From positions 992,001 to 1,056,000 of the forward strand of contig NZ_FNTX01000002.1 of NCBI RefSeq assembly GCF_900105765.1: DNA of 64,000 bases. Reading direction: 5' to 3'. This DNA is from Ruania alba (GTDB taxonomy: Bacteria; Actinomycetota; Actinomycetes; Actinomycetales; Beutenbergiaceae). Positions within the stretch are counted from its first letter, which is position 1; every line of letters begins with the position of its first letter. The translations under genes were made by a program, and so were the position numbers. This document shows, in pieces, positions 1 through 64,000 of this stretch. The notes under the pieces were generated by a model, which had not been told where the DNA came from, did not search any database, and saw only the letters and a list, made by a program, of their open reading frames with translations.

Positions 1-71
1 AGCGGCACCTGCCGGGGGACCGGCCGACCAATAACCCGTGTGGAATCCGAAGCGCATCCTTCATCCTCGCA

Positions 72-141
72 CTCGGTGCTCGGTGCTCGGTGCTCGGTGC
101 TCGGTGCTCGGTGCTCGGTGCTCGGTGCTCGGTGCTCGGTG
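72..141. repeat. Heptanucleotide tandem array (CTCGGTG x10)
   Basis: Ten perfect head-to-tail copies of CTCGGTG are followed by a partial CTCG. Seven is not a multiple of three, so the array is open in several frames and creates spurious ORFs with a SVLGARC repeat. I see no gene in positions 1-488. The array lies downstream of the DUF222/HNH gene, and a different heptamer array lies upstream of the same gene. Confidence 0.95.
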
Positions 142-311
142 CTCGAGGTGGCAGCGCTCGGCAACCGGAGCGCGTCTGCCTCGTCCCGCGTACATCTCGT
201 CACGGCGCACGCACCTCGGCTGTGTGGGGATGGCGTGTGCGCACCCCCACGTGCGAGTACGTCGGCCAATGCCGCTTCGCAGAGTTTGCTCGGCGGCGGC
301 GCACTCCCCGT

Positions 312-392
312 GTGCGGGTATGCCAGTCCTATGGGGCGTGCGGGTACGCCAATCCTGCTGGCGTGCTGGCGTGCTGGCGTGCTGGCGTGCGG
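312..392. repeat. 19-bp direct repeats and GCGTGCTG octamer array
   Basis: Positions 312-330 and 338-356 are imperfect 19-bp direct repeats (GTGCGGGTAYGCCARTCCT, two mismatches). From 361 an octamer GCGTGCTG is repeated three times, with a fourth degenerate copy ending at 392. The stretch is non-coding and repeat-rich, like the heptamer array before it. Confidence 0.85.
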
Positions 393-488
393 ATGTGCAG
401 TGGCGCACGTCCGGTCGGCCTCGATGGTCGGGTAGCTGGCGTTCACCCGGCGTGCTCGTACTCAGCCCGGCTAGTCCTGTGGGGTGGC

Positions 489-2045
489 TTATTCCCGTGG
501 GATGACTGGTGGTCCCGGTGGTGCTGGTTCCTCGGGTGGGAAGGCTGGTTGTTCGCAGGGTGGTGGGTGGTGGTAGTTGATGGGGTGGCCGCTGGGTGTG
601 GTGAAGTGCCAGTGGTCGTGGTGTCGGGTGATGGTGATATCGCGCTGGTGGACCAGGCGATGGTGGAACCAACAGAGCAGGATGCCTTGGTGGGTGTTGG
701 TGTGGCCGCCGCGGGACCACCAGATGCTGTGGTGGATCTCGCCCAACCCGGGTGGTGCGGTGCAGCCGGGGTGCTGGCAGTGCTGGTCGCGGGCCCAGAT
801 CGCTTTGGTCTGGGCGGCGGTGTGTAGCCGTTGTGCCCGGCCGACATCCAGGGGTTGGCTGTCGGGGTTGAGGATGATGCGGGTGAACTCGGCATCACAG
901 GTCAGGTGGGCGAGTTCGGTGGGGCTGATCGGGGTGCCATCAGCCAGGGTCGCGGGTTCTGCGCCGACCAGGTGTTCGTGGTCGATGGTTGAGCTGATCA
1001 CGGGTGCGGACGGGTCGCCCGGGCATCCGGGCGCATGCCCCGGGCCTTCGGCCGGGCCGGATGGCGTACCGAGTCCGGGCAGTGCGGGGGTGGTCCCGAG
1101 TGGGCTCCTGTTTGTGCAGGTGCAGCGGGGGCGCCGGTGATCACTGATGGGGGTGGGTGTGGTGGTCAGGCGGTGCAGGGTGTCGGCGGGGACGTGGACG
1201 AGCAGGTGGGGGCGGACCCGGGCTGTGGGTTGGAATTGGCCACTGTCGAGGACGTGCTGGGCGAGGGTGACCAGGGCGTGGGCGTTGCGCTGGGACGGGG
1301 TGCGTTCATCATCAGCAGCCGGCACCCCGGTGACGGCGGCGAAGGCTTGCTCCACGATGTGACCGTTGGTGTCATCGAGCCACCCGTCCACGCGGCGTCC
1401 TGCGGTGGTGGCCGAGACGAAGAGGTGCTCTTTGGCGGAGTCCTCACGCCAGTTCCGCTCCGCCGCCTCCGGGTCAGCCCGCACCGCCCAGGTTTTCACC
1501 AGTTTCGTGAAGGAGTCCGCATCCAACACCCGCGCCTGAGCCACGAGGAAGTCCTCACCCACGTCGGGGTGACTCAACCGTTCCCGCAGGATGGGTGTGG
1601 TGGTCGCGTGCCTAGCCAACGCAGCCGCATGGTCGCCACTGATCACCCCGGCACGAAGAGCCATGGTGGTGGCGGGCAGGTGGTCACGCAGGGTGCGGGA
1701 CAGGTGCACCTGGCCACGTGCCTTCCCACCATGAGTCCCAGTGGCGTTGGCCCACCAGGACGCCATCGTGCGTGCCCCCGACACAGCCCACGTCCCATCG
1801 GCTTCGACCGCACTGACGGTGGCGGTGGTCAACGCGTCCAACCGGCGTCGCGCCTGCTCCAACTCACCGACCATGTCGGGCAGCACCGCGGAGGGCAGGT
1901 CGTGCAGGTCCGTCTCGAGCACGTCATCGAGCAGGGCGGTGATCACGGCCAACTTCCCGGGCGCATCGGTCTCGGTCAGGTGTTCGCTCAGCAGGTCCCG
2001 GACAGCCTCGGCCGGGGTGGTGCCCAGGTGGGTGGTGGTGCTCAT
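489..2045 (-). CDS. DUF222 / HNH endonuclease domain protein (13E12 repeat family type)
   Basis: The 518-residue protein has an N-terminal alpha-helical DUF222 region (roughly residues 20-330) with a proline/glycine-rich insert near 290-340. A C-terminal HNH nuclease fold lies at about 420-470, seen as a C-x4-C pair, the H-H pair in GEIHHSIWW and the terminal CWFHHRLVH. Such proteins are multicopy in actinobacterial genomes and behave like a dispersed repeat family. Their substrate and role are unknown. I chose the ATG at 2045 because GAGGAGG lies just upstream; an in-frame start at 2093 would add 16 residues. Short tandem arrays on both sides suggest a locus prone to rearrangement. Confidence 0.9.
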   Translation of the reverse strand: MSTTTHLGTTPAEAVRDLLSEHLTETDAPGKLAVITALLDDVLETDLHDLPSAVLPDMVGELEQARRRLDALTTATVSAVEADGTWAVSGARTMASWWANATGTHGGKARGQVHLSRTLRDHLPATTMALRAGVISGDHAAALARHATTTPILRERLSHPDVGEDFLVAQARVLDADSFTKLVKTWAVRADPEAAERNWREDSAKEHLFVSATTAGRRVDGWLDDTNGHIVEQAFAAVTGVPAADDERTPSQRNAHALVTLAQHVLDSGQFQPTARVRPHLLVHVPADTLHRLTTTPTPISDHRRPRCTCTNRSPLGTTPALPGLGTPSGPAEGPGHAPGCPGDPSAPVISSTIDHEHLVGAEPATLADGTPISPTELAHLTCDAEFTRIILNPDSQPLDVGRAQRLHTAAQTKAIWARDQHCQHPGCTAPPGLGEIHHSIWWSRGGHTNTHQGILLCWFHHRLVHQRDITITRHHDHWHFTTPSGHPINYHHPPPCEQPAFPPEEPAPPGPPVIPRE

Positions 2046-2253
2046 CCCCGCCTCCTCACGGTCCCCCGAATCCGGCCCTGTTTCCTGCCTCACAGTCTAG
2101 AACTGTTGTTCGCCCCGGTCAAGGGTAATCGTTGGTATTGCAACGAAAAGTCCGACTCTGCCTGTGGATGAAGGTGCATCGGGTATGCACTTGTGGACAG
2201 GGGCCTTCGAGAGCACGTATCGGGTGCCGTCCTGTGGGCAACCTGCATCGGAT

Positions 2254-2309
2254 GTTCGTGGTGCGTGGTGCGTGGTGCGTGGTTCGTGGTTCGTGGTTCG
2301 GCGTTCGTG
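2254..2309. repeat. Degenerate heptanucleotide tandem array (GTKCGTG x8)
   Basis: Eight consecutive heptamers read GTTCGTG, GTGCGTG (three times), GTTCGTG (twice), GTTCGGC and GTTCGTG. The array lies about 210 bp upstream of the DUF222/HNH start. It makes spurious minus-strand ORFs rich in THHAPR. Apart from this array and the small duplication at 2523, positions 2046-2670 hold nothing I recognise as a gene. Confidence 0.9.
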
Positions 2310-2522
2310 ACGTCTGGTCGAACACCGATCTCCAGCTACCGGCCTTGGGCGCAACCTCTCGGCCCACGTCGAGTCTCAGCGGCGGCCCCCGAGTCGAACA
2401 CCAGCACGCGCTGGCGATGGAGTCGGTGAGCCGGCAGGGCGAATGCTCGGCGACCTCCCTCCGACGGGGACCTGCTGGTCGATCATTCTCGCGTGCATGG
2501 TCCTCTTGACCGCCCGAGCGCT

Positions 2523-2558
2523 CCTCGTGCCTCGACTACCCCTCGTGCCTTGACCACC
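2523..2558. repeat. 18-bp imperfect tandem duplication
   Basis: CCTCGTGCCTYGACYACC occurs twice in direct succession (2523-2540 and 2541-2558) with two transitions between the copies. It lies in the leader region of the YCII-domain gene. No function is evident. Confidence 0.7.
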
Positions 2559-2670
2559 CCTCAGGCACCGGAGCCATACTCAACCAAGCGCCACGAGCAG
2601 TGCCGAGAGCCATGTCCGTGGAGGCCCAAAGAGGGGCCGACCAGTGGCGCCCGAACAGAGGAGCCCATGC

Positions 2671-3012
2671 ATGTCGAAGTACCTGATCTCGTTCCCCAGT
2701 GAGGCCATGGTGATCCCGGAGGGCGACTTCCAGGCCGTGGTCGACGACTCTCATGCCGTCATCGAAGAGGCCAAGGCGGCCGGCGTCTACGTCTTCGGTG
2801 GTGGGATCGACGAGGGCATCCCCCCGGTTCTCGTCGCCGGTGACGGCAGCGTCACCGAGGGAACGTACCCAGGGCACACGGCGCCGAACGGCGGCTACAC
2901 CGTGCTCGAGCTGCCCTCCCGTGAGGCGGCGCTCGAATGGGCGGCCAAGTTGGCGGTCGCCTGCCGCTGCCCGCAAGTGCTCAGGCAGTTCGGGGACGAT
3001 CCGGCGAGCTGA
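2671..3012 (+). CDS. YCII-related domain protein
   Basis: This 113-residue protein matches the small YciI/DGPF-like family: N-terminal MSKYLISF strand, the PEGDF segment, a GG-rich central turn and a C-terminal helix with the CRCPQV segment. Family members adopt a ferredoxin-like alpha/beta fold and often accompany ECF sigma factors, but none is present here. The ATG at 2671 is chosen because AGAGGAG lies 7 nt upstream; the reading frame extends to 2644 without a better signal. It converges on the antiporter gene with only 10 bp between the stops. Biochemical role unknown. Confidence 0.8.
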   Translation: MSKYLISFPSEAMVIPEGDFQAVVDDSHAVIEEAKAAGVYVFGGGIDEGIPPVLVAGDGSVTEGTYPGHTAPNGGYTVLELPSREAALEWAAKLAVACRCPQVLRQFGDDPAS

Positions 3013-3022
3013 CGGCTCGTCG

Positions 3023-4486
3023 TCAGGCAGGCACTGGTGCCTCGACACGCTCACGCACCGCCACGCCGTCGGGCCCTTCGAAGCGGCGCCCCCAACCGGT
3101 GACCACGGCCACGATCAGCACCACAGTCAGCGCGAGCGGGTACCAGGCGGCGCCGAAGATCTGCACGGTGGAGAGCTCGGGGGCGCCCTCGTGCCCGCCG
3201 GTCAGCAGCGCACCGATGAACAGGAAGGCACTGAAGACCGGGATCACGCAGGACAGGCCCATCGCGAAGCAGTCCATCACGTTCGTCCGCCGGTATGGGT
3301 GCAGCCCCTGCCGCGCACCGATCTCGTCCGCCACCGGCCCGAAGGTGAGCATCGAGGCCGAGTTCACGCCACCGAAGAGCACGGTGGTGGCGCTGACTCC
3401 GAGCCCAATCGCCGCCTCCGCGCCCCGCGGGGTTCCGGCTAGGCGGCCCCGTGCGAGCCCGTCCACGATCCGGTCCAGCACGCCGGCCGCACGCAGCACG
3501 CCCATGATCCCGAACACCGCGGTCACCAGACACACCGTCGGCAGCAGCGCGGACACCCCGCCGACCAGGAACCCGGTCGCATGCCCGTCCTCCACCCCGA
3601 TCACACCGGACGGCTCCAGCAGGCCCGCGAGGAGCGCCGTCACGGTGCCCAGCGCCAGCCCGGCCGTCACGGCGAGGAAGATGTTGCGAGTACGGAACGC
3701 GACGAACAGCATCACGGCCATCGGGGCCAGCATGATCAGCCCGAGCGGGTTCGCGCTCTCGGCGAGTTGCGCCTCGTCCACGGCCGCCGCGCCACCGGCG
3801 CCCCCGAAGATCGCGAAGCCGACGGCGCTCAGTCCGGCTGCGACCAGGGCGTACCGCGCCCGGCTGGTTACCACGCCGCCGATGTCCGCGGCGCCCTCCT
3901 TGCGACGGAACCGCTGCGTGGAGGCGGAGATGATCGTGGTGTCCGAGATCGGCGCGAGGTTGTCGCCGAAGATCGCCCCGGAGACGATGGCGCCCGCGAG
4001 CATGGTCGGATCGGCGCCGAGCAGCACTCCGGCCGGGTAGAAGATGGGGAACGCGGTGAACATGGTGCCGATCGAGGAGCCCGTGGCCATCGCGATCAGG
4101 CAGCACGCCGCGAACGAGAACAGGGTCAGCACCGCCCCGCTCATCCCGGCCTGGTCGGCGATCCAGACGAACCCGCCGGAGACGTCCGAGTCCTTGATGA
4201 GCTGGCCGAGCATGCCGACCATGAAGAGCACCACGATGATCGAGACCGACGTCGGGCTGCCGATCCCCGCCATGACGGCGTCCCAGAACTTGGTGTAGCG
4301 CCGGGCCAGCAGGGCGCCGATCAGCAAGGCGATGAACCCGCCCGTGGCGAGCGCGGTCATGTCGAAGGCGTCCAGCACCACGAAGTAGAGCACGCAGAAC
4401 GCACCGAAGATGGCTACCGGCAGGAACGCCATCGTCCAGCCGCCGCGGAAGGTCAGTGTGTCGTCCGTCTGCTTCTGGTCAGTCAT
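3023..4486 (-). CDS. nhaC: Na+/H+ antiporter NhaC family protein
   Basis: The 487-residue polytopic membrane protein has about eleven to twelve hydrophobic segments. It carries two NhaC signatures: ATGSSIGTMFT, and GAIFGDNLAPISDTT, which matches the family motif G-x-FGD-x-x-SP-SDTT. NhaC-type proteins exchange Na+ for H+, and some members carry organic substrates such as lactate/malate or amines. The start at 4486 is supported by GAGGTGGAG upstream; the frame stays open far beyond but only as antisense of other genes. It is divergent from an XRE-cupin regulator whose operator-like palindrome lies between them, so its substrate is probably linked to the catabolic cassette that follows (inference). 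Confidence 0.88.
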   Translation of the reverse strand: MTDQKQTDDTLTFRGGWTMAFLPVAIFGAFCVLYFVVLDAFDMTALATGGFIALLIGALLARRYTKFWDAVMAGIGSPTSVSIIVVLFMVGMLGQLIKDSDVSGGFVWIADQAGMSGAVLTLFSFAACCLIAMATGSSIGTMFTAFPIFYPAGVLLGADPTMLAGAIVSGAIFGDNLAPISDTTIISASTQRFRRKEGAADIGGVVTSRARYALVAAGLSAVGFAIFGGAGGAAAVDEAQLAESANPLGLIMLAPMAVMLFVAFRTRNIFLAVTAGLALGTVTALLAGLLEPSGVIGVEDGHATGFLVGGVSALLPTVCLVTAVFGIMGVLRAAGVLDRIVDGLARGRLAGTPRGAEAAIGLGVSATTVLFGGVNSASMLTFGPVADEIGARQGLHPYRRTNVMDCFAMGLSCVIPVFSAFLFIGALLTGGHEGAPELSTVQIFGAAWYPLALTVVLIVAVVTGWGRRFEGPDGVAVRERVEAPVPA

Positions 4487-4557
4487 TCGTCTCCACCTCA
4501 GGCTCCGCCGCGCACCGTCGCGCGCATGTCGCCCCGGACGGTACACCGCCCCTCCCT

Positions 4558-4599
4558 CTTGTGCAATCACACTGCACAAGTGCAGTGAGACTGTATGCT
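4558..4599 (+). promoter_or_regulatory. Divergent control region with overlapping palindromes and -10 box
   Basis: CACTGCAC-AA-GTGCAGTG at 4570-4587 is a perfect palindrome with 8-bp arms. It overlaps a second inverted repeat, CTTGTGCA (4558-4565) with TGCACAAG (4573-4580). A TATGCT box at 4594-4599 sits 7 nt before the ATG at 4607, so the regulator mRNA may be leaderless. The arrangement fits an autoregulatory XRE operator that also controls the divergent antiporter. Confidence 0.75.
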
Positions 4600-4606
4600 G
4601 GCGTGC

Positions 4607-5143
4607 ATGATCGGGGGACGACTTCGCGACCTGCGCGCCGAGCAGGGGCTCAGCCTGCGCGCCCTGGCCGAACGGACCGGCCTCTCGGCCACTCTGCTCA
4701 GTCAGATCGAGCGGGGCAAGGCCGAACCCAGCCTGAAGTCGCTCCGGCTGCTCGCCTCGGTGCTCGGGCAGTCCGTCGGAGAGCTCTTCGACTCCTCCGA
4801 GTCCTTGACGGTGCGCGTCTCCCGACCCGGGGAGCGCTCCCGAATCACCTCCCCGCGCGGGTACATCCAGTACGAGCGTCTCGCCCCCAGCAACGGCCAG
4901 CTCGAGGTGCTGCGCGGGGTGCTCGCTCCGGGCGAGGTCTCCAGCGACGAGCCGTGGTCGCACCCTTCGATCGAGTGCGTCGTGGTGCTGACCGGCACGC
5001 TCACCGTGCATGTGGCCGAGACCGCTCACGAGGTCACCGCGGGGGAGTCGGTCACCTTCGACTCCCGCCACGCACACCGCTACCAGAACGTCACCGACGG
5101 TGTGGTCGAGTTCCTCGTCTCCGTCGCCCCGCCGTCCCCGTAA
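4607..5143 (+). CDS. XRE family transcriptional regulator with C-terminal cupin domain
   Basis: The 178-residue protein has an N-terminal helix-turn-helix (about residues 3-60, with GLSLRALAERTGLSATLLSQIERG) and a C-terminal cupin (about 100-175) that probably senses a small ligand. ATG 4607 is preferred over ATG 4595 because it aligns with the paralogue at 9224-9760 and follows a -10 box at leaderless distance. The paralogue has the same length and near-identical domain layout. Its stop is 9 bp before the DapA-like gene, so the two are probably co-transcribed. It likely controls the downstream dehydrogenase cassette and the divergent NhaC antiporter. Confidence 0.88.
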   Translation: MIGGRLRDLRAEQGLSLRALAERTGLSATLLSQIERGKAEPSLKSLRLLASVLGQSVGELFDSSESLTVRVSRPGERSRITSPRGYIQYERLAPSNGQLEVLRGVLAPGEVSSDEPWSHPSIECVVVLTGTLTVHVAETAHEVTAGESVTFDSRHAHRYQNVTDGVVEFLVSVAPPSP

Positions 5144-5152
5144 AGGAACACC

Positions 5153-6088
5153 ATGGACCGCCACAGCATCGACTGGACCGGGTACATCCCCGCCATCACC
5201 ACCCCCTTCAGCCGCGACGGCGCACTCGACCTGGACTCCCTCGCCGGCCAGATCGCCTGGATGCGCGAGCAGCGACTGCACGGCATCATCCTCGCCGGCA
5301 CCAGCGGCGAGTGGTTCAGCATGTCCGCCGCCGAGCGTGCCGACCTGTTCACCGAGGGGGCCCGCGCCGCCGACGGGTCGATGTGGGTGATCGGCGCCTG
5401 CAACGCCTTCACCGCCGCCGAAGCGATCGAGCACGCCCACGCGGCCGAGCGCGCCGGGCTGGACGGCATCCTGCTCACCCCGCCGCCCTACATCGTGCCG
5501 AGCCGGGCCGAGGTGACGCGCTTCTACCAGGACGTCTCCGACGCCACTGACATCCCGCTGTGCGTCTACAACTGGCCCCGCGGCTGCATCGTGGACCTGG
5601 ACACCGACACGCTCACCGAGCTGGCCGCGATCGAGAACGTGGTGGCGATCAAGAACTCCACCGGGAACTTCTCCCAGTTCCTGGCCGGGATGTACGCCCT
5701 CGAGGACTCGGTGCGCTACTTCGGACTGCCCACCAGCGAGCTCGGCGCCGACCTGGCCCTGCTCGGCCACGGCGACGGACTGATGGGCTCGGGCGCCCCG
5801 CTCGGCGCCGACCACTCCGACTACTGGCGTGCCATCGACGCCGGCGACCGGGAGCGAGCCGTCGCTCTTGGCGCCCGTGATCGCGTGGTGATGCACCGGT
5901 GGTTTCAGCCCGACTACGGTGCCAGGTTCGGCAACCAGCAGGCCATTATGAAGACCGCCCTGCGACTGCAGGGCGTGCCCGCGGGATACGTGCGCCGGCC
6001 CCTCCTCGAGCTCACCGACGACGAAGTGGCCATCATCGCCGGGACCTTGCACGACCTCGGTATCGAGACCGTGCCGCTGGCCGACTGA
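5153..6088 (+). CDS. Dihydrodipicolinate synthase (DapA/NAL) family lyase
   Basis: This 311-residue TIM-barrel class I lyase shows the family landmarks: GTSGEW near residue 50, Tyr139 in CVYNWPRG, and the Schiff-base Lys167 in VVAIKNSTGN. The family includes dihydrodipicolinate synthase, N-acetylneuraminate lyase and the deaminase acting on 1-pyrroline-4-hydroxy-2-carboxylate in hydroxyproline catabolism. The following three genes resemble the D-hydroxyproline dehydrogenase complex, so the deaminase role is the most attractive assignment here. That is inference from context; lysine biosynthesis is unlikely. AAAGGA precedes the ATG. Confidence 0.85.
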   Translation: MDRHSIDWTGYIPAITTPFSRDGALDLDSLAGQIAWMREQRLHGIILAGTSGEWFSMSAAERADLFTEGARAADGSMWVIGACNAFTAAEAIEHAHAAERAGLDGILLTPPPYIVPSRAEVTRFYQDVSDATDIPLCVYNWPRGCIVDLDTDTLTELAAIENVVAIKNSTGNFSQFLAGMYALEDSVRYFGLPTSELGADLALLGHGDGLMGSGAPLGADHSDYWRAIDAGDRERAVALGARDRVVMHRWFQPDYGARFGNQQAIMKTALRLQGVPAGYVRRPLLELTDDEVAIIAGTLHDLGIETVPLAD

Positions 6089-6091
6089 CCG

Positions 6092-7285
6092 ATGTCGGCG
6101 CACTACGACGCGGTGGTCATCGGCGGCGGTCTGCTCGGCTGCACCGTGGCCTGGATGCTCGCCCGAGACGGCGCCTCGGTGCTGCTCGCCGAGCGCGACG
6201 AACTCAATGCGCACGCCTCCGGGCAGAACGCCGGGAGCCTGCACTTCCAGCTCGAGTATCGGATGGTCGAGCAGGGGATCGAGGCCGCCCGCACGGCGGC
6301 CGAGGCGATGCCGTTGCACCTGGCCGCCGCCGAGCTGTGGGCCGGTCTGACCGACGAGCTCGGTGAGGAGCTCGGCGTTGCCCAGCACGGCGGGCTGATG
6401 CTCGCCGAGGACGCCGAGCAGGCGCGCGTGCTGGAGGCGAAGACCCAGCTCGAACAGTCCTGGGGCCTGGACGTGCAGCTGCTCGACGGGGACGAGGCCC
6501 GCCGGATCGCCCCGTACCTTTCCGGCGAGGTGGTGGCCGCCGCGTACTGCCCGATCGAGGGCAAGGCTGACACCCGGATCGCCGCCCCCGCCTTCGCGCG
6601 GGGCGCCATGGGCGCCGGTGCGCAGGTGCGCACCCGGACCGAGGTGGTTGCCCTACGCAGGTCTGGCACCTCGTGGCTGGTGGAGCTGGAAACGCCCGAC
6701 GGCGAAGGTGCTGACGAGCGGGTGGTGACGGACGCCGTCGTGCTCGCTGCGGGGGTGTGGACCGGCGAGCTGGGCGCACTGATCGATGCCAGCCTTCCGA
6801 CCATCCCGATGGCGCTGACGATGACCGCCACGACCGCGCAAAAGCCCACGATCGGGCACCTGGTGCAGCATGCCGGGCGGCGGCTCTCCCTCAAGCAGGC
6901 CAGTGCGGGCAACGTGCTGATCGGGGGCGGGTGGCCGGCCCGGCTGCTCACCGACGCCGCCGGACGCCCCGACTTCCGCCGGCGCCCGGAGCTGATCGCC
7001 TCCTCGGTGGCCGGCAACCTCGCTGCCGCGGTGCGGGCCGTGCCCTGGGTGGCCTCCGTTCCCGCGCTGCGCACCTGGGTGGGCACCACCACCGTGACCC
7101 CGGACCAGCTGCCACTGGTGGGTGCGGTCCCGGGGAACGCCGGGGTGTTCGTGGCGACCGGCGGCTCCGCTTTCACGTTGGGACCGAGCTTCGCGCAAGT
7201 GATCGCCGACCTGGTGCAGCACCGCCCGCCCGGCCACGACCTGAGCCCGTACGACCCCGCCCGGTTCGGCAAGGAGGCAGCGTGA
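6092..7285 (+). CDS. FAD-dependent amine/imino-acid dehydrogenase, DAO family beta subunit
   Basis: The 397-residue flavoprotein begins with a Rossmann FAD motif (VVIGGGLLGCTVAWML, residues 8-23) and a SGQNAGSLHFQ segment typical of the glycine oxidase/sarcosine oxidase beta/DadA superfamily. It ends with GVFVATGGSAFTLGPSFAQVIADLV. The catalytic subunit oxidises a C-N bond of an amino or imino acid. With the two overlapping downstream genes it forms the beta-gamma-alpha set seen in D-hydroxyproline dehydrogenase and HcnABC-like complexes. It starts 3 bp after the lyase stop, and its TGA overlaps the next start (GTGA). Confidence 0.85.
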   Translation: MSAHYDAVVIGGGLLGCTVAWMLARDGASVLLAERDELNAHASGQNAGSLHFQLEYRMVEQGIEAARTAAEAMPLHLAAAELWAGLTDELGEELGVAQHGGLMLAEDAEQARVLEAKTQLEQSWGLDVQLLDGDEARRIAPYLSGEVVAAAYCPIEGKADTRIAAPAFARGAMGAGAQVRTRTEVVALRRSGTSWLVELETPDGEGADERVVTDAVVLAAGVWTGELGALIDASLPTIPMALTMTATTAQKPTIGHLVQHAGRRLSLKQASAGNVLIGGGWPARLLTDAAGRPDFRRRPELIASSVAGNLAAAVRAVPWVASVPALRTWVGTTTVTPDQLPLVGAVPGNAGVFVATGGSAFTLGPSFAQVIADLVQHRPPGHDLSPYDPARFGKEAA

Positions 7286-7569
7286 GCAGTTTTCGGCGCC
7301 TGGATGTGCGGCGTGGGGCGCCCGTGCAGGTCACCGTGGACGGCGCGCAGGTTCAGGCACACCAGGGGGAGACAGTGGCGGCCGCCCTGCTCGCCGCCGG
7401 TGTGGACGAGTTCCGTCGAACCTCTGCCGGTGACCCACGCGCCCCCCTGTGCCACATGGGCACCTGCTTCGAGTGCGTGCTCACCGTGGACGGCGCGCCG
7501 CTCACCCGCGCCTGCCTCACGCCGGTGCGCGACGGGATGATCGTGGACCGAGAGGTGGGGCAGCCGTGA
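7282..7569 (+). CDS. (2Fe-2S)-binding small (gamma) subunit of amine dehydrogenase
   Basis: This 95-residue ferredoxin-like protein carries the cluster motif CHMGTCFECVLTVDG (C-x4-C-x2-C) with a fourth cysteine in RACLTPV. It matches HcnA-type and sarcosine-oxidase-associated small subunits that pass electrons between the two flavoproteins. The GTG start at 7282 is fixed by AAGGAGG at 7271-7277 and by the GTGA overlap with the preceding stop. Its own stop overlaps the next gene's GTG in the same way, indicating translational coupling and stoichiometric assembly. Confidence 0.85.
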   Translation: MSSFRRLDVRRGAPVQVTVDGAQVQAHQGETVAAALLAAGVDEFRRTSAGDPRAPLCHMGTCFECVLTVDGAPLTRACLTPVRDGMIVDREVGQP

Positions 7570-9218
7570 CGGCGGTGACGATCGTCGGGGCCGGACCGGC
7601 TGGGCTCGCTGCGGCCGAGGTGCTGGATGCCCACGACGTGCCGGTGCTGCTGGTGGACGAGCAGCCCCGTCCCGGCGGGCAGATCTTCCGGCAACCCCCA
7701 GCCAGCTTCCCCGGAGCGGAGGCCACCTACACGGCCGGCTACGGCTGGGGCAGGGACCTGGTGACCGTGCCGGAGCGGCCGGGTATCAGGTTCGCCGGCT
7801 CCACCACGGCGCTCGGCGTGCTGCACGAGCGAGCCGACGAGGGCGGGCACGGGTTGGTCGCCGGACCGGCCGGACCGCGCACCGGGCCGGACCGGCTCAG
7901 CGTGGTGCTCCGGGGACCGGACGGAGTGCGCTCGCACGAGACCGCCGCGCTGCTGGTGGCGACCGGCGCCTACGACATGCCTGTCCCGATGCCCGGCTGG
8001 ACCTTGCCCGGGGTGGTGATGGCCGGTGCCGCGCAGGCCATGGTGAAGAGCCAGAAGATGGTGCCGCCCGGCCCGATCGTGCTCTCCGGCGCCCACCCGT
8101 TGCTGCTAGTGGCGGCCGACCAACTGCTCCGCTCCGGCGCCGAGATCTCCGAGCTGGTGCTCACCCGCGGCCTGCCCGGACCGCGTGAGGCCTGGGCGGC
8201 GCTCCCGGCCGTGCCCGGTCATGTGGCGATGCTCGCCGAGCTCGGGACCGCACTCGCCCGGCTGGTTCGTGCGGGGGTGCGGATCAGCACGCACAGCACC
8301 GTGGTGAGCGCCTCTGGCGCAGACCGGGTGGAGGCCGTGCAGATCGACCGGCTGGATCCCCACGGCAGGCCGAGCGGGCGTCCACGAACCGTCGAGGCCG
8401 CCACGCTCGTGCTCGGGTACGGCTTCCAGCCCTCCACCGAGCTGGCCCGGCAGGCGCGGTGCCGTCTGCACCACAACGCCAAGGCCGGTGGCTGGGTGGT
8501 GGACCACGACGGCACCGGCCGCACCACCGCACCTGGGGTCTATGTGGCCGGCGAACCGACCGGTGTGGCCGGGGCCGAGGCCTCACGTGCCGAGGGTGTG
8601 CTCGCCGCGCTGTCGATCGTGGCCGACCTGGGTCGCCCCGTGGCCGCCACGCGGTGGCGCGACGCCCGGCGGGGCGTGCGTGCTGCGGCCCGGTTCGCCC
8701 GCGTGGTCCAGGACCTGTTCCAGGTGCCGTCGGCGCTCCTGGATTCCCTCGCCACCGAGGAGACGGTGGTGTGCCGCTGTGAACGGGTCAGTGCCGGGGA
8801 CCTGCGGAGCACGCTGGATCGGAATCCGCAAATGACCACCGTCAGTGCCGTGAAGCTCGAGTGCCGGGCAGGCATGGGCCCCTGCCAGGGGCGCTACTGC
8901 GAGGCCAGCGTGAGCCGTGCGCTCTGCGCGGCGCGAGGGCGCCGCCCGGATCAGGCCGGGTATGCCGCGGCACACCTGCCGATCAAGCCGGTCCTGGTGC
9001 GCGATCTCGCCGCGCTCGCCACGGATTTGCTCGCTACCAACCCCGACGCCACCGACCACCTCGCCACCAACCCCGACGGCGAACGCAACGTTGTGCGGCG
9101 TCCACCCGCTCAGGAGCCGCACAACGTTGCGTTCGGCGGGGTGGGGGATGGTGCGCTCGACGGGGTGGGGGATGGGCATACCGACCCGGACGCTCCTGCA
9201 TCAGGTGGGGTGCGCTGA
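7566..9218 (+). CDS. FAD/NAD(P)-binding alpha subunit of amine dehydrogenase with BFD-like Fe-S domain
   Basis: The 550-residue protein has an N-terminal FAD Rossmann motif (IVGAGPAGLAAAEVL) followed by PGGQIFRQ, a second nucleotide-binding region, and a BFD-like [2Fe-2S] domain from about residue 400 (CRCERVSAGDL, then LECRAGMGPCQGRYC). It corresponds to HcnB/alpha subunits of D-hydroxyproline-type dehydrogenases. The last 65 or so residues are atypical: repeats of ATNPDAT/GVGDG surround a 20-bp-arm inverted repeat at 9080-9135 that occurs elsewhere in the window. The natural C-terminus was therefore probably near residue 490, later extended by repeat insertion (inference). GTG start coupled to the small subunit. 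Confidence 0.85.
   Translation: MTAVTIVGAGPAGLAAAEVLDAHDVPVLLVDEQPRPGGQIFRQPPASFPGAEATYTAGYGWGRDLVTVPERPGIRFAGSTTALGVLHERADEGGHGLVAGPAGPRTGPDRLSVVLRGPDGVRSHETAALLVATGAYDMPVPMPGWTLPGVVMAGAAQAMVKSQKMVPPGPIVLSGAHPLLLVAADQLLRSGAEISELVLTRGLPGPREAWAALPAVPGHVAMLAELGTALARLVRAGVRISTHSTVVSASGADRVEAVQIDRLDPHGRPSGRPRTVEAATLVLGYGFQPSTELARQARCRLHHNAKAGGWVVDHDGTGRTTAPGVYVAGEPTGVAGAEASRAEGVLAALSIVADLGRPVAATRWRDARRGVRAAARFARVVQDLFQVPSALLDSLATEETVVCRCERVSAGDLRSTLDRNPQMTTVSAVKLECRAGMGPCQGRYCEASVSRALCAARGRRPDQAGYAAAHLPIKPVLVRDLAALATDLLATNPDATDHLATNPDGERNVVRRPPAQEPHNVAFGGVGDGALDGVGDGHTDPDAPASGGVR
9080..9135. repeat. Dispersed inverted repeat, copy 1 (inside coding sequence)
   Basis: The arms CGAACGCAACGTTGTGCGGC (9080-9099) and its exact reverse complement (9116-9135) flank a 16-nt loop. 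The same arm sequence recurs at 51357-51422. This copy lies within the 3' coding end of the alpha-subunit gene and is bordered by small direct repeats. As RNA it could act as a terminator for the cassette. Confidence 0.9.
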
Positions 9219-9223
9219 TGACC

Positions 9224-9760
9224 TCAGGGGGTGGGCGGGGTGACCGCGAGGATGATCTGCGCGCCGGCGTCGGTGTTGTTGGCGAACAGGTGCGGCAGCC
9301 GCGAGTCGAAGGTGATCGACTCGCCGGTGGACACCACGTAGTTCTGCCCGTCCACCGTGGCGGTGATCTGCCCGGCCAGCACGTAGACGCATTCGGTGGA
9401 GACGTGCCCCCACGGTTCGGCGGCGCTCCGGTCCCCAGGTGCCAGGTCGGCGCGCAGCACCTCCAGGTCGCCGCGCCCGGGAGTGAGGCGCTCGTAGGTG
9501 ATCTGCCCGGCCGGCGCCTGCATCCGGAACCGCTCCCCGGCCCGCGAGACGTGCACCGGCGGCGCGTCCGGTTCACGGAAGAGGTCCGCGAGGTCGGACT
9601 CGAACACCTTCGCCAGCTTGCGCAGGGTCTCGACGCTCGGATCCGTCTTGCCGTTCTCGATCTGACTGAGCAGCGCCACGGACAGCCCGGTGCGCTCGGC
9701 CAGCGAACGCAGGGTCAGCGACCGCGCACGGCGCAGCACTCGCAGACGATCACCGATCAC
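9224..9760 (-). CDS. XRE family transcriptional regulator with cupin domain (paralogue of 4607-5143)
   Basis: The 178-residue helix-turn-helix plus cupin protein is colinear with the regulator at 4607-5143; shared stretches include LAERTGLS, ALLSQIE/TLLSQIE, LEVLR and ESITFDSR/ESVTFDSR. The GTG start is supported by GGGAGG 5 nt upstream and by alignment with the paralogue's MIG-RLR start. It is divergent from the peptide-binding lipoprotein gene and probably controls that transporter operon and itself. The duplicate regulators bracket the catabolic cassette. Confidence 0.87.
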   Translation of the reverse strand: MIGDRLRVLRRARSLTLRSLAERTGLSVALLSQIENGKTDPSVETLRKLAKVFESDLADLFREPDAPPVHVSRAGERFRMQAPAGQITYERLTPGRGDLEVLRADLAPGDRSAAEPWGHVSTECVYVLAGQITATVDGQNYVVSTGESITFDSRLPHLFANNTDAGAQIILAVTPPTP

Positions 9761-9774
9761 AAGCCCTCCCGTGT

Positions 9775-9809
9775 TTCATTTCGATGAACATTTTCACCAA
9801 GGCTATACA
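9775..9809. promoter_or_regulatory. Divergent control region between XRE-cupin regulator and peptide ABC operon
   Basis: TTCAT-TTCG-ATGAA (9775-9788) is an inverted repeat, and a TATACA box at 9804-9809 could serve as the -10 for the plus-strand operon, about 100 nt before the lipoprotein start. The region is AT-rich against its surroundings. Operator assignment is inferred from position. Confidence 0.5.
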
Positions 9810-9912
9810 CTGGCCGCGATTGCATGGTCTCATACCGGCAATCGGAGCCACCGGAGTATCGACCACGCTGACCCAGCGACGAGGCCGGCACGGTCGACTG
9901 AATGGAGACATC

Positions 9913-11541
9913 ATGGGAGCGCGACCTGGACGCGTCGGAGCGGCCGTAGCCGTTGCCGCCGCCCTGACACTGACGGCATGCACGGCCGGTGGGAGCGGAA
10001 GCGGCGGCGGAGCCGGCGGTGGTGATTCCGACGACGGCGGTGCCACCCAGGGCGGGACTCTCACCGTGAGCACGTCCTTCGTGGTGAACAGCCTGGACCC
10101 CGGTCAGGTGTACGAGGCGACCGGTGCCCTGGCCGTGCACGCCATGTACGACACGCTCGTCACGTTCGAGGGCTCCGACGTGACCACCCCGGTGCCGCTC
10201 CTCGCCGAGTCGTGGGAGGTCAACGACGACGCCACCGAGTTCACCTTCACGCTCACCGATGGCGCCGTCTTCTCCGACGGGTCCCCGGTCACGGCAGAGG
10301 ACGTCGTGTTCAGCATCAACCGGCTGCACAACCTGCAGGGCAGCCCCGCGGTCACCGTCGAGGGCCTCGCGGCCAGCTCGCCGTCCGAGGGCGTGGTCGT
10401 GGTGACCAGCGAGCAGTCCAACCCGAGCGTGCCCACGATCCTCGCCATGCCTGCGGCCGGCATCCTGAACGCCGAGGCCACCGAGGCCGAGGGTGGCACC
10501 GCCGCCGAGGACGCCGCCAGCGTGGACGCCGCCACCGACTTCCTGAACGGCGCCTCCCTCGGTTCGGGCCCGTACATGCTGGACTCCTTCGACCCGGCGT
10601 CCGAGATCGTCCTGACGGCGAACCCGGAGTACTGGGGCGAGACCCCCGGATACCAGCGCATCGTGATCTCCAACGTGGAGGCGGAGACGCAGAAACTCAC
10701 CATGCAGCGCGCCGAGGGCGACCAGATCGCCCTCGACCTCTCCGGTCGCCTGCTCGAGGACCTCCCGGAGAGCGTGCAGGTCTCCGCCAGCCAGGACACC
10801 TTCTACTTCCTCACCCTGCACCAGGACCCGGCGGTCTCGGAGATCACCTCCAACCCCGACTTCGTCCGCGCACTGCGTGCCTCGATCGACTACGACGGTC
10901 TCGCGGCGCTGTTCGGCGAGGACGCCCTCCCGGCCGCCGGGATGGTGCCGACCGCCTTCCCCGGGGCGCTGCCGGAGGTCGAGGCCCAGCAGCAGGACCT
11001 CGACGCGGCCGCCGACCACCTGGAGGCCTCCGGCATCACGGACCCGACCGTGGAGCTGATGTACCCGGCGATCACCTATCGCGGGGTGGACCTGGGCACG
11101 ATCGCCACGAAGATCCAGTTCGACGCTGAGCAGGCCGGGATCGAAATCGTGCTCGACCCGCAGCCGATCGCCTCCTTCCTGGAGGCGCAGACCGCCGGTG
11201 AGGTGCCGTTCCGGTTCAGCCCGCAGTCGCTGAACTACCCGGTGGCAGCCTCCCTGGTGAACAACTTCGCACCGGGCCAGGCCAGCGCCGAGCGCACCGG
11301 TTGGACCGAGGACCGGGCCAGCGAGGAGATCATCGCCGCCGGTGAGGCGGTGCAGAGTGCACCCGACTCGGAGAGCCAGATCAGTGCGATCCAGGACTGG
11401 CAGCACCTGCTGAACGAGGAGAGCCCGTACGTGACGCTCGCCTACAACTCCGGCGTGGTGGCGGCCACCGAGACGATCGCGAACGCCGAGTACTCCCCGG
11501 CCGGGTGGCAGGTGGATCTGCGGGCGGTAGCGCCGCAGTGA
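9913..11541 (+). CDS. Peptide ABC transporter substrate-binding lipoprotein (SBP family 5)
   Basis: The 542-residue extracytoplasmic binding protein begins with a lipoprotein signal ending LTAC (lipid-anchored Cys23), then a Gly/Ser-rich tether. The body shows family-5 features: the YDTLVTF segment, FTLTDGAVFSDGSPVTAEDVVFS and the RALRASIDYDGL segment. It should deliver dipeptides or oligopeptides to the permeases encoded just downstream. ATG 9913 is chosen because it begins the signal peptide and has GGAGA 4 nt upstream; the frame is open from 9784. It is separated by only 4 bp from the next gene. Confidence 0.9.
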   Translation: MGARPGRVGAAVAVAAALTLTACTAGGSGSGGGAGGGDSDDGGATQGGTLTVSTSFVVNSLDPGQVYEATGALAVHAMYDTLVTFEGSDVTTPVPLLAESWEVNDDATEFTFTLTDGAVFSDGSPVTAEDVVFSINRLHNLQGSPAVTVEGLAASSPSEGVVVVTSEQSNPSVPTILAMPAAGILNAEATEAEGGTAAEDAASVDAATDFLNGASLGSGPYMLDSFDPASEIVLTANPEYWGETPGYQRIVISNVEAETQKLTMQRAEGDQIALDLSGRLLEDLPESVQVSASQDTFYFLTLHQDPAVSEITSNPDFVRALRASIDYDGLAALFGEDALPAAGMVPTAFPGALPEVEAQQQDLDAAADHLEASGITDPTVELMYPAITYRGVDLGTIATKIQFDAEQAGIEIVLDPQPIASFLEAQTAGEVPFRFSPQSLNYPVAASLVNNFAPGQASAERTGWTEDRASEEIIAAGEAVQSAPDSESQISAIQDWQHLLNEESPYVTLAYNSGVVAATETIANAEYSPAGWQVDLRAVAPQ

Positions 11542-11545
11542 CCCG

Positions 11546-12628
11546 ATGAGCACAGCCACTACGTCCACTGTCTCCCGCTCCGCGGCCCGGCGGCTCCGAG
11601 TCGGCGGGTACGCCCTCGGGGCGTACCTGCTCCGCCGGCTCGTGATCACCGCGGTGCTGCTGCTCGGCGTCACCGCCGTCACCTTCCTGCTGGTGCAGCT
11701 GGTGCCGGGGGACTCGATGACCGCCACGCTCTCCGAGGCGGCCCTGCAGGACCCCGAGATCGTGGCCGCCTACCGTGAGCGCTGGGGGCTGGATGAGCCC
11801 TTGCACATGCAGTACTTGCTGTATCTGCAGAACGTGCTCTCGGGGGACCTCGGCGTCTCCCAGCAGACCGGCCGGCCGGTCCTCGGCGACCTGATGACCT
11901 ACGTGCCGGCCACCCTGGAGATCGCCGTCCCGGCGATGCTGCTCTCCCTGCTCATCGGCGTGGCGGTCGGCCTGTACGCGGCCGTCCGGCACGGCCGCGC
12001 CGGTGACCAGGTGGTGCGCGCGGGCACCCTGCTGGGACTCTCCACCCCACCGTTCTGGCTCTCCCTGGTGGTGCTGTACGTCTTCTTCTTCGTCCTCGGC
12101 GTCTCGCCCTCGGGTGGCCGACTGAGCACCTACTGGGTGCCGCCGGAGCAGGTCACCGGGGTGATGAGCCTGGACGCCCTGCTGGCGGGTGAACCGGCCA
12201 TGGCGTGGGACGCCGTCCAGCACGCCGTGCTGCCGGTACTCGTGCTGACCGTGCTGACCGTGGCCACGCTCGTGCGCTTCGTCCGCTCGGCGATGCTCGA
12301 GGTGCTCGACCAGGACTACATCCGCGCCGCCCGAGCCAAGGGGCTTCCGGGCCGGACGGTGCTGCTCTCGCACGTGCTGCGTGCCGGGCTGGTGCCGGTG
12401 ATCACGGTGAGCGGGCTCGCGTTCGCGGCGCTGCTCTCCGGCACGGTGCTGGTGGAGCAGATCTTCTCCTGGCCCGGGGTCGGGCAGTACGCCTACCGCG
12501 CTGCCGCGGCCCTCGACATGCCCGCCATCCTCGGCGTCAGCCTCTTCGTGGCCGTGGTGTACACGGTGGTGAACCTGATCGTCGACCTCCTGTACGGACT
12601 GATCGACCCGAGGATCCGGCTGTCATGA
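11546..12628 (+). CDS. dppB: Peptide ABC transporter permease, DppB/OppB type
   Basis: The 360-residue inner-membrane permease has the DppB topology: first helix near residues 30-50, a long extracytoplasmic loop with VPGDSM and RWGLDEPL, then five more helices. The ATPase-docking EAA loop reads DYIRAARAKGLPGRTVLLSHVLR (about 251-275). It pairs with the DppC-type gene, whose ATG overlaps its TGA (ATGA). Substrate range cannot be read from the permease; the neighbouring peptidase-like genes suggest peptides. Confidence 0.9.
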   Translation: MSTATTSTVSRSAARRLRVGGYALGAYLLRRLVITAVLLLGVTAVTFLLVQLVPGDSMTATLSEAALQDPEIVAAYRERWGLDEPLHMQYLLYLQNVLSGDLGVSQQTGRPVLGDLMTYVPATLEIAVPAMLLSLLIGVAVGLYAAVRHGRAGDQVVRAGTLLGLSTPPFWLSLVVLYVFFFVLGVSPSGGRLSTYWVPPEQVTGVMSLDALLAGEPAMAWDAVQHAVLPVLVLTVLTVATLVRFVRSAMLEVLDQDYIRAARAKGLPGRTVLLSHVLRAGLVPVITVSGLAFAALLSGTVLVEQIFSWPGVGQYAYRAAAALDMPAILGVSLFVAVVYTVVNLIVDLLYGLIDPRIRLS

Positions 12629-13551
12629 GCATCGAACCCCGTACCGACGACGTTGTGGCCCACACCGATGACCGGGTGGACCGCGCGCTCGGCCGGCGCC
12701 GCTGGGTGCGCCGGCTCCGCCTCTCCCAGGTCCACTCCACCTGGCGCCAGCCGTCTGTGGTGCTGGCAATGGTGCTGCTGGCTGCCTGGGTGCTGGCCGC
12801 GCTGCTCGCCCCGGTGATCGCCGGGCAGGACCCGATCGCCCAGTCCGGCGACCTGTACATGCCGCCCTCGGGTGCGCACTGGTTCGGTACCGACGAGCTC
12901 GGCCGGGACGTCTTCGCCCGGGTGGTGCACGGCGCCCGGCTTTCCCTCCCGCTCGCCGTGATCATCGTGGCCTGCGCACTCGCCATCGGCGGGTTGCTCG
13001 GGCTGCTGGCCGGCTACCTGGGTCGTGGCTTCGACGAAGCGATCATGCGGGTCACCGACCTGGTCTTCGCCTTCCCGCAGATCATTCTCGCGATGGCCGT
13101 GGCGGCCGCCTTCGGCCCGAGCACGCAGAACGCGGTGATCGCGCTGGTGATCGTCTCCTGGCCGGTCTACGCCCGGGTGATCCGCTCGGCCGTGCTGAGC
13201 ATCCGCTCTTCGGACTTCCTGGCCGCCTCCCGGCTGCTCGGGGTCGGGCCTTGGCGAGCGCTACGCAAGGACGTCCTGCCGAACAGCGTGGGCCCCGCCG
13301 TCGTGCTGGCCACCCTGGAGCTGGGCAACGCCGTGCTGATGCTGGCGGCCCTGTCCTTCCTTGGCCTCGGCCCGCGCCCGCCGGCGCCGGAGTGGGGCGC
13401 GATGATCGCGGCGGGGTCCAAGGACCTGTCCATCTGGTGGGTGAGTGTGTTCCCCGGCCTGGCGATCCTCACCGTGGTGCTCGCCTTTAACGTGATCGGT
13501 GACGCACTGCGCGACCGACTGGACCCCCGCTACGCGAAGGGACTGTCATGA
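12625..13551 (+). CDS. dppC: Peptide ABC transporter permease, DppC/OppC type
   Basis: The 308-residue permease has the N-terminal OppC helix (VLAMVLLAAWVLAALLAPVIA), the HWFGTDELGRDVFARVVHGARLSL signature typical of DppC, and the EAA loop DFLAASRLLGVGPWRALRKDVLPN. The ATG overlaps the dppB stop, and its own stop overlaps the first ATPase gene, so translation is coupled along the operon. Confidence 0.9.
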   Translation: MSIEPRTDDVVAHTDDRVDRALGRRRWVRRLRLSQVHSTWRQPSVVLAMVLLAAWVLAALLAPVIAGQDPIAQSGDLYMPPSGAHWFGTDELGRDVFARVVHGARLSLPLAVIIVACALAIGGLLGLLAGYLGRGFDEAIMRVTDLVFAFPQIILAMAVAAAFGPSTQNAVIALVIVSWPVYARVIRSAVLSIRSSDFLAASRLLGVGPWRALRKDVLPNSVGPAVVLATLELGNAVLMLAALSFLGLGPRPPAPEWGAMIAAGSKDLSIWWVSVFPGLAILTVVLAFNVIGDALRDRLDPRYAKGLS

Positions 13552-14564
13552 CCGCGCTGCTCGAGGTCGAGAACCTCGGCGTCCACCTGCCCGGCGACAT
13601 GCCCGTCATCCACGACGCCACCCTGCGCGTGGACGAGGGGGAGGTGGTCGGGGTCGCCGGCGAGAGCGGGTCCGGGAAATCGATGACGGCGTCCGCACTG
13701 CTCGGTCTGCTTCCTCCCGGGGCGCGCACCAGCGGCGCAGCCCGGTTGCACGGGGTGCCCGGGCCGGGCGGCACCTCCACGGTGGATCTGCTCGGCCTGC
13801 GTGGCGCGGAGTGGAACCGGGTACGCGGCACCGAGATCGCGATGGTTTTCCAGGACGCGACCGCCTCCCTGCACCCGATGCTGAGCGTGGGCCGCCAGCT
13901 CACCGAGCACATGCGCGTGCACCTGGGCATGGACAAGTCCGCGGCCCGCCGTCGCGCCGTCGAGCTGCTGGACCGGGTGCGCATCCCCGACCCGGACCGC
14001 GCCCTGCGGGCCTACCCGCACCAGTTCTCCGGCGGGATGCGGCAACGGGTCGCGATCGCCAGCGCCCTGGCCTGCCACCCGCGCCTGCTCATCGCCGATG
14101 AGCCCACCACTGCCTTGGACGTGACCGTGCAGGCCGGCATCCTGCGGCTGCTCGATGAGCTGCGCACCGAGACGGGCTTGTCGGTGCTGTTCGTCACCCA
14201 CGATCTCGGGGTGCTCGCCTCCCTCACTGCCCGCTCGTACGTCTTCTACGCCGGCCGCGTGATGGAGACCGCCGCCACGCCGGAGCTGGTGACTCGGCCG
14301 CGCCACCCGTACACCGCTGCGCTGTTGCGCGCGCGCCCGCACGCCGATGAGAGCTGGGGCCAAGGGGCTCGCCAGCCGTTGCAGTCGATCCCGGGCAGCC
14401 CGGTCACCCCGGCCACGGCGCCGCCCGGCTGCCCGTTCGCACCGCGGTGTACGCACGCGATCGAGGAGTGCACGACGGCGGTCCCCACCTTGAGTGCAGC
14501 CGGTCCGCCCGGCCATGAGCTCGCCTGTGTGGTCCGCCCCGATCTGACGGAGGTACGTGCATGA
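13548..14564 (+). CDS. dppD: Peptide ABC transporter ATP-binding protein, DppD type
   Basis: The 338-residue ATPase has Walker A GESGSGKS near residue 39, the signature [15 protein letters not shown], Walker [10 protein letters not shown] and the H-loop VTHD. A C-terminal oligopeptide-transporter tail contains [14 protein letters not shown], the cysteine cluster (C-x6-C-x5-C) found in DppD/DppF proteins that can bind an Fe-S centre. The ATG overlaps the dppC stop. It works as a heterodimer with the next ATPase. Confidence 0.9.
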
Positions 14565-14649
14565 GCGCGAGGAGCTCCCGCGGAGGTACGGCGAGGGACG
14601 AGGTGTGCCGGAGTGAGGCACCGCAGTGGTCATGCGAAAGGGGTACAGC

Positions 14650-15602
<953 letters not shown>

Positions 15603-15606
<4 letters not shown>

Positions 15607-16874
15607 GCACCAGCGAGGCCCGCGAGCCGATCGTGCTGACCCATTGCACCGTCTGGGACGGGTCGGCGGCGGCCACTCAGGCCGATCAGTCGATCGTGAT
15701 CGGCGCCGACGGCACGATCGAGGCCATCGGTCCGCACGCGGAGGTGCTCGCGCGCCTGGGTGAGTACGGCGCCAGCGCAGCGACGCACGTGGACCTGGCA
15801 GGCGCCGTCGTGATCCCCGGCCTGGTGAACATGCACGTGCACCTCGGCCTCGGGCTGCCCGGCCCGATGCAGGATGCCCTGCACGGTTCCAGCGACGCCG
15901 AACTGGTGCTGCGGATGGCCGGGAACGCGCGCGAGGTGCTGCAGGCCGGGGTGACCACGGTGCGCCTGGTCGGGGAGACCCGGTACACCGACATGGCGCT
16001 GCGTACCGCGATCACCCACGGTGCCGTGGACGGACCGCGGATCTTCACCGCCGGGCACGCGCTGTGCTGCACCGGCGGGCACGGACACGACTCCGACGGG
16101 CTCGAGGCCGACGGCGCCGACGGGTTCACCCACGCCACCCGCGCCCAGCTGCGCGCCGGGGCGGACCTGATCAAGGTGTGCATCTCCGGCGGGATCGCCG
16201 GTGAGCACGAGTCCATCGACACCCCGCAGCTCACCGACGAGGAGATGGCCGCGGTGCTGCGCACCGCGCATGACTGGGGCCGGAAGGTGACCGCGCACGC
16301 CGGACCGGCACCGGTGATCACCCGCGCGGTCGAGCTCGGTCTGGACTGTGTGGAGCACGGGTACGAGCTCACCCGCGAGCTGTGCGATCTGATGGCCGCG
16401 CGGGGCGTGAGCTACGTGCCGACGATCACGGTGAGCCGGTGCGAGGAGTTCTTCCGCGCCAACCAGGTGCCCGAGTGGATGATGAACCGGGCGCTCGCGG
16501 CCGGTCCGCGGCACTGGGAGAGCCTGCAGCACGCCATCGCCGCCGGGGTGGAGATCATCATGGGCTCCGACATGCCGCCCCAGGCGCCCTTCGACGGGAC
16601 CACCGCCACGGTCCGGGAGATCGAGTTCATGGTGGAGGCGGGGATGAGCCCGCAGGCGGCGATGGTCTCCGCCACCAGCGCCGGCGCGAACTGGTTGGGC
16701 CGCGCCGGGGAGATCGGAGCACTCGTGCCCGGCGCCGCGGCCGACCTGCTGGTGCTCGATTCCGACCCGCTCGCCGACATCTCCGCACTGCGGTCGATGC
16801 ATGCCGTGGTGCAGGCGGGGCGTGCGGTGCGCGACGATCGAGGGATGTTGCACGCACTGACCGGGAGCCTGTGA
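15603..16874 (+). CDS. Metal-dependent amidohydrolase, prolidase/imidazolonepropionase-like
   Basis: The 423-residue amidohydrolase-superfamily enzyme shows a binuclear metal site: His78 and His80 (NMHVHLG), Lys191 (LIKVCISGG, candidate carboxylated lysine), His232 (TAHAG), His252 (EHGYEL) and Asp323 (GSDMP). This set is typical of the subgroup that includes Xaa-Pro dipeptidases, Xaa-Arg dipeptidases and N-acyl amino acid hydrolases. There is no signal peptide, so it acts in the cytoplasm on what the transporter imports. Its ATG overlaps the ATPase stop. A prolyl-dipeptide substrate would link it to the imino-acid cassette (inference). Confidence 0.85.
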
Positions 16875-17194
16875 TGGACGAACGCCGCACCGAGCTGCAC
16901 GACCTGCGGGTGGTGGTGGACCGGATCGAGGGCCGCTCGGTCTGCGGGATGGCGCCCGGGGACCACCTGGACGTGACCTGCTCGAGCCGGATCAGCATCC
17001 CGGAGGGCAAGCACTTCTGCCTGTACGCCCTCTCCGCGGTGCTGCCGCTGCTGCCGGCCGCACAGCGTGCGGTGGATCCCGGCGACTGGCTCGCCACCGA
17101 CAACGAGGTGGCCTGCCCGGATCCCGACGAACGGCTGATCATGCGGATCGAGCGCACCGGCCGTACCAGCATCCCCACGGAGGAGCTCACATGA
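16874..17194 (+). CDS. TIGR04076 family protein
   Basis: The 106-residue protein matches the small TIGR04076 family: an N-terminal strand with RVVVDRIEGRSVCG, then GDHLDV, a central FCLYALSAVLPLLP, a W near residue 80 and the terminal CPDPDERLIMRIER. Conserved cysteines occur in both halves. The family has no established function and often sits beside amidohydrolases and oxidoreductases in catabolic operons. Here it overlaps both neighbours (TGATG upstream, ATGA downstream), so it is an integral part of this operon. Confidence 0.75.
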   Translation: MDERRTELHDLRVVVDRIEGRSVCGMAPGDHLDVTCSSRISIPEGKHFCLYALSAVLPLLPAAQRAVDPGDWLATDNEVACPDPDERLIMRIERTGRTSIPTEELT

Positions 17195-18219
17195 GTGTCT
17201 CGTTGACGATCGCGCTGCAGTCGGACAAGCACGCCACCGACTACGCCCGGCTCTCCCGCGCCGTGGAGGCGCATGGCTTCGACGGGCTCTCGGTGTACTC
17301 CGACCTGGGGTTCCAGCCGCCGATGGCGCCGCTGATGGTGGCCGCCGACGTGACCGAGCGACTGCGCCTGGGCCCGTCCTGCCTGAACCCGTACCTGCTG
17401 CACCCGGTGGAGATCGCCGGGCAGATCGCCGCCCTGGACGAGGCTTGCGGTGGTCGCGCCTACCTGGGCCTGGCGCGCGGGTCCTGGCTGCAGCAGGTGT
17501 GCGTGAGGCAGGACCGGCCGTTGGCGCACCTGGAGGACACCATCGAGATCGTCCGGCGACTCCTCGCTGGGGACGCCGGCGGCTACACCGGGCGGGCCTT
17601 CTCGATCGAGCCGGGGTTCCGGCTGCACTACACCCCGGTCCGGCCCGAGGTGGACGTGCTGCTCGGGGTCTGGGGCCCGCGCGGAGCGGCACTCGCCGGG
17701 CGGCTGGCCGATGAGGTGAAGATCGGCGGCTGCGCCAACCCGGACATGGTCGCGCAGATGCGGACCTGGTTGGACGCGTCGTCGGTGGCCGCCGGTCGTG
17801 GGGCCGGGGCGGTGGACGTGTGCGCCGGTGCGGTGACCGTGGTGGACGACGACGGCGACGTGGCACGCGGACTGGCCCGCCGCGAGGTGGCCATGTATGT
17901 GGACGTGGTGGCCGCCCTCGACCCCACCGTGGAGGTGGAGGAGGAGCTGCTCACCCGGCTCCGTGACCTGCTCGCCGAGGACCGCCCGGACGATGCCGGC
18001 GCCCTGCTCAGCGACGACCTGCTGGACCGGTTCGCCTTCGCCGGCACCCCGGCCCAACTGGTGGAGCACACGCTGCGCCTCGCCGACGCCGGTGCGGACC
18101 GGGTGGAGTTCGGCACGCCGCACGGGCTCACCGGCACCGGAGGGATCGCCCTGCTCGGCTCCCAGGTGGTGCCCGCCGTGCGCGCCGCACTCGGCGAACC
18201 GGAAGGACCCCGCGGATGA
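17191..18219 (+). CDS. LLM-class (luciferase-like) F420/FMN-dependent oxidoreductase
   Basis: The 342-residue TIM-barrel protein has features of the bacterial luciferase/F420-dependent reductase family: GFDGLSVYSDLGFQ, RLRLGPSCLNPYLLHPVEIAGQIAALDEACGGRAYLGLARGSW, and VLLGVWGPRGAALAGRLADEVKIGG. It resembles methylene-H4MPT reductase-like (Mer-like) LLM proteins, which in actinobacteria mostly use F420. The substrate is unknown. Its ATG overlaps the TIGR04076 stop and its stop overlaps the DUF885 gene, tying it to peptide metabolism. Confidence 0.85.
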   Translation: MSVSLTIALQSDKHATDYARLSRAVEAHGFDGLSVYSDLGFQPPMAPLMVAADVTERLRLGPSCLNPYLLHPVEIAGQIAALDEACGGRAYLGLARGSWLQQVCVRQDRPLAHLEDTIEIVRRLLAGDAGGYTGRAFSIEPGFRLHYTPVRPEVDVLLGVWGPRGAALAGRLADEVKIGGCANPDMVAQMRTWLDASSVAAGRGAGAVDVCAGAVTVVDDDGDVARGLARREVAMYVDVVAALDPTVEVEEELLTRLRDLLAEDRPDDAGALLSDDLLDRFAFAGTPAQLVEHTLRLADAGADRVEFGTPHGLTGTGGIALLGSQVVPAVRAALGEPEGPRG

Positions 18220-19904
18220 ACACGCGCCACGAGGCGGTGCGCGCCATCGCCGACGACTACGTGCGCGCCCGCGCCGCCGACGACCCCGAGGCCGCGGCCG
18301 CTCTCGGCCAGACGCCGGAACTGGTGATCGCCGACCTGTCACCGGACGGCTTCGCCCGGCGGCACGCCACCGACGTGGAGGCGTTGCGCCGGCTCACCGC
18401 ACTGGTCACCGAAGCCCCCGAGACGGCGGACGACCCGCTGGCCGCGGCCCTGACCGAACGCCTACGCAGCGACATCGCCCTGGACGAGGTGGGCTTCACC
18501 CGCCGGCTCCTCGCCCCACTGGCCACCCCGGTGCACCAGGTACGGCAGGCCTTCGACGACCTGCCCCGCTCCAGCGAGGACGACTGGCAGCGCGTGGCCC
18601 GGCACCTCGAGCACGTCCCGACGGCGTACGCCCAGTTCCGTGAGACCCTCACCGCCCAGGCCGCCTCGGGGAACATCGTGGCGGTCCGGCAGGTGCGCAC
18701 CGTGGCCGAGCAGTGCCGCCGCTGGGTGGACCAGGGGTACTACCCGGGTGTGGTCGCCGGCTACGAGGGCGGGGGCGCCACGGCGGCCCGGCTCGCCAGC
18801 GGCGCCGAGCGGGCCGTGGAAGCCACGGCGTCGTTCGCTCAGTACCTCGAGACCGAGCTGGCGCCTGCCGCTCCGGTGACCGACGCCGTCGGGCGGGACA
18901 CCTACACGTGCACCAGCCAGGCGTTCCTCGGCGCGAGTGTGGACCTCGATGAGCTGTACGACTTCGGGTGGGAGCTGATCGACGAGCTGCGCGGGCGGGC
19001 CCGCGCCCTGGCCACCGAGATCGTCGGCACCCCGGACGTGGCGGCAGCGGTGGCGGCGCTCGATGCTGACACCGACGGCCGAGTCGCGGTCGGGGACGAG
19101 CTGCAGGGCTGGCTGCAGGGCCGCATCGACGAGACCATGTCGGCGATCGACGGGGTGCTGGTGGACGTGCCCGCCCGCACCCGCCCGGTGGAGGCGATGC
19201 TCACCACCGCGGCGTCGGGGGTCATGTATTACACCCCGCCGGATGCGCAGCTGACCCGCCCCGGGCGGGTGTGGTGGACGGTGCCGGAGGGGACCGAGAG
19301 CGTCGCTACCTGGCACGAGGTCAGCACTGTGCACCACGAGGGGGTGCCCGGCCACCACCTGCAGCACGCCGTCACCTACGCCATGGACGACCTGCACCCG
19401 TGGCAGCGGCTGCTGTGTCACGTGCACGGCTACGCCGAGGGATGGGCGCACTACGCCGAGGAGCTCGCCGGCGAGCTCGGGCTGCTGCGCACCCCGGGAG
19501 AGGAACTCGGCATGGTGTTCGCCCGGTTGTGGCGCGCCTGCCGGATCGTGATCGACATCGGCCTGCACCTGCAGTTGCCGATTCCCGTCGGTGCCCCCGG
19601 GCTGCCGGACGGAGCGCGGGAGTGGACGCCGGAGCTCGGCGCCCAGATGCTCACCGAGGTCGCGCAGGTGGACCCGGTGACCGCCGGGTTCGAGGTGGAC
19701 CGCTACCTCGGCTGGCCCGGTCAGGCGCTCGCGTTCGCCGTGGGGGCGCGGCTGTGGCGGCAGACCCGGCAGAGCGTGCAGGCACGCACTGGCGCCGCTT
19801 TCGACCTGCGCGAGTTCCACACCGCCGCGCTGCGGCTGGGCCCGATGGGGCTGGGGCCGCTGCGGGCAGCACTGACCCGAACCTTCACCGAGGAGCAATC
19901 ATGA
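18216..19904 (+). CDS. DUF885 family metal-dependent hydrolase
   Basis: The 562-residue protein carries HEGVPGHH (residues 374-381), the hallmark zinc-binding motif of DUF885, an M32-peptidase-like alpha-helical family. Downstream helices contain YAEGWAHYAEELAGELG and a C-terminal GWPGQALAFAVGARLWRQTRQ. No signal peptide is visible, although many family members are secreted. A carboxypeptidase-like role on imported peptides fits the operon context but is inferred. It overlaps both flanking genes by 4 bp. Confidence 0.85.
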   Translation: MNTRHEAVRAIADDYVRARAADDPEAAAALGQTPELVIADLSPDGFARRHATDVEALRRLTALVTEAPETADDPLAAALTERLRSDIALDEVGFTRRLLAPLATPVHQVRQAFDDLPRSSEDDWQRVARHLEHVPTAYAQFRETLTAQAASGNIVAVRQVRTVAEQCRRWVDQGYYPGVVAGYEGGGATAARLASGAERAVEATASFAQYLETELAPAAPVTDAVGRDTYTCTSQAFLGASVDLDELYDFGWELIDELRGRARALATEIVGTPDVAAAVAALDADTDGRVAVGDELQGWLQGRIDETMSAIDGVLVDVPARTRPVEAMLTTAASGVMYYTPPDAQLTRPGRVWWTVPEGTESVATWHEVSTVHHEGVPGHHLQHAVTYAMDDLHPWQRLLCHVHGYAEGWAHYAEELAGELGLLRTPGEELGMVFARLWRACRIVIDIGLHLQLPIPVGAPGLPDGAREWTPELGAQMLTEVAQVDPVTAGFEVDRYLGWPGQALAFAVGARLWRQTRQSVQARTGAAFDLREFHTAALRLGPMGLGPLRAALTRTFTEEQS

Positions 19905-20305
19905 CCGAACCGCGAGCCGATCACGACGGTGCGGTCGCCGAGACCATCGGGTCGCTGTACCGGGCACTGGGGGACAGGGCGGCCTTCGACGCCCACCTCG
20001 CCGAGGACATCACCATCTGGGAGTCCGACGCCCCGGACCTGATCGATGGCGTGAGCGGGCTGGACGCGCTGCGCGACGAGCGCGCCGGCCGGGCCCAGGC
20101 GGCCGACAGTGCGGCACCGGCCTGGGTGGCCCCGGAGGACATCCGGGTGGACCGCTGGGCCGACGCCGCGGTGGCCCGGTTCGTGCTGCGAGCCCACTAT
20201 CCCGATCGCGAGGACGAGACCTTCCGGGTCACCGACGTGCTCACCCCGATCGAGGGCCGGTGGCGCATCGTGCACCACCACGCTGAGCGCTACCCCCACC
20301 CCTGA
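19901..20305 (+). CDS. SnoaL-like / NTF2-fold protein
   Basis: The 134-residue protein has the cone-shaped NTF2-fold pattern of DUF4440/SnoaL-like proteins: an N-terminal helix with ETIGSLYRALGDRAAFDAHLAEDITIWESD, central strands and a terminal RWRIVHHHAERYP. Such proteins are small-molecule binders or isomerases. It is the last gene of the operon, starting within the DUF885 stop. A strong inverted repeat follows. Confidence 0.75.
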   Translation: MTEPRADHDGAVAETIGSLYRALGDRAAFDAHLAEDITIWESDAPDLIDGVSGLDALRDERAGRAQAADSAAPAWVAPEDIRVDRWADAAVARFVLRAHYPDREDETFRVTDVLTPIEGRWRIVHHHAERYPHP

Positions 20306-20307
20306 CC

Positions 20308-20365
20308 GCGAGTGCGGCCCATCTCGCTCAAATCGCGAGATATAGCCGAAATCGGCCGCACTCGC
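20308..20365. terminator. Nested inverted repeat between convergent genes
   Basis: GCGAGTGCGGCC (20308-20319) pairs perfectly with GGCCGCACTCGC (20354-20365). Inside it ATCTCGC (20321-20327) pairs with GCGAGAT (20335-20341), so two stacked stems form. It lies just after the operon's last stop and before a converging gene, without a T-run, and could terminate in both directions. A third partial GCGAGTGCGGG follows at about 20374. Confidence 0.8.
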
Positions 20366-20406
20366 TTCACGGCGAGTGCGGGCTCCCGGGTACACGGCAG
20401 GCCCGC

Positions 20407-21324
20407 TCAGAGCTGCGGCGCCACCTCACGCGCGATCAGATCCAGGTGATCCAGGTCTGAGAGATCCAGGATCTGCAGGTACGTGCGCTGCACGCCCTGC
20501 TCGGCCAGCCAGGCCAGTCGATCGACCACCTCGGCGACGGTGCCGGCCACCCCGTGCTCGCGCAGCTCCGCCGGCTCGCGGCCGATCGCGGCGGCGCGGC
20601 GCGCGAGCTCCGCCTCGTCGGTTCCCACACAGGCGACCAGTGCCGCCGAGTAGGTGATCTCCGCCGGATCGCGTTCGACCGCCCGGCACGCCTCGCGCAC
20701 CCGCTCGAAGCCGGCCGCGATCTGGTCCAGCGGTGCGAACCCGAGGTTGAAGTCGCTGGCGTACCTGGCCGCGAGCGCCGGGGTGCGCTTCTTGCCCTGG
20801 CCGCCGATCACGATCGGCACCGGGGACTGTGCCGGCTTGGGCAGCGCAGGGGAGTCGGTGAGCTGGTAGTGCCGGCCGTGGTGCGAGAACGTCTCCCCGG
20901 TCGGGGTGTTCCACAGGCCGGTGACGACGGCCAGCTGCTCCTCCAGCATGCCGAACCGCTTGTCCGGGAACGGGATGCCGTAGGCGGCGTGCTCGGCGGC
21001 GAACCAGCCGGTGCCCAGCCCGAGCTCCACCCGGCCACCGGACATCGCATCCACCTGCGCCACCTGGATCGCCAGCATGCCCGGGTGGCGGAAGGTGGCC
21101 GAGGAGACCAGCGTGCCGAGCCGGATCCGGGACGTCTCCCGCGCTAGTCCGGCCAGGGTCACCCAGGAGTCGGTGGGGCCGGGACGTCCGTCCCCGCCCA
21201 TCGCGAGAAAGTGGTCGGAGCGGAAGAAGGCGTCGAAACCGAGCTCTTCGGTGGCCTTCGCCACGGCGAGCTGATCGTCGTAGCTCGCGCCCTGCTGGGG
21301 TTCGGTGAAGATTCGCAGCTGCAT
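20407..21324 (-). CDS. LLM-class F420-dependent oxidoreductase (TIGR03560-like)
   Basis: The 305-residue luciferase-like protein contains TEELGFDAFFRSDHFL, IRLGTLVSSATFRHPGMLAIQVAQVDAMSGGRVELGLGTGW and VPIVIGGQGKKRTPALAARYASDFNLG. These match the LLM subgroup annotated as F420-dependent. It is not close to the LLM protein at 17191-18219. It is transcribed toward the peptide operon and ends at the nested inverted repeat. Substrate unknown. Confidence 0.85.
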   Translation of the reverse strand: MQLRIFTEPQQGASYDDQLAVAKATEELGFDAFFRSDHFLAMGGDGRPGPTDSWVTLAGLARETSRIRLGTLVSSATFRHPGMLAIQVAQVDAMSGGRVELGLGTGWFAAEHAAYGIPFPDKRFGMLEEQLAVVTGLWNTPTGETFSHHGRHYQLTDSPALPKPAQSPVPIVIGGQGKKRTPALAARYASDFNLGFAPLDQIAAGFERVREACRAVERDPAEITYSAALVACVGTDEAELARRAAAIGREPAELREHGVAGTVAEVVDRLAWLAEQGVQRTYLQILDLSDLDHLDLIAREVAPQL

Positions 21325-21357
21325 GGGTTCAGCCTGCCACGCCCCGCCCCGACCGCA

Positions 21358-21478
21358 GTAGGTGCCGACAGTTGTCGCTCACGATTGGTTGTTCCGACGG
21401 CCGATGGCACGTACCGGGCGGGTTGGTGTCAGCGGTTGTCGCGGTGGTAAGCGTGCGGCGACGACGAATGGCACCTAC
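21358..21478. repeat. Widely spaced inverted repeat GTAGGTGCC/GGCACCTAC
   Basis: GTAGGTGCC at 21358-21366 and GGCACCTAC at 21470-21478 bracket about 100 nt containing a GGCACGTACC variant and two GTTGTCG copies. It lies upstream of the LLM gene and has no coding signal. It may be a degenerate mobile or regulatory repeat. Confidence 0.55.
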
Positions 21479-21547
21479 CGACGGATGGCCGCAGTCGAAA
21501 AACCCTGGCGCGCTCCGCCGTCGGGATCTACGGTGGTGCGCACACGG

Positions 21548-21606
21548 GAAAGGAGGTGATCCGAGAAGTGATTTCTTTTTGGACGCGTGAGGTGACTGTC
21601 CGCTAG
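21548..21606 (+). CDS. Possible 12-residue leader ORF with perfect anti-SD complement
   Basis: GAAAGGAGGTGATCC (21548-21562) complements the 16S rRNA 3' tail over 15 nt. It is followed after five bases by GTG at 21568, opening a 12-codon ORF (M-I-S-F-W-T-R-E-V-T-V-R) that ends at TAG 21604-21606. The peptide runs into the first stem of the structured element that follows. The AGGAGG-to-start distance is long (11-12 nt), so translation is plausible rather than certain. On the minus strand the same bases are an exact anti-SD mimic. Confidence 0.4.
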
Positions 21607-21744
21607 TCGCCCGTTACTGACACGGACGGACCGCCGTCTCGTCAGTGCGCGCGCACTAGCGAGACCACGGCAGTCACCGGAAGCCCGCGGGGGCCACCAT
21701 TCGTCCAGGTGGCACTCGGCAGCAGCCGAGAACCCGCGGGCTTC
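21591..21744. other. Highly structured intergenic element (long hairpin plus three-way junction)
   Basis: First unit: GGTGACTG (21591-21598) with CAGTCACC (21671-21678), enclosing CGCTAGT (21601-21607) with ACTAGCG (21655-21661), and an apical stem ACTGAC/GTCAGT. Second unit: GAAGCCCGCGGG (21680-21691) pairs with CCCGCGGGCTTC (21733-21744) around two hairpins, GCCACC/GGTGGC (21693-21698, 21708-21713) and CTCGGC/GCCGAG (21715-21720, 21725-21730). This gives a compact three-way junction 7 bp beyond the stop of the minus-strand gene at 21752. It may be a complex terminator or a structured RNA. I cannot match it to a known family. Confidence 0.6.
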
Positions 21745-21751
21745 GCCGTGC

Positions 21752-22249
21752 TCAGAAGGTGGAGATCAGGGCAATGGCCAATACGATCGCCGCGATCGTA
21801 CCTATCGCGATGAGGAAGGTGAGCACGAAGATCTTCCCGAAGCTCCAGAACTTCGCCGGGACCCCGTAGGTCGCGAGCCGATCGATCCACCACCGGCGCG
21901 GCGGGATGCCCACCTGAGCGACCCGCTGGTTGTACTGCTCCACCGATTCTCCCTGGTGCGGGGTCGGCCGCGCGCGGCCGAGGTCGACCTTCACCTTGGA
22001 CGTGCCGGTGCGCAGGGTGAGATAGCTCTGTTCCGCAACCGAAGGACCAGCCACGTAGCTGGCCTTGGTGATCTCCGGCGGCCGGGCGCTGAACACGAGT
22101 TGCTGGTCACCCATGGGTGAGGTGTCGATCACCTGGATCTGGTCGTCCGCCGTCCACACCAGGCGCGCCGGCGTGGTCTGGAACACCGTGATGCCGGTGC
22201 TGCGGGAGACGTTCAGGCTGACATCACGGCTGTGGCCGGGCGTGGACAT
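21752..22249 (-). CDS. C-terminally anchored membrane protein of unknown function
   Basis: This 165-residue protein is not recognised. It has a hydrophilic N-terminal region of about 130 residues, including SVEQYNQRVAQVGIPPRRWWIDRL, and one C-terminal transmembrane helix (FGKIFVLTFLIAIGTIAAIVLAIALI). The body would be cytoplasmic if tail-anchored. GGAGGA lies 4 nt before the ATG. It is divergent from the Nei2-like gene, with 51 bp between the starts, and is followed by the structured element. Confidence 0.7.
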   Translation of the reverse strand: MSTPGHSRDVSLNVSRSTGITVFQTTPARLVWTADDQIQVIDTSPMGDQQLVFSARPPEITKASYVAGPSVAEQSYLTLRTGTSKVKVDLGRARPTPHQGESVEQYNQRVAQVGIPPRRWWIDRLATYGVPAKFWSFGKIFVLTFLIAIGTIAAIVLAIALISTF

Positions 22250-22300
22250 GGTTCCTCCGGAGTGCGTGCGGGGTGCTCAGGAAACGCTAGCGTGCCGATC

Positions 22301-23167
22301 ATGCCCGAAGGCCACACCATCCACTCCCTCGCCCACCGGCTCGATCGCGCCTTTGCCGGACGCCCGGTGCAGGCGTCCAGCCCGCAGGGCAGGTTTGCCG
22401 GCGGGGCGGCGCTGCTGGACGGGCGGGAGCTGTTCGGCTCCCAGGGCTATGGCAAGCATCTGTTCTCCGAGTTCGCCGGGGATGTGTGGTTGCACGTGCA
22501 TCTCGGCCTGATCGGCCTCTTTCCGGTGCTGCCGATTCCCGACGGCGCAGCGGATGTTCCCGTGACCGGTGCGGTTCGTCTGCGGTTGCGCGGGGATGGG
22601 CATGTGGCTGACCTGCGTGGCCCGATGACCTGCGCGGTGCGCACGCCGGAGGAGGTTGAGGCCATCATGGCTCCGCTGGGGCCGGACCCGTTGCGCCCTG
22701 ACGCCGACCCGGACCTGGGCTGGCAGCGGCTGCAGCGCAGCAGCAAGCCCGTGGCCGAGCTACTGATGGACCAGAAGGTGATCGCCGGCGTCGGCAACGT
22801 CTACCGGTGCGAGGTGCTGTTTCGCCGTCGGGTGGACCCGATGCGGCCTGGCAACGAGATTCGCCCGGCCACCTGGCGGGCCATCTGGGAGGACCTGGCC
22901 ATGCTGCTGCCACTCGGGGTCGCGTTCAACCAGATCCTCACCATGGACGATCAGGTGGAGCAGGCGACGGCGGAGGTCGCCTCGGGCGCGGCCGCCGCCT
23001 ACACCGCCACCCTCACCGGACAGGGCCTGGGGGACCGGTTCGAGCGCCGGTTCTTCACCTACAAGCGCACCGGCGAACCGTGCCTGGTGTGCGGGTCCCG
23101 GATCCGTGCGGCGCCCTTGGCCGGGCGCACCTTGTACTGGTGCGGGCGGTGCCAGCGGCGCCGGTAG
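22301..23167 (+). CDS. Fpg/Nei family DNA glycosylase (Nei2-like)
   Basis: The 288-residue enzyme starts MPEGHTIH, giving the catalytic Pro2-Glu3 pair after Met removal. It has the H2TH segment LLMDQKVIAGVGNVYRCEVLFRRRVDP and a terminal zinc finger CLVCG...WCGRCQ (C-x2-C, C-x2-C). It removes oxidised bases and cleaves the abasic site. The start at 22301 must be right because Pro2 is catalytic. A TAGCGT box ends 7 nt upstream, consistent with a leaderless mRNA. The AP endonuclease that follows completes a base-excision pair. Confidence 0.92.
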   Translation: MPEGHTIHSLAHRLDRAFAGRPVQASSPQGRFAGGAALLDGRELFGSQGYGKHLFSEFAGDVWLHVHLGLIGLFPVLPIPDGAADVPVTGAVRLRLRGDGHVADLRGPMTCAVRTPEEVEAIMAPLGPDPLRPDADPDLGWQRLQRSSKPVAELLMDQKVIAGVGNVYRCEVLFRRRVDPMRPGNEIRPATWRAIWEDLAMLLPLGVAFNQILTMDDQVEQATAEVASGAAAAYTATLTGQGLGDRFERRFFTYKRTGEPCLVCGSRIRAAPLAGRTLYWCGRCQRRR

Positions 23168-23214
23168 CGTGATTCCGCTCGAGCGAGGTCGGTGGCGGCG
23201 GATAGTCTCGGGCC

Positions 23215-24009
23215 ATGGCAGTACTCGGAGCTCACGTGGACCAGGCCGACCCGATCGCAGAGGCGCAGGCGCGCGGCGCGCAGCTGGCGCAGATCTTCAT
23301 CGGGGACCCGCAGGCGTGGAAGGGCCACGCGGTCGGGTACCCGGACGGGCCAGCTGCGCTGAAGCAGGCCGCGGAGGACGCCGGGATCACCCTGGTGGTG
23401 CACGCCCCGTACGTGATCAACGTGGCCACCACGAACAACCGGATCCGGATCCCCAGCCGGAAGATGCTGCAGAAGCAGGTGAGTTTGGCCGCCGAGATCG
23501 GTGCGATCGGGGTGGTGGTGCACGGCGGGCACGTGCTCGCCTCCGATGACGAGGCGGTCGGCTTCGACAATTGGCGCAAGTGCATCGACCAGTTGGACGC
23601 CGAGGTGCCGATCTTCATCGAGAACACCGCCGGCGGCAACAAGGCGATGGCTCGCGGGGTGGAGAAACTGGAACGCCTGTGGGCTTCGGTGATGGAGGCC
23701 GACGGCGGTGATCAGGTGGGCTTCTGCCTGGACACCTGCCACGCCTACGCTGGCGGTGAGGAGCTCGCCGGACTCGTGGACCGGGTCATGGCCGTCACCG
23801 GGCGGATCGACCTGGTGCACGCCAACGACAGCCGGGACGCCTTCGACTCGGGGGCGGACCGCCACGCCAACCTCGGCCACGGCTCGCTCCCCGGTGATGA
23901 GCTCGTTGAGCTGGTCCGCTCCGCTGGTGCGCCCGTGGTGGTGGAGACCCCGGGCGGCGCTCCCGAGCACGCGACGGACCTGGAGTGGTTGCGGGAACGC
24001 CTCGGCTGA
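23215..24009 (+). CDS. nfo: Deoxyribonuclease IV (AP endonuclease, Nfo family)
   Basis: The 264-residue TIM-barrel endonuclease IV shows the metal-ligand motifs in order: VVHAPYVINVA, VVHGGH, FIENTAGG, CLDTCHAYAGG, LVHANDSRD, HANLGHG and the terminal VVETPG. It cleaves 5' to abasic sites left by glycosylases such as the Nei2-like enzyme 47 bp upstream. A TAGTCT box at 23203-23208 is 6 nt before the ATG, so it may have its own leaderless transcript. Confidence 0.93.
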   Translation: MAVLGAHVDQADPIAEAQARGAQLAQIFIGDPQAWKGHAVGYPDGPAALKQAAEDAGITLVVHAPYVINVATTNNRIRIPSRKMLQKQVSLAAEIGAIGVVVHGGHVLASDDEAVGFDNWRKCIDQLDAEVPIFIENTAGGNKAMARGVEKLERLWASVMEADGGDQVGFCLDTCHAYAGGEELAGLVDRVMAVTGRIDLVHANDSRDAFDSGADRHANLGHGSLPGDELVELVRSAGAPVVVETPGGAPEHATDLEWLRERLG

Positions 24010-24107
24010 CTCTCCCGTCGCCGACGCAACCGGCGTTTGCGCCTTCTCCTACCCTGGTACAGCGGATGGCAGGACACACGCGGCGCGTCGAAGGAGCCCG
24101 GGGCGAC

Positions 24108-25442
24108 ATGGCAGCGAACCGGCCGGCGGAACCGGTCTGGCATGAGTATCAGGTGAGTCCGCTTGCGCGGGCTGCCTCCGCCTTCCAGCGCGGTGCGGGC
24201 GCAATCGCCGTGGCTTGCGGCGTGCTGGCCGCCCTGGCGATCCTCGTGGGTATCGCGGCGGAGGAGGCGGACTTCGTCGGGCCGGGTCTGCAGAACGACC
24301 TCAACACGTGGCTGCTGGCCGTGCTCGCCGGTTGCGGTGCCGGAGGACTGCTCGCCGTCGTGCTGCATCTGTTCACCCATGTCGCGGTCCCGCACGGCAC
24401 GGTCCGGGCATTGGCCCGGGTGAGCGAGCAGGGGCTCGATCCGTACGTGGTGCCGGCACCGTCACAGTGGACGGTGCTGCACGAGGAGTCGAAGGCCGGC
24501 CACCGGCTGGAACAGGTGTGCTACCTGCTGGTGGCGATGGGGGCCGTGCTCGCACCGATCATGCTCGGCTTCATCGTCGTGGACTTCACCATCTACGCCG
24601 TCTACGGGTTGATCGTGTCCCTGGTGATGGCAGGACTGGCGCTGCTCGCGATCCGGTGGATCCGGTCGGTCGTGCGGCCCGGGATCGAACGCGTCGCGGC
24701 GATGGTGCGTCGCTCCTGGCCGGAGGAGCGATACGAGCAGATCGTCGAACGAGCCGAGGCGGCGGCCGTGGCGCCGAGAACGGGCACCTCCCTGGTGCCG
24801 GACCGCAATCACGCGATCGTGATCGGTCAGCGGATGTCCGGCATCGGTGGCGTGCTCGTCGGCATCCTCCTCACGATCTTGCCGCTCACGCTGAGGATCC
24901 GGAAGCCGAGCCGGCTGGCGGACGCGCGCACCTACTCCGAACCCGTCGAGGTGATCCTGCGCAACGCGTTCGTGGCCGAAGCGGTGATCGGCGTAGCAGC
25001 CGTCGTGCTGGTGGTGGTGGGCGCGATCATCGCCTCCTCAGCCCGGCTCCACGAGCGACGCGCGCTGCGGAACGCGGCCGGCGACCCCGAGGCGGCCCGC
25101 CCGCCCGAGCAGGTGCTGCTCCGGCACACACACCTGACGTTCGTCCCGCTCTCCCTGCTGCTGATCGGCCTGGGGAGCGTGGCCACCATCACCTCGATGG
25201 CGGCGAGGCACGCCGCCTCGACCGGGGCGGAGACGTTCTTTGGTGCCGAAGGGGTGACCGTCGCGGGACTTGCCGGCGGTCTCGCCCTGATCGCGGCAGG
25301 CGGGGTGGCTGAGGTGTTCCGCTCTGAGTCCGCCCGGACCGCGCGTAACGTGGTGCTCGCACGCTGGCCGGTCCCCGTGCCCAGGACGGGGCTGGCGAAC
25401 GGCTCCGGGGCCGAGGAAGCCCCGGGGCCGGACTCCCGATAG
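24108..25442 (+). CDS. Polytopic membrane protein of unknown function
   Basis: This 444-residue protein has about seven to eight hydrophobic segments separated by charged stretches, among them AIAVACGVLAALAILVGIA and VGILLTILPLTLRI. I do not recognise the family. The start is uncertain: ATG 24108 follows GAAGGAG at suboptimal distance, while ATG 24066 follows a TACCCT box and would add 14 residues. It ends against a converging desaturase gene, with a GC stem overlapping its last codons. Confidence 0.7.
   Translation: MAANRPAEPVWHEYQVSPLARAASAFQRGAGAIAVACGVLAALAILVGIAAEEADFVGPGLQNDLNTWLLAVLAGCGAGGLLAVVLHLFTHVAVPHGTVRALARVSEQGLDPYVVPAPSQWTVLHEESKAGHRLEQVCYLLVAMGAVLAPIMLGFIVVDFTIYAVYGLIVSLVMAGLALLAIRWIRSVVRPGIERVAAMVRRSWPEERYEQIVERAEAAAVAPRTGTSLVPDRNHAIVIGQRMSGIGGVLVGILLTILPLTLRIRKPSRLADARTYSEPVEVILRNAFVAEAVIGVAAVVLVVVGAIIASSARLHERRALRNAAGDPEAARPPEQVLLRHTHLTFVPLSLLLIGLGSVATITSMAARHAASTGAETFFGAEGVTVAGLAGGLALIAAGGVAEVFRSESARTARNVVLARWPVPVPRTGLANGSGAEEAPGPDSR
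25405..25425. terminator. Hairpin at convergent gene ends
   Basis: CCGGGGC (25405-25411) pairs with GCCCCGG (25419-25425) around a 7-nt loop inside the last codons of the membrane protein gene, 17 bp before its stop. It may help end transcription between the convergent genes. There is no T-run. Confidence 0.45.
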
Positions 25443-25452
25443 GGCGAGCGGT

Positions 25453-26562
25453 TCAGCGGCCCAGGCTCGCGGCGACCGGACAGGCGAAGGGCTCGCGCGT
25501 CGAGCCTTCGACGTCGTTCAGATATCGGATCACGATGCGGTAGGAGGAGAAGAAACCGACCTCGGTGTAGGTGATGTCGAGGTCGTCGCAGTGCTCGCGC
25601 ACGATGGGCTGGACTTCGCGGAGCGCCGGTCGCGGCATGCTCGGGAACAGGTGGTGCTCGATCTGACGGTTCAGACCGCCCATCAGCACGTCGACGACCG
25701 GGTTGCCGCGGATATTGCGCGACATCAGCACCTGCCGCCGCAGGAAGTCGATCCTGCTATCTGCGGGGACGATCGGCATGCCCTTGTGGTTCGGGGCGAA
25801 CGCTCCGCCCAGCAGCACACCGAACACGGCCAGCTGGACTGCGAGGAAGGTCGCGGCGAGAGTCGGCGGCATCAGCAGGAACAAGGCCGCCACGTAGAGC
25901 ACGAGCCGGCCGAGCACCATCGGCGCCTCCACTGCGCGGCGCGGTATGGGGCGTCGCCCGAGCACCGCCCGCACGCTCGCGACGTGCAGGTTCAGACCCT
26001 CCAGAGTGAGCAGCGGGAAGAAGAACCACCCCTGTCGGCGGGCGAACCAGCGTCGGAACCCCCGTCGGGAGGAGGCGGCCGCCGGGGTGAACGCGATCAC
26101 CCGGGACTCGATGTCCGGATCCCGGCTCTCCTGGTTCGGTGCGTTGTGGTGCGCGTCGTGCTTGAGCGTCCACCACGCGTTGCTCAGCCCGACCAGTCCG
26201 TTGGCCAGTACGCGGGAGGTCCATTCGTTCCAGGACCACGAGCGGAAGATCTGGCGGTGGGCGCTGTCGTGGCCGAGGAACGCCAGCTGCGCGAGGATGA
26301 ACGCCATCGTGACCGCGAGCGCGAGCTGCCACCAGGTGTCGCCCAGCAGCACCACGCCCACCCAGACGCCGGCGAAGGCGGCCACGGTCAGCACCAGGCG
26401 GGTCCAGTAGTACCCGTACCGTCGCTGGAACAGTCCGGTGGCGCGGACGCGCCGCGCCAGTGTCCGGTAGTCGCGGGTGACGGCCGCTGCCTTTCGCGGG
26501 GTGTTCCGCTGCGGGGGGATGTTCGTATGGTCGGCCATCGGGCCGACGAGTGTGTCAGCCAT
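25453..26562 (-). CDS. Membrane fatty acid desaturase
   Basis: The 369-residue di-iron desaturase has the three histidine boxes HDSAH, HDAHH and QIEHH in the expected order and spacing, plus paired transmembrane segments before box 1 and between boxes 2 and 3. The Q in box 3 is typical of front-end and acyl-lipid/acyl-CoA desaturases, but there is no fused cytochrome b5 domain, so an external ferredoxin or oxidoreductase must supply electrons. Start 26562 has a TACCGT box 6 nt upstream (possible leaderless mRNA); in-frame 26538 is an alternative. It should adjust membrane lipid unsaturation. Confidence 0.9.
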   Translation of the reverse strand: MADTLVGPMADHTNIPPQRNTPRKAAAVTRDYRTLARRVRATGLFQRRYGYYWTRLVLTVAAFAGVWVGVVLLGDTWWQLALAVTMAFILAQLAFLGHDSAHRQIFRSWSWNEWTSRVLANGLVGLSNAWWTLKHDAHHNAPNQESRDPDIESRVIAFTPAAASSRRGFRRWFARRQGWFFFPLLTLEGLNLHVASVRAVLGRRPIPRRAVEAPMVLGRLVLYVAALFLLMPPTLAATFLAVQLAVFGVLLGGAFAPNHKGMPIVPADSRIDFLRRQVLMSRNIRGNPVVDVLMGGLNRQIEHHLFPSMPRPALREVQPIVREHCDDLDITYTEVGFFSSYRIVIRYLNDVEGSTREPFACPVAASLGR

Positions 26563-26599
26563 ATCTCCACGGTACGCCTGATGCGGGGAGAGGGCCGGG

Positions 26600-27223
26600 T
26601 CAGCCGATGCGGACGGTGCGCACCCCGGGAGCGGCGGCATCCCAGGCCTGAGTCAGTGCCGCCGCCCGCGTGCGTAGCTCCTCCGGGCGTACGCCTGGGG
26701 CGAACAGCGAGTTGCCGATCCCGAACCCGGTGGCACCCGCGGCAACCCACTCGGCCATCTGGTCCGCGCCGACACCACCCACCGGGATCAGGTCCACCGG
26801 CGGCAGCACGGCGAGCCAGGCCTTCATCCCCGCGAGGCCCACCTGCTGAGCCGGGAACAACTTCAGTGCCCGGGCGCCTGCCCCGATCGCGGTGAACGCT
26901 TCTGACACGGTCGCTACCCCCGGGTAGCTGGCCAGACCGGCCGCCACTGTGGCCTCGATGACGGCGATGTCGGTGTTCGGGGAGACGACCAACTGTCCAC
27001 CGGCCGTGCGCACCTCGGCGACCTGCGCCGTCGTGAGCACGGTCCCGGCGCCCACCTGGGCGTCGGTGGGGAGCGACTCCCGCAGGATCTCGATGCTGCG
27101 CAACGGTTCGGGTGAGTTCAGTGGCACTTCGAGCGTGCGGAAGCCGGTCTCGTACAGCACCTGCCCGACGGCGGCCGCGTCAGCCGGCTCGAGTCCGCGC
27201 AGGATGGCGATCAGTCCAGTCAT
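26600..27223 (-). CDS. dgoA: 2-dehydro-3-deoxy-6-phosphogalactonate aldolase
   Basis: The 207-residue class I KDPG/KDPGal aldolase has GLIAILRGLEP with the family's conserved residues, FRTLEVPLNSPEPLRSIE, VGAGTVLT, the SPNTD segment (SPN rather than the SPG of KDPG aldolases, typical of DgoA) and the Schiff-base lysine in ALKLFPAQQVG. It splits 2-dehydro-3-deoxy-6-phospho-D-galactonate into pyruvate and glyceraldehyde 3-phosphate. Its ATG overlaps the kinase stop, so the two De Ley-Doudoroff galactonate steps are coupled. Confidence 0.92.
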   Translation of the reverse strand: MTGLIAILRGLEPADAAAVGQVLYETGFRTLEVPLNSPEPLRSIEILRESLPTDAQVGAGTVLTTAQVAEVRTAGGQLVVSPNTDIAVIEATVAAGLASYPGVATVSEAFTAIGAGARALKLFPAQQVGLAGMKAWLAVLPPVDLIPVGGVGADQMAEWVAAGATGFGIGNSLFAPGVRPEELRTRAAALTQAWDAAAPGVRTVRIG

Positions 27224-28143
27224 CAGGTTACTCCTTCGCCTAGCCCGGCCGTGCGGGCGAGATGGATGAGGCCGCGGGTAGTGACACCGCCGTCGGCGAT
27301 GTCGGCCACGATCCCCGCGGCGGCGAGGGCGCGCCGGTACCGCTCAGCCAGCGCAGCGGAGGCCACCACCGGCAGGCGTGCTGGGGTGTGGCCGAGCCAA
27401 TGGCACGCACCGGCGATCTCGGCCCCGATGAGAATCCCGGAGAGCTCCTCGCGCGCCTGCTCCGGGGGCATCTTCTCCAGCAGCGCCCGGGCACGGACCC
27501 CGAACACCAAGGCGGCCGCACCGAGGCCGGCGCCGGCCAGCCCGCGCTGCACCCCGGCTTCGAAGGCCGACCAGTCCGCCTCGCTCGGCGCGACGTCACC
27601 GACCACCTGCGCGATGGTGCCGTGCGTGCTGAGCAGCGCGAACAGCTCACCGGTCATCGCCGTGTGGAAGTCCGTGAGCGCGCCGTCGGCCAGTAGCGCC
27701 CACTTCGTGTGGGTGCCAGGCAGTACGGCCGGGCCCGTGGCGTGCCCGGCGAGGGCAAGGCCCAGCAGTTGCGTCTCCTCCCCACGCATCACACCGCCGT
27801 CGGTGCTCACCCCCGGGACCAGGTGTACCGGCCCCCACGGGCCGGCCACCTGCGTCAGCGGCACCTCGCCGGCGGTCAGCGGCACCGGCGCCGGGAGGTA
27901 CGGGACCTCGTGCCAGCCCTTCGCACTGCCCACCATGCCGCATGCGATGACGGCTGGGCGGGATTCGGCCCACGAGCCCGCGAGCCGGGTCAGGGTCTGG
28001 GCGTACGCCGCCGGTTCCGTGCCGACGGTGAGGATGCCTTCGGAGGCCGAGGCGGAATCCAGGACCGTGCCGTCGGCGCCCACGGCGCTCGCCCGCACCG
28101 ACGTCGTTCCCCAGTCGACGGCGAGTAGGACAGGTTCAGCCAT
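27223..28143 (-). CDS. dgoK: 2-dehydro-3-deoxygalactonokinase
   Basis: The 306-residue kinase begins LLAVDWGTTSVRA, the phosphate-binding loop of the DgoK family, followed by CGMVGS, GEETQLLGL, LPGTHTKWALL and the terminal GGVTTRGLIHLA. It phosphorylates 2-dehydro-3-deoxy-D-galactonate, supplying the aldolase encoded next. The start at 28143 is the MAEPVLLAVDWG methionine. The frame is open further upstream but only antisense to the next gene. No galactonate dehydratase or transporter is adjacent. A perfect palindrome lies 59 bp upstream. Confidence 0.92.
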   Translation of the reverse strand: MAEPVLLAVDWGTTSVRASAVGADGTVLDSASASEGILTVGTEPAAYAQTLTRLAGSWAESRPAVIACGMVGSAKGWHEVPYLPAPVPLTAGEVPLTQVAGPWGPVHLVPGVSTDGGVMRGEETQLLGLALAGHATGPAVLPGTHTKWALLADGALTDFHTAMTGELFALLSTHGTIAQVVGDVAPSEADWSAFEAGVQRGLAGAGLGAAALVFGVRARALLEKMPPEQAREELSGILIGAEIAGACHWLGHTPARLPVVASAALAERYRRALAAAGIVADIADGGVTTRGLIHLARTAGLGEGVT

Positions 28144-28201
28144 ACCTGCACCTAACCGCGCTGAGCGGGGACCTGTCGAGCAGGTCCCGCCCCTCGGGAC
28201 G

Positions 28202-28219
28202 ATGGGCAGTGCTGCCCAT
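28202..28219. promoter_or_regulatory. Perfect palindrome ATGGGCAG-TG-CTGCCCAT
   Basis: An 18-bp palindrome with 8-bp arms lies in the divergent region between dgoK (start 28143, minus) and the small membrane gene (start 28265, plus). Its position suits an operator for the dgo operon, but no regulator gene is adjacent. Confidence 0.55.
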
Positions 28220-28264
28220 TCCCGCGGTGACTCTCGAGGGCCGCGCGCCCATATGATCATCGTC

Positions 28265-28720
28265 ATGGTGATCTGGCGTGGCTGGGGGATTCTCGGCCTT
28301 CTCTTCGTTCTTGTTGTCGGCGTGGGCCTGGGTGGCCTGTTCCGCCTCGTCATCGGCGAGGAGCGTGAACCCCTGCCGATCGGTCTCGGACTCGCGGTCG
28401 CCGGTCTGATCCTGTTCTTCGCCGGACGGTGGTTCCAGGACTGGGATGCCCGCCGCCGCGCCGACAAGTACATCGAGTCGCGGCGCGCGGAGGTGGCGCA
28501 GACGATCGCGGCCGGTCGGTTCCAGCCGGTGCCCGGGTACCAGCCGGCCACTCGCGAGGAGGCGGAGCAGCTCGGCGCTGAGATGCTCGAGAAGGAGCAC
28601 GCGCAGGTGGTGCGCAAGCTGCGCGGGCACCACACCCTGTTCTTCATCCCGATGCAGTACTTCGGTCTCGTGGTGGTGCTGATCGGAGGGGCCATCGGGG
28701 CCCTCGGGCTCGCCGGATAA
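28265..28720 (+). CDS. Small membrane protein of unknown function
   Basis: The 151-residue protein has two N-terminal transmembrane helices (GILGLLFVLVVGVGLGGLF; PIGLGLAVAGLILFFAGRWF), a charged cytoplasmic stretch and a final helix (MQYFGLVVVLIGGAIGALGL). I do not recognise the family. ATG 28265 follows a good TATGAT box at 28252-28257 by 7 nt, so translation is probably leaderless; ATG 28253 lies within that box. It converges on the binding-protein gene with a strong terminator between. Confidence 0.75.
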   Translation: MVIWRGWGILGLLFVLVVGVGLGGLFRLVIGEEREPLPIGLGLAVAGLILFFAGRWFQDWDARRRADKYIESRRAEVAQTIAAGRFQPVPGYQPATREEAEQLGAEMLEKEHAQVVRKLRGHHTLFFIPMQYFGLVVVLIGGAIGALGLAG

Positions 28721-28746
28721 GCACCACGTCAGACGGTCCACACACG

Positions 28747-28777
28747 ACAACGCCCCCGCCCGATGCGGGGGCGTTGT
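28747..28777. terminator. Strong bidirectional hairpin terminator
   Basis: ACAACGCCCCCGC (28747-28759) pairs perfectly with GCGGGGGCGTTGT (28765-28777) around a 5-nt loop. It is placed 26 bp after the stop of the small membrane gene and 9 bp beyond the stop of the converging binding-protein gene, so it serves both. Confidence 0.92.
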
Positions 28778-28786
28778 GCTGTGTGC

Positions 28787-30112
28787 CTACTCGGCGATGG
28801 CCTCGTTGGCGGCGTCCTGTGCCTGCTGCAGTGCCTCCTGCACCGGGAGCCGGCCGGCGAACATCTCCTCGAAGTAGGGAGCGATGGCGTTCGCTCCGGC
28901 GTTCGCTCGTGGGCCGAGCGGTGCGGCGATCGTCTCGCCCTCGGCGGCGGCGATGAATTCGGAGGTGTCCACCCCCTGCTCGGTCCAGTAGTCCACGAAC
29001 GAGCTCTGCGCATCCACGGCGGCCGGGAACGCGGCGCCGTTGGCACCGAGCGGCTCCTGTCCCTCGGCAGTGCTCAGCCAGCGCAGCACCTCGAGGGTGG
29101 CCTCGGGGTGCTCGGTCTCGGCGTTGCCCACCGCCGCCACGCTGTGCACCACGCCCACGCGCCCGTCCGGGCCCTCGAGCATCGGCGCGATACCCCAATC
29201 GAACTCGGCGTCGGCCATGTGCGGCAGCGAGTACTGCCCGGACTGGAACAGCGCCATCTTGCCCTGCACGAACAGGTCGCGGGCCAGGTCCCCGTTCTGG
29301 TTGGTCTCAGCAGCGGACGGGGAGACATGGTAGGTGTTGATCAGATCCACCAGGTACTGGAACGACTCCGCACCCTCCGGGGTGTTGAAGGCGTACTGGT
29401 CGCCGTCCTGGTACCGGGCGCCGTTGGATCCGAGGAAGTCGATGTAGATCGCCTGCAGGTCGTTCTGGGCGTTGAAGGCGTACTGCTCGATGTTCTCGGC
29501 ATCGAAGTCGTCCTCGGCGGCGGTCACGCCGCTGGCGTCCACGGTCAGATCGAGTGCCGCTCCCAGGAACGTGTCGTTCGTGCCGCTGGGGTCCCACTGC
29601 AGGCTGCTCGGGTCGACCCCGGCCTCGGCGAGCAGGTCAGCGTTGTAGTAGAGCGCGATCGAATCGGTCAGCTGCGGCACGCCCCACTCGGCGCCGTTGC
29701 GGGTGTACAGGTCCACGGCGGACTGCACGAGCTCGTCCTGGTCGGCACCGATCTCGGCACCGATGTCGATCAGGTTGCCGTTGTCGGCGTAGATGCCGAA
29801 GTTGGAGGTGTTCGTCCAGAAGATGTCAGCCATCGTGCCGGAGCCGATGTCCTGCGGGAGACGGTCCCAGTAGTTCGCCCACGGGACGGTCTCGACATCC
29901 ACCGTGATGTCGGGGTTCGCCTCGGTGAATGCCTCGAAGGACTCCTCGTAGGCCGCGGCGGCCGCGTCGTCCCACAACCGGAAGGTGACCGTCGCGCTGT
30001 CCTCGGACCCTCCGCCGTCGGGCTCTCCCGAGCTGCCCGGTGAGCAGGCGGCCAGGGTGAGCGCGGTAGTGGCGGTGCCGGCCACCAGGGCGAGCGAACC
30101 TCGTCTGAACAT
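28787..30112 (-). CDS. ABC transporter substrate-binding lipoprotein (SBP family 1, sugar type)
   Basis: The 441-residue binding protein has a lipobox LAAC (Cys23), then the SBP-1 pattern: TVTFRLWDDAAAAAYEESFEAFTEANPDITV, a NYWDRLPQDIGSGTMADIFWTN segment, and FVQGKMALFQSGQYSLPHM. It should bind a sugar or oligosaccharide. ATG 30112 has AAGGAG 6 nt upstream. No permease or ATPase gene is adjacent, so its partners are elsewhere or lost. Confidence 0.88.
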   Translation of the reverse strand: MFRRGSLALVAGTATTALTLAACSPGSSGEPDGGGSEDSATVTFRLWDDAAAAAYEESFEAFTEANPDITVDVETVPWANYWDRLPQDIGSGTMADIFWTNTSNFGIYADNGNLIDIGAEIGADQDELVQSAVDLYTRNGAEWGVPQLTDSIALYYNADLLAEAGVDPSSLQWDPSGTNDTFLGAALDLTVDASGVTAAEDDFDAENIEQYAFNAQNDLQAIYIDFLGSNGARYQDGDQYAFNTPEGAESFQYLVDLINTYHVSPSAAETNQNGDLARDLFVQGKMALFQSGQYSLPHMADAEFDWGIAPMLEGPDGRVGVVHSVAAVGNAETEHPEATLEVLRWLSTAEGQEPLGANGAAFPAAVDAQSSFVDYWTEQGVDTSEFIAAAEGETIAAPLGPRANAGANAIAPYFEEMFAGRLPVQEALQQAQDAANEAIAE

Positions 30113-30238
30113 GTCATCTCCTTGTCGGCCCCGAGAGTGCACACAGAGTGCTGCGTGCTGATGTGAACGCACGGTAGCCCGCGATCGATTCCCGCGGGAG
30201 ACATCCCCGCGCGGGCGACCGAATCGTGACCTTCTCGT

Positions 30239-30952
30239 TCAGACGATCGGCGCAGGTAGCCCGAACCGCACCGTGGTCGACGACGCGTAGAGCACGCTCT
30301 CCGGTGGCCCATGCTGAGGAGGGAGCCCGCAGGCAGCGAGCAGGCCGTCGTCGTGCCAGGCCTCGAGCGCTGTGTACTGCAGCGGCCAGGGCGGATGATC
30401 GATCGGGAACCGCACAGTGGTGCCGTACCACCGCTCGTGCAGCGACCAGCGGGCGGTGAGTTGCTGCTCGACCTCGGTGGGGGCAGGGTGCCGCGGACCC
30501 GGCCGCACCGCCAGCCGCACCCCGGCCCCGCCGGCCGCCGGAGCGAGTCGCCGGGTCGCGTACGCCACATGGTCGGCGGTACGGGCGTACCGGAAGTCGG
30601 CCCAGGTGTAGGGCAGCCGCACGGCCGCACGGCACCCTGCCGCGAACAGTGGGTCGGCCGCCTCCATGGCCCGGAACACCACCCCGGCGTGCCCTTCGAC
30701 GTCCCGGCTGTACAGCCGCACGTTCAGCTCGAAGAACGACGGATAGGGGACCGGCCCGAACCACAGGTTCCGCATCCGCAGCCCGATCACCCCGACCCAC
30801 GCCGATCCGTCGATCAGGTCCGGGACGGTTCCCGGGGGGAGCAACGGTGCCACGTCCTCCTCGGCCACCCGCCAGTGCAGGAACACCACCTCCTGCCAGC
30901 TTTGCCGCAGCAGCGTCCGCGGGCTCACCGGGTGCGGAGATGCTGCGTCCAT
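30239..30952 (-). CDS. DUF2071 (YqjF-like) family protein
   Basis: The 237-residue protein has family landmarks: an N-terminal WQEVVFLHWRVAEEDVAPLLPPG, central GLRMRNLWFGPVPYPSFFELNVRLY, and the terminal YASSTTVRFGLP. Function unknown. The start at 30952 is chosen because a TACTGT box lies 7 nt upstream, the leaderless pattern seen at several genes here; an in-frame start at 30970 would add six residues. An inverted repeat separates it from the next gene upstream. Confidence 0.8.
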   Translation of the reverse strand: MDAASPHPVSPRTLLRQSWQEVVFLHWRVAEEDVAPLLPPGTVPDLIDGSAWVGVIGLRMRNLWFGPVPYPSFFELNVRLYSRDVEGHAGVVFRAMEAADPLFAAGCRAAVRLPYTWADFRYARTADHVAYATRRLAPAAGGAGVRLAVRPGPRHPAPTEVEQQLTARWSLHERWYGTTVRFPIDHPPWPLQYTALEAWHDDGLLAACGLPPQHGPPESVLYASSTTVRFGLPAPIV

Positions 30953-30986
30953 GGGCGTCACAGTAGCCATCCAGCACACCTGGGTG

Positions 30987-31036
30987 GGGCAACGTTGCGG
31001 TCGGTTTCCGACCCGAGAGTGGCCGCAACGTTGCCC
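30987..31036. repeat. Inverted repeat with AACGTT core
   Basis: GGGCAACGTTGCGG (30987-31000) pairs perfectly with CCGCAACGTTGCCC (31023-31036). Inside, GGTCGG/CCGACC can form an alternative small hairpin. It shares GCAACGTTG with the dispersed repeats at 9080 and 51357 but is otherwise different. It sits 17 bp after the stop of the ArsO-like gene and may be its terminator. Confidence 0.8.
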
Positions 31037-31053
31037 AAGCGGGCCATGGTTCG

Positions 31054-32355
31054 TCAGCCGGCCGCCGGTTCGAGGGAGATCGGCTGCGGTGCGCTCGTGC
31101 AGCAACCGACTGCCTGCTCCGGTTCGTCGAACAGGCCTGCTCCACCACAGACGCCCGTGTCGGGCAGGTCCAACTCGACCCGTTCGGCGGCCGCGTCGTC
31201 GCCTGCCAGCTTCGCGACGACGCTGCGCACCTGTTCGAAACCGGTGAGGGCGAGAAAGGTGGGTGCCCGGCCGTAGGATTTCGCGCCCACGATGTAGAAG
31301 CCCGGTTCCGGGTGCGCGAGGTCGGTGGCCCCGGTCGCAGCCACGGACCCACAGGAGTGGATGTTCGGATCCACCTCCATGGCCACGCGCCGTGGAGCCT
31401 GCAGCCGCAGATCGAGTTCGAGACGTACCTCGGAGAGGAAGGAATGATCGGGCCGGAATCCGGTGAGCGCCACCACGTGGTCGGCGGGATCCAGGCGGCG
31501 GCCGTCCTCGGCACTGACGATCACCGAGCCGTCGACCATGTCGATCCGGTCGGTGCGGAAGCCGGTGACGAGGCGTACCAGCCCGGACTCGACGGCTCGC
31601 TTGGCCCGCTGACCGAGGGCGCCGCGTTCGGGGAGCTCGTCCGCCTGGCCACCGCCGAAGGTGTCGCCTACTTGGCCGCGACGCAACACCCAGGTGATGC
31701 GGGTGGTCCGATCGCGCCGAGCCACGCGGGCGAGGTTCGCGACCGCTGTCGCGGCGGAGTGCCCGTTGCCGATGACGACGGTGTGCCGGCCAGAGCAGCG
31801 CGAGTCCACGTCGGGGATGCGGTAGGTGAGCATCCCCGACGCGGCCGCATCGCGTTCGCCCAGCGCCGACAGCCCGTCGGCGCCGGCGGGGTTCGGGCTC
31901 GACCACGTTCCGGAGGCATCGATCACTGCCCTGGCCTCGATGCGCTCCTCGCCCTCCGGTGTCTCGATGTGCACCACGAACGGCTGGTCCTCGCGCCCGG
32001 AGTCCACCGAGAGGTCACGGCCCTTGCGTCCGACGCCGACCACGTGAGCCGAGTATCGGACTCGATTGCCGAGCGCTGCCGCCAAGGGAGCCAGGTACTC
32101 CGACACCCACTGGCCGCCCGTGGGATACCCCTGGTCCGGAGCGCTCCACCCGGCACCCTCCAGCAGTCGGCGGCTGGCGCCGTCGATCAGTTCCGGCCAC
32201 GGGGAGAACAACCGCACATGTGCCCATTCATGCACCGCCGCGGCGGGTCCGGGCCCGGCTTCCAGCACCAGCGGTTCCACATCTCGCTCCAGCAGGTGTG
32301 CTGCGGCGGCCAGGCCCTGCGGGCCGGCCCCGACGATGACGACGGGGTCCATCAT
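31054..32355 (-). CDS. FAD-dependent oxidoreductase, ArsO-like flavoprotein monooxygenase
   Basis: The 433-residue flavoprotein has a GxGxxG motif at its start (VVIVGAGPQGLAAAAHLL), an ATG-like segment AVIDASGTWSSPNPAG, and a second dinucleotide motif VVIGNGHSAATAVANLA. This is the group B flavin monooxygenase layout found beside arsenic genes in actinobacteria. A C-terminal tail contains GVCGGAGLF and GCCTS, possible thiol ligands. GGAG precedes the first of two adjacent ATGs. It is divergent from arsR with operator-like repeats between, supporting a role in arsenical handling, although no arsenite efflux gene is in the window. Confidence 0.78.
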   Translation of the reverse strand: MMDPVVIVGAGPQGLAAAAHLLERDVEPLVLEAGPGPAAAVHEWAHVRLFSPWPELIDGASRRLLEGAGWSAPDQGYPTGGQWVSEYLAPLAAALGNRVRYSAHVVGVGRKGRDLSVDSGREDQPFVVHIETPEGEERIEARAVIDASGTWSSPNPAGADGLSALGERDAAASGMLTYRIPDVDSRCSGRHTVVIGNGHSAATAVANLARVARRDRTTRITWVLRRGQVGDTFGGGQADELPERGALGQRAKRAVESGLVRLVTGFRTDRIDMVDGSVIVSAEDGRRLDPADHVVALTGFRPDHSFLSEVRLELDLRLQAPRRVAMEVDPNIHSCGSVAATGATDLAHPEPGFYIVGAKSYGRAPTFLALTGFEQVRSVVAKLAGDDAAAERVELDLPDTGVCGGAGLFDEPEQAVGCCTSAPQPISLEPAAG

Positions 32356-32366
32356 TGCGCTCCATT

Positions 32367-32416
32367 CATCGACGTTCTTCGATGTGTCGAGCATCCGCTT
32401 CAGATCGACATATGTC
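32367..32416. promoter_or_regulatory. ArsR operator candidates in divergent region
   Basis: CATCGA-N6-TCGATG (32367-32384) is a perfect inverted repeat, and GACATATGTC (32407-32416) is a perfect palindrome overlapping a minus-strand TTGACA that could be a -35 box. Both lie between the ArsO-like gene and arsR, the expected position for an ArsR dimer site controlling both directions. Confidence 0.65.
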
Positions 32417-32440
32417 AATATGAGGGGCAGACTGGTCGCT

Positions 32441-32770
32441 ATGAGCACACCCCGGACTGTCGCGTGCTGCACCGAGGTCGGCCCAGTCCCCTCGAGGAGT
32501 GACGCGGAGCGAATCGCTGCCGTGTTCAAGGCACTTGGCGACCCCACCCGGGTGACGCTGCTCGCCCTCATCACCGCCAGCGCAGCCGGCGAGATGTGCG
32601 TGTGCGACCTGACCGAACCCGTCGGACTGTCCCAGCCCACGGTCTCCCACCACATGAAGGTGCTGGTCGACGCCGGGCTGGTGCAGCGGGAACAGCGGGG
32701 CCGGTGGGCGTACTACCGGCCCTCCATCGGCGCGCTCGTGTCCGCGACCCACGAACTCACCGGGACCTAG
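32441..32770 (+). CDS. arsR: ArsR/SmtB family metalloregulator
   Basis: The 109-residue winged-helix repressor has the alpha-3 CVCDL motif (Cys53 and Cys55) that binds As(III) in ArsR proteins, preceded by FKALGDPTRVTLLALI and followed by the recognition helix LSQPTVSHHMKVL. An additional Cys9-Cys10 pair near the N-terminus could add a third ligand. It should release its operator on binding trivalent arsenic or antimony. It is divergent from the ArsO-like gene. A CAGACT box lies 7 nt before the ATG. Confidence 0.9.
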   Translation: MSTPRTVACCTEVGPVPSRSDAERIAAVFKALGDPTRVTLLALITASAAGEMCVCDLTEPVGLSQPTVSHHMKVLVDAGLVQREQRGRWAYYRPSIGALVSATHELTGT

Positions 32771-32857
32771 ACTCCTTAACCAGCACAACGGGAGGTTCAC
32801 CCAGCGTTAGTTCAGAGGGCGTTGAGTCTCAGGTCACCGGTCGGTTGACTCCTCACC

Positions 32858-35800
32858 ATGGGAGACAAAAAGACGTTCACACGGTTGAAACCCGCCTCAC
32901 CCTCCGAGAGTCCGCTCCGCCGTATCGCTGCCGCAGCTGCCACGCTCGCCGCATTGGCCATGCTCGCCGGCGGCCTTTCCGCGCCGACCGCAGCGGTGGA
33001 GCCCACTCCGCAGACGGAGTGGATGCCCGAGCAACTGGACTCCTGGTCCAGCATCACACGGCGAACCGCCACTGATCCGGTGCCCGTGACGAACGGAGTC
33101 ACGGCCTCCAGCGAAGTCATCGATGCGGTGGCGGGTCGCGTCCCGATCCACCTGGTGACGGCCGACACCCAGGACCCGAACGTTCGACTGGGCACGGTGG
33201 TCTCGAACGACTCGGTGATCGACCCGGGAAACGAGACGCTGACCTCGATGGCTGACCGCACGGGTGCGGTGGCGGGTATCAACGGTGACTACTTCGAGAT
33301 CCACGCCTCCGGGCAGGCCACCGGCGGCGAGATCGTCGACGGCGAGATCTGGAAGAGCCCTCGGCCGGACTACGAGGGAACGATCGCCGTGCTGGAGGAC
33401 GGCTCCCTCGCGTACGGCACGCAGGAGTTCGGCGGCTCGGTGACAGCCGGTGACGCGACCCGGGAGGTGTCCTCGATCAACACCCTCGATGACGCCTCCG
33501 AGGACGGGATCACGATGATCACTCCTCGTCTGGGGGCCGTGGCCGACACCTGGCTCGACGGGTCGCACGTCGTGGCACTGGGCACCTCTTCGGATGGTGG
33601 CGCCACGATCGAGATCGCCGAGGTGTCCACCGCGACCGCACTTGATGACGGCTTCTACGGTCTGGTGGCCGGCACTGCGGACAGCGCCGGCGGACGCTGG
33701 ATCCTCGACAATGTCGAGGTCGGGATGACGTTGAGTACGACGAGCCAGATCAGTCCGAACGACAACATCGAGCAGCTCATCCAGGGTGCGGGCCGGATCC
33801 TCAAGGACGGCGCGATCTACCAGGACCCGACCGAGCAGATGCCCTCCAGCCTGCACCCGGAGTCGGCCGTAGGCACCACAGCGGACGGGCGCCTGGTCAT
33901 GGTCGCCCTCGACGGGCAGCGTCACGCCGATACTGCCGTCGGTGTCGGCTGGGCCCAGGTCGCCTCCTACCTGCAGTCTCTGGGCGTCACGGATGCCATC
34001 CTGCTCGACGGTGGTGGATCGACGGAGCTGGTGGTCCGCCAGCCCGGCGACACCGACGTGTCCGTCGCCAACAGCCCGTCCGACCTGGCCGAGCGTCCGG
34101 TCGCCAATGGCCTGTTCGTCTACTCCACGGCCGAGGCTCCGGCCACGGCGACCGACGTCGTCGTGGGTAACGGGACCACTGTCTCGACCGCCGTCGGCGC
34201 GTCCACGCCTCTCCCTGCCTATGCGCTGGACGAGTTCGGCAACCCCAGCGCTGACCCGGTCGAGGTGACGGTACGCCCGCAGCGGCTGGGCACCTGGGAA
34301 GACGGGGTGTTCACCGCGACGAACAGGGGCGCGGGCAGGCTGATCGTGCGCGCCGGCTCAGCCATGTCCAGCATCTCCATCAAGGTCGACCCTGCCTTCA
34401 GCGACCTGACGATCACCCCGGAGCAGGATGGCGTGTCGAACGGTGAGTCGCAGCAGTTCGTGGTGCACGGCTCCACCGGCGATGCCGCACCTGTGAGAGT
34501 GGAAGCGGACTCGGTGACCTGGGAGCTGGACCGTGACGACCTGGGTTCGATGGATTCCGCGACCGGCACATTTGCGGCAGCGTCCTCGGGCAGCGGCGCG
34601 GTCGAGCTGACCGCCACCGCAGGCGGTCTGAGCGCGACTGCCGAGATCAACGTGGGTGTGGTGATGCGACCGTTGGTCGTGGCCGACAGCGCGGCGGACT
34701 GGGAGCTGCGATCCACCGGCGAGGGGGTCACCACAGTCCCCTCGGGCGACCATCCGGCCGAAACCACCGATGTCCCGCCGGACGCCACCCAGTCCACGGC
34801 CATCGAGGTGGACTACTCCTTCCCGAATGCCCCCGTTCAGCACCGGATCTGGCTCAGCCCGAACAATGGTGCCGGTGTCCTGGCCGACCGGAACGAGTTC
34901 GGTCAGGTGCCGGAGAACTTGCACTTCCGGTTCAAAGTGGACAGTGACGCACCGCCACAGTCGTGGATCGTGTTCAACGTCACCGACGCTGCCGGTCACA
35001 CCATGGGTCTGTGGACCGCTCTCGAACCGAGCGACTATGGCACCTGGGTGGAGATGGACAAGAGCATCAATCGCGGTGTCTTCACGGAGTACCCCTTGAC
35101 GATCCGGGACATCAGCTTCGTCGGGCAGTACGCCACGCATGCTAGTACCGGGACCTTCACGCTGGCCGACCTGCGGGTCGACTACCCCGCCGGCACGCCG
35201 GTTGACGAAGCCCCGTACACCGCGATCAACCCCGATAACCCGGAATGGCTGACCTACGAACAGGATCCCGCCAACTTCCAACCGGGCGGCCAGACCTTCG
35301 TGATCGGGGATGACGGACACCTCATTGCGGCCGAGCCTGATTCGACGAGTGCGGTGAACATCGAGGGGATGGTCCAGCGCACCGCGGGGACCGCGTACAC
35401 CACCTCGGCTGGCCAGACCGTTGAGCCGCTTCCGGAGGTGGCGCGCCCGGAGGTGGCGCTGAGCCTCGGGGACATCTCGGACACCGGCAACCTCGATGAC
35501 CTGGTGTTCGCGAAGGAACAGTGGGAGCAGTTCGGGGTGCCGCTGTATGACGTGGTGGGCAACCACGAGATCAGCCAGGGCTCCGAACCGGCGGACGGCA
35601 ACTTCTACTCCGTCTTCGGTCAGGACACTCACTTCACCTTCACCCGGCCCGGGATGACCTTCATCGGGCTGGACAACTCGATGGGTTCGATCACCGGATC
35701 CGACCCCCAGCAGGTACCCGGGGTTGAGCAGTTCCCGTGGTTCGTCGAACAGCTCGAGTCCGTGACCAGCCCGGTGGTGTTCGTCGGCATCCATATGCCT

Positions 35801-36430
35801 GCCTATGACCACTCGCCGAGCAACTCCAGTCAGTTCTCGAACCGTTGGGAGGCCGAACAGTTCCTGCAGGTGATCCAGAACTACCGGGTCGAGCATCCCG
35901 ACCAGCGCGTGGTGGTCATGTACGGGCACGCGCGCGGGTTCGCGAACCAGTTGCTGGATCCGCATGGTGATCCGGGCGATGCGGAGACGGGCATTCCGCA
36001 ATTCACCATCGCCGACATCGGCACTCCGCCGTATGTGGCGGCGGATCAGGGTGGCTTCTACCACTTCGCGCTGTTCCACGTGAACACCGACGGTACGGTC
36101 CAGTTCAGCGTGCTGCCGATACTGAAGTCGGTGACCATCGACCAAGGCACGGCGGATGCTCTGGACGACACCAGGGTGGACTCGGTGCCGGTCGGATCGA
36201 CCAGGCAGTACACGGCAACGGCCGTGAACGAGAACGGTTCCAACATCACCGATCCGCCCGTCATGCCGGTGGCCGATCCGATGTCCCACGTCTGGTCCAG
36301 CTCGGACCCGGATGTGGCCACGATCGACCCGGTCACGGGGGAGGTCACCGCGGTGGCCGCAGGGGTGAGCACGATCTCGGTCCGCACAGGTGGCATCACC
36401 GCGAGCCTGACGCTCACCGTCACCGAGTAG
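32858..36430 (+). CDS. Secreted phosphodiester glycosidase / metallophosphoesterase multidomain protein
   Basis: The 1190-residue exported protein has a Sec signal peptide (cleavage near residue 45). A NAGPA/phosphodiester glycosidase domain spans about 130-425 (GINGDYFEIHASG near 139, LLDGGGSTELVVR near 384). Two Ig-like or carbohydrate-binding regions follow at about 430-620 and 640-790. A calcineurin-like metallophosphoesterase covers about 865-1090 (LSLGDISDTG near 867, VVGNHE near 899, GIHMPAYDHS near 976, YGHARG near 1020). A C-terminal bacterial Ig-like (Big_2) repeat ends the chain. It probably degrades an extracellular glycan or teichoic phosphodiester. Start context lacks a clear SD. 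Confidence 0.88.
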   Translation: MGDKKTFTRLKPASPSESPLRRIAAAAATLAALAMLAGGLSAPTAAVEPTPQTEWMPEQLDSWSSITRRTATDPVPVTNGVTASSEVIDAVAGRVPIHLVTADTQDPNVRLGTVVSNDSVIDPGNETLTSMADRTGAVAGINGDYFEIHASGQATGGEIVDGEIWKSPRPDYEGTIAVLEDGSLAYGTQEFGGSVTAGDATREVSSINTLDDASEDGITMITPRLGAVADTWLDGSHVVALGTSSDGGATIEIAEVSTATALDDGFYGLVAGTADSAGGRWILDNVEVGMTLSTTSQISPNDNIEQLIQGAGRILKDGAIYQDPTEQMPSSLHPESAVGTTADGRLVMVALDGQRHADTAVGVGWAQVASYLQSLGVTDAILLDGGGSTELVVRQPGDTDVSVANSPSDLAERPVANGLFVYSTAEAPATATDVVVGNGTTVSTAVGASTPLPAYALDEFGNPSADPVEVTVRPQRLGTWEDGVFTATNRGAGRLIVRAGSAMSSISIKVDPAFSDLTITPEQDGVSNGESQQFVVHGSTGDAAPVRVEADSVTWELDRDDLGSMDSATGTFAAASSGSGAVELTATAGGLSATAEINVGVVMRPLVVADSAADWELRSTGEGVTTVPSGDHPAETTDVPPDATQSTAIEVDYSFPNAPVQHRIWLSPNNGAGVLADRNEFGQVPENLHFRFKVDSDAPPQSWIVFNVTDAAGHTMGLWTALEPSDYGTWVEMDKSINRGVFTEYPLTIRDISFVGQYATHASTGTFTLADLRVDYPAGTPVDEAPYTAINPDNPEWLTYEQDPANFQPGGQTFVIGDDGHLIAAEPDSTSAVNIEGMVQRTAGTAYTTSAGQTVEPLPEVARPEVALSLGDISDTGNLDDLVFAKEQWEQFGVPLYDVVGNHEISQGSEPADGNFYSVFGQDTHFTFTRPGMTFIGLDNSMGSITGSDPQQVPGVEQFPWFVEQLESVTSPVVFVGIHMPAYDHSPSNSSQFSNRWEAEQFLQVIQNYRVEHPDQRVVVMYGHARGFANQLLDPHGDPGDAETGIPQFTIADIGTPPYVAADQGGFYHFALFHVNTDGTVQFSVLPILKSVTIDQGTADALDDTRVDSVPVGSTRQYTATAVNENGSNITDPPVMPVADPMSHVWSSSDPDVATIDPVTGEVTAVAAGVSTISVRTGGITASLTLTVTE

Positions 36431-36464
36431 CCGGCGCGGAGCCACCTCGGGCACAGAGGAGGTG

Positions 36465-36500
36465 CGCGGCGCCCGTCCCGATAGCGGGGCGGGCGCCGCG
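36465..36500. terminator. Strong GC hairpin terminator
   Basis: CGCGGCGCCCGTCCC (36465-36479) pairs with GGGGCGGGCGCCGCG (36486-36500) over 15 positions with one G-U pair and a 6-nt GATAGC loop. It lies 35 bp after the stop of the 1190-residue gene. Confidence 0.9.
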
Positions 36501-36557
36501 GCCGGTGGGCGGCACCTCAGGAGATACCTGGCCTGCGCCGTCAGCCACACTGTCGGT

Positions 36558-36968
36558 ATGCCACGTCGCGACCGTCATCGAGACGATGAGTACTTTGCGC
36601 TGACCACGTTCCGGCGAGATGGGACACCAGTGTCCACGCCGATCTGGCTCGCCCCTGCGGGCGGTCGACTGTACGGGTATACGCCGGGTCGTTCGTGGAA
36701 GGTGCGCCGGATCGCCCGAGATCCGCGGGTCGAGTTCGCGGAATCGACGTTCCGCGGCGTGCCGACGGGCGCCTGGCGGCGAGGGGAGGCTCGGGTCCTG
36801 TCCGGTGCAGAACTGCGCGTGGCGAAGCGGGCGATGACGGCCAAGTACGGCAACCGATTCCGGTGGTTCACGATCGTCACGCTGCTGGGCCGGCCGCGCC
36901 GGCGCGGTGGTCGCGCTGTCGGCCTTGAGCTGACCGTGAACCCCGAAGAACGCTCACGTGAGACGTAG
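36558..36968 (+). CDS. PPOX-class F420-dependent flavin/deazaflavin oxidoreductase
   Basis: The 136-residue split-barrel protein has YFALTTFRRDGTPVSTPIWLAPAGGRLYGYTPGRSWKVRRIARDPRV, the signature of PPOX-class/Rv-type F420 oxidoreductases and F420-dependent biliverdin-reductase-like proteins. Substrate unknown. The ATG at 36558 gives the usual family N-terminus. Its stop is 1 bp from that of the converging MFS gene. Confidence 0.82.
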   Translation: MPRRDRHRDDEYFALTTFRRDGTPVSTPIWLAPAGGRLYGYTPGRSWKVRRIARDPRVEFAESTFRGVPTGAWRRGEARVLSGAELRVAKRAMTAKYGNRFRWFTIVTLLGRPRRRGGRAVGLELTVNPEERSRET

Positions 36969-36969
36969 G

Positions 36970-38166
36970 TCAGCGATCGCCGTCGATGACTCCCGCAGCC
37001 CCACCGGGGGAGGCCGCGGAGGCACCCCGCAGCCGGAACGCCACCGGCGCGAGCGCCGCGATCGCGACCGCAAGCACCACGAAGCCCCAGGTGTAGCTCG
37101 ACGCCGCCACCACCACCCCGAGCAGCACGGCACCGATGCCGACGCCGCCGTCGTAGGCGATGTTCCACACCGTGCTGGCCGAGCCCAGGCCCTTGCTCCC
37201 CGCCCGTGTCATCACGGTGACCAGCGAGTCGTTCTGCACCGCCCCAAAACCCAGACCGAAGACGGCGGCCGCGACGACCGTGAGCACACCGGCCTCAGGT
37301 CCGGTGGTCAGCGCCACCCCGAGCATCCCGACGGCGCTGAGCACCGCGGCCGGCAGGAGCAACCGTCCGGCACTGACTCGGTCACCGATCCGCCCGGCCA
37401 ACAACCGCCCAAGCACCATCAGCGCCGAGAGCGAGAACAGTGACAGGGTCGCGACGCCCGGGTCCGGCACCGCGATCGGGACGAACGTCGTCGCGCCGCC
37501 CAGGGCCACGGCCGTCGCCGCGAACACCGCCGTCGGAGCCAGGAACTTCGCCCAGGTGCGCATCGGCAGGTGCCCGCTGCCGCTGCCGGACCCGGCGTGG
37601 GAGCGCCCGCCGGAGATCGCGAACGCCAGCGGGACCGCGAGCACTGCCAGCACGCTGGCGGTGATGAACATCGGCGTGAAGCCCCACGTCTGCGCGAGCC
37701 ACACCCCGGCAGGCAGAGCCACCACATTCGGAAGCCCGGCCGCCACGCCGTACACACCGGTCGCCGTCGCGAGCTTGCCTGCCGGCGCGAGCTCGGCAGC
37801 GAGGGCGGCGCCGGCCACCACCACGAGGGCGAACCCCACACCGCGCACACCGGAGATCAGCACCAGCGAGGCGACGGCCGTCGATGCGATGTAGAACGGG
37901 GTGGCGGCAGCGAGAAGTAGTGAGCCGATCAGGATCATCTGTCGCAGTGTCGCGACCCGGAAGATCCAGCCCATCGAGAGTTGGGTGAGCACCGTGGTGG
38001 CCATCATGGCGCCGGTGATCGTGCCGACCAGGGCCTCGCTCGCACCACCTTCGGCCGCCCACAACGGTGCGACCGGGAGCATCAGGGCGTAGTTCGCGAG
38101 GGCGCCGACGGTGGCGACCAGCAGCAGCACCATGTCCCGGTGGAAGAGGCGGTCGAGGCTCACCAC
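36970..38166 (-). CDS. MFS transporter
   Basis: The 398-residue major facilitator protein has twelve hydrophobic segments with the inter-helix basic motif between TM2 and TM3 reduced to GWIFRVATLRQ and a C-terminal half starting near FLAPTAVFAATAVALG. The GTG at 38166 is followed by a second GTG one codon later. It lies 41 bp after the inositol-monophosphatase-like gene and is probably the last gene of the phosphonate operon, where it might export or import a pathway intermediate (inference). Confidence 0.82.
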   Translation of the reverse strand: MVSLDRLFHRDMVLLLVATVGALANYALMLPVAPLWAAEGGASEALVGTITGAMMATTVLTQLSMGWIFRVATLRQMILIGSLLLAAATPFYIASTAVASLVLISGVRGVGFALVVVAGAALAAELAPAGKLATATGVYGVAAGLPNVVALPAGVWLAQTWGFTPMFITASVLAVLAVPLAFAISGGRSHAGSGSGSGHLPMRTWAKFLAPTAVFAATAVALGGATTFVPIAVPDPGVATLSLFSLSALMVLGRLLAGRIGDRVSAGRLLLPAAVLSAVGMLGVALTTGPEAGVLTVVAAAVFGLGFGAVQNDSLVTVMTRAGSKGLGSASTVWNIAYDGGVGIGAVLLGVVVAASSYTWGFVVLAVAIAALAPVAFRLRGASAASPGGAAGVIDGDR

Positions 38167-38207
38167 CTATGCCTACGCCAGCCGGTTAGGTCGCCGCAAT
38201 CCGAGAG

Positions 38208-39035
38208 TCAGATCGTGGCAGTGATCAGCGCGCCGATCTCCTCGGCCAGGTCGCGGCTGGCTGCCACCACACCCGAGTAGCGACGGGTCAGGTCATGGGA
38301 GAAGTCGAGGTCGCGGCCGAAGGCGTCGCAGACGTGCCCGCCGGCCGCCGGCACGATCAGCTGGGCCGCGATCAGGTCCACGAGGCGGTGCGTGTCCGAT
38401 CCCGGGTCGGCGAACGCATCGATCGAGCCGTCCGCCACCAGCATCGACTCCAGGCAACTGGTCGAGAGGATCCGCACCCGGCCTGCCCGTCCGCTCAGGG
38501 CCGTCCAGACCCCGGTGGTGTCGCCCCGTGCCCCGACCTTCGGGCGCAGCATCGACAATGCGGACCCGGCCAGGGCGGTCCGGCCGCTGGTCCGGTACGT
38601 CACCGGCACACCCGCCCGCGCGCTGATGCTGCGCCCCGTCTCCAACCAGCAGGTGAGGGCTTCGACCGGCGTGCCGTCCGCCACGAGCGCACCGGAGAAA
38701 CAGGAGAGCGGTACACCGGCGGCCGCGTTCGCGGAGCCGTCGAGCGGATCGACCACCAGGGTGCGGGCACTGCCGTGATCGAGGAAACCCACCTCCTCGC
38801 TGAGCACGTTGATCCGGTGAGCCTCGGCGACGGCGACGATCGCGTCCTCGACGAGTTCGTCGATGCGCATCGTGGGCGTGCCGTCTGCCCCCATCCGCAC
38901 CTCCTCCGCCCGCGCCTGGCGATCCAGTGCCGACCATGCGTGCCGCGCTGCGGTCGACGCCGCCCGGCACGCCTCCGCGAGTATGGGGTTCAGATCGGCA
39001 GGGAGTGCGGGCTCGGGCAGCGCGGTAACCGTCAT
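38208..39035 (-). CDS. Inositol monophosphatase family phosphatase
   Basis: The 275-residue Mg-dependent phosphatase has the family's metal sites: SEEVGF, VVDPLDGSANAAAGVP (the D-P-L-D-G-[ST]-x-N motif) and a late DTHRLVDLIAAQLIVPAAGG replacing the usual W-D-A segment. Its ATG overlaps the phnM stop, so it belongs to the C-P lyase operon. phnP and phnN are absent from the cluster, so it may dephosphorylate a ribose phosphate produced downstream of PhnJ. That role is inferred from position only. Confidence 0.85.
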   Translation of the reverse strand: MTVTALPEPALPADLNPILAEACRAASTAARHAWSALDRQARAEEVRMGADGTPTMRIDELVEDAIVAVAEAHRINVLSEEVGFLDHGSARTLVVDPLDGSANAAAGVPLSCFSGALVADGTPVEALTCWLETGRSISARAGVPVTYRTSGRTALAGSALSMLRPKVGARGDTTGVWTALSGRAGRVRILSTSCLESMLVADGSIDAFADPGSDTHRLVDLIAAQLIVPAAGGHVCDAFGRDLDFSHDLTRRYSGVVAASRDLAEEIGALITATI

Positions 39036-40237
39036 GCCCGCACACCCGTGGCCGAGAAGGTGGAGACCGCCGTCGGCCACTGCCTGTCGAGATCGACGAG
39101 TACCAGATCGGCGCGAAGCCCGGGTTCGATTCGACCTCGGTCGCTCAGCCCGGCCACGGCGGCCGGACCTGCCGTGAGCAGCCGGAACGCCTCCGGCGGC
39201 TCGACGCCCAGATCGCGGCGCAGTACCGCGAGGCTGCCAAGTAGCCCGGACGGGAGATAGTCCGAGGCGAGTGCATCCACCAGCCCTGCCGTGATGAGCT
39301 CGGCGGCGCTCACGTTGCCCGAGTGGGAGGAACCTCGGAGCACGTTCGGAGCTCCAGCAACGGTGAGCAGCCCACACTCCCTCGCACGGCGGGCCGCGGC
39401 CAGCGTGGTCGGGAACTCCGCCACCGCACCCCCGCGGGCGAGGAGCTGATCGATCGCCTCGGCCGTGTCCGGGTCGTGCCCGAGCAACCGGGCCCTTCCC
39501 GACGACGCCAGCTCGCCCGCCCAGGTGAGGTTCGCCTCGCGCACGTGCTCGGTCCGGGCGGCCTGCTCCATCCGCTCCTGCACGCGACGTTCGACCTCGG
39601 CGCGGTCCTCGCCGGACTCGACGAGTGTGTCGATGAAGTGGCCCACGTCGGCATACTGGCCCTGACCGGGTGTGTGGTCCTCATGGGAGAGCAGGATCGG
39701 GCCGGTGCCGGGTGACAGATCCGCGATCCGGGTGCCGATCAGCTCGGCGCCCTGGTCGGAGCGGACGTTGAAGCGGTGCAGCACCCGATGGTCCACCCGG
39801 GTGCTGGTGAAGGCGTCCACCACGTCGCACAGCTCGAGGGCGAGCGAGGGCCGGCGAGCGACGCCGTCGGAGACCTTGTTGTGGAAGCCGGCGCCGTGGA
39901 AGACCGTGGTGATCCCGGCGGCCACCACCTTGCCTTCGAAGGACGCCATCGCGTAGTCCCACGGCAGCTCGGCCGACGGACGCGGGGTGCGCTCCTTCTC
40001 CAGCGCATCGCTGTGCACATCGATCAGGCCAGGCGCGAGCAGCAGCCCGCCGCCGTCCACGTCACCGCGGATCTTGGCCGACTCCACCACCTCGGCGATC
40101 AGCCCGTTCTCGACGGCGACCGCCGCCCGATCGGTGACCCGCCCGGGAAGCACTACGTGGACGTCGGAGATGACGTAGTCGGCCGGGGTGGTGCCGAACC
40201 GCCAGCCCTGCCGCACTGCTGAGATGGTCGTGCTCAT
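39032..40237 (-). CDS. phnM: Alpha-D-ribose 1-methylphosphonate 5-triphosphate diphosphatase PhnM
   Basis: The 401-residue amidohydrolase-superfamily protein has the PhnM metal motif APGLIDVHSDALEKERTPRP, then VFHGAGFHNKVSDG, ILLSHEDHTPGQGQYAD and the terminal GRIEPGLRADLVLVDLD. It removes pyrophosphate from the 5'-triphosphate formed by PhnI/G/H/L, giving the substrate for PhnJ. Its start overlaps phnL (ATGA) and its stop overlaps the IMPase gene. Confidence 0.93.
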   Translation of the reverse strand: MSTTISAVRQGWRFGTTPADYVISDVHVVLPGRVTDRAAVAVENGLIAEVVESAKIRGDVDGGGLLLAPGLIDVHSDALEKERTPRPSAELPWDYAMASFEGKVVAAGITTVFHGAGFHNKVSDGVARRPSLALELCDVVDAFTSTRVDHRVLHRFNVRSDQGAELIGTRIADLSPGTGPILLSHEDHTPGQGQYADVGHFIDTLVESGEDRAEVERRVQERMEQAARTEHVREANLTWAGELASSGRARLLGHDPDTAEAIDQLLARGGAVAEFPTTLAAARRARECGLLTVAGAPNVLRGSSHSGNVSAAELITAGLVDALASDYLPSGLLGSLAVLRRDLGVEPPEAFRLLTAGPAAVAGLSDRGRIEPGLRADLVLVDLDRQWPTAVSTFSATGVRA

Positions 40238-41025
40238 GCGTAGGCCTCCTCCAGGACGGCGTGCCCGGGGACGAGCACGTCCTGCGGTGGTCCGTCCGCG
40301 GTGATCTGACCGTCGGCCATGACCAGCACCCGTCCGGCCACCCGGCGGATGATGCTCATGTCGTGGTAGACGGCCAGCACGGAGACGTCCTGGTGGCGCA
40401 GGGCCTCGATCACCTCCAGCGCGAGGGTCCGGTTCGCCGGATCGAGAGCCGAGACCGGTTCGTCCAGCAACAACAGCCGTGGCGGGCTGACGGTTCCGGC
40501 AGCCAGATTGACCCGCTGGCGCTCACCACCGGAGAGCACCGAGCAGTCCACGTCCCACAACCGCTCCTCGATGCCCAGCCGCAGGAGCGCAGCGGCGGCG
40601 GCCTCCCGTGCCTGTCCGCGGTCGAGGCCCCGGCGCAGCGCCGCATCGCTGACCAGTCGCAGCGGTCCCACCCGCGGTGGGGCGTTGAGGAACTGGGAGA
40701 CGTAGCCGAAGTCCCGCCCGCGCAGGCGTGCCATCGACCGGTCGTCCAGCGCCGTCAGGTCCACGGACTTGTGCCCGTCGTGCAGCACCACCGTGCCGGA
40801 GTCGGGCAGGTAGTTGCGGTAGATGCACCGCAGCAGGCTCGACTTGCCCGCCCCGCTGGCACCTGCCAGTGCGAGGTGCTCGCCCCGGCGCAGGGTGAAG
40901 GAGACCGAACGCAGCGACTGCACCCGCCGGTCGATGGCGTGCAGCGTGAACGACTTCGTCAGCTCGGTCACGGTGAGGATCGGCTCGGGGTGGGGTGAGG
41001 TCATCATGTGCTCTTCCGGTGTCAT
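40234..41025 (-). CDS. phnL: Phosphonate C-P lyase system ABC-type protein PhnL
   Basis: The 263-residue ABC-family protein has Walker A LAGASGAGKSS, signature VLSGGERQRVNLAAG, Walker B LLLLDEPVSALD and H-loop AVYHDMS. In other C-P lyase systems PhnL is needed with PhnGHI to attach the phosphonate to ribose; it is not a transport ATPase. The PhnL segments RNYLPDSG and FGYVSQFLNAPPRV distinguish it from PhnK. Its ATG overlaps the phnJ/K stop. Confidence 0.92.
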   Translation of the reverse strand: MTPEEHMMTSPHPEPILTVTELTKSFTLHAIDRRVQSLRSVSFTLRRGEHLALAGASGAGKSSLLRCIYRNYLPDSGTVVLHDGHKSVDLTALDDRSMARLRGRDFGYVSQFLNAPPRVGPLRLVSDAALRRGLDRGQAREAAAAALLRLGIEERLWDVDCSVLSGGERQRVNLAAGTVSPPRLLLLDEPVSALDPANRTLALEVIEALRHQDVSVLAVYHDMSIIRRVAGRVLVMADGQITADGPPQDVLVPGHAVLEEAYA

Positions 41026-42806
41026 GCCCGTGCCGCCGCGACGAGCTGCTGGGTGTAGGGGTGGTGCGGGTCGGCGAACAGTTGGTCGGTCAGTCCTGAC
41101 TCGACGACGCGCCCGTGGCGCATCACGACGGCACGGTCGGTGAGCGCGTCGATCACCGCGAAGTCGTGGCTGACCACGACGACGGCGAGCTCACGTTCGG
41201 CGAGCAGCTCACGCAGCAGGTCCAGCACGCCGGCCGCCACTGCGGCGTCCAGTCCGGTGGTGGGTTCGTCCAGCAGCAGCACCTGCGGATCGGTGGCGAG
41301 CGCCTTGGCGATCTGCACCCGCTGGCGCATCCCTCCGGAGAACTGCCCCACGACGTCGTCGATCCGGTTCAACGGGACCTCGACCCGTTCCAACAGCTCG
41401 GCGGCCCGGCGCCGGATCCGGTGGTAGGACCGCCAGCCGGCGGCCACCAGCGCGTCGGCGATGTTCCCGCCGGCGGAGATCGCCAGATCGAGCCCGGCGG
41501 CCGGATCCTGGTAGACCACGCTGAGCACGTGGGTGCGCAGCGCGCGCCGTTCCGACGGCGTCAGCTGGAGCAGGTTCGTCTCCCCGCGGTCCACGGCCCC
41601 GATCCGGACACTGCCGGTGGCGTCGAGCTCGTCGCCGACGATGCAGCGCATCACGGTCGACTTGCCGGACCCGGACTCGCCGATCACGCCGAGCGCCTCA
41701 GCGGGGGCGACGTCGAAGGAGACATCCGCCGCGGCGACTACCTCGGAGGATCCGCGCCCGCCGGGGAAGATCCTGCCGAGCCCGTCTACCCGTAACGACC
41801 AGTCCTGCCCGGGGGCGGTCACGCCGGCCGGCGGTGGGACGTGCTCGGTGGGATCGACCTTCGCCCGGGCCCGTACACGGGTATTCGGGTCGGGGTAGTA
41901 GTGCCGGGGCACGAGGCGCTCATGGGCGTCGAGGTCGGCCTCGCCGGCGCGGACCTTCAGGCACCACTGCACGTCCGAGCAGATGAACTCGCCGGTCCTG
42001 GTCTCCACCATGAACGACTCGGCGGTCCCGCACTGGGCGCAGGTGACGCCGTCGAGGTGCTCGACCTCGAAGGGCACATCGGAGAAGGACAGCGGTTCGA
42101 CGTCGGTGTAGGGCGGGACGGCGTAGATCTTCTTGTCGCGGCCGTGGCTGAGGAGGGTGAGACTGTCGCTCTGGTGCAGTCGCGGCACGTCCCAGCGCGG
42201 GATCGGGCTGGGCGACATCAGGTAGCGCCCGTGCACGAGCACCGGGTGACCGGCCCCGGTGCCCATCACGCCGGTGAGGGAGAGCCGCTCGTACAGCGCC
42301 ACCCACATCTTGGCGTAGTCGGCCTCGGCGTGGCGGCGCTTGCACTCATAGACCGAGCGCTCGACCGCGCGCAGCGGCTCCGACTGCGGCACCTGCAGCA
42401 CCAGCGTCTGGTGGTTGCCCAGGTGCTCCTCCGGCACCCGGTGACGGGACTGCACGATCGTCGACTCCGCCGTATCGGCAGTGGCCGAGCAGCCGAGCAC
42501 GCCCACGAGCAGCCGGCGCAGGTTGACTGCGTTGACCCCCTCCTCGTCGCCCTGGTCGATCACCTTGACGGTGTCGTCAGGCCCGCCGATCGCGAGCGTC
42601 ACCTGGAGGCCACCGGAGCCCCAGCCGCGAGCGACCGGCATCTCCCGTGATCCGAACGGCACGATATAGCCAGGCACGCAGATGCCGGAGAGGACCGCAC
42701 GCCGGACCTCGCGCTTGGCCTGTTCGTCCATGACGACGGGCCGGTTCTCAGCCCCGGACTCGGCCACCAGGGTCTCGAGAGTCGGTGCGGCAGTCGTGGC
42801 GGTCAT
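41022..42806 (-). CDS. phnJ: PhnJ-PhnK fusion: radical SAM C-P lyase joined to its ABC protein
   Basis: One 594-residue chain contains complete PhnJ (about 1-325) and PhnK (about 335-594). PhnJ landmarks are SGICVPGYIVPFGSREMPVARGWGSGG and four cysteines, Cys256, Cys259, Cys276 and Cys282 (C-x2-C-x16-C-x5-C); three ligate the Fe-S cluster and the last matches the radical-bearing cysteine. PhnK has Walker [10 protein letters not shown] (376-384), FSGGM (489-493), LLLDEP (510-515) and His547. In characterised systems the two are separate subunits that bind each other. The Pro-rich linker TEHVPPPAGVTAPGQ joins them without a stop. Start and stop overlap phnI and phnL. Confidence 0.92.
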   Translation of the reverse strand: MTATTAAPTLETLVAESGAENRPVVMDEQAKREVRRAVLSGICVPGYIVPFGSREMPVARGWGSGGLQVTLAIGGPDDTVKVIDQGDEEGVNAVNLRRLLVGVLGCSATADTAESTIVQSRHRVPEEHLGNHQTLVLQVPQSEPLRAVERSVYECKRRHAEADYAKMWVALYERLSLTGVMGTGAGHPVLVHGRYLMSPSPIPRWDVPRLHQSDSLTLLSHGRDKKIYAVPPYTDVEPLSFSDVPFEVEHLDGVTCAQCGTAESFMVETRTGEFICSDVQWCLKVRAGEADLDAHERLVPRHYYPDPNTRVRARAKVDPTEHVPPPAGVTAPGQDWSLRVDGLGRIFPGGRGSSEVVAAADVSFDVAPAEALGVIGESGSGKSTVMRCIVGDELDATGSVRIGAVDRGETNLLQLTPSERRALRTHVLSVVYQDPAAGLDLAISAGGNIADALVAAGWRSYHRIRRRAAELLERVEVPLNRIDDVVGQFSGGMRQRVQIAKALATDPQVLLLDEPTTGLDAAVAAGVLDLLRELLAERELAVVVVSHDFAVIDALTDRAVVMRHGRVVESGLTDQLFADPHHPYTQQLVAAARA

Positions 42807-43960
42807 CGGTCGTTCCTCTCGGTGGCGGCAGCCGTCGCGATGGGGGTCGTGGCGTTCTCGTCGGGATCCTCGGCGAGGTGTTCGAGTGCGTCGGCTTCCG
42901 CCCGTGCGGCCATGGCGGCATCCAGCCCGGACTGGAAGGTCACGTAGTGCGGCAGCTTCAGGTGCTCCAGGAAGCCGCTGGCCGAGAGCCCGTCGGTGGT
43001 GTGCATGAGGATCTGCTGCAGGCGCTTGCCGTCCTCGGTGCCGCGGAACCGGTGCGCGGCGATGTCGAGGGTGGCTCCCGAGATGGTCTTGCGCTCGTTG
43101 TGGCCCAGCGCCATGGCGTACCCGACGTCGTAGGTGGTCGGGTCCTCTCCGCGCAGCCCACCCAGGTGGGCGACGGCCTCGGTCTCGCTCACCCGGATCC
43201 GCCCGATCTCGACGGCCTCGCCGGTGTGCGGGTGCTGCACGCGGACCGGGAGGCGGCCGTGGCGGACCTCGCCGAGGGTGACGTTCTCGGTGGCGTACCC
43301 ATCGGTGCCGAGGATCGACTGATACCAGATGTTGATCAGGCCGCCGGTGTCGGCCTGCGCGATCGCGGACAGCCATGCCGAACGCTGGGCGGGTAGCTCG
43401 GCGGCCTTGAGCTGGATGTCGAAGGGTTCCGCGTCTGCGCCGGTGTCGCGGTCGACCAGCACTCCTTTCTCGGCGAGCTGATCGCGGAACCGCAGGAAGG
43501 GCTCGTCCGGCGGGTGGGAGAGGGGCTCGCCGTCCAGCTCGTCCACGATCGGCAGTGGCAGGTCGGTGCCCTCATGGATGATCCGGGCGGTGTAGTCGAC
43601 GGTCTCGCCGAGCAGGATCGGACCGTCGGGCTGGCGCTGGGTGGAGACCACCCGGCGCAGAATCTGAAGCTCGCGCGGGTCCAACGGTTCGCTGAACTCC
43701 AGGCGGGGCAGGGTCGAACGGTGGGCGCGGATCAGGTGGACCGCCTCGGTGATATCACCATTGGCCTGGAGGAAGGCCGAGGCTGCGGTCTCCGGGGACC
43801 ACAGTCCGCCCTCGCCCATGATCCGGTCGATCGCGAGCGGGAAGCTCTCGACGACGGACGCGGCCGTCAGGGCGCCGTCCAGCTGGGCGCGCCGCTCCAG
43901 CACGAGCCGTTCCGCGGCGACGATCGCCTCGGTCCCGCCCTTGTTCGTTCCGGCGTACAT
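42803..43960 (-). CDS. phnI: Carbon-phosphorus lyase complex subunit PhnI
   Basis: The 385-residue PhnI contains TNKGGTEAIVAAE at the start, ETVDYTARIIHEGTDLPLPIVDELDGEP, GYAMALGHNERKTISGATLD and LPHYVTFQSGLDAAMAARAEAD near the end. It is the nucleosidase-like subunit that, with PhnG, H and L, displaces adenine from ATP with the phosphonate. The ATG at 43960 follows the phnH stop directly (TGATG), and its stop overlaps phnJ. Confidence 0.93.
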   Translation of the reverse strand: MYAGTNKGGTEAIVAAERLVLERRAQLDGALTAASVVESFPLAIDRIMGEGGLWSPETAASAFLQANGDITEAVHLIRAHRSTLPRLEFSEPLDPRELQILRRVVSTQRQPDGPILLGETVDYTARIIHEGTDLPLPIVDELDGEPLSHPPDEPFLRFRDQLAEKGVLVDRDTGADAEPFDIQLKAAELPAQRSAWLSAIAQADTGGLINIWYQSILGTDGYATENVTLGEVRHGRLPVRVQHPHTGEAVEIGRIRVSETEAVAHLGGLRGEDPTTYDVGYAMALGHNERKTISGATLDIAAHRFRGTEDGKRLQQILMHTTDGLSASGFLEHLKLPHYVTFQSGLDAAMAARAEADALEHLAEDPDENATTPIATAAATERNDR

Positions 43961-44583
43961 CAGATCACCTCGATCGTGGTGGTGCGGGGCAGACCGGCGA
44001 GCGTGCCGTCGTCGGCCACGAGCAGGCAGTCGATGCCGGCGGGGTAGTCGGCCACGAGTGCCGCACGTTGGGTCACCCAGGCCGGGCTGAGGCCGGTGAC
44101 CGCGATCGTCGCGGGCGTGGCCGGTGGGATGCCCGGGCCGCGTAGTTGCCAGGGACCGGACGCCGTCAGGGAGTGCACGCGCTGAACCAGCACGGCGCCC
44201 TGCTCGGGCGACCAGTGCGAGCCGGTGCTCAGCTCGACCCAGTCCAAGGGCTCGGCGAGCGCGAGCGCGAAGCGGGCCCGCCCAGGACTGACCACGGGTG
44301 CACCGGTCAGCCGGCCGACCGTGGCGACCGCCCGGGTGGTGGCATCGTCGGGACCGGCGGGCAGCGCCGCGAGCGGAGCCATCAGGTCCACCAGAGCGAG
44401 CAGCGGTGCGAGTGCCGCCGGGACGGGCTCGGGCACCGCCCCGGCGGGGAGGCGGTGCAGGGTGCCGGGGCGTGCCAGTGCCTCCATGGAGGCGTGAAAG
44501 ACCTGCTGGGAGACGGTGGGTGAGAGCTCCCGGAGCACCGGCCAGGACTCGACCGGGGCGAGCGGGGTGGTGGTGATGGTCAC
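43960..44583 (-). CDS. phnH: Carbon-phosphorus lyase complex subunit PhnH
   Basis: The 207-residue PhnH contains VSQQVFHASMEALARPGTLHRLPAG near the start, a variable middle, the GSHWSPEQGAVLV segment, and LRGPGIPPATPATIAVTGLSPAWVTQRAALVADYPAGIDCLLV. It has the usual length for the family and forms part of the PhnGHIJ core. The GTG start at 44583 is fixed by GAGGAG upstream and the GTGA overlap with phnG; longer in-frame starts would run into phnG. Confidence 0.9.
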   Translation of the reverse strand: MTITTTPLAPVESWPVLRELSPTVSQQVFHASMEALARPGTLHRLPAGAVPEPVPAALAPLLALVDLMAPLAALPAGPDDATTRAVATVGRLTGAPVVSPGRARFALALAEPLDWVELSTGSHWSPEQGAVLVQRVHSLTASGPWQLRGPGIPPATPATIAVTGLSPAWVTQRAALVADYPAGIDCLLVADDGTLAGLPRTTTIEVI

Positions 44584-45014
44584 GGGATCTCCTCGAACTC
44601 GACGATGGATGGGGCCAGGCGCTCCCACTCCCGGGCGCGGCCGGCCCGGCGTTGTTCGGCGCTGCGGGTGCACAGGTCGCCGACCTCACCGGCCCGGGGT
44701 CCGTCGCTGGTGTACTCGGCCGCGAGGATGGCGGCGGCGAGGGCGGCCATCTTGTCGCCGCCCAGCCGCATCGCCCAGCCCGGGGAGCCCCGGCGGGTGA
44801 CCTCGGCGCGGCAGACCATCGTGTCGCCGAGGATGAACCGCTCCTCGGCGATGGGCTCGCGCACCTGCGTGACGACGACTCCGACGGTGGCCGGGCGGGT
44901 CACCGTGATGTCGGGGTCGTCGGTGAGGCATGCGGAGGCCAGGGCAATGACCTCGGCGGCGTCGGCCTGGTTGAGCTCGGAACTCACCCAGGCGGGAATG
45001 AGTGGTGTGGTCAT
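44580..45014 (-). CDS. phnG: Carbon-phosphorus lyase complex subunit PhnG
   Basis: The 144-residue PhnG contains TRPATVGVVVTQVREPIAEERFILGDTMVCRAEV and the terminal REWERLAPSIVEFEEI. It is the small core subunit of the C-P lyase complex. ATG 45014 has AAAGG upstream and gives the normal length. It follows the permease gene by 50 bp, the largest gap inside the operon apart from that after phnD-rpiR. Confidence 0.9.
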   Translation of the reverse strand: MTTPLIPAWVSSELNQADAAEVIALASACLTDDPDITVTRPATVGVVVTQVREPIAEERFILGDTMVCRAEVTRRGSPGWAMRLGGDKMAALAAAILAAEYTSDGPRAGEVGDLCTRSAEQRRAGRAREWERLAPSIVEFEEIP

Positions 45015-45064
45015 GGTGGCCTTTCGTAGGGACGGAGCCTCGTGAACGGGGCTTGGGCGGGGTC

Positions 45065-46783
45065 TCACTGGACCTTCTTGCGGGTCCACAGGGCGAGTGC
45101 TTCGGAGAGCAGCACGGTGGCGACCACGAGGATCAGGCAGGTGGTGACCACCCCGAACTCGAGAACGCGGGAGGCGTTGGTCATGTAGAAGCCGATGCCG
45201 CCGGCGCCGATCACGCCCAGGCCGGTCGCGGCCCGCAGGTTGGTGTCGAGCTGGTGCATCGTGTGTGCGGCCAGGGCGGGGGCGACCTGACGCAAGGTGG
45301 CGGCGAAGAACACCTGCACGTCGCCCGCCCCGGAGGCGCGGACGGCGTCCTGGACGCGGACGTCGACCTCTTCCAGGGAGTCGGCGATCACCTTCGCGAA
45401 GAACCCGATCGCCCCGATGGACAGTGCGAGTGCACCGGCGGTTGCGCCGAGGCCGGTGATGACCACGAAGCAGATGCCGATGATGATCCCTGGGATGGCG
45501 CGGATCGCCACCACACAGGCGCGGAAGGTGGCTGCCACGCGTGGCCCCGGAGAGACGTTGCGGGCGGAGAGCAGGCCGAACGGGATGGCGAGGACGAGGC
45601 CCACCAGGGTGCCGGCCAGGCCCATCTGGATGGTCTCAAGCATGGTGGCGAGCAGCTTCTCGCCGATGCCGCCGGTGCTCGGTGGTACGTACAGCGCCAG
45701 CGTCTCGATGGCGTTCGCGAGTCCGCTGCTGAGCTGGCGCACGGAGATGTCGGCTGCCAGGAGGGAGACAATCACGGCGACGACGATCAGCACGTTCCAG
45801 CCGGTGGTGCGGATGCGTCGGCCGGTCCACGGCGGGCTCACCCGGGCGGTCGAGCCCTCGGAGCGGATCCAGGAGGGGCTGGGCAGGTGGGCCCGGAAGA
45901 CCGACGACCACCGGGAGGGGCGGGAGGTGTCGGTACCGCCGAGCATCTGCTTACGGATCAGCCCCGAGACCAGCTCGGCGAGCAGGCAGAGCACCAGTAG
46001 TACGGCGGACAACCCCATGCCGAGCCGGTAGTTCATCGTTTCCAGTGCGGCCGAGATGTGCATGCCGATTCCGCTGACGCCGACGAAGCCGAGGATCACC
46101 GAGCCGCGCAGGTTGATGTCGAACGCGTGCAGGGTGGTGGCCACGATCTGCGGGCGCAGCTGCGGCAGGATCCCGCCGACGATCTGTTGGACCTGACCTG
46201 CGCCGGCGGCACGGAGCGCCTCCCGTGGTCCGGGGTCGATCTCCTCGATCGCATCGGCGAACAGCTTGCCCATCATCCCGACAGATCCGAGCCCGAGGGC
46301 GATGATCCCGGGCAGTGCCCCCAGGCCGACGGCGCGGACGAAGAAGGTGGCGACGATGAAGTCCGGGACGGCGCGTTCGAGCACGATCAGGACCCGGGCG
46401 GCAGTCCGCACCGAGCGGTTCCCGCAGGTGTTCTTCGCGGCGAGGAACGCCAGCGGCACACTGACGATGAGTCCGAGGACGGTCGCCAGGGCCACGATCG
46501 CCAGTGTCTGGGCGACCATGTCCCAGATCTCGCCCGGGCCGGGCAGCGTGAACGGGAAGGTGCGGCTGAGGAAGTCGACCGTGTTGTCCCAGCCGTCGAT
46601 GAGGGTGGCGATGTTGATGTGCAGCGCCTGGACCGACCAGCAGGCGGCCCCGAGGACCACCAGCAGCGTGAGGGTGAGCAACCGGGTGCTGGTGTCGGTG
46701 CGGGGGCGCAGCGGCAGGTCATCACCGCCCGGGCCGGGCCGGTGGCCCGACCCGGGCGACGTCGTCGAGGTGGCGGTGCTCAC
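45065..46783 (-). CDS. phnE: Phosphonate ABC transporter permease, fused double PhnE
   Basis: The 572-residue protein contains two BPD_transp_1 permease domains in tandem. The first (about 60-290) has EAA loop GPREALRAAGAGQVQQIVGGILPQ. The second (about 325-570) has EEVDVRVQDAVRASGAGDVQVFFAATLRQ. Phosphonate importers usually have one PhnE homodimer or separate PhnE1 and PhnE2 chains, so this is a pre-assembled heterodimer. The GTG start at 46783 overlaps the phnC stop. It works with PhnC and PhnD. Confidence 0.9.
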   Translation of the reverse strand: MSTATSTTSPGSGHRPGPGGDDLPLRPRTDTSTRLLTLTLLVVLGAACWSVQALHINIATLIDGWDNTVDFLSRTFPFTLPGPGEIWDMVAQTLAIVALATVLGLIVSVPLAFLAAKNTCGNRSVRTAARVLIVLERAVPDFIVATFFVRAVGLGALPGIIALGLGSVGMMGKLFADAIEEIDPGPREALRAAGAGQVQQIVGGILPQLRPQIVATTLHAFDINLRGSVILGFVGVSGIGMHISAALETMNYRLGMGLSAVLLVLCLLAELVSGLIRKQMLGGTDTSRPSRWSSVFRAHLPSPSWIRSEGSTARVSPPWTGRRIRTTGWNVLIVVAVIVSLLAADISVRQLSSGLANAIETLALYVPPSTGGIGEKLLATMLETIQMGLAGTLVGLVLAIPFGLLSARNVSPGPRVAATFRACVVAIRAIPGIIIGICFVVITGLGATAGALALSIGAIGFFAKVIADSLEEVDVRVQDAVRASGAGDVQVFFAATLRQVAPALAAHTMHQLDTNLRAATGLGVIGAGGIGFYMTNASRVLEFGVVTTCLILVVATVLLSEALALWTRKKVQ

Positions 46784-47583
46784 GCGGTGGCCTCGGCGCG
46801 GTAGATGGCCATCGCCTGCTCGCGGGTGAGGTCGTCGGCGCTGTCGTCGAAGACCACCTTCCCCTCGCGCAGACCGATGACGCGTTCGGCGAAGCCGAGC
46901 GCGAGGTCCACCTGGTGCAGGCTGCACACCACGGTCAGCCGGTCCTCGGCGCTGATGCGGGTGAGCACCTCGAGCACGCCGGCACTCGACTCCGGATCGA
47001 GCGAGGCCACCGGTTCGTCCGCGAGCAGGATCGAGGGTTCCTGGATCAGCGCGCGGGCGATCGCCACCCGCTGCTGCTGCCCGCCTGAGAGCGTGTCGGC
47101 CCGTTGGAAGGCGCGGTCGGCCAGGCCCACCCGGTCGAGCTGGTCGAGCGCCCGACGGCGTCCCTCCCGCGGGTAGGACCACAGCCCCATCCGTGGGCCC
47201 CAGAGAGAGCCGAGCATGCCGGTGCACACGTTCTCCAGGGCGGTCATGCTGCCCACGAGATGGAAGTTCTGAAAGATGAACCCGATGTCGCGTCGCACGG
47301 CCCGGATGCCGCGCCGGGAGAGGGAGGACAGGGCGGTGCCGTGCACCGCCACCGTGCCGGCGGTGGGCTCCTGCAGCCGGTTGATGTGGCGTAGCATCGT
47401 CGACTTCCCGGAGCCGGAGCGTCCGAGCAGCACGGTGCGTTGCCCGACGGGAATCTCCACGCTCACGTCGTCGAGCCCGCGGACGGTCTCGGTGAACTGC
47501 TTGGTGACGCCGGTCAGGGCGATGGCCGGGGGCTGATCCGGCCCGGTCGTGGGGGCGGTGCGGCTGGGTGCCACGGTCGCCAC
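46780..47583 (-). CDS. phnC: Phosphonate ABC transporter ATP-binding protein PhnC
   Basis: The 267-residue ATPase has Walker A LLGRSGSGKST, signature TLSGGQQQRVAIARAL, Walker B ILLADEPVASLD and H-loop CSLHQVD. The segment GFIFQNFHLVGSMTALENV is typical of PhnC. The GTG at 47583 starts 3 bp after the phnD stop. It energises the fused PhnE permease. Confidence 0.92.
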   Translation of the reverse strand: MATVAPSRTAPTTGPDQPPAIALTGVTKQFTETVRGLDDVSVEIPVGQRTVLLGRSGSGKSTMLRHINRLQEPTAGTVAVHGTALSSLSRRGIRAVRRDIGFIFQNFHLVGSMTALENVCTGMLGSLWGPRMGLWSYPREGRRRALDQLDRVGLADRAFQRADTLSGGQQQRVAIARALIQEPSILLADEPVASLDPESSAGVLEVLTRISAEDRLTVVCSLHQVDLALGFAERVIGLREGKVVFDDSADDLTREQAMAIYRAEATA

Positions 47584-47586
47584 GCC

Positions 47587-48543
47587 TCAGCCCTCCGTGG
47601 CGGTGCAGGCCTCGGCCTCGGTGGCCTCGCACACCTGCCGGACGCCGTCGTAGAGCGAGTCCTCGACGCCGATGTAGCCCCAGTTGCCGAGCCCGCACAT
47701 GCCGTCCTCGGCGCTCTCGTCGCACTCGCCGGACTCACGCAGGGCGTCGACGTTGATCTGCTCCAGATAGATCTCGCGGATCTGCTGGGTCATGCCCTCG
47801 GGAAGTGACCCGCTGACGGTCAGCGGTGAGGACGGGATCAGTTCGGACTGCCAGATCTGGCGGATCTCACCGTCGGCGATCTGACCGGTCTCCAGCAGTT
47901 GCTCGGTGGCCATGCCCTCGGTGCTGAACGCCAGGTCGCACTGCCCGTCCGCGAGCGCCAGCACCGAGGCGTCGTGGCCACCGGCGAAGAGCGGGTTGAT
48001 GTCGGTCTCGGGGTCGAGGCCGGCAGAGATCAGTCCTTCGGTCGGGAAGAGGTAGCCGGAGGTGGAGGCCGGGTCCACGAAGCAGACGGTCTGTCCGGCA
48101 GCGTCCTCGAGGGATTCGATCTCGGAGTCGGCGCGCACGCTGGCCACCGAGTGGTAGCCGCCTTCGTCCTCGGGGCCTTCGCCCATGAACCCGATGAGCT
48201 CCAGATCGACGCCGCTGTCGTGGGCGAGGACGTAGGAGAACGGGCCGTACTGCGCCATGTGCGCCTGCCCGGAGCGCTGCGCTTCGATGGTGGCGGCGTA
48301 GCTGGTGGCGAGGTGGTACTCGACCTCGATATCGAGCTCACGCTCGAGGATGCGCAGCGGCAGGGAGTCGTTCGGGTCGAGCTCGGTGCGGTCCTCGGAG
48401 GGGATCACGGCAACGATGAGGGTCTCGGGCATCTCGCCGGATTCGCTGGTGCCGGCGTCGGCGGCGCTGGTGCACGCGGCGAGCGTGAGGGAGGACGCGG
48501 CGAGGGTGGTCAGGGCAAGGGTGGTGCGGCGATGACGGGACAT
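47587..48543 (-). CDS. phnD: Phosphate/phosphite/phosphonate ABC transporter binding lipoprotein PhnD
   Basis: The 318-residue binding protein has a lipobox LAAC (Cys24) and PhnD-family features: LIVAVIPSEDRTELDPN, LGREL-like RILERELDIEVEYHLATSYAATIEAQRSGQAHMAQYGPFSYVLA, and VCFVDPASTSGYLFPTEGL. It binds phosphonates outside the membrane. GGAG lies 8 nt before the ATG. It is the first transport gene, 42 bp after the regulator. Confidence 0.92.
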   Translation of the reverse strand: MSRHRRTTLALTTLAASSLTLAACTSAADAGTSESGEMPETLIVAVIPSEDRTELDPNDSLPLRILERELDIEVEYHLATSYAATIEAQRSGQAHMAQYGPFSYVLAHDSGVDLELIGFMGEGPEDEGGYHSVASVRADSEIESLEDAAGQTVCFVDPASTSGYLFPTEGLISAGLDPETDINPLFAGGHDASVLALADGQCDLAFSTEGMATEQLLETGQIADGEIRQIWQSELIPSSPLTVSGSLPEGMTQQIREIYLEQINVDALRESGECDESAEDGMCGLGNWGYIGVEDSLYDGVRQVCEATEAEACTATEG

Positions 48544-48585
48544 CGAGGGCTCCTTCGAGGCGGGATGATCGGTCGGGCAGGGAGG

Positions 48586-49410
48586 TCAGGCGGTCTCGGT
48601 GGGGGTGGGGGTGCGTACCTGGGCCCAGACGGCTTCGAGCACGGCGTGGTGGACCGGTCGGCTGGCCATATCGGCGGTGCGGTGCTCGTCGGCGGCAGCA
48701 CCGGCGACGATGGTGATATCGCACAGGCGCGCGAGGTCGGACCCGGCGAAACTGGTCAGGGCGAGGGTGGTGATGCCTCGCTCGCGAGCGATGTGGACGG
48801 GACGCAGGGTGTCCTTGGTGGTGCCGGAGTGGCTGATCGCGAAGACCACGTCCTCGGTGGTCAGCTGCTCGGCGACGGCCTGCTGAGTGTGGCGGTCGGT
48901 GGGATGGGTCGCGGAGAATCCGGCCCAGCTGAGCCACATCCCGAAGGCAGTGGCGACCGGCTGGGAGGGGCCGGCCGCCGGGATGAGGATGCGGCGGCCG
49001 CCCCGGATGGCGTCGGCTGCCCGCTGCACCGCCACGAGGTCGATACTGACCAGGGTCTGCGCCATCGCGGAGAGGACGTTGCCGAGCACCTGGCCGGCCA
49101 CGCTGCGTGATCGGTACGGGTCGATGACCGCATCGAGGTCGTAGCCGCCGATCCGTGCATCGGCGGCCAGGCGTTGCTTGAAGTCCAGGTAGCCGGGTAG
49201 GCCGATGGCGTGGCACAGCCGCACCACGGAGCCGACGGAGGTTCCGGTGGTGTCGGCGAGCCGGGCTGCCGACATGGCGAGCACGCGGTCGGGGTCGGCG
49301 AGAATCGCCTCGCCGACTGCGCGCACGGTCGGGGTGAGGCGGGGCAGCTGGGAGCGGATCACCTCGGCGATCGGCACGTCCCGTGTGCTCTGTTCGACCT
49401 GGGTCGGCAT
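48586..49410 (-). CDS. MurR/RpiR family transcriptional regulator
   Basis: The 274-residue regulator has an N-terminal HTH_6 domain (about 12-85, with ADTTGTSVGSVVRLCHAIGLPGYLDFKQRLA) and a C-terminal SIS sugar-phosphate domain (about 130-260, with AISHSGTTKDT). Such proteins sense phosphosugars. C-P lyase operons are more often controlled by GntR-type PhnF or PhoB. A ribose-phosphate intermediate of the pathway is a plausible effector here (inference). The start at 49410 has a TAGCGT box 7 nt upstream, matching the leaderless pattern; it avoids the antisense extension to 49530. Confidence 0.88.
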   Translation of the reverse strand: MPTQVEQSTRDVPIAEVIRSQLPRLTPTVRAVGEAILADPDRVLAMSAARLADTTGTSVGSVVRLCHAIGLPGYLDFKQRLAADARIGGYDLDAVIDPYRSRSVAGQVLGNVLSAMAQTLVSIDLVAVQRAADAIRGGRRILIPAAGPSQPVATAFGMWLSWAGFSATHPTDRHTQQAVAEQLTTEDVVFAISHSGTTKDTLRPVHIARERGITTLALTSFAGSDLARLCDITIVAGAAADEHRTADMASRPVHHAVLEAVWAQVRTPTPTETA

Positions 49411-49462
49411 GGCGACGACGCTAGGAACGGAAGGTGAGCAACCGGTGACGGCGAAACAGAAT

Positions 49463-49507
49463 GGAAGGTACGTTCCCTTGGACATCCGGTGCTGGAATGA
49501 ATCTTCC
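49463..49507. promoter_or_regulatory. Twin GGAA-N6-TTCC operator candidates
   Basis: GGAAGGTACGTTCC (49463-49476) and GGAATGAATCTTCC (49494-49507) share the dyad GGAA-N6-TTCC and start exactly 31 bp apart, about three helical turns. They lie between the rpiR start (49410, minus) and the gamma-glutamyltransferase start (49548, plus), the expected position for sites of the RpiR protein. Confidence 0.75.
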
Positions 49508-49547
49508 AACGCGGTCCGGGCATCGATCACTCTCTAGAGTGGGCGAG

Positions 49548-51329
49548 GTGACCTTCACCACCCGCCCCGAGATCGTTGGCACCTTCGGCACAGTCGCCTC
49601 CACCCACTGGCTCGCCTCGGCGAGCGGGATGGCGGTCCTGGAGGCAGGTGGTAACGCCTTCGACGCCGCCGTCGCCTCCGGGCTGGTGTTGCACGTGGTC
49701 GAACCGCACCTGAACGGACTCGGCGGGGACATGCCGGTGCTCTGCCACGAGGCGACCACGGGCCGGACCTTCACCGTCTGCGGCCAGGGCGTGGCGCCGT
49801 CGTCGGCCACCCCGGAGGCCTACGCGGCGCACGGCATCGAGGAAATCCCCGGCACCGGACTGCTCGCGGCCACCGTTCCCGGCACGTTCGGCGCCTGGAT
49901 GCTGATGCTGGAGCGGTACGGGAGCCTGACCCTGAGGGAGGTGGCCCAGTATGCGATCGGGTACGCCCGTGACGGGTACCCGTTCCTGGCTCAGGCCGCC
50001 ACAGCGGTCGCAGCCCTGGAGGACGTGTTCACCGGCCACTGGCACGCCTCGGCCGAGATCTACCTACCGGGCGGACGGGCTCCCGAGGCAGGGGAGCGGT
50101 TCTGCAATCCCGCGCTCGCGGCCACCCTGGAGCGCCTGGTGGCCGAGGGGGAGGCGGCCGGGCCCGGACGGGAGCAGCAGATTGAGGGGGCCCGCCAGGC
50201 GTTCTACTCGGGTTTCGTCGCCGAGCAGATCGACATCTTCGCAGCCAGCGAGCAGTTCGACGGGGTCGGCTCCGGTGCCCACCGCGGCTTCCTGACCGGC
50301 GCCGACCTGGACGTGTGGCGGGCGCGCGAGGAGGAGCCGCTCACGGTCGACTTCGCTGGGGTACAGGTGGCCAAGACCCAGCCGTGGGGGCAGGGACCGG
50401 TGCTGTTGCAACAGCTCGCGATGCTGGAGCAGCTCGACCTGGCGGAGATGTCGGACGCGGATCTGGTGCACACGGTCACCGAGGTGGCCAAGCTCGCTTT
50501 CGCCGACCGGGAGGCCTGGTACGGGGACCCCGAGCACAGCGACGTGCCCGTCGAGGAGCTGCTCCGCGCCGGGTATGCCGCCGAGCGGGTGGGACTGGTC
50601 GGTGCCGACGCCAGCGGTGAGCTGCGCCCCGGGAGCCCAGGAGGCCGGGCGCCGCGCCTGCCGGCGCGGGTGGTCGCCGCGATGGCCGACGGCGGAGCTT
50701 GGCCGGACGGGTTGGCCACCCCTGGTCAGGGGGAACCCACCGTCGCCCGCGGCGACACCTGCCACCTGGACGTGGCCGACCGGTGGGGGAACGTGGTGGC
50801 CGCCACCCCCTCCGGGGGCTGGTTGCAGTCCTCCCCGACGATCCCGGGGCTCGGCTTCGCGCTGGGCACCCGGGCGCAGATGTTCTGGCTGGAGCAGGGG
50901 CTGGCGTCCTCGCTGGTGCCGGGGGCCCGGCCACGCACCACGCTCAGCCCCGGCCTGCTGCTGGGTACTGATCGGGTGCTGGCGTTCGGCACTCCGGGCG
51001 GCGACCAGCAGGACCAGTGGACAGTCCCGTTCCTGATCAACCACCTGGTGCGCGGGATGGACCTGCAGGCGGCGATCGATGCGCCGTCCTGGCACTCCAT
51101 GCACTGGCCGAGCTCGTTCGCGCCGCGGGTGGCCCAGCCGCGGGGGATGCGGGCGGAGTCCCGGCTCGGTGCGGACGTGCTCGCCGAGCTGCGCGCCCGC
51201 GGCCATCAGGTGGAGGACGCAGGCGACTGGTCGCTGGGCCGGATCAGCGCGGCCGGCACCCGCCCGGACGGGATGCTGCACGCGGCGGCGAACCCCCGCG
51301 GCATGCAGGGCTACGCCGTCGGGCGTTAA
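49548..51329 (+). CDS. Gamma-glutamyltransferase family protein
   Basis: The 593-residue Ntn-hydrolase precursor carries the autoprocessing/catalytic threonine at about Thr404 in ARGDTCHLDVADRWGN, preceded by GGNAFDAAVASGLVLHVVEPHLNGLGGD. It ends with ATPSGGWLQSSPTIPGLGFALGTRAQMFWL and TLSPGLLL. No signal peptide is seen. Cys follows the Thr where Thr is common in classical GGT, so substrate may differ (cephalosporin acylase-like or YwrD-like members exist). The GTG at 49548 is chosen because a TAGAGT box ends 7 nt upstream. It is divergent from the phosphonate regulator. Confidence 0.87.
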   Translation: MTFTTRPEIVGTFGTVASTHWLASASGMAVLEAGGNAFDAAVASGLVLHVVEPHLNGLGGDMPVLCHEATTGRTFTVCGQGVAPSSATPEAYAAHGIEEIPGTGLLAATVPGTFGAWMLMLERYGSLTLREVAQYAIGYARDGYPFLAQAATAVAALEDVFTGHWHASAEIYLPGGRAPEAGERFCNPALAATLERLVAEGEAAGPGREQQIEGARQAFYSGFVAEQIDIFAASEQFDGVGSGAHRGFLTGADLDVWRAREEEPLTVDFAGVQVAKTQPWGQGPVLLQQLAMLEQLDLAEMSDADLVHTVTEVAKLAFADREAWYGDPEHSDVPVEELLRAGYAAERVGLVGADASGELRPGSPGGRAPRLPARVVAAMADGGAWPDGLATPGQGEPTVARGDTCHLDVADRWGNVVAATPSGGWLQSSPTIPGLGFALGTRAQMFWLEQGLASSLVPGARPRTTLSPGLLLGTDRVLAFGTPGGDQQDQWTVPFLINHLVRGMDLQAAIDAPSWHSMHWPSSFAPRVAQPRGMRAESRLGADVLAELRARGHQVEDAGDWSLGRISAAGTRPDGMLHAAANPRGMQGYAVGR

Positions 51330-51356
51330 CCACGCGCACCCACGGCCCACCCCTCT

Positions 51357-51422
51357 CCCGCCGAACGCAACGTTGTGCGGCGATTTCGCGAGACAGTGCC
51401 GCACAGCATTGCGTTCGGCGGG
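51357..51422. repeat. Dispersed inverted repeat, copy 2
   Basis: A 25-position stem (51357-51381 with 51398-51422, two mismatches) contains the same GAACGCAACGTTGTGCGGC arm as the element at 9080-9135. It fills most of the space between the gamma-glutamyltransferase stop and the kinase start, and its right end is 12 bp before ATG 51435. Confidence 0.9.
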
Positions 51423-51434
51423 ACAATGGCGGAC

Positions 51435-51938
51435 ATGGCACACACTCCTCGGCACGTCGTGGTGATGGGCGTCTCCGGCAACGGCAAGAGCACCGTCGGC
51501 GCGGCGCTCGCGGACCATCTCGGCGCCGTCTTCCTCGAGGGCGACGACTTCCACCCCGAGGCCAACGTGGCGAAGATGAGCGCCGGCACGCCGCTCACCG
51601 ACGACGACCGGTGGCCTTGGCTGGACGCGCTTGCCGCTGAGATCGCGCGCCGGGACAAGGCAGGGGAACGGACCGTGCTGGCCTGCTCGGCACTGCGGCA
51701 CACCTACCGTGACCGCCTCCGCGCCGGCATGCCCGGCCTGTTCTTCGTGCACCCGGTGGCCGATTACGACACGATCCACGCGCGCATGCAGGCCCGGCAG
51801 CACTTCATGCCGCCGGCGCTCCTCACCTCCCAGTTCGACACGCTCGAGGACCTGCGCGAGGACGAGCCCGGGGAGGTCGTGGACGCGACCGCACCCCCGA
51901 ACGTGGTGATCGGGGAGGCCATCGCCGCGGTCGACTAG
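51435..51938 (+). CDS. gntK: Gluconokinase-type carbohydrate kinase
   Basis: The 167-residue P-loop kinase has Walker A GVSGNGKST, EGDDFHPEANVAKMSAGTPLTDDDRWPWLDAL (the gluconokinase substrate-binding stretch), and ACSALRHTYRDRLR. It phosphorylates gluconate to 6-phosphogluconate. ATG 51435 follows a GACAAT box by 7 nt; in-frame ATG 51426 is possible. It overlaps the end of the converging thioredoxin-reductase-like gene. Neither a gluconate permease nor a regulator is adjacent. Confidence 0.87.
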   Translation: MAHTPRHVVVMGVSGNGKSTVGAALADHLGAVFLEGDDFHPEANVAKMSAGTPLTDDDRWPWLDALAAEIARRDKAGERTVLACSALRHTYRDRLRAGMPGLFFVHPVADYDTIHARMQARQHFMPPALLTSQFDTLEDLREDEPGEVVDATAPPNVVIGEAIAAVD

Positions 51939-52944
51939 AGCCCGCGGTCCCCGGCGACGATCCGGGCCACCTCGGCCTCCGACTCCGGCGAGAACACGTC
52001 CCGGTACTGCGCCACCGCAGCAGCAGCGTCGCTCATCGCCAGGTCCGCGTTGATCATCGCACCTGCTTGACCGCCCGCCGCTGCCGCGGGCCCGACCTGA
52101 GCTGCCATATCGGTGACGTTCCCAGCCGCCCAGACCCCGGGCACGGCGGTCTTGCCGGACATTGCCTCGACCGGGATGTGCACGCCCATCCCGCTCGGGT
52201 GCTCGGTCGGGATGAGACCCAGGCTGCTGAGGAAGCCCGCCCGCGCCACCATCCGAGTGGCGACGGCGATCACCTCCCGGGCCACGACCGTCCCGTCAGC
52301 AAGGCGCACCCCAGTGATGGTGCCCTCGGACTGTTCGACCGCCGTCACCTTCCCCTCGACCACGCGGATGCCGACGGCGGCCAGCTTCTCCAGCTCCTCG
52401 GCGGGCAGGGCGGCCTGGTGGGAGAAGACCGTGACGTCGTCGGAGAGCTGGTGGAACAACAGGGCCTGGTGCACGGTCATCGGGCCGGTGGCCAGCACGC
52501 CGATCGCCCGGTCCTGGACCTCCCAGCCGTGACAGTACGGGCAATGCACCACGCCGCGTGCCCATTGCTCGGCGAGTCCGGGCACGGGTGGCAGCTCGTC
52601 CACCACCCCGGCGGTGACGAGAATGCGCCGGGCCCGGGTGGTGCGTCCGTCGGCCAGGCGCACCTCGAAGTCGTCCACACTCCCGACGACGTCGCTCACC
52701 TCCCCGGAGATCACCTCGCCCCCGTAGCCGCGCACCTCCTCCCGGCCACGGGCGAGCAGCTCGGCCGGGGAGTGCCTTCGCGGGCGAACAGTCCGTGCAC
52801 GGCGTCTGCCGGGGCGTTGCGGGGCCGGCCGGCGTCGATCACGGCCACGCTCCGGCGCGAGCGGGCCAGCATCAGCGCACCGTTCAGCCCGGCAGCGCCG
52901 CCGCCGATCACGACGACCTCGTACGAATCCTTCAGTTGGGTCAT
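51935..52944 (-). pseudogene. Thioredoxin-reductase-like NAD(P)/FAD oxidoreductase, frameshifted
   Basis: The N-terminus (from ATG 52944) encodes SYEVVVIGGGAAGLNGALMLARSRRSVAVIDAG and continues to HGLFAREGTP. The remainder, PAELLARGREEVRGYGGEV onward with HCPYCHGWEVQDRAIGV and GVWAAGNVTDMAAQVGPAAAAG, is in another frame. The shift maps to the GGGG run at 52768-52771 (CCCC on the coding strand): adding one C restores a continuous GTPPAELL. Joined length would be about 336 residues, normal for the family. It is either a real disruption or an assembly error in a homopolymer. It is divergent from an XRE-cupin regulator. Confidence 0.85.
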
Positions 52945-52988
52945 GGGGACCACCTCCGCCTCGGAGCATGCCCTCAGTACAGGCGAGT

Positions 52989-53004
52989 AGCAAACATCAT
53001 TGCT
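52989..53004. promoter_or_regulatory. Operator candidate AGCAA-N6-TTGCT
   Basis: AGCAA (52989-52993) and TTGCT (53000-53004) form a perfect inverted repeat with a 6-nt spacer. A further GCAAAC lies just downstream, before ATG 53024. The site is between the thioredoxin-reductase-like gene and the XRE-cupin regulator and probably serves both. Confidence 0.55.
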
Positions 53005-53023
53005 GCTATGGCAAACTGAGTGG

Positions 53024-53614
53024 ATGGACGATGAGCTCGAGCACGCACTGGACGGCGTCGGGACCCGGTTGCGGAGCCTGCGCACCGAGCGCGACATCAC
53101 GCTGACGGACCTGGGCAGGAGTACCGGGATCTCGGTGAGTACCCTCTCCCGGCTGGAGTCCGGCTCGCGCCGACCGACCCTGGAGTTGCTGCTGCCGCTG
53201 GCGCGGGCGTACGGGGTCTCGCTGGACGAGCTGGTGGACGCGCCGCCCACCGGCGATCCGCGGATCCATCTGAAGCCGATCACCCAGCACGGCATGACGA
53301 TGCTGCCGCTGACCCGGCGCCCCGGTGGGATCCAGGCGTACAAGCTGGTGATCGCTGCCGGGCCGGTCAAGCAGCCGGAGCCGAAGACGCACGAGGGCTA
53401 TGAGTGGATGTACGTGCTGAACGGACGGCTGCGCGTGGTGCTCGGCGAGCACGACCTGGTGATGGAGCCCGGGGAGGCAGCCGAGTTCGACACCCGGGTG
53501 CCGCACTGGTTCGGCTCCGCCGATGGTGCGGCGGTGGAGTTCCTCAGCCTGTTCGGCACTCAGGGGGAGCGGGCGCACCTGCGCGCGGCACCACGGAAGA
53601 AGCGGGACAGCTGA
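53024..53614 (+). CDS. XRE family transcriptional regulator with cupin domain
   Basis: The 196-residue regulator has an N-terminal helix-turn-helix (about 12-70: LTDLGRSTGISVSTLSRLESGSRRPTLELLLPLARAYGV) and a C-terminal cupin (about 115-180: THEGYEWMYVLNGRLRVVLGEHDLVMEPGEAAEFDTRVPHWFG). This pairing with a thioredoxin-reductase-like flavoprotein recurs in actinobacteria. ATG 53024 is chosen as the natural beginning; the frame opens at 53000. Its stop abuts a long hairpin. Confidence 0.87.
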   Translation: MDDELEHALDGVGTRLRSLRTERDITLTDLGRSTGISVSTLSRLESGSRRPTLELLLPLARAYGVSLDELVDAPPTGDPRIHLKPITQHGMTMLPLTRRPGGIQAYKLVIAAGPVKQPEPKTHEGYEWMYVLNGRLRVVLGEHDLVMEPGEAAEFDTRVPHWFGSADGAAVEFLSLFGTQGERAHLRAAPRKKRDS

Positions 53615-53615
53615 C

Positions 53616-53671
53616 CCTGTGGGGTGCGTTGATGTCGTGTTTGCGCGGTATCCCGACCGAAACGCACCCCA
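53616..53671. terminator. Inverted repeat between convergent regulators
   Basis: TGTGGGGTGCGTT (53616-53628) pairs perfectly with AACGCACCCCACA (53659-53671) across a 30-nt loop. It lies immediately after one regulator's stop and 11 bp from the other's, as a bidirectional terminator would. There is no T-run. Confidence 0.8.
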
Positions 53672-53681
53672 CACCAGACCG

Positions 53682-54236
53682 CTAGCGCTGCTCGCTCACC
53701 AGGAGCGCGTGTGCCGGCCCGTCGAGAGCCTCGAAGGTGTGCGGTTCGGTGCCGTGGTAGCTGATGAAGTCCCCGGCCGCCAAGGTCTCCTCGGCGCCGA
53801 CCGGCCCCAGTCGGACCTGCCCTGCCGCGATATAGACGTGCTCGACCGTGCCGGCGGCGTGTGCGGCGGCCAGGTGCGGCTGCCCCGGCTCGGCAGTGAT
53901 GCGGAACAGGTCGCGGCGCGCCCCGGGCGGGCATGCCGCCAGCAGAGTGGCCAGGTAGTCGGCGTCGGTGGCCTGGACCGAGGGGCCTGAGCCCGCGCGA
54001 ATCACGTCCACGGATGCGCGAGGCGGCGCGATGAGTTGAGAGAGGGGCACGCCCAGCGCCGTGGCCAGGGCCCACATGGTCTCCAGACTCGGGTTTCCGG
54101 CTCCGGCTTCGAGCTGGGAGAGCGTGGACTTCGCGACGTTCGCGAGCCGGGCGAGCTCGGTGAGGCTGTACCCGCAGCGCACGCGCTCGCGGTGGATGCT
54201 GGCGGCGATCACCGCACGGGGGAGTCCTTCGCTCAC
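53682..54236 (-). CDS. XRE family transcriptional regulator with cupin domain (Azl-associated)
   Basis: The protein is 184 residues from GTG 54236, with helix-turn-helix (about 9-65: YSLTELARLANVAKSTLSQLEAGAGNPSLETMWALATALGVPLSQL) and a cupin half containing AAGTVEHVYIAAGQVRLG and GDFISYHGTEPHTFEA. An alternative GTG at 54275 would place the start inside the operator palindrome. It is divergent from azlC, and such XRE-cupin proteins commonly control azlCD, so an amino-acid-responsive repressor is likely. Confidence 0.85.
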   Translation of the reverse strand: MSEGLPRAVIAASIHRERVRCGYSLTELARLANVAKSTLSQLEAGAGNPSLETMWALATALGVPLSQLIAPPRASVDVIRAGSGPSVQATDADYLATLLAACPPGARRDLFRITAEPGQPHLAAAHAAGTVEHVYIAAGQVRLGPVGAEETLAAGDFISYHGTEPHTFEALDGPAHALLVSEQR

Positions 54237-54257
54237 GTTCGTTGTATCCTCCGATCT

Positions 54258-54321
54258 GTTCGGCTTGCCGAACACGACGCCGATGGTTCATCATAACGAT
54301 CATGCGTTCGGAACGGCGAAC
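54258..54321. promoter_or_regulatory. Twin GTTCGG-N4-CCGAAC operators
   Basis: GTTCGGCTTGCCGAAC (54258-54273) is a perfect 16-bp palindrome. GTTCGGAACGGCGAAC (54306-54321) is a second copy with one arm mismatch, 48 bp away. Both lie between the XRE-cupin regulator and azlC, consistent with paired dimer binding. Confidence 0.75.
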
Positions 54322-54337
54322 AGGTGGGGTGATCGAG

Positions 54338-55006
54338 ATGGCTGACTCGGCTCTCCGGGACCCGCTCGTCCGCGGCGGTGTGTCGATGGGACTCGCGGTG
54401 GCCCTGATCGGGATCGCCTACGGGGCACTCACCGTCGACGGTGGCCTACCGGTTTGGCTCGCCCCGCTGCTCGGGGTGCTGGTGCTGGCAGGGGCGTCGG
54501 AGATGCTCTTCGTCGGGCTCGCCGCGGGAGGGACGAGTCCGTGGTTGGCGATGGCGGCGGCGCTGCTGGTGAACACGCGGCACCTGCCGTACGGGATGGC
54601 CGTGCGGCGGCTGCTCGGTACCGGCTTCTGGCGGGTGGTGCGCACGCACGTGATGAACGATGAGTCCGTGGCCTACGGGCTCGCCCAGCGCGACCCCGAG
54701 CGGGCCCGCCGGGCATACACGATCGCCGGTCTCTCCGTGCTGGTCGGATGGCCTGTGGGGGCGCTCGCTGGTGGGTTGCTCGGCCGGGTGATCGACCAGA
54801 ACGCCTGGGGGTTGGATGCGGTGTTCCCGGCGGTGATCCTCGCGCTGCTGCTGCCGGCGCTGCGGGAGTCCCGGCTGCGAGTGCCGGTGCTGGTGGCCGT
54901 GGTCGTCTCGGTGGCGGCCTCGGCGTGGGCGCCCACCGGGCTGGCACCGGTGCTGGGGTTGGTCGCGTTGCCGCTGCTACTGATCCGGAGGTGGCGTGAT
55001 GCCTGA
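54338..55006 (+). CDS. azlC: AzlC family branched-chain amino acid exporter large subunit
   Basis: The 222-residue membrane protein has about six helices and the AzlC segments GASEMLFVGLAAGGTSPWLAMAAALLVNTRHLPYGMAVRRLL and HVMNDESVAYGLAQ. With AzlD it exports branched-chain amino acids or analogues. ATG 54338 is chosen for the GGTGGGGTGAT purine stretch upstream; ATG 54302 is in frame but overlaps the operator. It overlaps azlD. Confidence 0.87.
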   Translation: MADSALRDPLVRGGVSMGLAVALIGIAYGALTVDGGLPVWLAPLLGVLVLAGASEMLFVGLAAGGTSPWLAMAAALLVNTRHLPYGMAVRRLLGTGFWRVVRTHVMNDESVAYGLAQRDPERARRAYTIAGLSVLVGWPVGALAGGLLGRVIDQNAWGLDAVFPAVILALLLPALRESRLRVPVLVAVVVSVAASAWAPTGLAPVLGLVALPLLLIRRWRDA

Positions 55007-55322
55007 GCTGTGGACCATCCTGCTGGCCGGTCTCGGCCTGGCCCTGGGCACCTTTGCCATCCGTGCCTCCGGCGGCGCAGCCGGAGGGTTGCTCGAGTCC
55101 CGGCCGCGCGTCCAGCAGCTGATGGAAGATGGTGCCGTGCTCGTGCTCGCCTCCGTGATGGCCACCACTGCCCTCACCGACGGCGCAGCATTCGCCGGGT
55201 GGGCGCGTCCGGCCGGGGTGGCGCTCGCCGGGGTGCTGGCCTGGCGCGGGGTGCCGTTGCCGGCCGTGCTGGTGGTGGCCGCAGCCAGCACGGCAGGATT
55301 GCGTGCGCTTGGGGTGGAGTGA
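54999..55322 (+). CDS. azlD: AzlD family branched-chain amino acid exporter small subunit
   Basis: The 107-residue protein has three to four transmembrane segments in the AzlD layout: WTILLAGLGLALGTFAIRASGG, then the conserved L-P-A-like VLVLASVMATTAL and a GVALAGVLAWRGVPLPAVLVVAAASTAGLRAL end. GGAGG lies 7 nt before ATG 54999, inside the azlC 3' end, so translation is coupled. It is the partner of AzlC. Confidence 0.87.
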   Translation: MPELWTILLAGLGLALGTFAIRASGGAAGGLLESRPRVQQLMEDGAVLVLASVMATTALTDGAAFAGWARPAGVALAGVLAWRGVPLPAVLVVAAASTAGLRALGVE

Positions 55323-55422
55323 TGCGCGCGGGCTGCCGTATCAGGACGGCCCGGCCACGCACCTGAGGGGAGTCAGTGGCTCCCGGCACGGGTGGGGCCC
55401 GCCGAAGCGAAGGAGTGGGTCG

Positions 55423-55936
55423 ATGACTCGTCACCGGGGCAGGAAGAGCGCGGGATGTGCGGTGGCGATAGTGATCGCGCTGGGCGCAATGTCCGGATGC
55501 AGTGTGGACAGCCTGATCGAGGCAGGCATCGAGCGAGCCGCCGAAGAGCGAGGGCGAGAACGTCGATGTCAACGTCGATACCGACGATGGCGGTTTCCAG
55601 GTGGACAGCGAGGACGGCTCCTTCTCGGTCGGGGATGATCTCCCGGAGAGCTTCCCCGCAGACATCCCGTTGATCGACGGTGACATCCTCAGTGCCTCGG
55701 CGATGCAGTCCGACGGGGCGTCGGGGTGGGCCGTTCAGATTCAGGCGACGGGTGAGGGTGCGTTCGAGCGCGCACAGCAGGCCCTGCGGGCCGCCGGTTT
55801 CGGTGAGTCCGAAGAGTCTTTCTCGATGTCTTCCGGGGACCTGGAGATGGTGGGTCTCGACAACGGTCGTTGGCAGGTGTTGCTCGCGTCGATCGAGGCT
55901 GAGGGTGTGGTCAGTGACACCGTCACCGAGATGTAG
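55423..55936 (+). pseudogene. Lipoprotein of unknown function, frameshifted
   Basis: From ATG 55423 (AAGGAG 7 nt upstream) comes a lipoprotein signal with SGC lipobox (Cys26) and SLIEAGIERAAEE. The natural continuation GENVDVNVDTDDGGFQVDSEDGSFSVGDDLPESFPADIPLIDG is one base out of frame. Removing one base, such as the C at 55549, joins the two parts into about 170 residues. The mature part is acidic, ending VSDTVTEM. The role is unknown. It is either a real frameshift or a consensus error. Confidence 0.75.
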
Positions 55937-56018
55937 CGGAGGCCTGTCGGGATACCCACGTTCCGGCCGAACCGGTACTCTGAACGGGTAATATTTCCCC
56001 GACGATGGAGGCGATCGG

Positions 56019-56840
56019 ATGGCTGTATCCCGCGCTGATCGTCCACTCTCGGTTCGTAGTCGAACTCGAATGGTGCGACAAGAGGAAATAGCCTCCTACG
56101 TCCTCACCCATGGTGTTGCGACACCGAACGAGCTGACCGAAGTTGTCGGTGCCAGCTTGATGACCATTCATCGCGATCTCGATGAGCTCGCGCGACGTGG
56201 TTTGATCCGCAAGTTTCACGGCGGAGTGTCAGCAACACCGTCGTCGGTCTTCGAGAGCAGTTCCGCCTTCCGGATGAAAGTGCAACCCGAGCACAAAGAA
56301 GCACTGGCCGGGGAGGCGATGCAGCGCATCGAGCCGGGAATGTCCTTGATGCTCGACACGTCGACGACAAACCTGTTTCTCGCCCGACATATCGCGCGCG
56401 CGGGACCTATGCAGTTGACAGTGATCACGAATTATGTGCCGATCCTGCAGACGCTTCGCGGCTGCGAGGACATCGATCTGATCATCATCGGTGGTGCCTA
56501 TAACGCGAATCACGAGTCGTTCTTCGGAATGAACGCCGTGGAGATGGCCGAGTCGCTCCACGTGAATCTCGCCATTCTCAGTACGTCGTCCATGACGCCC
56601 CGCCTGACGTTTCACCAGGACCAGGACATCGTGACCATGAAGCGCGCCATGATGGAAGCCGCGGATCGGCGGCTCTTGCTGATGGACCCCACGAAGATCA
56701 AGCACACGGCGCTGCACCAGCTGGCGCCGACGAGCGCGTTCGACGAACTCGTGATCACCGACCCCGAGGACGCGGAGTTCATCCGGTCCGTGGGTGAACA
56801 CGTGCGCACCACGGTGATCGATGTCCGCGGGGCCTCCTGA
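56019..56840 (+). CDS. DeoR/GlpR family transcriptional regulator
   Basis: The 273-residue repressor has an N-terminal DeoR helix-turn-helix (about 18-75: RQEEIASYVLTHGVATPNELTEVVGASLMTIHRDLDELARRGLIRKFHGG) and a C-terminal sugar-phosphate sensing domain with MLDTSTTNLFLARHI, VITNYVPILQTL and LLLMDPTKI. GGAGG lies 7 nt before the ATG. Its base composition is visibly lower in GC than its neighbours. It converges on the glycerophosphodiester gene set and likely regulates it in response to a phosphorylated metabolite such as glycerol 3-phosphate (inference). Confidence 0.88.
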   Translation: MAVSRADRPLSVRSRTRMVRQEEIASYVLTHGVATPNELTEVVGASLMTIHRDLDELARRGLIRKFHGGVSATPSSVFESSSAFRMKVQPEHKEALAGEAMQRIEPGMSLMLDTSTTNLFLARHIARAGPMQLTVITNYVPILQTLRGCEDIDLIIIGGAYNANHESFFGMNAVEMAESLHVNLAILSTSSMTPRLTFHQDQDIVTMKRAMMEAADRRLLLMDPTKIKHTALHQLAPTSAFDELVITDPEDAEFIRSVGEHVRTTVIDVRGAS

Positions 56841-56861
56841 CATCCCGAGCGGGCACCGGAT

Positions 56862-57962
56862 TCAGCGACCGGTGCTGCTCCGGTAGAAGAGCGTGCACAG
56901 CCGGTCCGCGTCGGGGCTCTCGTGCGCGCTGGTGGCGAACCCTGAATACAGCCTCGCTGTGGCCCGAGCCGTGCTGCCCGAGCGCCCTGGAGTGGTGAGC
57001 GCCACGGCCAGTCCTTCCGGCTCGCGCCGGTGAAGGTCGAGACCGGACTGTTCGTCGGTGTGCGCGTCGACCTCACCGGTGCTCCACCGGAGCCGGGTCA
57101 ACGCCGCATCGCCCACGCCCTCCGGCGGTGGCGGGTTCCCGGCACCGTACTTGGTGCCCACCATCATGTAGAGGTGGTCGCCGAGGCTCGCATACCCCTG
57201 GAAGACGCCGTCGACCTCTGCAGGCGTGCCGACGTCGAACACCGGCTCGTAGGCCGGCCGCTCCTGCTTGACATGGGCCAGGTCGAACAGGGCGTACCGA
57301 AACTCCCCGTCACGGTAGTACCGCATCGCCAGACGCTGGTTCACGGGGTCGATGGTGCAGGTGGTCTGGGTGGCGCCGGCGATCAGCTCGCGGCGGTACA
57401 GGTCGGCATCCCGCTCGGCGTCGAGGACCGCACCGTCGGTGAAGGGGAAACGGGTCAGCCGCGAACCGCGTCCGTCCCCGGCGGCGTTCGGGAGGGTGTC
57501 GATCTCCGTCCACAGGAAGACCTGATCGCCGTCGTGCTCCAGACCCATGGACACGCCGTGGCCGAAATGTTTGAGGTACATGTGCCCGAGGCGGTGGCCG
57601 GACATGTCGAGCTTCGTCAGCGCCAGATCGCCCCGTTCGGTGCGGCGTGCGTAGGCCTCATCACCTGGTTCGTCGCCCGGCAGCGGCGTGTTCGCCTGGA
57701 CGATCTGAAGCACGTAGACGTGACCAGCGCCGGGGTCGACAGCGAAGGACTGCATCACCGTGCGCACGCAGGTGAGATATCTGTGGGTGAACAGCGCAGT
57801 CGCCGGTGCGGCGAGATCGATCGCACCGTCTGCAAGAACGGGGTGTGGTGGCCCGGCGGCAGCCATCGCCGGCGTCCCGCCGAGTCCAGCCACAGCCAGT
57901 GGAGTCACGCTTCCGGCCCGGAGGAACTGCCTCCGGTTCATCCCTGTCGAACGGTGCGTCAT
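56862..57962 (-). CDS. Tat-exported TagC-like beta-propeller protein
   Basis: The 366-residue protein has a twin-arginine signal (NRRQFLRAGS then a hydrophobic stretch to AMAAAGPP). A repetitive body follows: TALFTHRYLTCVRTVMQSFAVDPGAGHVYVLQIVQ, GDLALTKLDMSGHRLGHMYLKHFGHGVSMGLE and FQGYASLGDHLYMMVGTKYG. This resembles the P68 receptor-binding/TagC-like propeller fold annotated as teichoic acid biosynthesis protein C. AGGAGG precedes ATG 57962. It sits 31 bp after the glycerophosphodiesterase gene, suggesting a role on extracellular glycerol-phosphate polymer. Confidence 0.7.
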   Translation of the reverse strand: MTHRSTGMNRRQFLRAGSVTPLAVAGLGGTPAMAAAGPPHPVLADGAIDLAAPATALFTHRYLTCVRTVMQSFAVDPGAGHVYVLQIVQANTPLPGDEPGDEAYARRTERGDLALTKLDMSGHRLGHMYLKHFGHGVSMGLEHDGDQVFLWTEIDTLPNAAGDGRGSRLTRFPFTDGAVLDAERDADLYRRELIAGATQTTCTIDPVNQRLAMRYYRDGEFRYALFDLAHVKQERPAYEPVFDVGTPAEVDGVFQGYASLGDHLYMMVGTKYGAGNPPPPEGVGDAALTRLRWSTGEVDAHTDEQSGLDLHRREPEGLAVALTTPGRSGSTARATARLYSGFATSAHESPDADRLCTLFYRSSTGR

Positions 57963-57993
57963 CTCGATCCTCCTGATGTCGATTTGCCTGGGT

Positions 57994-58725
57994 TCAGGCG
58001 CCTCGTTCACTGGCGCCGATGTCGACCAATCCGTGCGGTGTTACCGCATACCCCGCCGCACCGACGATCCGCGGGTCATCTGTGGTGAAGCCGTCCGCCC
58101 CGAGGTCGACGGTGCGGCGAACCTGCTCGGGCGTCGTGATGGGCCATAGGTCCACGCGGAACCCGCGTGCGTGCGCCGTCTCGATGAAAGCTTCCGTCAC
58201 TGCCTCGTATCCCACGAGGACGCGTCGAGCGCCGAGATCGGCTGCCTCATCCAGCAGGCTGGTCGGCGACGCTTTGCTGATCAGGCCGACGGTGGCTTGC
58301 GGGAGTCCTGCCGCCATCCGCTGCACCGAGTCGCGCTCGAAAGAGGTGGGACGGAGACGATCGACATCACCGGGACGCGTGCGAAGCAATTCCAGCAGAG
58401 GTTCGATGACCGTCGGGTCCTTGATCTCGATCTGCAGCGGGATCGAGGTGGCGTCCAGGACCTCGGCGAAGGTCGGGACCTGTTCGCCGTTGCCTGCGTC
58501 GAGCTCACGCAGTTCGGCCAGCGTGAGGTCGTTCACCGTTCCGTGGCCGTCGGTCGTTCGATCCACGGTCTCGTCGTGCATGATCACGATCTCGCCGTCT
58601 CGGCTCAGCCGCAGATCGGTCTCCAGTTCGTGGGTACCCACCTGCACGGCGGCAGCCATGGCGGCGAGCGTGTTCTCGGGGGCAAGGTCGGCAGCGCCAC
58701 GGTGGCCGACGATGAAACAGGGCAC
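57994..58725 (-). CDS. Glycerophosphodiester phosphodiesterase
   Basis: The 243-residue GDPD TIM barrel has the HRGAADLAPENT motif, the metal ligands in THELETDLRLSRDGEIVIMHDETVDRTTDG, QIEIKDPTV and the terminal GADGFTTDDP. It hydrolyses glycerophosphodiesters to glycerol 3-phosphate and an alcohol. There is no signal peptide, so it acts in the cytoplasm on imported diesters, like UgpQ. The GTG at 58725 has AGGAG 7 nt upstream. It follows the binding-protein gene in the same operon. Confidence 0.9.
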   Translation of the reverse strand: MPCFIVGHRGAADLAPENTLAAMAAAVQVGTHELETDLRLSRDGEIVIMHDETVDRTTDGHGTVNDLTLAELRELDAGNGEQVPTFAEVLDATSIPLQIEIKDPTVIEPLLELLRTRPGDVDRLRPTSFERDSVQRMAAGLPQATVGLISKASPTSLLDEAADLGARRVLVGYEAVTEAFIETAHARGFRVDLWPITTPEQVRRTVDLGADGFTTDDPRIVGAAGYAVTPHGLVDIGASERGA

Positions 58726-58765
58726 AGGGGTTCTCCTCAGAGTGCTCGAATGGTCGGATCCTGGT

Positions 58766-60127
58766 TCACCCGAACCACTGCTCGTAGTCGTCCCGGACGG
58801 ACTCCGCGCCATCGCGCAACTGGGCCGCGACGTTGTCGAAGGTGGCACGAACGTCTGTGCTCCCGTTGGAGAAGATCTCCTGGACCCCGCTGATGATCGT
58901 TGCCGTCGAGTCGGTGACCATCTGGCGCACGGCGTCTGTGGGTTGGGCGATCTCGAGTTGCTCGGCTGCCGCGTTGAAGTTCGGGTCCTCAGCGAGGACC
59001 TCGGCGAGCTCCGGTTCGTCGCGGGCCGCGGTGACCACGGGCAGGTAGCCCGTGCCGAGTGTCCAGGTTGCGGAGCTGGCCGGGGAGCCGAGGTACTTGA
59101 GTACCTCGAAGGCCGCCTCTTTTCGCTCGGCGGGTACGTTCTTGAACATGGAGAAGCCGTTCCCTCCGGTGGGTACTCCATGGGTGGCCTCTTGCGGCAG
59201 GAACGCGGAGCCGACCTCGAAGTCCGCTTCCTCGTAGATTCCGCGCAACGACCCGGTCGACCCCACGGTCGTCGCCACGACGCCGGCACCGAAGTCCGTG
59301 TTCGGGCTTTGTGCCAGATATCCGAAGTTGTCCTCGTGGATGAAACGTTGTGCCCACTCGCCGGCCTCGATCGCCTCGGCGCCGTCGATGTGGATCTCCA
59401 GACCGTCCGAGATCCGGCCCCCGAACTGCCAGATCATCGCCATGAAGGGCCAGTCGTCGCCCGAGGAGAAGGCATGGGCCGGCAACGCCTGGCCCGAGAC
59501 CTGGAGCTGGTTCAGCTCGGCGGCCCACTCTCGCAGCTCGGACCACGTCTCCGGTCCCCGATCGGGCAGTCCCACCTCGTTGAAGAGGTCCTTGTTGTAG
59601 TAGAACAACGGGGTGCTTCGACCGAAGGAGATCCAGTACGTCGAGCCCGACGCCACTCCCTCGTCGAACACCTGCCCGACATAGGAATCGCTGTTGTAGT
59701 CGTCGGTGAAGTAGTCGTCCATGGGCTCGAGCACATCGTTCAGCAGGAACCGCGGCCACCAGGTGTCGGCGAACATGGCGATGTCGGGGACGCTGCCGGC
59801 CTGCAGGGCGGCCGTGACCTTGGGGCCGGACTCCTCGTAGCCGCCCTGATACTGCACCTCGGCATAGATATCGGACTGCGATTCGTTGAAGCCGTCGATC
59901 AGTGCTTGCAGCGTCTCGCCGTTCGTTCCGCCTGTGGCGCTCCAGAGCACCACGTTCATGTCGCGGTCGCTGTACTCCGAGGGCGCGCTGAAGTCGACCT
60001 GGCCGAGATCGTTGCCGTTGCCTGAGCTGACATTTCCGGCGCAGGAAGCCAGCAGGGGTGCGCCCAGCCCCGCAGCGCCGAGCCCGAGGAACGTGCGGCG
60101 GTTCGGTGTGAATCGTTCGATGGTCAT
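58766..60127 (-). CDS. ABC transporter substrate-binding protein (SBP family 1, UgpB-like), Tat/lipoprotein signal
   Basis: The 453-residue binding protein has a twin-arginine motif NRRTFLG and a lipobox LLASC (Cys29), so it is probably Tat-exported and lipidated. The body shows MNVVLWSATGGTNGETLQALIDGFNESQSDIYAEVQYQGGYEESGPKV, NKDLFNEVGLPDRGPETWSELREWA and FLPQEATHGVPTGGNGFSMFKN, a pattern close to UgpB. With the GDPD gene downstream, glycerol 3-phosphate or glycerophosphodiesters are the likely ligands. Confidence 0.87.
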   Translation of the reverse strand: MTIERFTPNRRTFLGLGAAGLGAPLLASCAGNVSSGNGNDLGQVDFSAPSEYSDRDMNVVLWSATGGTNGETLQALIDGFNESQSDIYAEVQYQGGYEESGPKVTAALQAGSVPDIAMFADTWWPRFLLNDVLEPMDDYFTDDYNSDSYVGQVFDEGVASGSTYWISFGRSTPLFYYNKDLFNEVGLPDRGPETWSELREWAAELNQLQVSGQALPAHAFSSGDDWPFMAMIWQFGGRISDGLEIHIDGAEAIEAGEWAQRFIHEDNFGYLAQSPNTDFGAGVVATTVGSTGSLRGIYEEADFEVGSAFLPQEATHGVPTGGNGFSMFKNVPAERKEAAFEVLKYLGSPASSATWTLGTGYLPVVTAARDEPELAEVLAEDPNFNAAAEQLEIAQPTDAVRQMVTDSTATIISGVQEIFSNGSTDVRATFDNVAAQLRDGAESVRDDYEQWFG

Positions 60128-60168
60128 GGACCAGTTCCTTTCTAACGGTGAGACGACGGGAGGTGCGG

Positions 60169-61083
60169 TCAGCCTTTGACTGCACCCGACGTCAGGCCAC
60201 GAGCGATGTGTCGCTGCGTGAAGAGGAAGAGAATGAGCATCGGCAGTGCGACGATGACGGTGCCGGCCATGATCGCTCCCCAGTCGTTGTAGCCCTCCTG
60301 GGAACGGAGGTACAACAACCCGATCGGAAGGGTGCGCATCTCGACCGTGTTGGTCACGATGAGGGGCCAGATGAAGTCATTCCACATGTCGACGACGGCG
60401 ATCACGCCGACTGTGACGAGCATCGGTTTGCACATCGGAAGAATGATCTGGAAAAGCGTGCGCATGTGCCCTGCGCCATCGGCCTTGGCGGCTTCGGTGA
60501 TCTCCACCGGCAACGTCATCATGTATTGGCGGAGCAGGAACATCCCGAAGATCGATCCGGCGCTGGGAAGGATGAGTCCCATGTAGGTGTTGATCCATCC
60601 CAGGTTGGCCACCGTGATGTAGTTGACGATCAAGGTCACGTTGTTCGGAACCATCAGAGAACCGAGCATCACAAGGAAGAGAACATTCTTGAACGGAAAG
60701 CGGAGAAATGTGAACGCGTACGCGGTGAATGTCGCGTTCATGAGCTTGATGACGGCCCCGGCGGTTGTCACGATCAGGGAGTTGACGAGGAAGTTCCCGA
60801 AAGGTGCCGCCTCCCACGCGTCCCCGAAGTTCTGAAAGACGGGCGGATTCGGGAACCACTGCGGTGGGAACTGGTAGATCTCGGAGTTCTCCTTGAGCGC
60901 TGAGGAGAACAGCCAGTACACCGGTACCAGGAACGTCAGTGCGGCAACGATCAATGCGACGTACAGGAGGGTGCGGCGCACTCTGCTGTCCGACATCGGT
61001 CGGCGTGGGCTGGTCTGCCGGTCTGGGGCACGTGTCACGTCGTTGCGGCCTTTCGTGGACGCGCGCGTCTCGGTGGTGGTCAC
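60169..61083 (-). CDS. Carbohydrate ABC transporter permease, UgpE/MalG type
   Basis: The 304-residue permease has a leading charged segment, six helices and the MalG-type EAA loop EITEAAKADGAGHMRTLFQIILPM. TLPIGLLYLRSQEGYNDWGAIMAGTVIVALPMLILFLFTQRHIARGLTSGAVKG at the end is typical of UgpE-like permeases. The GTG overlaps the partner permease's stop (GTGA). Parts of the gene are lower in GC than the surroundings. Confidence 0.9.
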   Translation of the reverse strand: MTTTETRASTKGRNDVTRAPDRQTSPRRPMSDSRVRRTLLYVALIVAALTFLVPVYWLFSSALKENSEIYQFPPQWFPNPPVFQNFGDAWEAAPFGNFLVNSLIVTTAGAVIKLMNATFTAYAFTFLRFPFKNVLFLVMLGSLMVPNNVTLIVNYITVANLGWINTYMGLILPSAGSIFGMFLLRQYMMTLPVEITEAAKADGAGHMRTLFQIILPMCKPMLVTVGVIAVVDMWNDFIWPLIVTNTVEMRTLPIGLLYLRSQEGYNDWGAIMAGTVIVALPMLILFLFTQRHIARGLTSGAVKG

Positions 61084-62021
61084 TGGTAGTGCACCTTGCG
61101 CTGGGAGTACATGTTCTGGACGACAGTGATCACCAGGAGAATGGCGAACAGGATCATCGCCGATGCCGCAGCCCCACCCGCGTCGGATGCCTTGAAGGCG
61201 CGCTCGTACACGTACCAGGAGAGGGTGGTGGTCGAGATCCCGGGGCCGCCGCCGGTCAGCACAGCGATGAGGTCGTATGCCTGGAAGGTGCCGATCGTGG
61301 TGATCACGGAGACGAAGAACGTCACCGGGGACAGCAGTGGGAGGGTGATCTTGCGGAAGATCGTCCAGCGCCCCGCGCCGTCGATCCTGGCGGCCTCGTC
61401 ATACTCCTCCGGCAGGCCTTGCAGGCCGGCGAGGTAGACGATCGCCACGAAGCCCACTCCCTTCCACAGGTAGGCGATGATCAAGGCAGGCATTGCCCAC
61501 TCGCCGTCGGTGACCCACCGTGGAGAGGTCGTTCCGAGACCGGAGAAGATGAACCGGGAGAGCCCGTAGTTCGGATCGAAGATGAACAGCCACAGGGTGG
61601 CGACGGCGGCCCCGCTGATGACGTACGGGGCGAAAGCTGCTGTGCGGACGACGCCGCGCAACCGGAGCTTCTGGTTCAGCAGTAGTGCCAGGAGCAGGCC
61701 GAGGACGACGCTGCCGACGATCACCACGACCGCGAAGTAGGCCGTGTTGGACAGCACCTGGTGGAAAGCGCTGCTGGTGAACAGGTCGACGTAGTTGTCC
61801 AGCCCCACCCATTCCGGGGCGCCGGAGATCATGTTCCAGTCCGTCAGCGACAGGTAGGCGTTGTACAGCACGGGCCAGTACTCGAACGTGGCGACCAGCG
61901 AGATGTTCGGCAGGAGGAGCAGGGCGAACAGCGCGTACTCACGTCGGTTCCGTCGCCGCCGTCCGCGGCGGCGTTCGCGCGAGTGGTACGCCATCGGCTG
62001 AGGTGCCGATCGTTGCGACAT
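61080..62021 (-). CDS. Carbohydrate ABC transporter permease, UgpA/MalF type
   Basis: The 313-residue permease has an Arg-rich N-terminus (RRRGRRRRNRREY), six helices and the EAA loop EYDEAARIDGAGRWTIFRKITLPLLSP. It is first in the operon permease-permease-binding protein-GDPD-TagC-like. AGGA lies 5 nt before ATG 62021. No ATPase gene is present, so a shared MsiK/UgpC-type ATPase encoded elsewhere is expected. Confidence 0.9.
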   Translation of the reverse strand: MSQRSAPQPMAYHSRERRRGRRRRNRREYALFALLLLPNISLVATFEYWPVLYNAYLSLTDWNMISGAPEWVGLDNYVDLFTSSAFHQVLSNTAYFAVVVIVGSVVLGLLLALLLNQKLRLRGVVRTAAFAPYVISGAAVATLWLFIFDPNYGLSRFIFSGLGTTSPRWVTDGEWAMPALIIAYLWKGVGFVAIVYLAGLQGLPEEYDEAARIDGAGRWTIFRKITLPLLSPVTFFVSVITTIGTFQAYDLIAVLTGGGPGISTTTLSWYVYERAFKASDAGGAAASAMILFAILLVITVVQNMYSQRKVHYQ

Positions 62022-62094
62022 CACGTCCTGAGAAGTCAACGACCATCTCCTCCTCGTCAGATCGAGACACCTGCGCTGGCATCCCCACGGTGAG

Positions 62095-62132
62095 CGTATA
62101 CCGATTAGGTGGGATAAGACAAGATAATTATC
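62095..62132 (-). promoter_or_regulatory. Promoter and palindrome upstream of glycerophosphodiester operon
   Basis: Read on the minus strand, TTGTCT (62117-62122) and TATACG (62095-62100) are 16 bp apart and fit -35/-10 boxes for the permease operon. A perfect palindrome GATAATTATC (62123-62132) lies just upstream and could bind the DeoR regulator. The rest of the 312-bp gap (62022-62333) is AT-rich and shows no gene. Confidence 0.6.
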
Positions 62133-62333
62133 ACACTCGATGATCGTGGCCTCTTGGGCGATTCCGATGCGCTGATTCCCTGAGTTATGGCTGCTGTGGC
62201 AGCGATTCACGTGGGCATCGCGCATCGTTGGCCGGTTGCCCGCCCAATGCCAGTCGAGGCGAGAGGGGTGCTTCGACACACGATCAGTGAGAAGATTTAA
62301 CCAAACGGCGCAGTTGATGGCACTGGAGGAACT

Positions 62334-63044
62334 GTGGACATCGTCTGGTTCAGTGAGACAACCCTGACCGAGCTCACGTTGCTGGGGTTGGCGTTCGTCC
62401 TGTCGGCAGCGATCGGTCTGGAGCGTCAGCGCAGGCTGAAGAGTGCCGGACTGCGCACGCACACGCTCGTCGGAGTCGGTACGGCCGTGTTCACCCTGGT
62501 CTCGGCCTACGGCTTCCAGGGACTGACCGGTCCCGACACGATCGTCGACCCGTCGCGTATCGCGGCCCAGATCGTTTCGGGGATCGGCTTCCTCGGCGCC
62601 GGGGTGATCTTCGTGCGCCAGAACATCGTCTCCGGGCTGACCACCGCAGCATCGATCTGGGTGACCGCCTCGATCGGGATGGCCTGCGGAGCCGGCGCGC
62701 CGGCACTGGCGATCGTGGCCACGGCCCTCTACATGATCGCGGTGTGGGGTCTGGGCAAACTGGGTCGACGGCTGCGTGCGCGCGCGCTCGACACCACCGT
62801 GCTGATCCGGTACCGCGAGGGCTTCGGCGCCCTGCGGCAGACCCTGGCGCTCGCCGCCGAGCACGGGTTCGAAGCGCTCGTCTCCGAGAGTCGCAACACC
62901 TCCAAGGCCGGTAAGCCGGTGCGGGTGCAGGCCACGATCGAGCTGCGCTCGCAGAACAATGCCGACGTCGCCCTCTTCCTGGCCGCGGCTGCTGATGTGG
63001 CCGGTGTGCGATCGGTGGAGTTCGCCAACGTGCGCAACGACTGA
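62334..63044 (+). CDS. MgtC/SapB family membrane protein
   Basis: The 236-residue protein has the MgtC core of four to five helices: [46 protein letters not shown], then [49 protein letters not shown]-terminal soluble ACT-like domain (about 150-230) follows. MgtC proteins are linked to survival at low Mg2+ and modulation of ATP synthase. The GTG has GGAGG 4 nt upstream. Confidence 0.9.
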
Positions 63045-63184
63045 GCTGCAACTATCGACGGTGCTCAACGATCTGCTGCCGAATGAGGCGGGAGATCGCT
63101 CCAGGCCGTCGGTAATTCCGCCGCCCTGGCGCCGCGCCCTCCAGCCGGGCGCCACTTATGATGGAGGCGAGGGAGGTGTCGCCC

Positions 63185-63673
63185 ATGCGTCGCATGATCG
63201 GTGGCGCCATCGCAGCCCTGCTGCTGGTGGGGTGCGGCTCCCCCGGGGACGAGCCGTCACCAGAGGTGACCACACTCGAACCTACCGATCCATCGACGGC
63301 CGATCCCACGGAAAGCCCGGCAGAGTCCCCGGACGATCCGGCAGACCCCACCGCCGCGAACCAGGACGACTGGGACGAACGCTTCGGTGACCTCTCCGAC
63401 CAGGAGCGGGCCGCCGTCGACGACCTCGCTGAACGGCTCGACGTGGCCTACCACGAGATCTCTCCCGCCCCCCTCGAAGAGGTCACCTGGCCGGACGGGG
63501 CGCTCGGCTGCCCGCAACCGGACCAGTCCTACACTCAGGCCCTGGTGGACGGGTACCGGCTCCTCCTCGACCACCGCGGCGAGACCTATGCCTACCACGC
63601 GGGTGCCGACGGGGAGCTGGCCTACTGCGCCGAGCCGACAGAACCGGCCGACGGCGGTCGGGAGAGCCGCTGA
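63185..63673 (+). CDS. Small lipoprotein of unknown function
   Basis: The 162-residue protein has a short lipoprotein signal (MRRMIGGAIAALLLVGC, Cys17), then an acidic Pro/Ser/Thr-rich tether and a compact domain with LGCPQPDQSYTQALVDGYRLLLDHRGETYAYHAG. The two remaining cysteines (in GCPQ and YCAE) may form a disulfide outside the cell. GGGAGG lies 8 nt before ATG 63185. A palindrome CGGCGGTACCGCCG follows at 63675-63688. The family resembles anonymous actinobacterial lipoproteins. Confidence 0.75.
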   Translation: MRRMIGGAIAALLLVGCGSPGDEPSPEVTTLEPTDPSTADPTESPAESPDDPADPTAANQDDWDERFGDLSDQERAAVDDLAERLDVAYHEISPAPLEEVTWPDGALGCPQPDQSYTQALVDGYRLLLDHRGETYAYHAGADGELAYCAEPTEPADGGRESR

Positions 63674-63726
63674 ACGGCGGTACCGCCGCGCTCCACCGGT
63701 GTGTCGCTCTTTCGGAAACCGAACGG

Positions 63727-64000
63727 TCAGGTGGTGTCTTCGACCGTGTAACGGCGTTCGATCCCCGCTGTGGCGCGACCCCACTCGCTGGCAGCCACCC
63801 GCTCCTGATGTGCACGGAATGCGGCAGGGTCGCGGAACAGCTCATCAACGCGCCAGACGTGCGGATCCTGGCTGCGATGTACCTCGAAGGACAGGCAGCC
63901 GGCCTCGGCGCGGGTGAGCGCCACATGTTCCGGCAGGTACCGGAGCACGAGAGCGGCTTGGTCTGCGTCGGTGCAGACGAGCTGCCCGCTCACGCGTACC
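63727..64000 (-). CDS. Antibiotic biosynthesis monooxygenase (ABM) domain protein, partial
   Basis: At least 88 residues are visible: SGQLVCTDADQAALVLRYLPEHVALTRAEAGCLSFEVHRSQDPHVWRVDELFRDPAAFRAHQERVAASEWG. This is the ABM ferredoxin-like fold, in which ELF and HQ elements line the cavity. A GTG at 63993 is possible, but the frame stays open to the window edge and family members usually have several more N-terminal residues, so the true start is probably outside. Function not assignable beyond the fold. Confidence 0.75.
   Translation of the reverse strand, partial: VRVSGQLVCTDADQAALVLRYLPEHVALTRAEAGCLSFEVHRSQDPHVWRVDELFRDPAAFRAHQERVAASEWGRATAGIERRYTVEDTT

Follow-up and report, generated by a model that had tools for sequence, protein, structure and literature searches.

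In the active C-P lyase complex of Escherichia coli, two copies of PhnJ are found together with two copies of PhnK, a non-transporter ABC ATPase that is seated on the central insertion of PhnJ and prises the core open (PMC9947105). A stretch of 64,000 nucleotides from Ruania alba, hereafter the window, contains a gene in which both proteins lie in one reading frame. The locus raises the question of whether PhnJ and PhnK are made here as a single chain, how widely such a chain is found, and what it would mean for an enzyme of which the Discussion of PMC9947105 treats when and why ATP is spent as an open question. We consider it likely that the gene encodes a single-chain PhnJ-PhnK subunit of C-P lyase, in which a tether holds PhnK on PhnJ at 1:1.

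A single frame within a C-P lyase operon

The phnJK gene reads without interruption from its ATG to its stop codon, with zero internal stops (Table 1). It sits in a full C-P lyase operon with the order phnG-H-I-JK-L-M, where phnL is called by its best match. The stop codon of phnI and the start codon of phnJK overlap as ATGA, and the stop codon of phnJK overlaps the start of phnL in the same way. The host assembly, of 4.83 Mb in 2 contigs, encodes one PhnJ, which is the fused copy, and one PhnI, which adjoins phnJK. No second good match to PhnK was found in this genome, where the fused domain scores 214.5 bits and is followed by an ABC protein at 157.6.

Table 1. Positions of the operon genes and of the parts of the fused protein in the window
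Feature	Position	Strand	Evidence or remark
phnG	44580..45014	-	PF06754, 57 bits
phnH, GTG start	43960..44583	-	PF05845, 119 bits (cut-off 25)
phnI	42803..43960	-	PF05861, 268 bits
phnJK fusion gene	41022..42806	-	594 residues; ATG at 42806, stop at 41022
PhnJ domain, residues 26-286	41949..42731	-	Pfam PF06007, 353 bits (cut-off 25)
Conserved anchor, residues 283-310, after fourth Cys	41877..41960	-	clade alignment, motif scan
Variable spacer, residues 311-335, Pro/Ala-rich in window	41802..41876	-	clade alignment
PhnK ATPase domain, residues 336-594	41025..41801	-	TIGR02323, motifs, structural matches
phnL	40234..41025	-	TIGR02324, 216 bits (cut-off 256 not reached); top NCBIfam match
phnM	39032..40237	-	NF011990, 292 bits (exceeds cut-off 233)

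The surroundings of the operon hold two further genes of note, both on the minus strand. Upstream of phnG, a 572-residue frame at 45065-46783 is matched by the PhnE model at two places and contains a pair of binding-protein-dependent permease domains, and is thus an in-frame PhnE-PhnE fusion in the same gene cluster as phnJK. After phnM, with an overlapping start, an inositol-monophosphatase-family gene is found at 38208-39035. A relative of this gene occurs in 36 of 99 loci, the window counted (14 fused and 22 separate), many loci being too short to tell, and it may have a role in processing the ribose phosphate product.

Its profile match, glycine site, cysteines and operon mark the PhnJ half as the probable radical enzyme of C-P bond cleavage. 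G46, the equivalent of E. coli Gly32, and the four cysteines C256, C259, C276 and C282 are all kept in 30 of 30 fused proteins of the clade described below. The cysteines span 27 residues in the window and 26-28 in the fused clade, as against 28-36 in 62 separate PhnJ proteins (the pattern gave no score for four further separate rows).

The PhnK half is matched by ABC_tran (Pfam) at residues 361-517 and by TIGR02323, the PhnK model, at 359-591 with 212 bits. It holds a Walker A motif from residue 376, the Q-loop glutamine Q433, the signature at S490, the Walker B pair D513/E514 and the switch histidine H547. This complete set of ABC ATPase motifs (Walker A and B, Q loop, signature and H switch) is present in 30/30 fused rows, including the Walker B glutamate and the switch histidine. 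The sequence-only reading had described an unbroken PhnJ-to-PhnK frame at 41022-42806, radical SAM cysteines at 256, 259, 276 and 282, and the positions of Walker A, the signature and Walker B. The frame is borne out at 594 residues with both domains matched by profiles, and its coordinates were right, the minus strand being added here; the cysteine positions are correct by alignment, and the ATPase motifs fall where an alignment to E. coli PhnK puts them.

TIGR02323 is the top NCBIfam model for the PhnK half of the window and for five other fused proteins tested, all of which stay below its cut-off of 302.85 bits (212 in the window and 205-222 in the five). That this might be a trait of the fusion was dropped as an explanation, since the separate PhnKs of other lineages also miss the cut-off, all seven of those tested scoring 208-231 (L053, L060, L062 and L077 among them). 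E. coli PhnK passes with 411 bits. As separate PhnKs miss it too, the cut-off is best seen as a naming threshold that marks the E. coli-like branch. By the letter of the model the window domain is not a TIGR02323 member, and we call it PhnK-like from its position, tree and structure. The curated PhnK name is thereby withheld from much of the PhnK family, as the seven operon PhnKs that are not of the E. coli type illustrate. Because fused and tested separate PhnKs alike miss the cut-off, and a fused gene bears only one name, operons may be listed as though they had no phnK. The cluster of Streptomyces rhizosphaericus is given in PMC7866108 as phnMLJIHFCED, with no K, and a PhnJ-PhnK fusion could explain such a listing.

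Many separate PhnKs (for example L003, L008 and L015) also carry a CxxC...CxxC insertion before Walker A. What is apparently the same stretch occurs without the cysteines in most fused proteins, and is missing in the sub-clade to which the window belongs.

Distribution and descent of the fused gene

Samples drawn around the host genome had suggested that the fusion was peculiar to it. Among 99 genomes of the relatives sample only 2 hold PhnJ, one of them being the window's own, and PhnJ was found in 18 of 396 genomes of the phylum and 11 of 393 of the class, with only the window copy fused. This was overturned when 84,980 species, each represented by one genome, were scanned with a query that aligned the window PhnJ with two relatives. 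At least 596 stretches matched, 533 were confirmed, and the best 80 were kept. PhnJ and PhnK share one frame in 30 among these best 80 of 533 confirmed loci (L019-L036, L038-L048 and L065). The other 50 comprise 48 unfused loci, one cut short within PhnJ (L083) and one ended by its contig after the anchor described below (L037). Since similarity to the window decided which 80 were kept, the fused share is not a measure of prevalence.

Mapping the fusion onto a phylogeny of PhnJ homologs had been proposed as a check from the first reading of the locus, and, L065 apart, it places the fusion in a single actinobacterial clade whether the tree is of PhnJ or of PhnK. The PhnJ tree was built from 98 rows (99 minus L083), leaving out the cysteine region and everything beyond; in it 30 fused rows, the window included, form one clade with L037 (97/90). 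The PhnK tree holds 93 rows, all from phn operons (95 minus L061 and L078, where Walker A could not be located), and recovers the same 30 fused rows as one clade (100/99). Members of this clade come from Rhodococcus, Nocardia, Mycobacterium, Pseudonocardia, Microlunatus, Actinopolymorpha and others. The nearest tree row to the window is Actinopolymorpha pittospori, with 80% identity over the PhnJ columns and 79% over the whole chain. The remaining fused locus, L065, lies outside the clade on both trees and beside two unfused rows on the PhnJ tree. Two changes per tree, with L037 uncounted, thus account for the distribution: one origin for the main clade, and one more for L065 if that fusion is real.

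One family was sampled evenly, and 19 of its 351 genomes hold PhnJ. The fusion is open in 11 of these, decayed in 1 (L123) and absent in 7; in five of the 11 open copies the PhnK end is identical to that of a locus among the 29 other members of the main clade, and these are hence not new evidence. Fission back to two genes was not seen among the sampled clade rows. L123 was considered as a case and rejected, since it reads as a decayed copy that keeps the anchor but is interrupted in the linker and once more beyond it; L106-L108 were ruled out because they do not have the anchor. The decayed phnJK of L123 is followed by what, judged by eye, is an apparent transposase.

No relative was found on viral contigs in two scans with two peptide patterns each. 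Plasmid records gave 214 matches, none with an identity of at least 60%, and the best 20 of the 214 comprise 13 annotated with two separate genes, 1 with phnK alone and 6 with no annotated gene. Among phage records, one that is unannotated, from Pseudomonas phage Y12, matches at 48% identity in two segments that together span 82% of the query.

The join and the case for one chain

The sequence-only reading had spoken of a Pro-rich linker between the halves. A Pro/Ala-rich spacer is indeed present in the window, but the linker also contains a conserved anchor. Across 30 aligned main-clade proteins, the 28-residue anchor has D291, P300 and R310 in all 30 and H295 and P305 in 29. A motif scan for it matched the window and the contig-truncated L037, and among the 29 other fused clade rows it matched 28; the one row missed, L038, has an anchor that is visible in the alignment. 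The same scan matched none of 65 separate PhnJ tails, nor L065, while L083, cut short within PhnJ, could not be scanned. The spacer that follows is rich in Ala, Pro and Arg across the clade and is 21-29 residues long in 25 of 30 proteins, the remaining five having 15, 15, 35, 41 and 190. The PhnK part begins after it, with W336 in all 30. Summed over nine pairs that partly overlap, some sharing a row, pN/pS takes values of 0.14 in PhnJ and 0.12 in PhnK, with 0.40 in the anchor and 0.78 in the spacer. By this measure the anchor is under purifying selection and evolves as coding sequence, and the spacer is under weak constraint.

An AlphaFold2 monomer model of the window protein, built on 85 aligned proteins from the window and the loci, has a mean pLDDT of 88.3 and a pTM of 0.85, the latter suggesting that the J and K parts take up a fixed arrangement. 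The anchor, at pLDDT 84-95 in blocks of ten, is predicted to be confidently folded, and the spacer has values of 62-71 over residues 311-330. In a second member of the clade (592 residues, with a spacer of 15) pLDDT is 82.5 and pTM 0.75; the join falls to 42-49, and stretch 131-160, which is part of the PhnK-binding insertion, to 50-65. The PDB entries that Foldseek ranks highest for the window model are 4xb6 and 7z15-7z19, through their PhnJ and PhnK chains, with TM-scores by target of 0.87-0.93, and the best for the PhnK half are the PhnK chains of 7z15-7z19. A predicted structure, also proposed earlier as a check, thus has halves that match PhnJ and PhnK as they occur in the E. coli complex, within the limits of a monomer model.

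The E. coli PhnJ-PhnK interface involves E149, Y158, D226, D228 and D229 of PhnJ and R78, R82, R116 and Y118 of PhnK (PMC9947105). In E. coli numbering, the PhnJ positions 149, 158 and 229 are D, Y and D, respectively, in each of 30/30 fused rows. D228 is kept in 27/30, with S in the window, and D226 is mostly T, being replaced in most separate relatives too. Three of the four PhnK contacts are kept in the fused proteins: R78 and R116 are R in all 30, and Y118 is Y in 29/30 fused rows as against 8/63 separate ones. R82 is replaced by I, V or T in every fused row and is R in only 3/63 separate rows. That most docking residues are kept argues that the tether comes on top of the J/K docking face. 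The fusion within C-P lyase that the sequence-only reading proposed has family, tree, interface and synteny evidence behind it.

A fused frame could nonetheless yield two proteins, if an internal start or a protease were to free PhnK and leave the fusion with little effect. The window linker contains two in-frame GTG codons, at residues 299 and 329, with Shine-Dalgarno (SD) matches of 4/6 and 3/6. L026 has a TTG with a 5/6 match, the unrelated L065 has a GTG behind a perfect AGGAGG, and the pLDDT of the spacer indicates that it is probably flexible. In a scoring of candidate PhnK starts that lie 28-80 codons ahead of Walker A, however, SD matches of at least 5/6 were found in 2/31 fused genes (L065 and, as 1/30 of the main clade, L026) and in 31/62 separate ones, and the best candidate start was ATG in 3/31 fused against 50/62 separate genes. 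These statistics favor a single chain. The clade-wide conservation of the anchor and the narrow range of spacer lengths also speak against two products, which we regard as improbable. Still further from likely, and in our estimate close to negligible, is an assembly or sequencing artifact that masks a stop or frameshift at the junction. The junction is open in the 29 other clade loci, which come from among the best 80 of 533, and in the 11 genomes of the sampled family, five of which repeat loci of the 29; the anchor, moreover, evolves as coding sequence. For the clade as a whole the artifact reading is already refuted.

The main rival to a functional tether is that the fusion is real but neutral, a stop codon having been lost in an overlapping phnJ-phnK pair and the result spread by descent with the mechanism unchanged. 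In many separate operons the two genes already adjoin or overlap (by 4 bases in E. coli, for instance), so that few steps would be needed to fuse them, and a second fusion has appeared elsewhere in L065. The docking residues are mostly as in separate pairs, and the weak constraint on the spacer fits the same account. Set against this, the anchor arrived with the fusion and is under purifying selection, a shorter cysteine span accompanies it, the spacer keeps to a narrow range of lengths, and no reversion to two genes appears among the sampled clade rows. We hold the neutral account to be possible yet clearly the less probable, and take the single-chain PhnJ-PhnK subunit, with its tether, as the preferred reading.

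What the tether does, together with its bearing on stoichiometry and gating, we infer from the E. coli complex. There, a lone PhnK on the core is disordered and inactive as an ATPase, hydrolysis takes place with a PhnK dimer that is capped by PhnL, and during ATP turnover one PhnK is displaced by 25 A with the core open (PMC9947105). Because there are two PhnJ per core, a PhnJ-PhnK chain would bring two PhnK domains to every core. The tether would deliver exactly two, pre-placed for dimerization, and every core would thus have its opening ATPase dimer in place; the one-PhnK state would be removed, and PhnL alone would be left to recruit. The anchor would pack on the C-terminal domain of PhnJ and set the exit point of the tether, and a spacer of about 25 residues would let PhnK swing as the core opens. 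As the E. coli complex already has two PhnJ and two PhnK, the fusion would fix the J:K ratio and not create a new one. A bolder proposal, that these proteins form a distinct Actinomycetes class of C-P lyase in which the anchor locks the ATPase, the one-ATPase off state is abolished and the PhnK stroke reaches the Fe-S domain of PhnJ, which the anchor extends, covalently, is offered tentatively and is in our view doubtful. A single chain would be a natural handle on the assembly and gating of C-P lyase. A complex with a fixed J:K ratio, obtained from a natural single chain, would aid structural work, and the fused chain would be a built-in test of whether PhnK must leave or exchange during the cycle.

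Comparison with known systems

The C-P lyase machine is known, and the single-chain form of PhnJ and PhnK is new within the literature searched, though domain-architecture listings may show the pair. Our search covered open-licence papers, and within that scope no report of a PhnJ-PhnK fusion was found. The words 'fusion' and 'fused' do not occur in the main text of PMC9947105. A PhnY-PhnZ fusion and a gfp fusion are described in PMC10574752, and PMC7866108 gives a survey of actinobacterial phn genes.

A two-domain ABC protein, Rv1281c OppD (8j5q), matches by sequence through its ABC half; transporter ATPases of this type have a single-domain score of 137 bits, as against 219 for E. coli PhnK. 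L065, from an Actinomycetes MAG, resembles the clade in having PhnJ and PhnK in one frame. It differs in standing apart on both trees, in having no anchor, and in its repetitive linker and the perfect SD sequence before its internal GTG, on account of which its gene may still yield two separate products.

On the trees, the separate pairs of Acidimicrobiia, Streptomyces and Nonomuraea (for example L060, L062 and L077) rank among the closest relatives that are not fused. The separate PhnJ proteins measured end 6-68 residues past the fourth cysteine and have no anchor, and separate phnK genes have their own start, with a good SD sequence in half of them. Four Streptomyces loci (L062, L070, L079 and L081) also contain two tandem, diverged phnI genes, with which an asymmetric core would be possible.

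Another close likeness is the Phn(GHIJKL)2 complex of E. coli (PMC9947105; 7z15-7z19), with which the fused proteins share their folds, their catalytic motifs, most J/K contacts and the neighbors G, H, I, L and M. There are differences in detail. The cysteine span is 27 residues in the window and 32 in E. coli PhnJ; the A-loop tyrosine of E. coli PhnK is His in 22/30 fused rows and Phe in the window; and Trp29 of E. coli PhnK, which stacks on PhnL, is Ala in 30/30 fused and 30/63 separate rows. PhnJ and PhnK are two chains in E. coli, whereas in the fused proteins they form one, joined through an anchor and a spacer.
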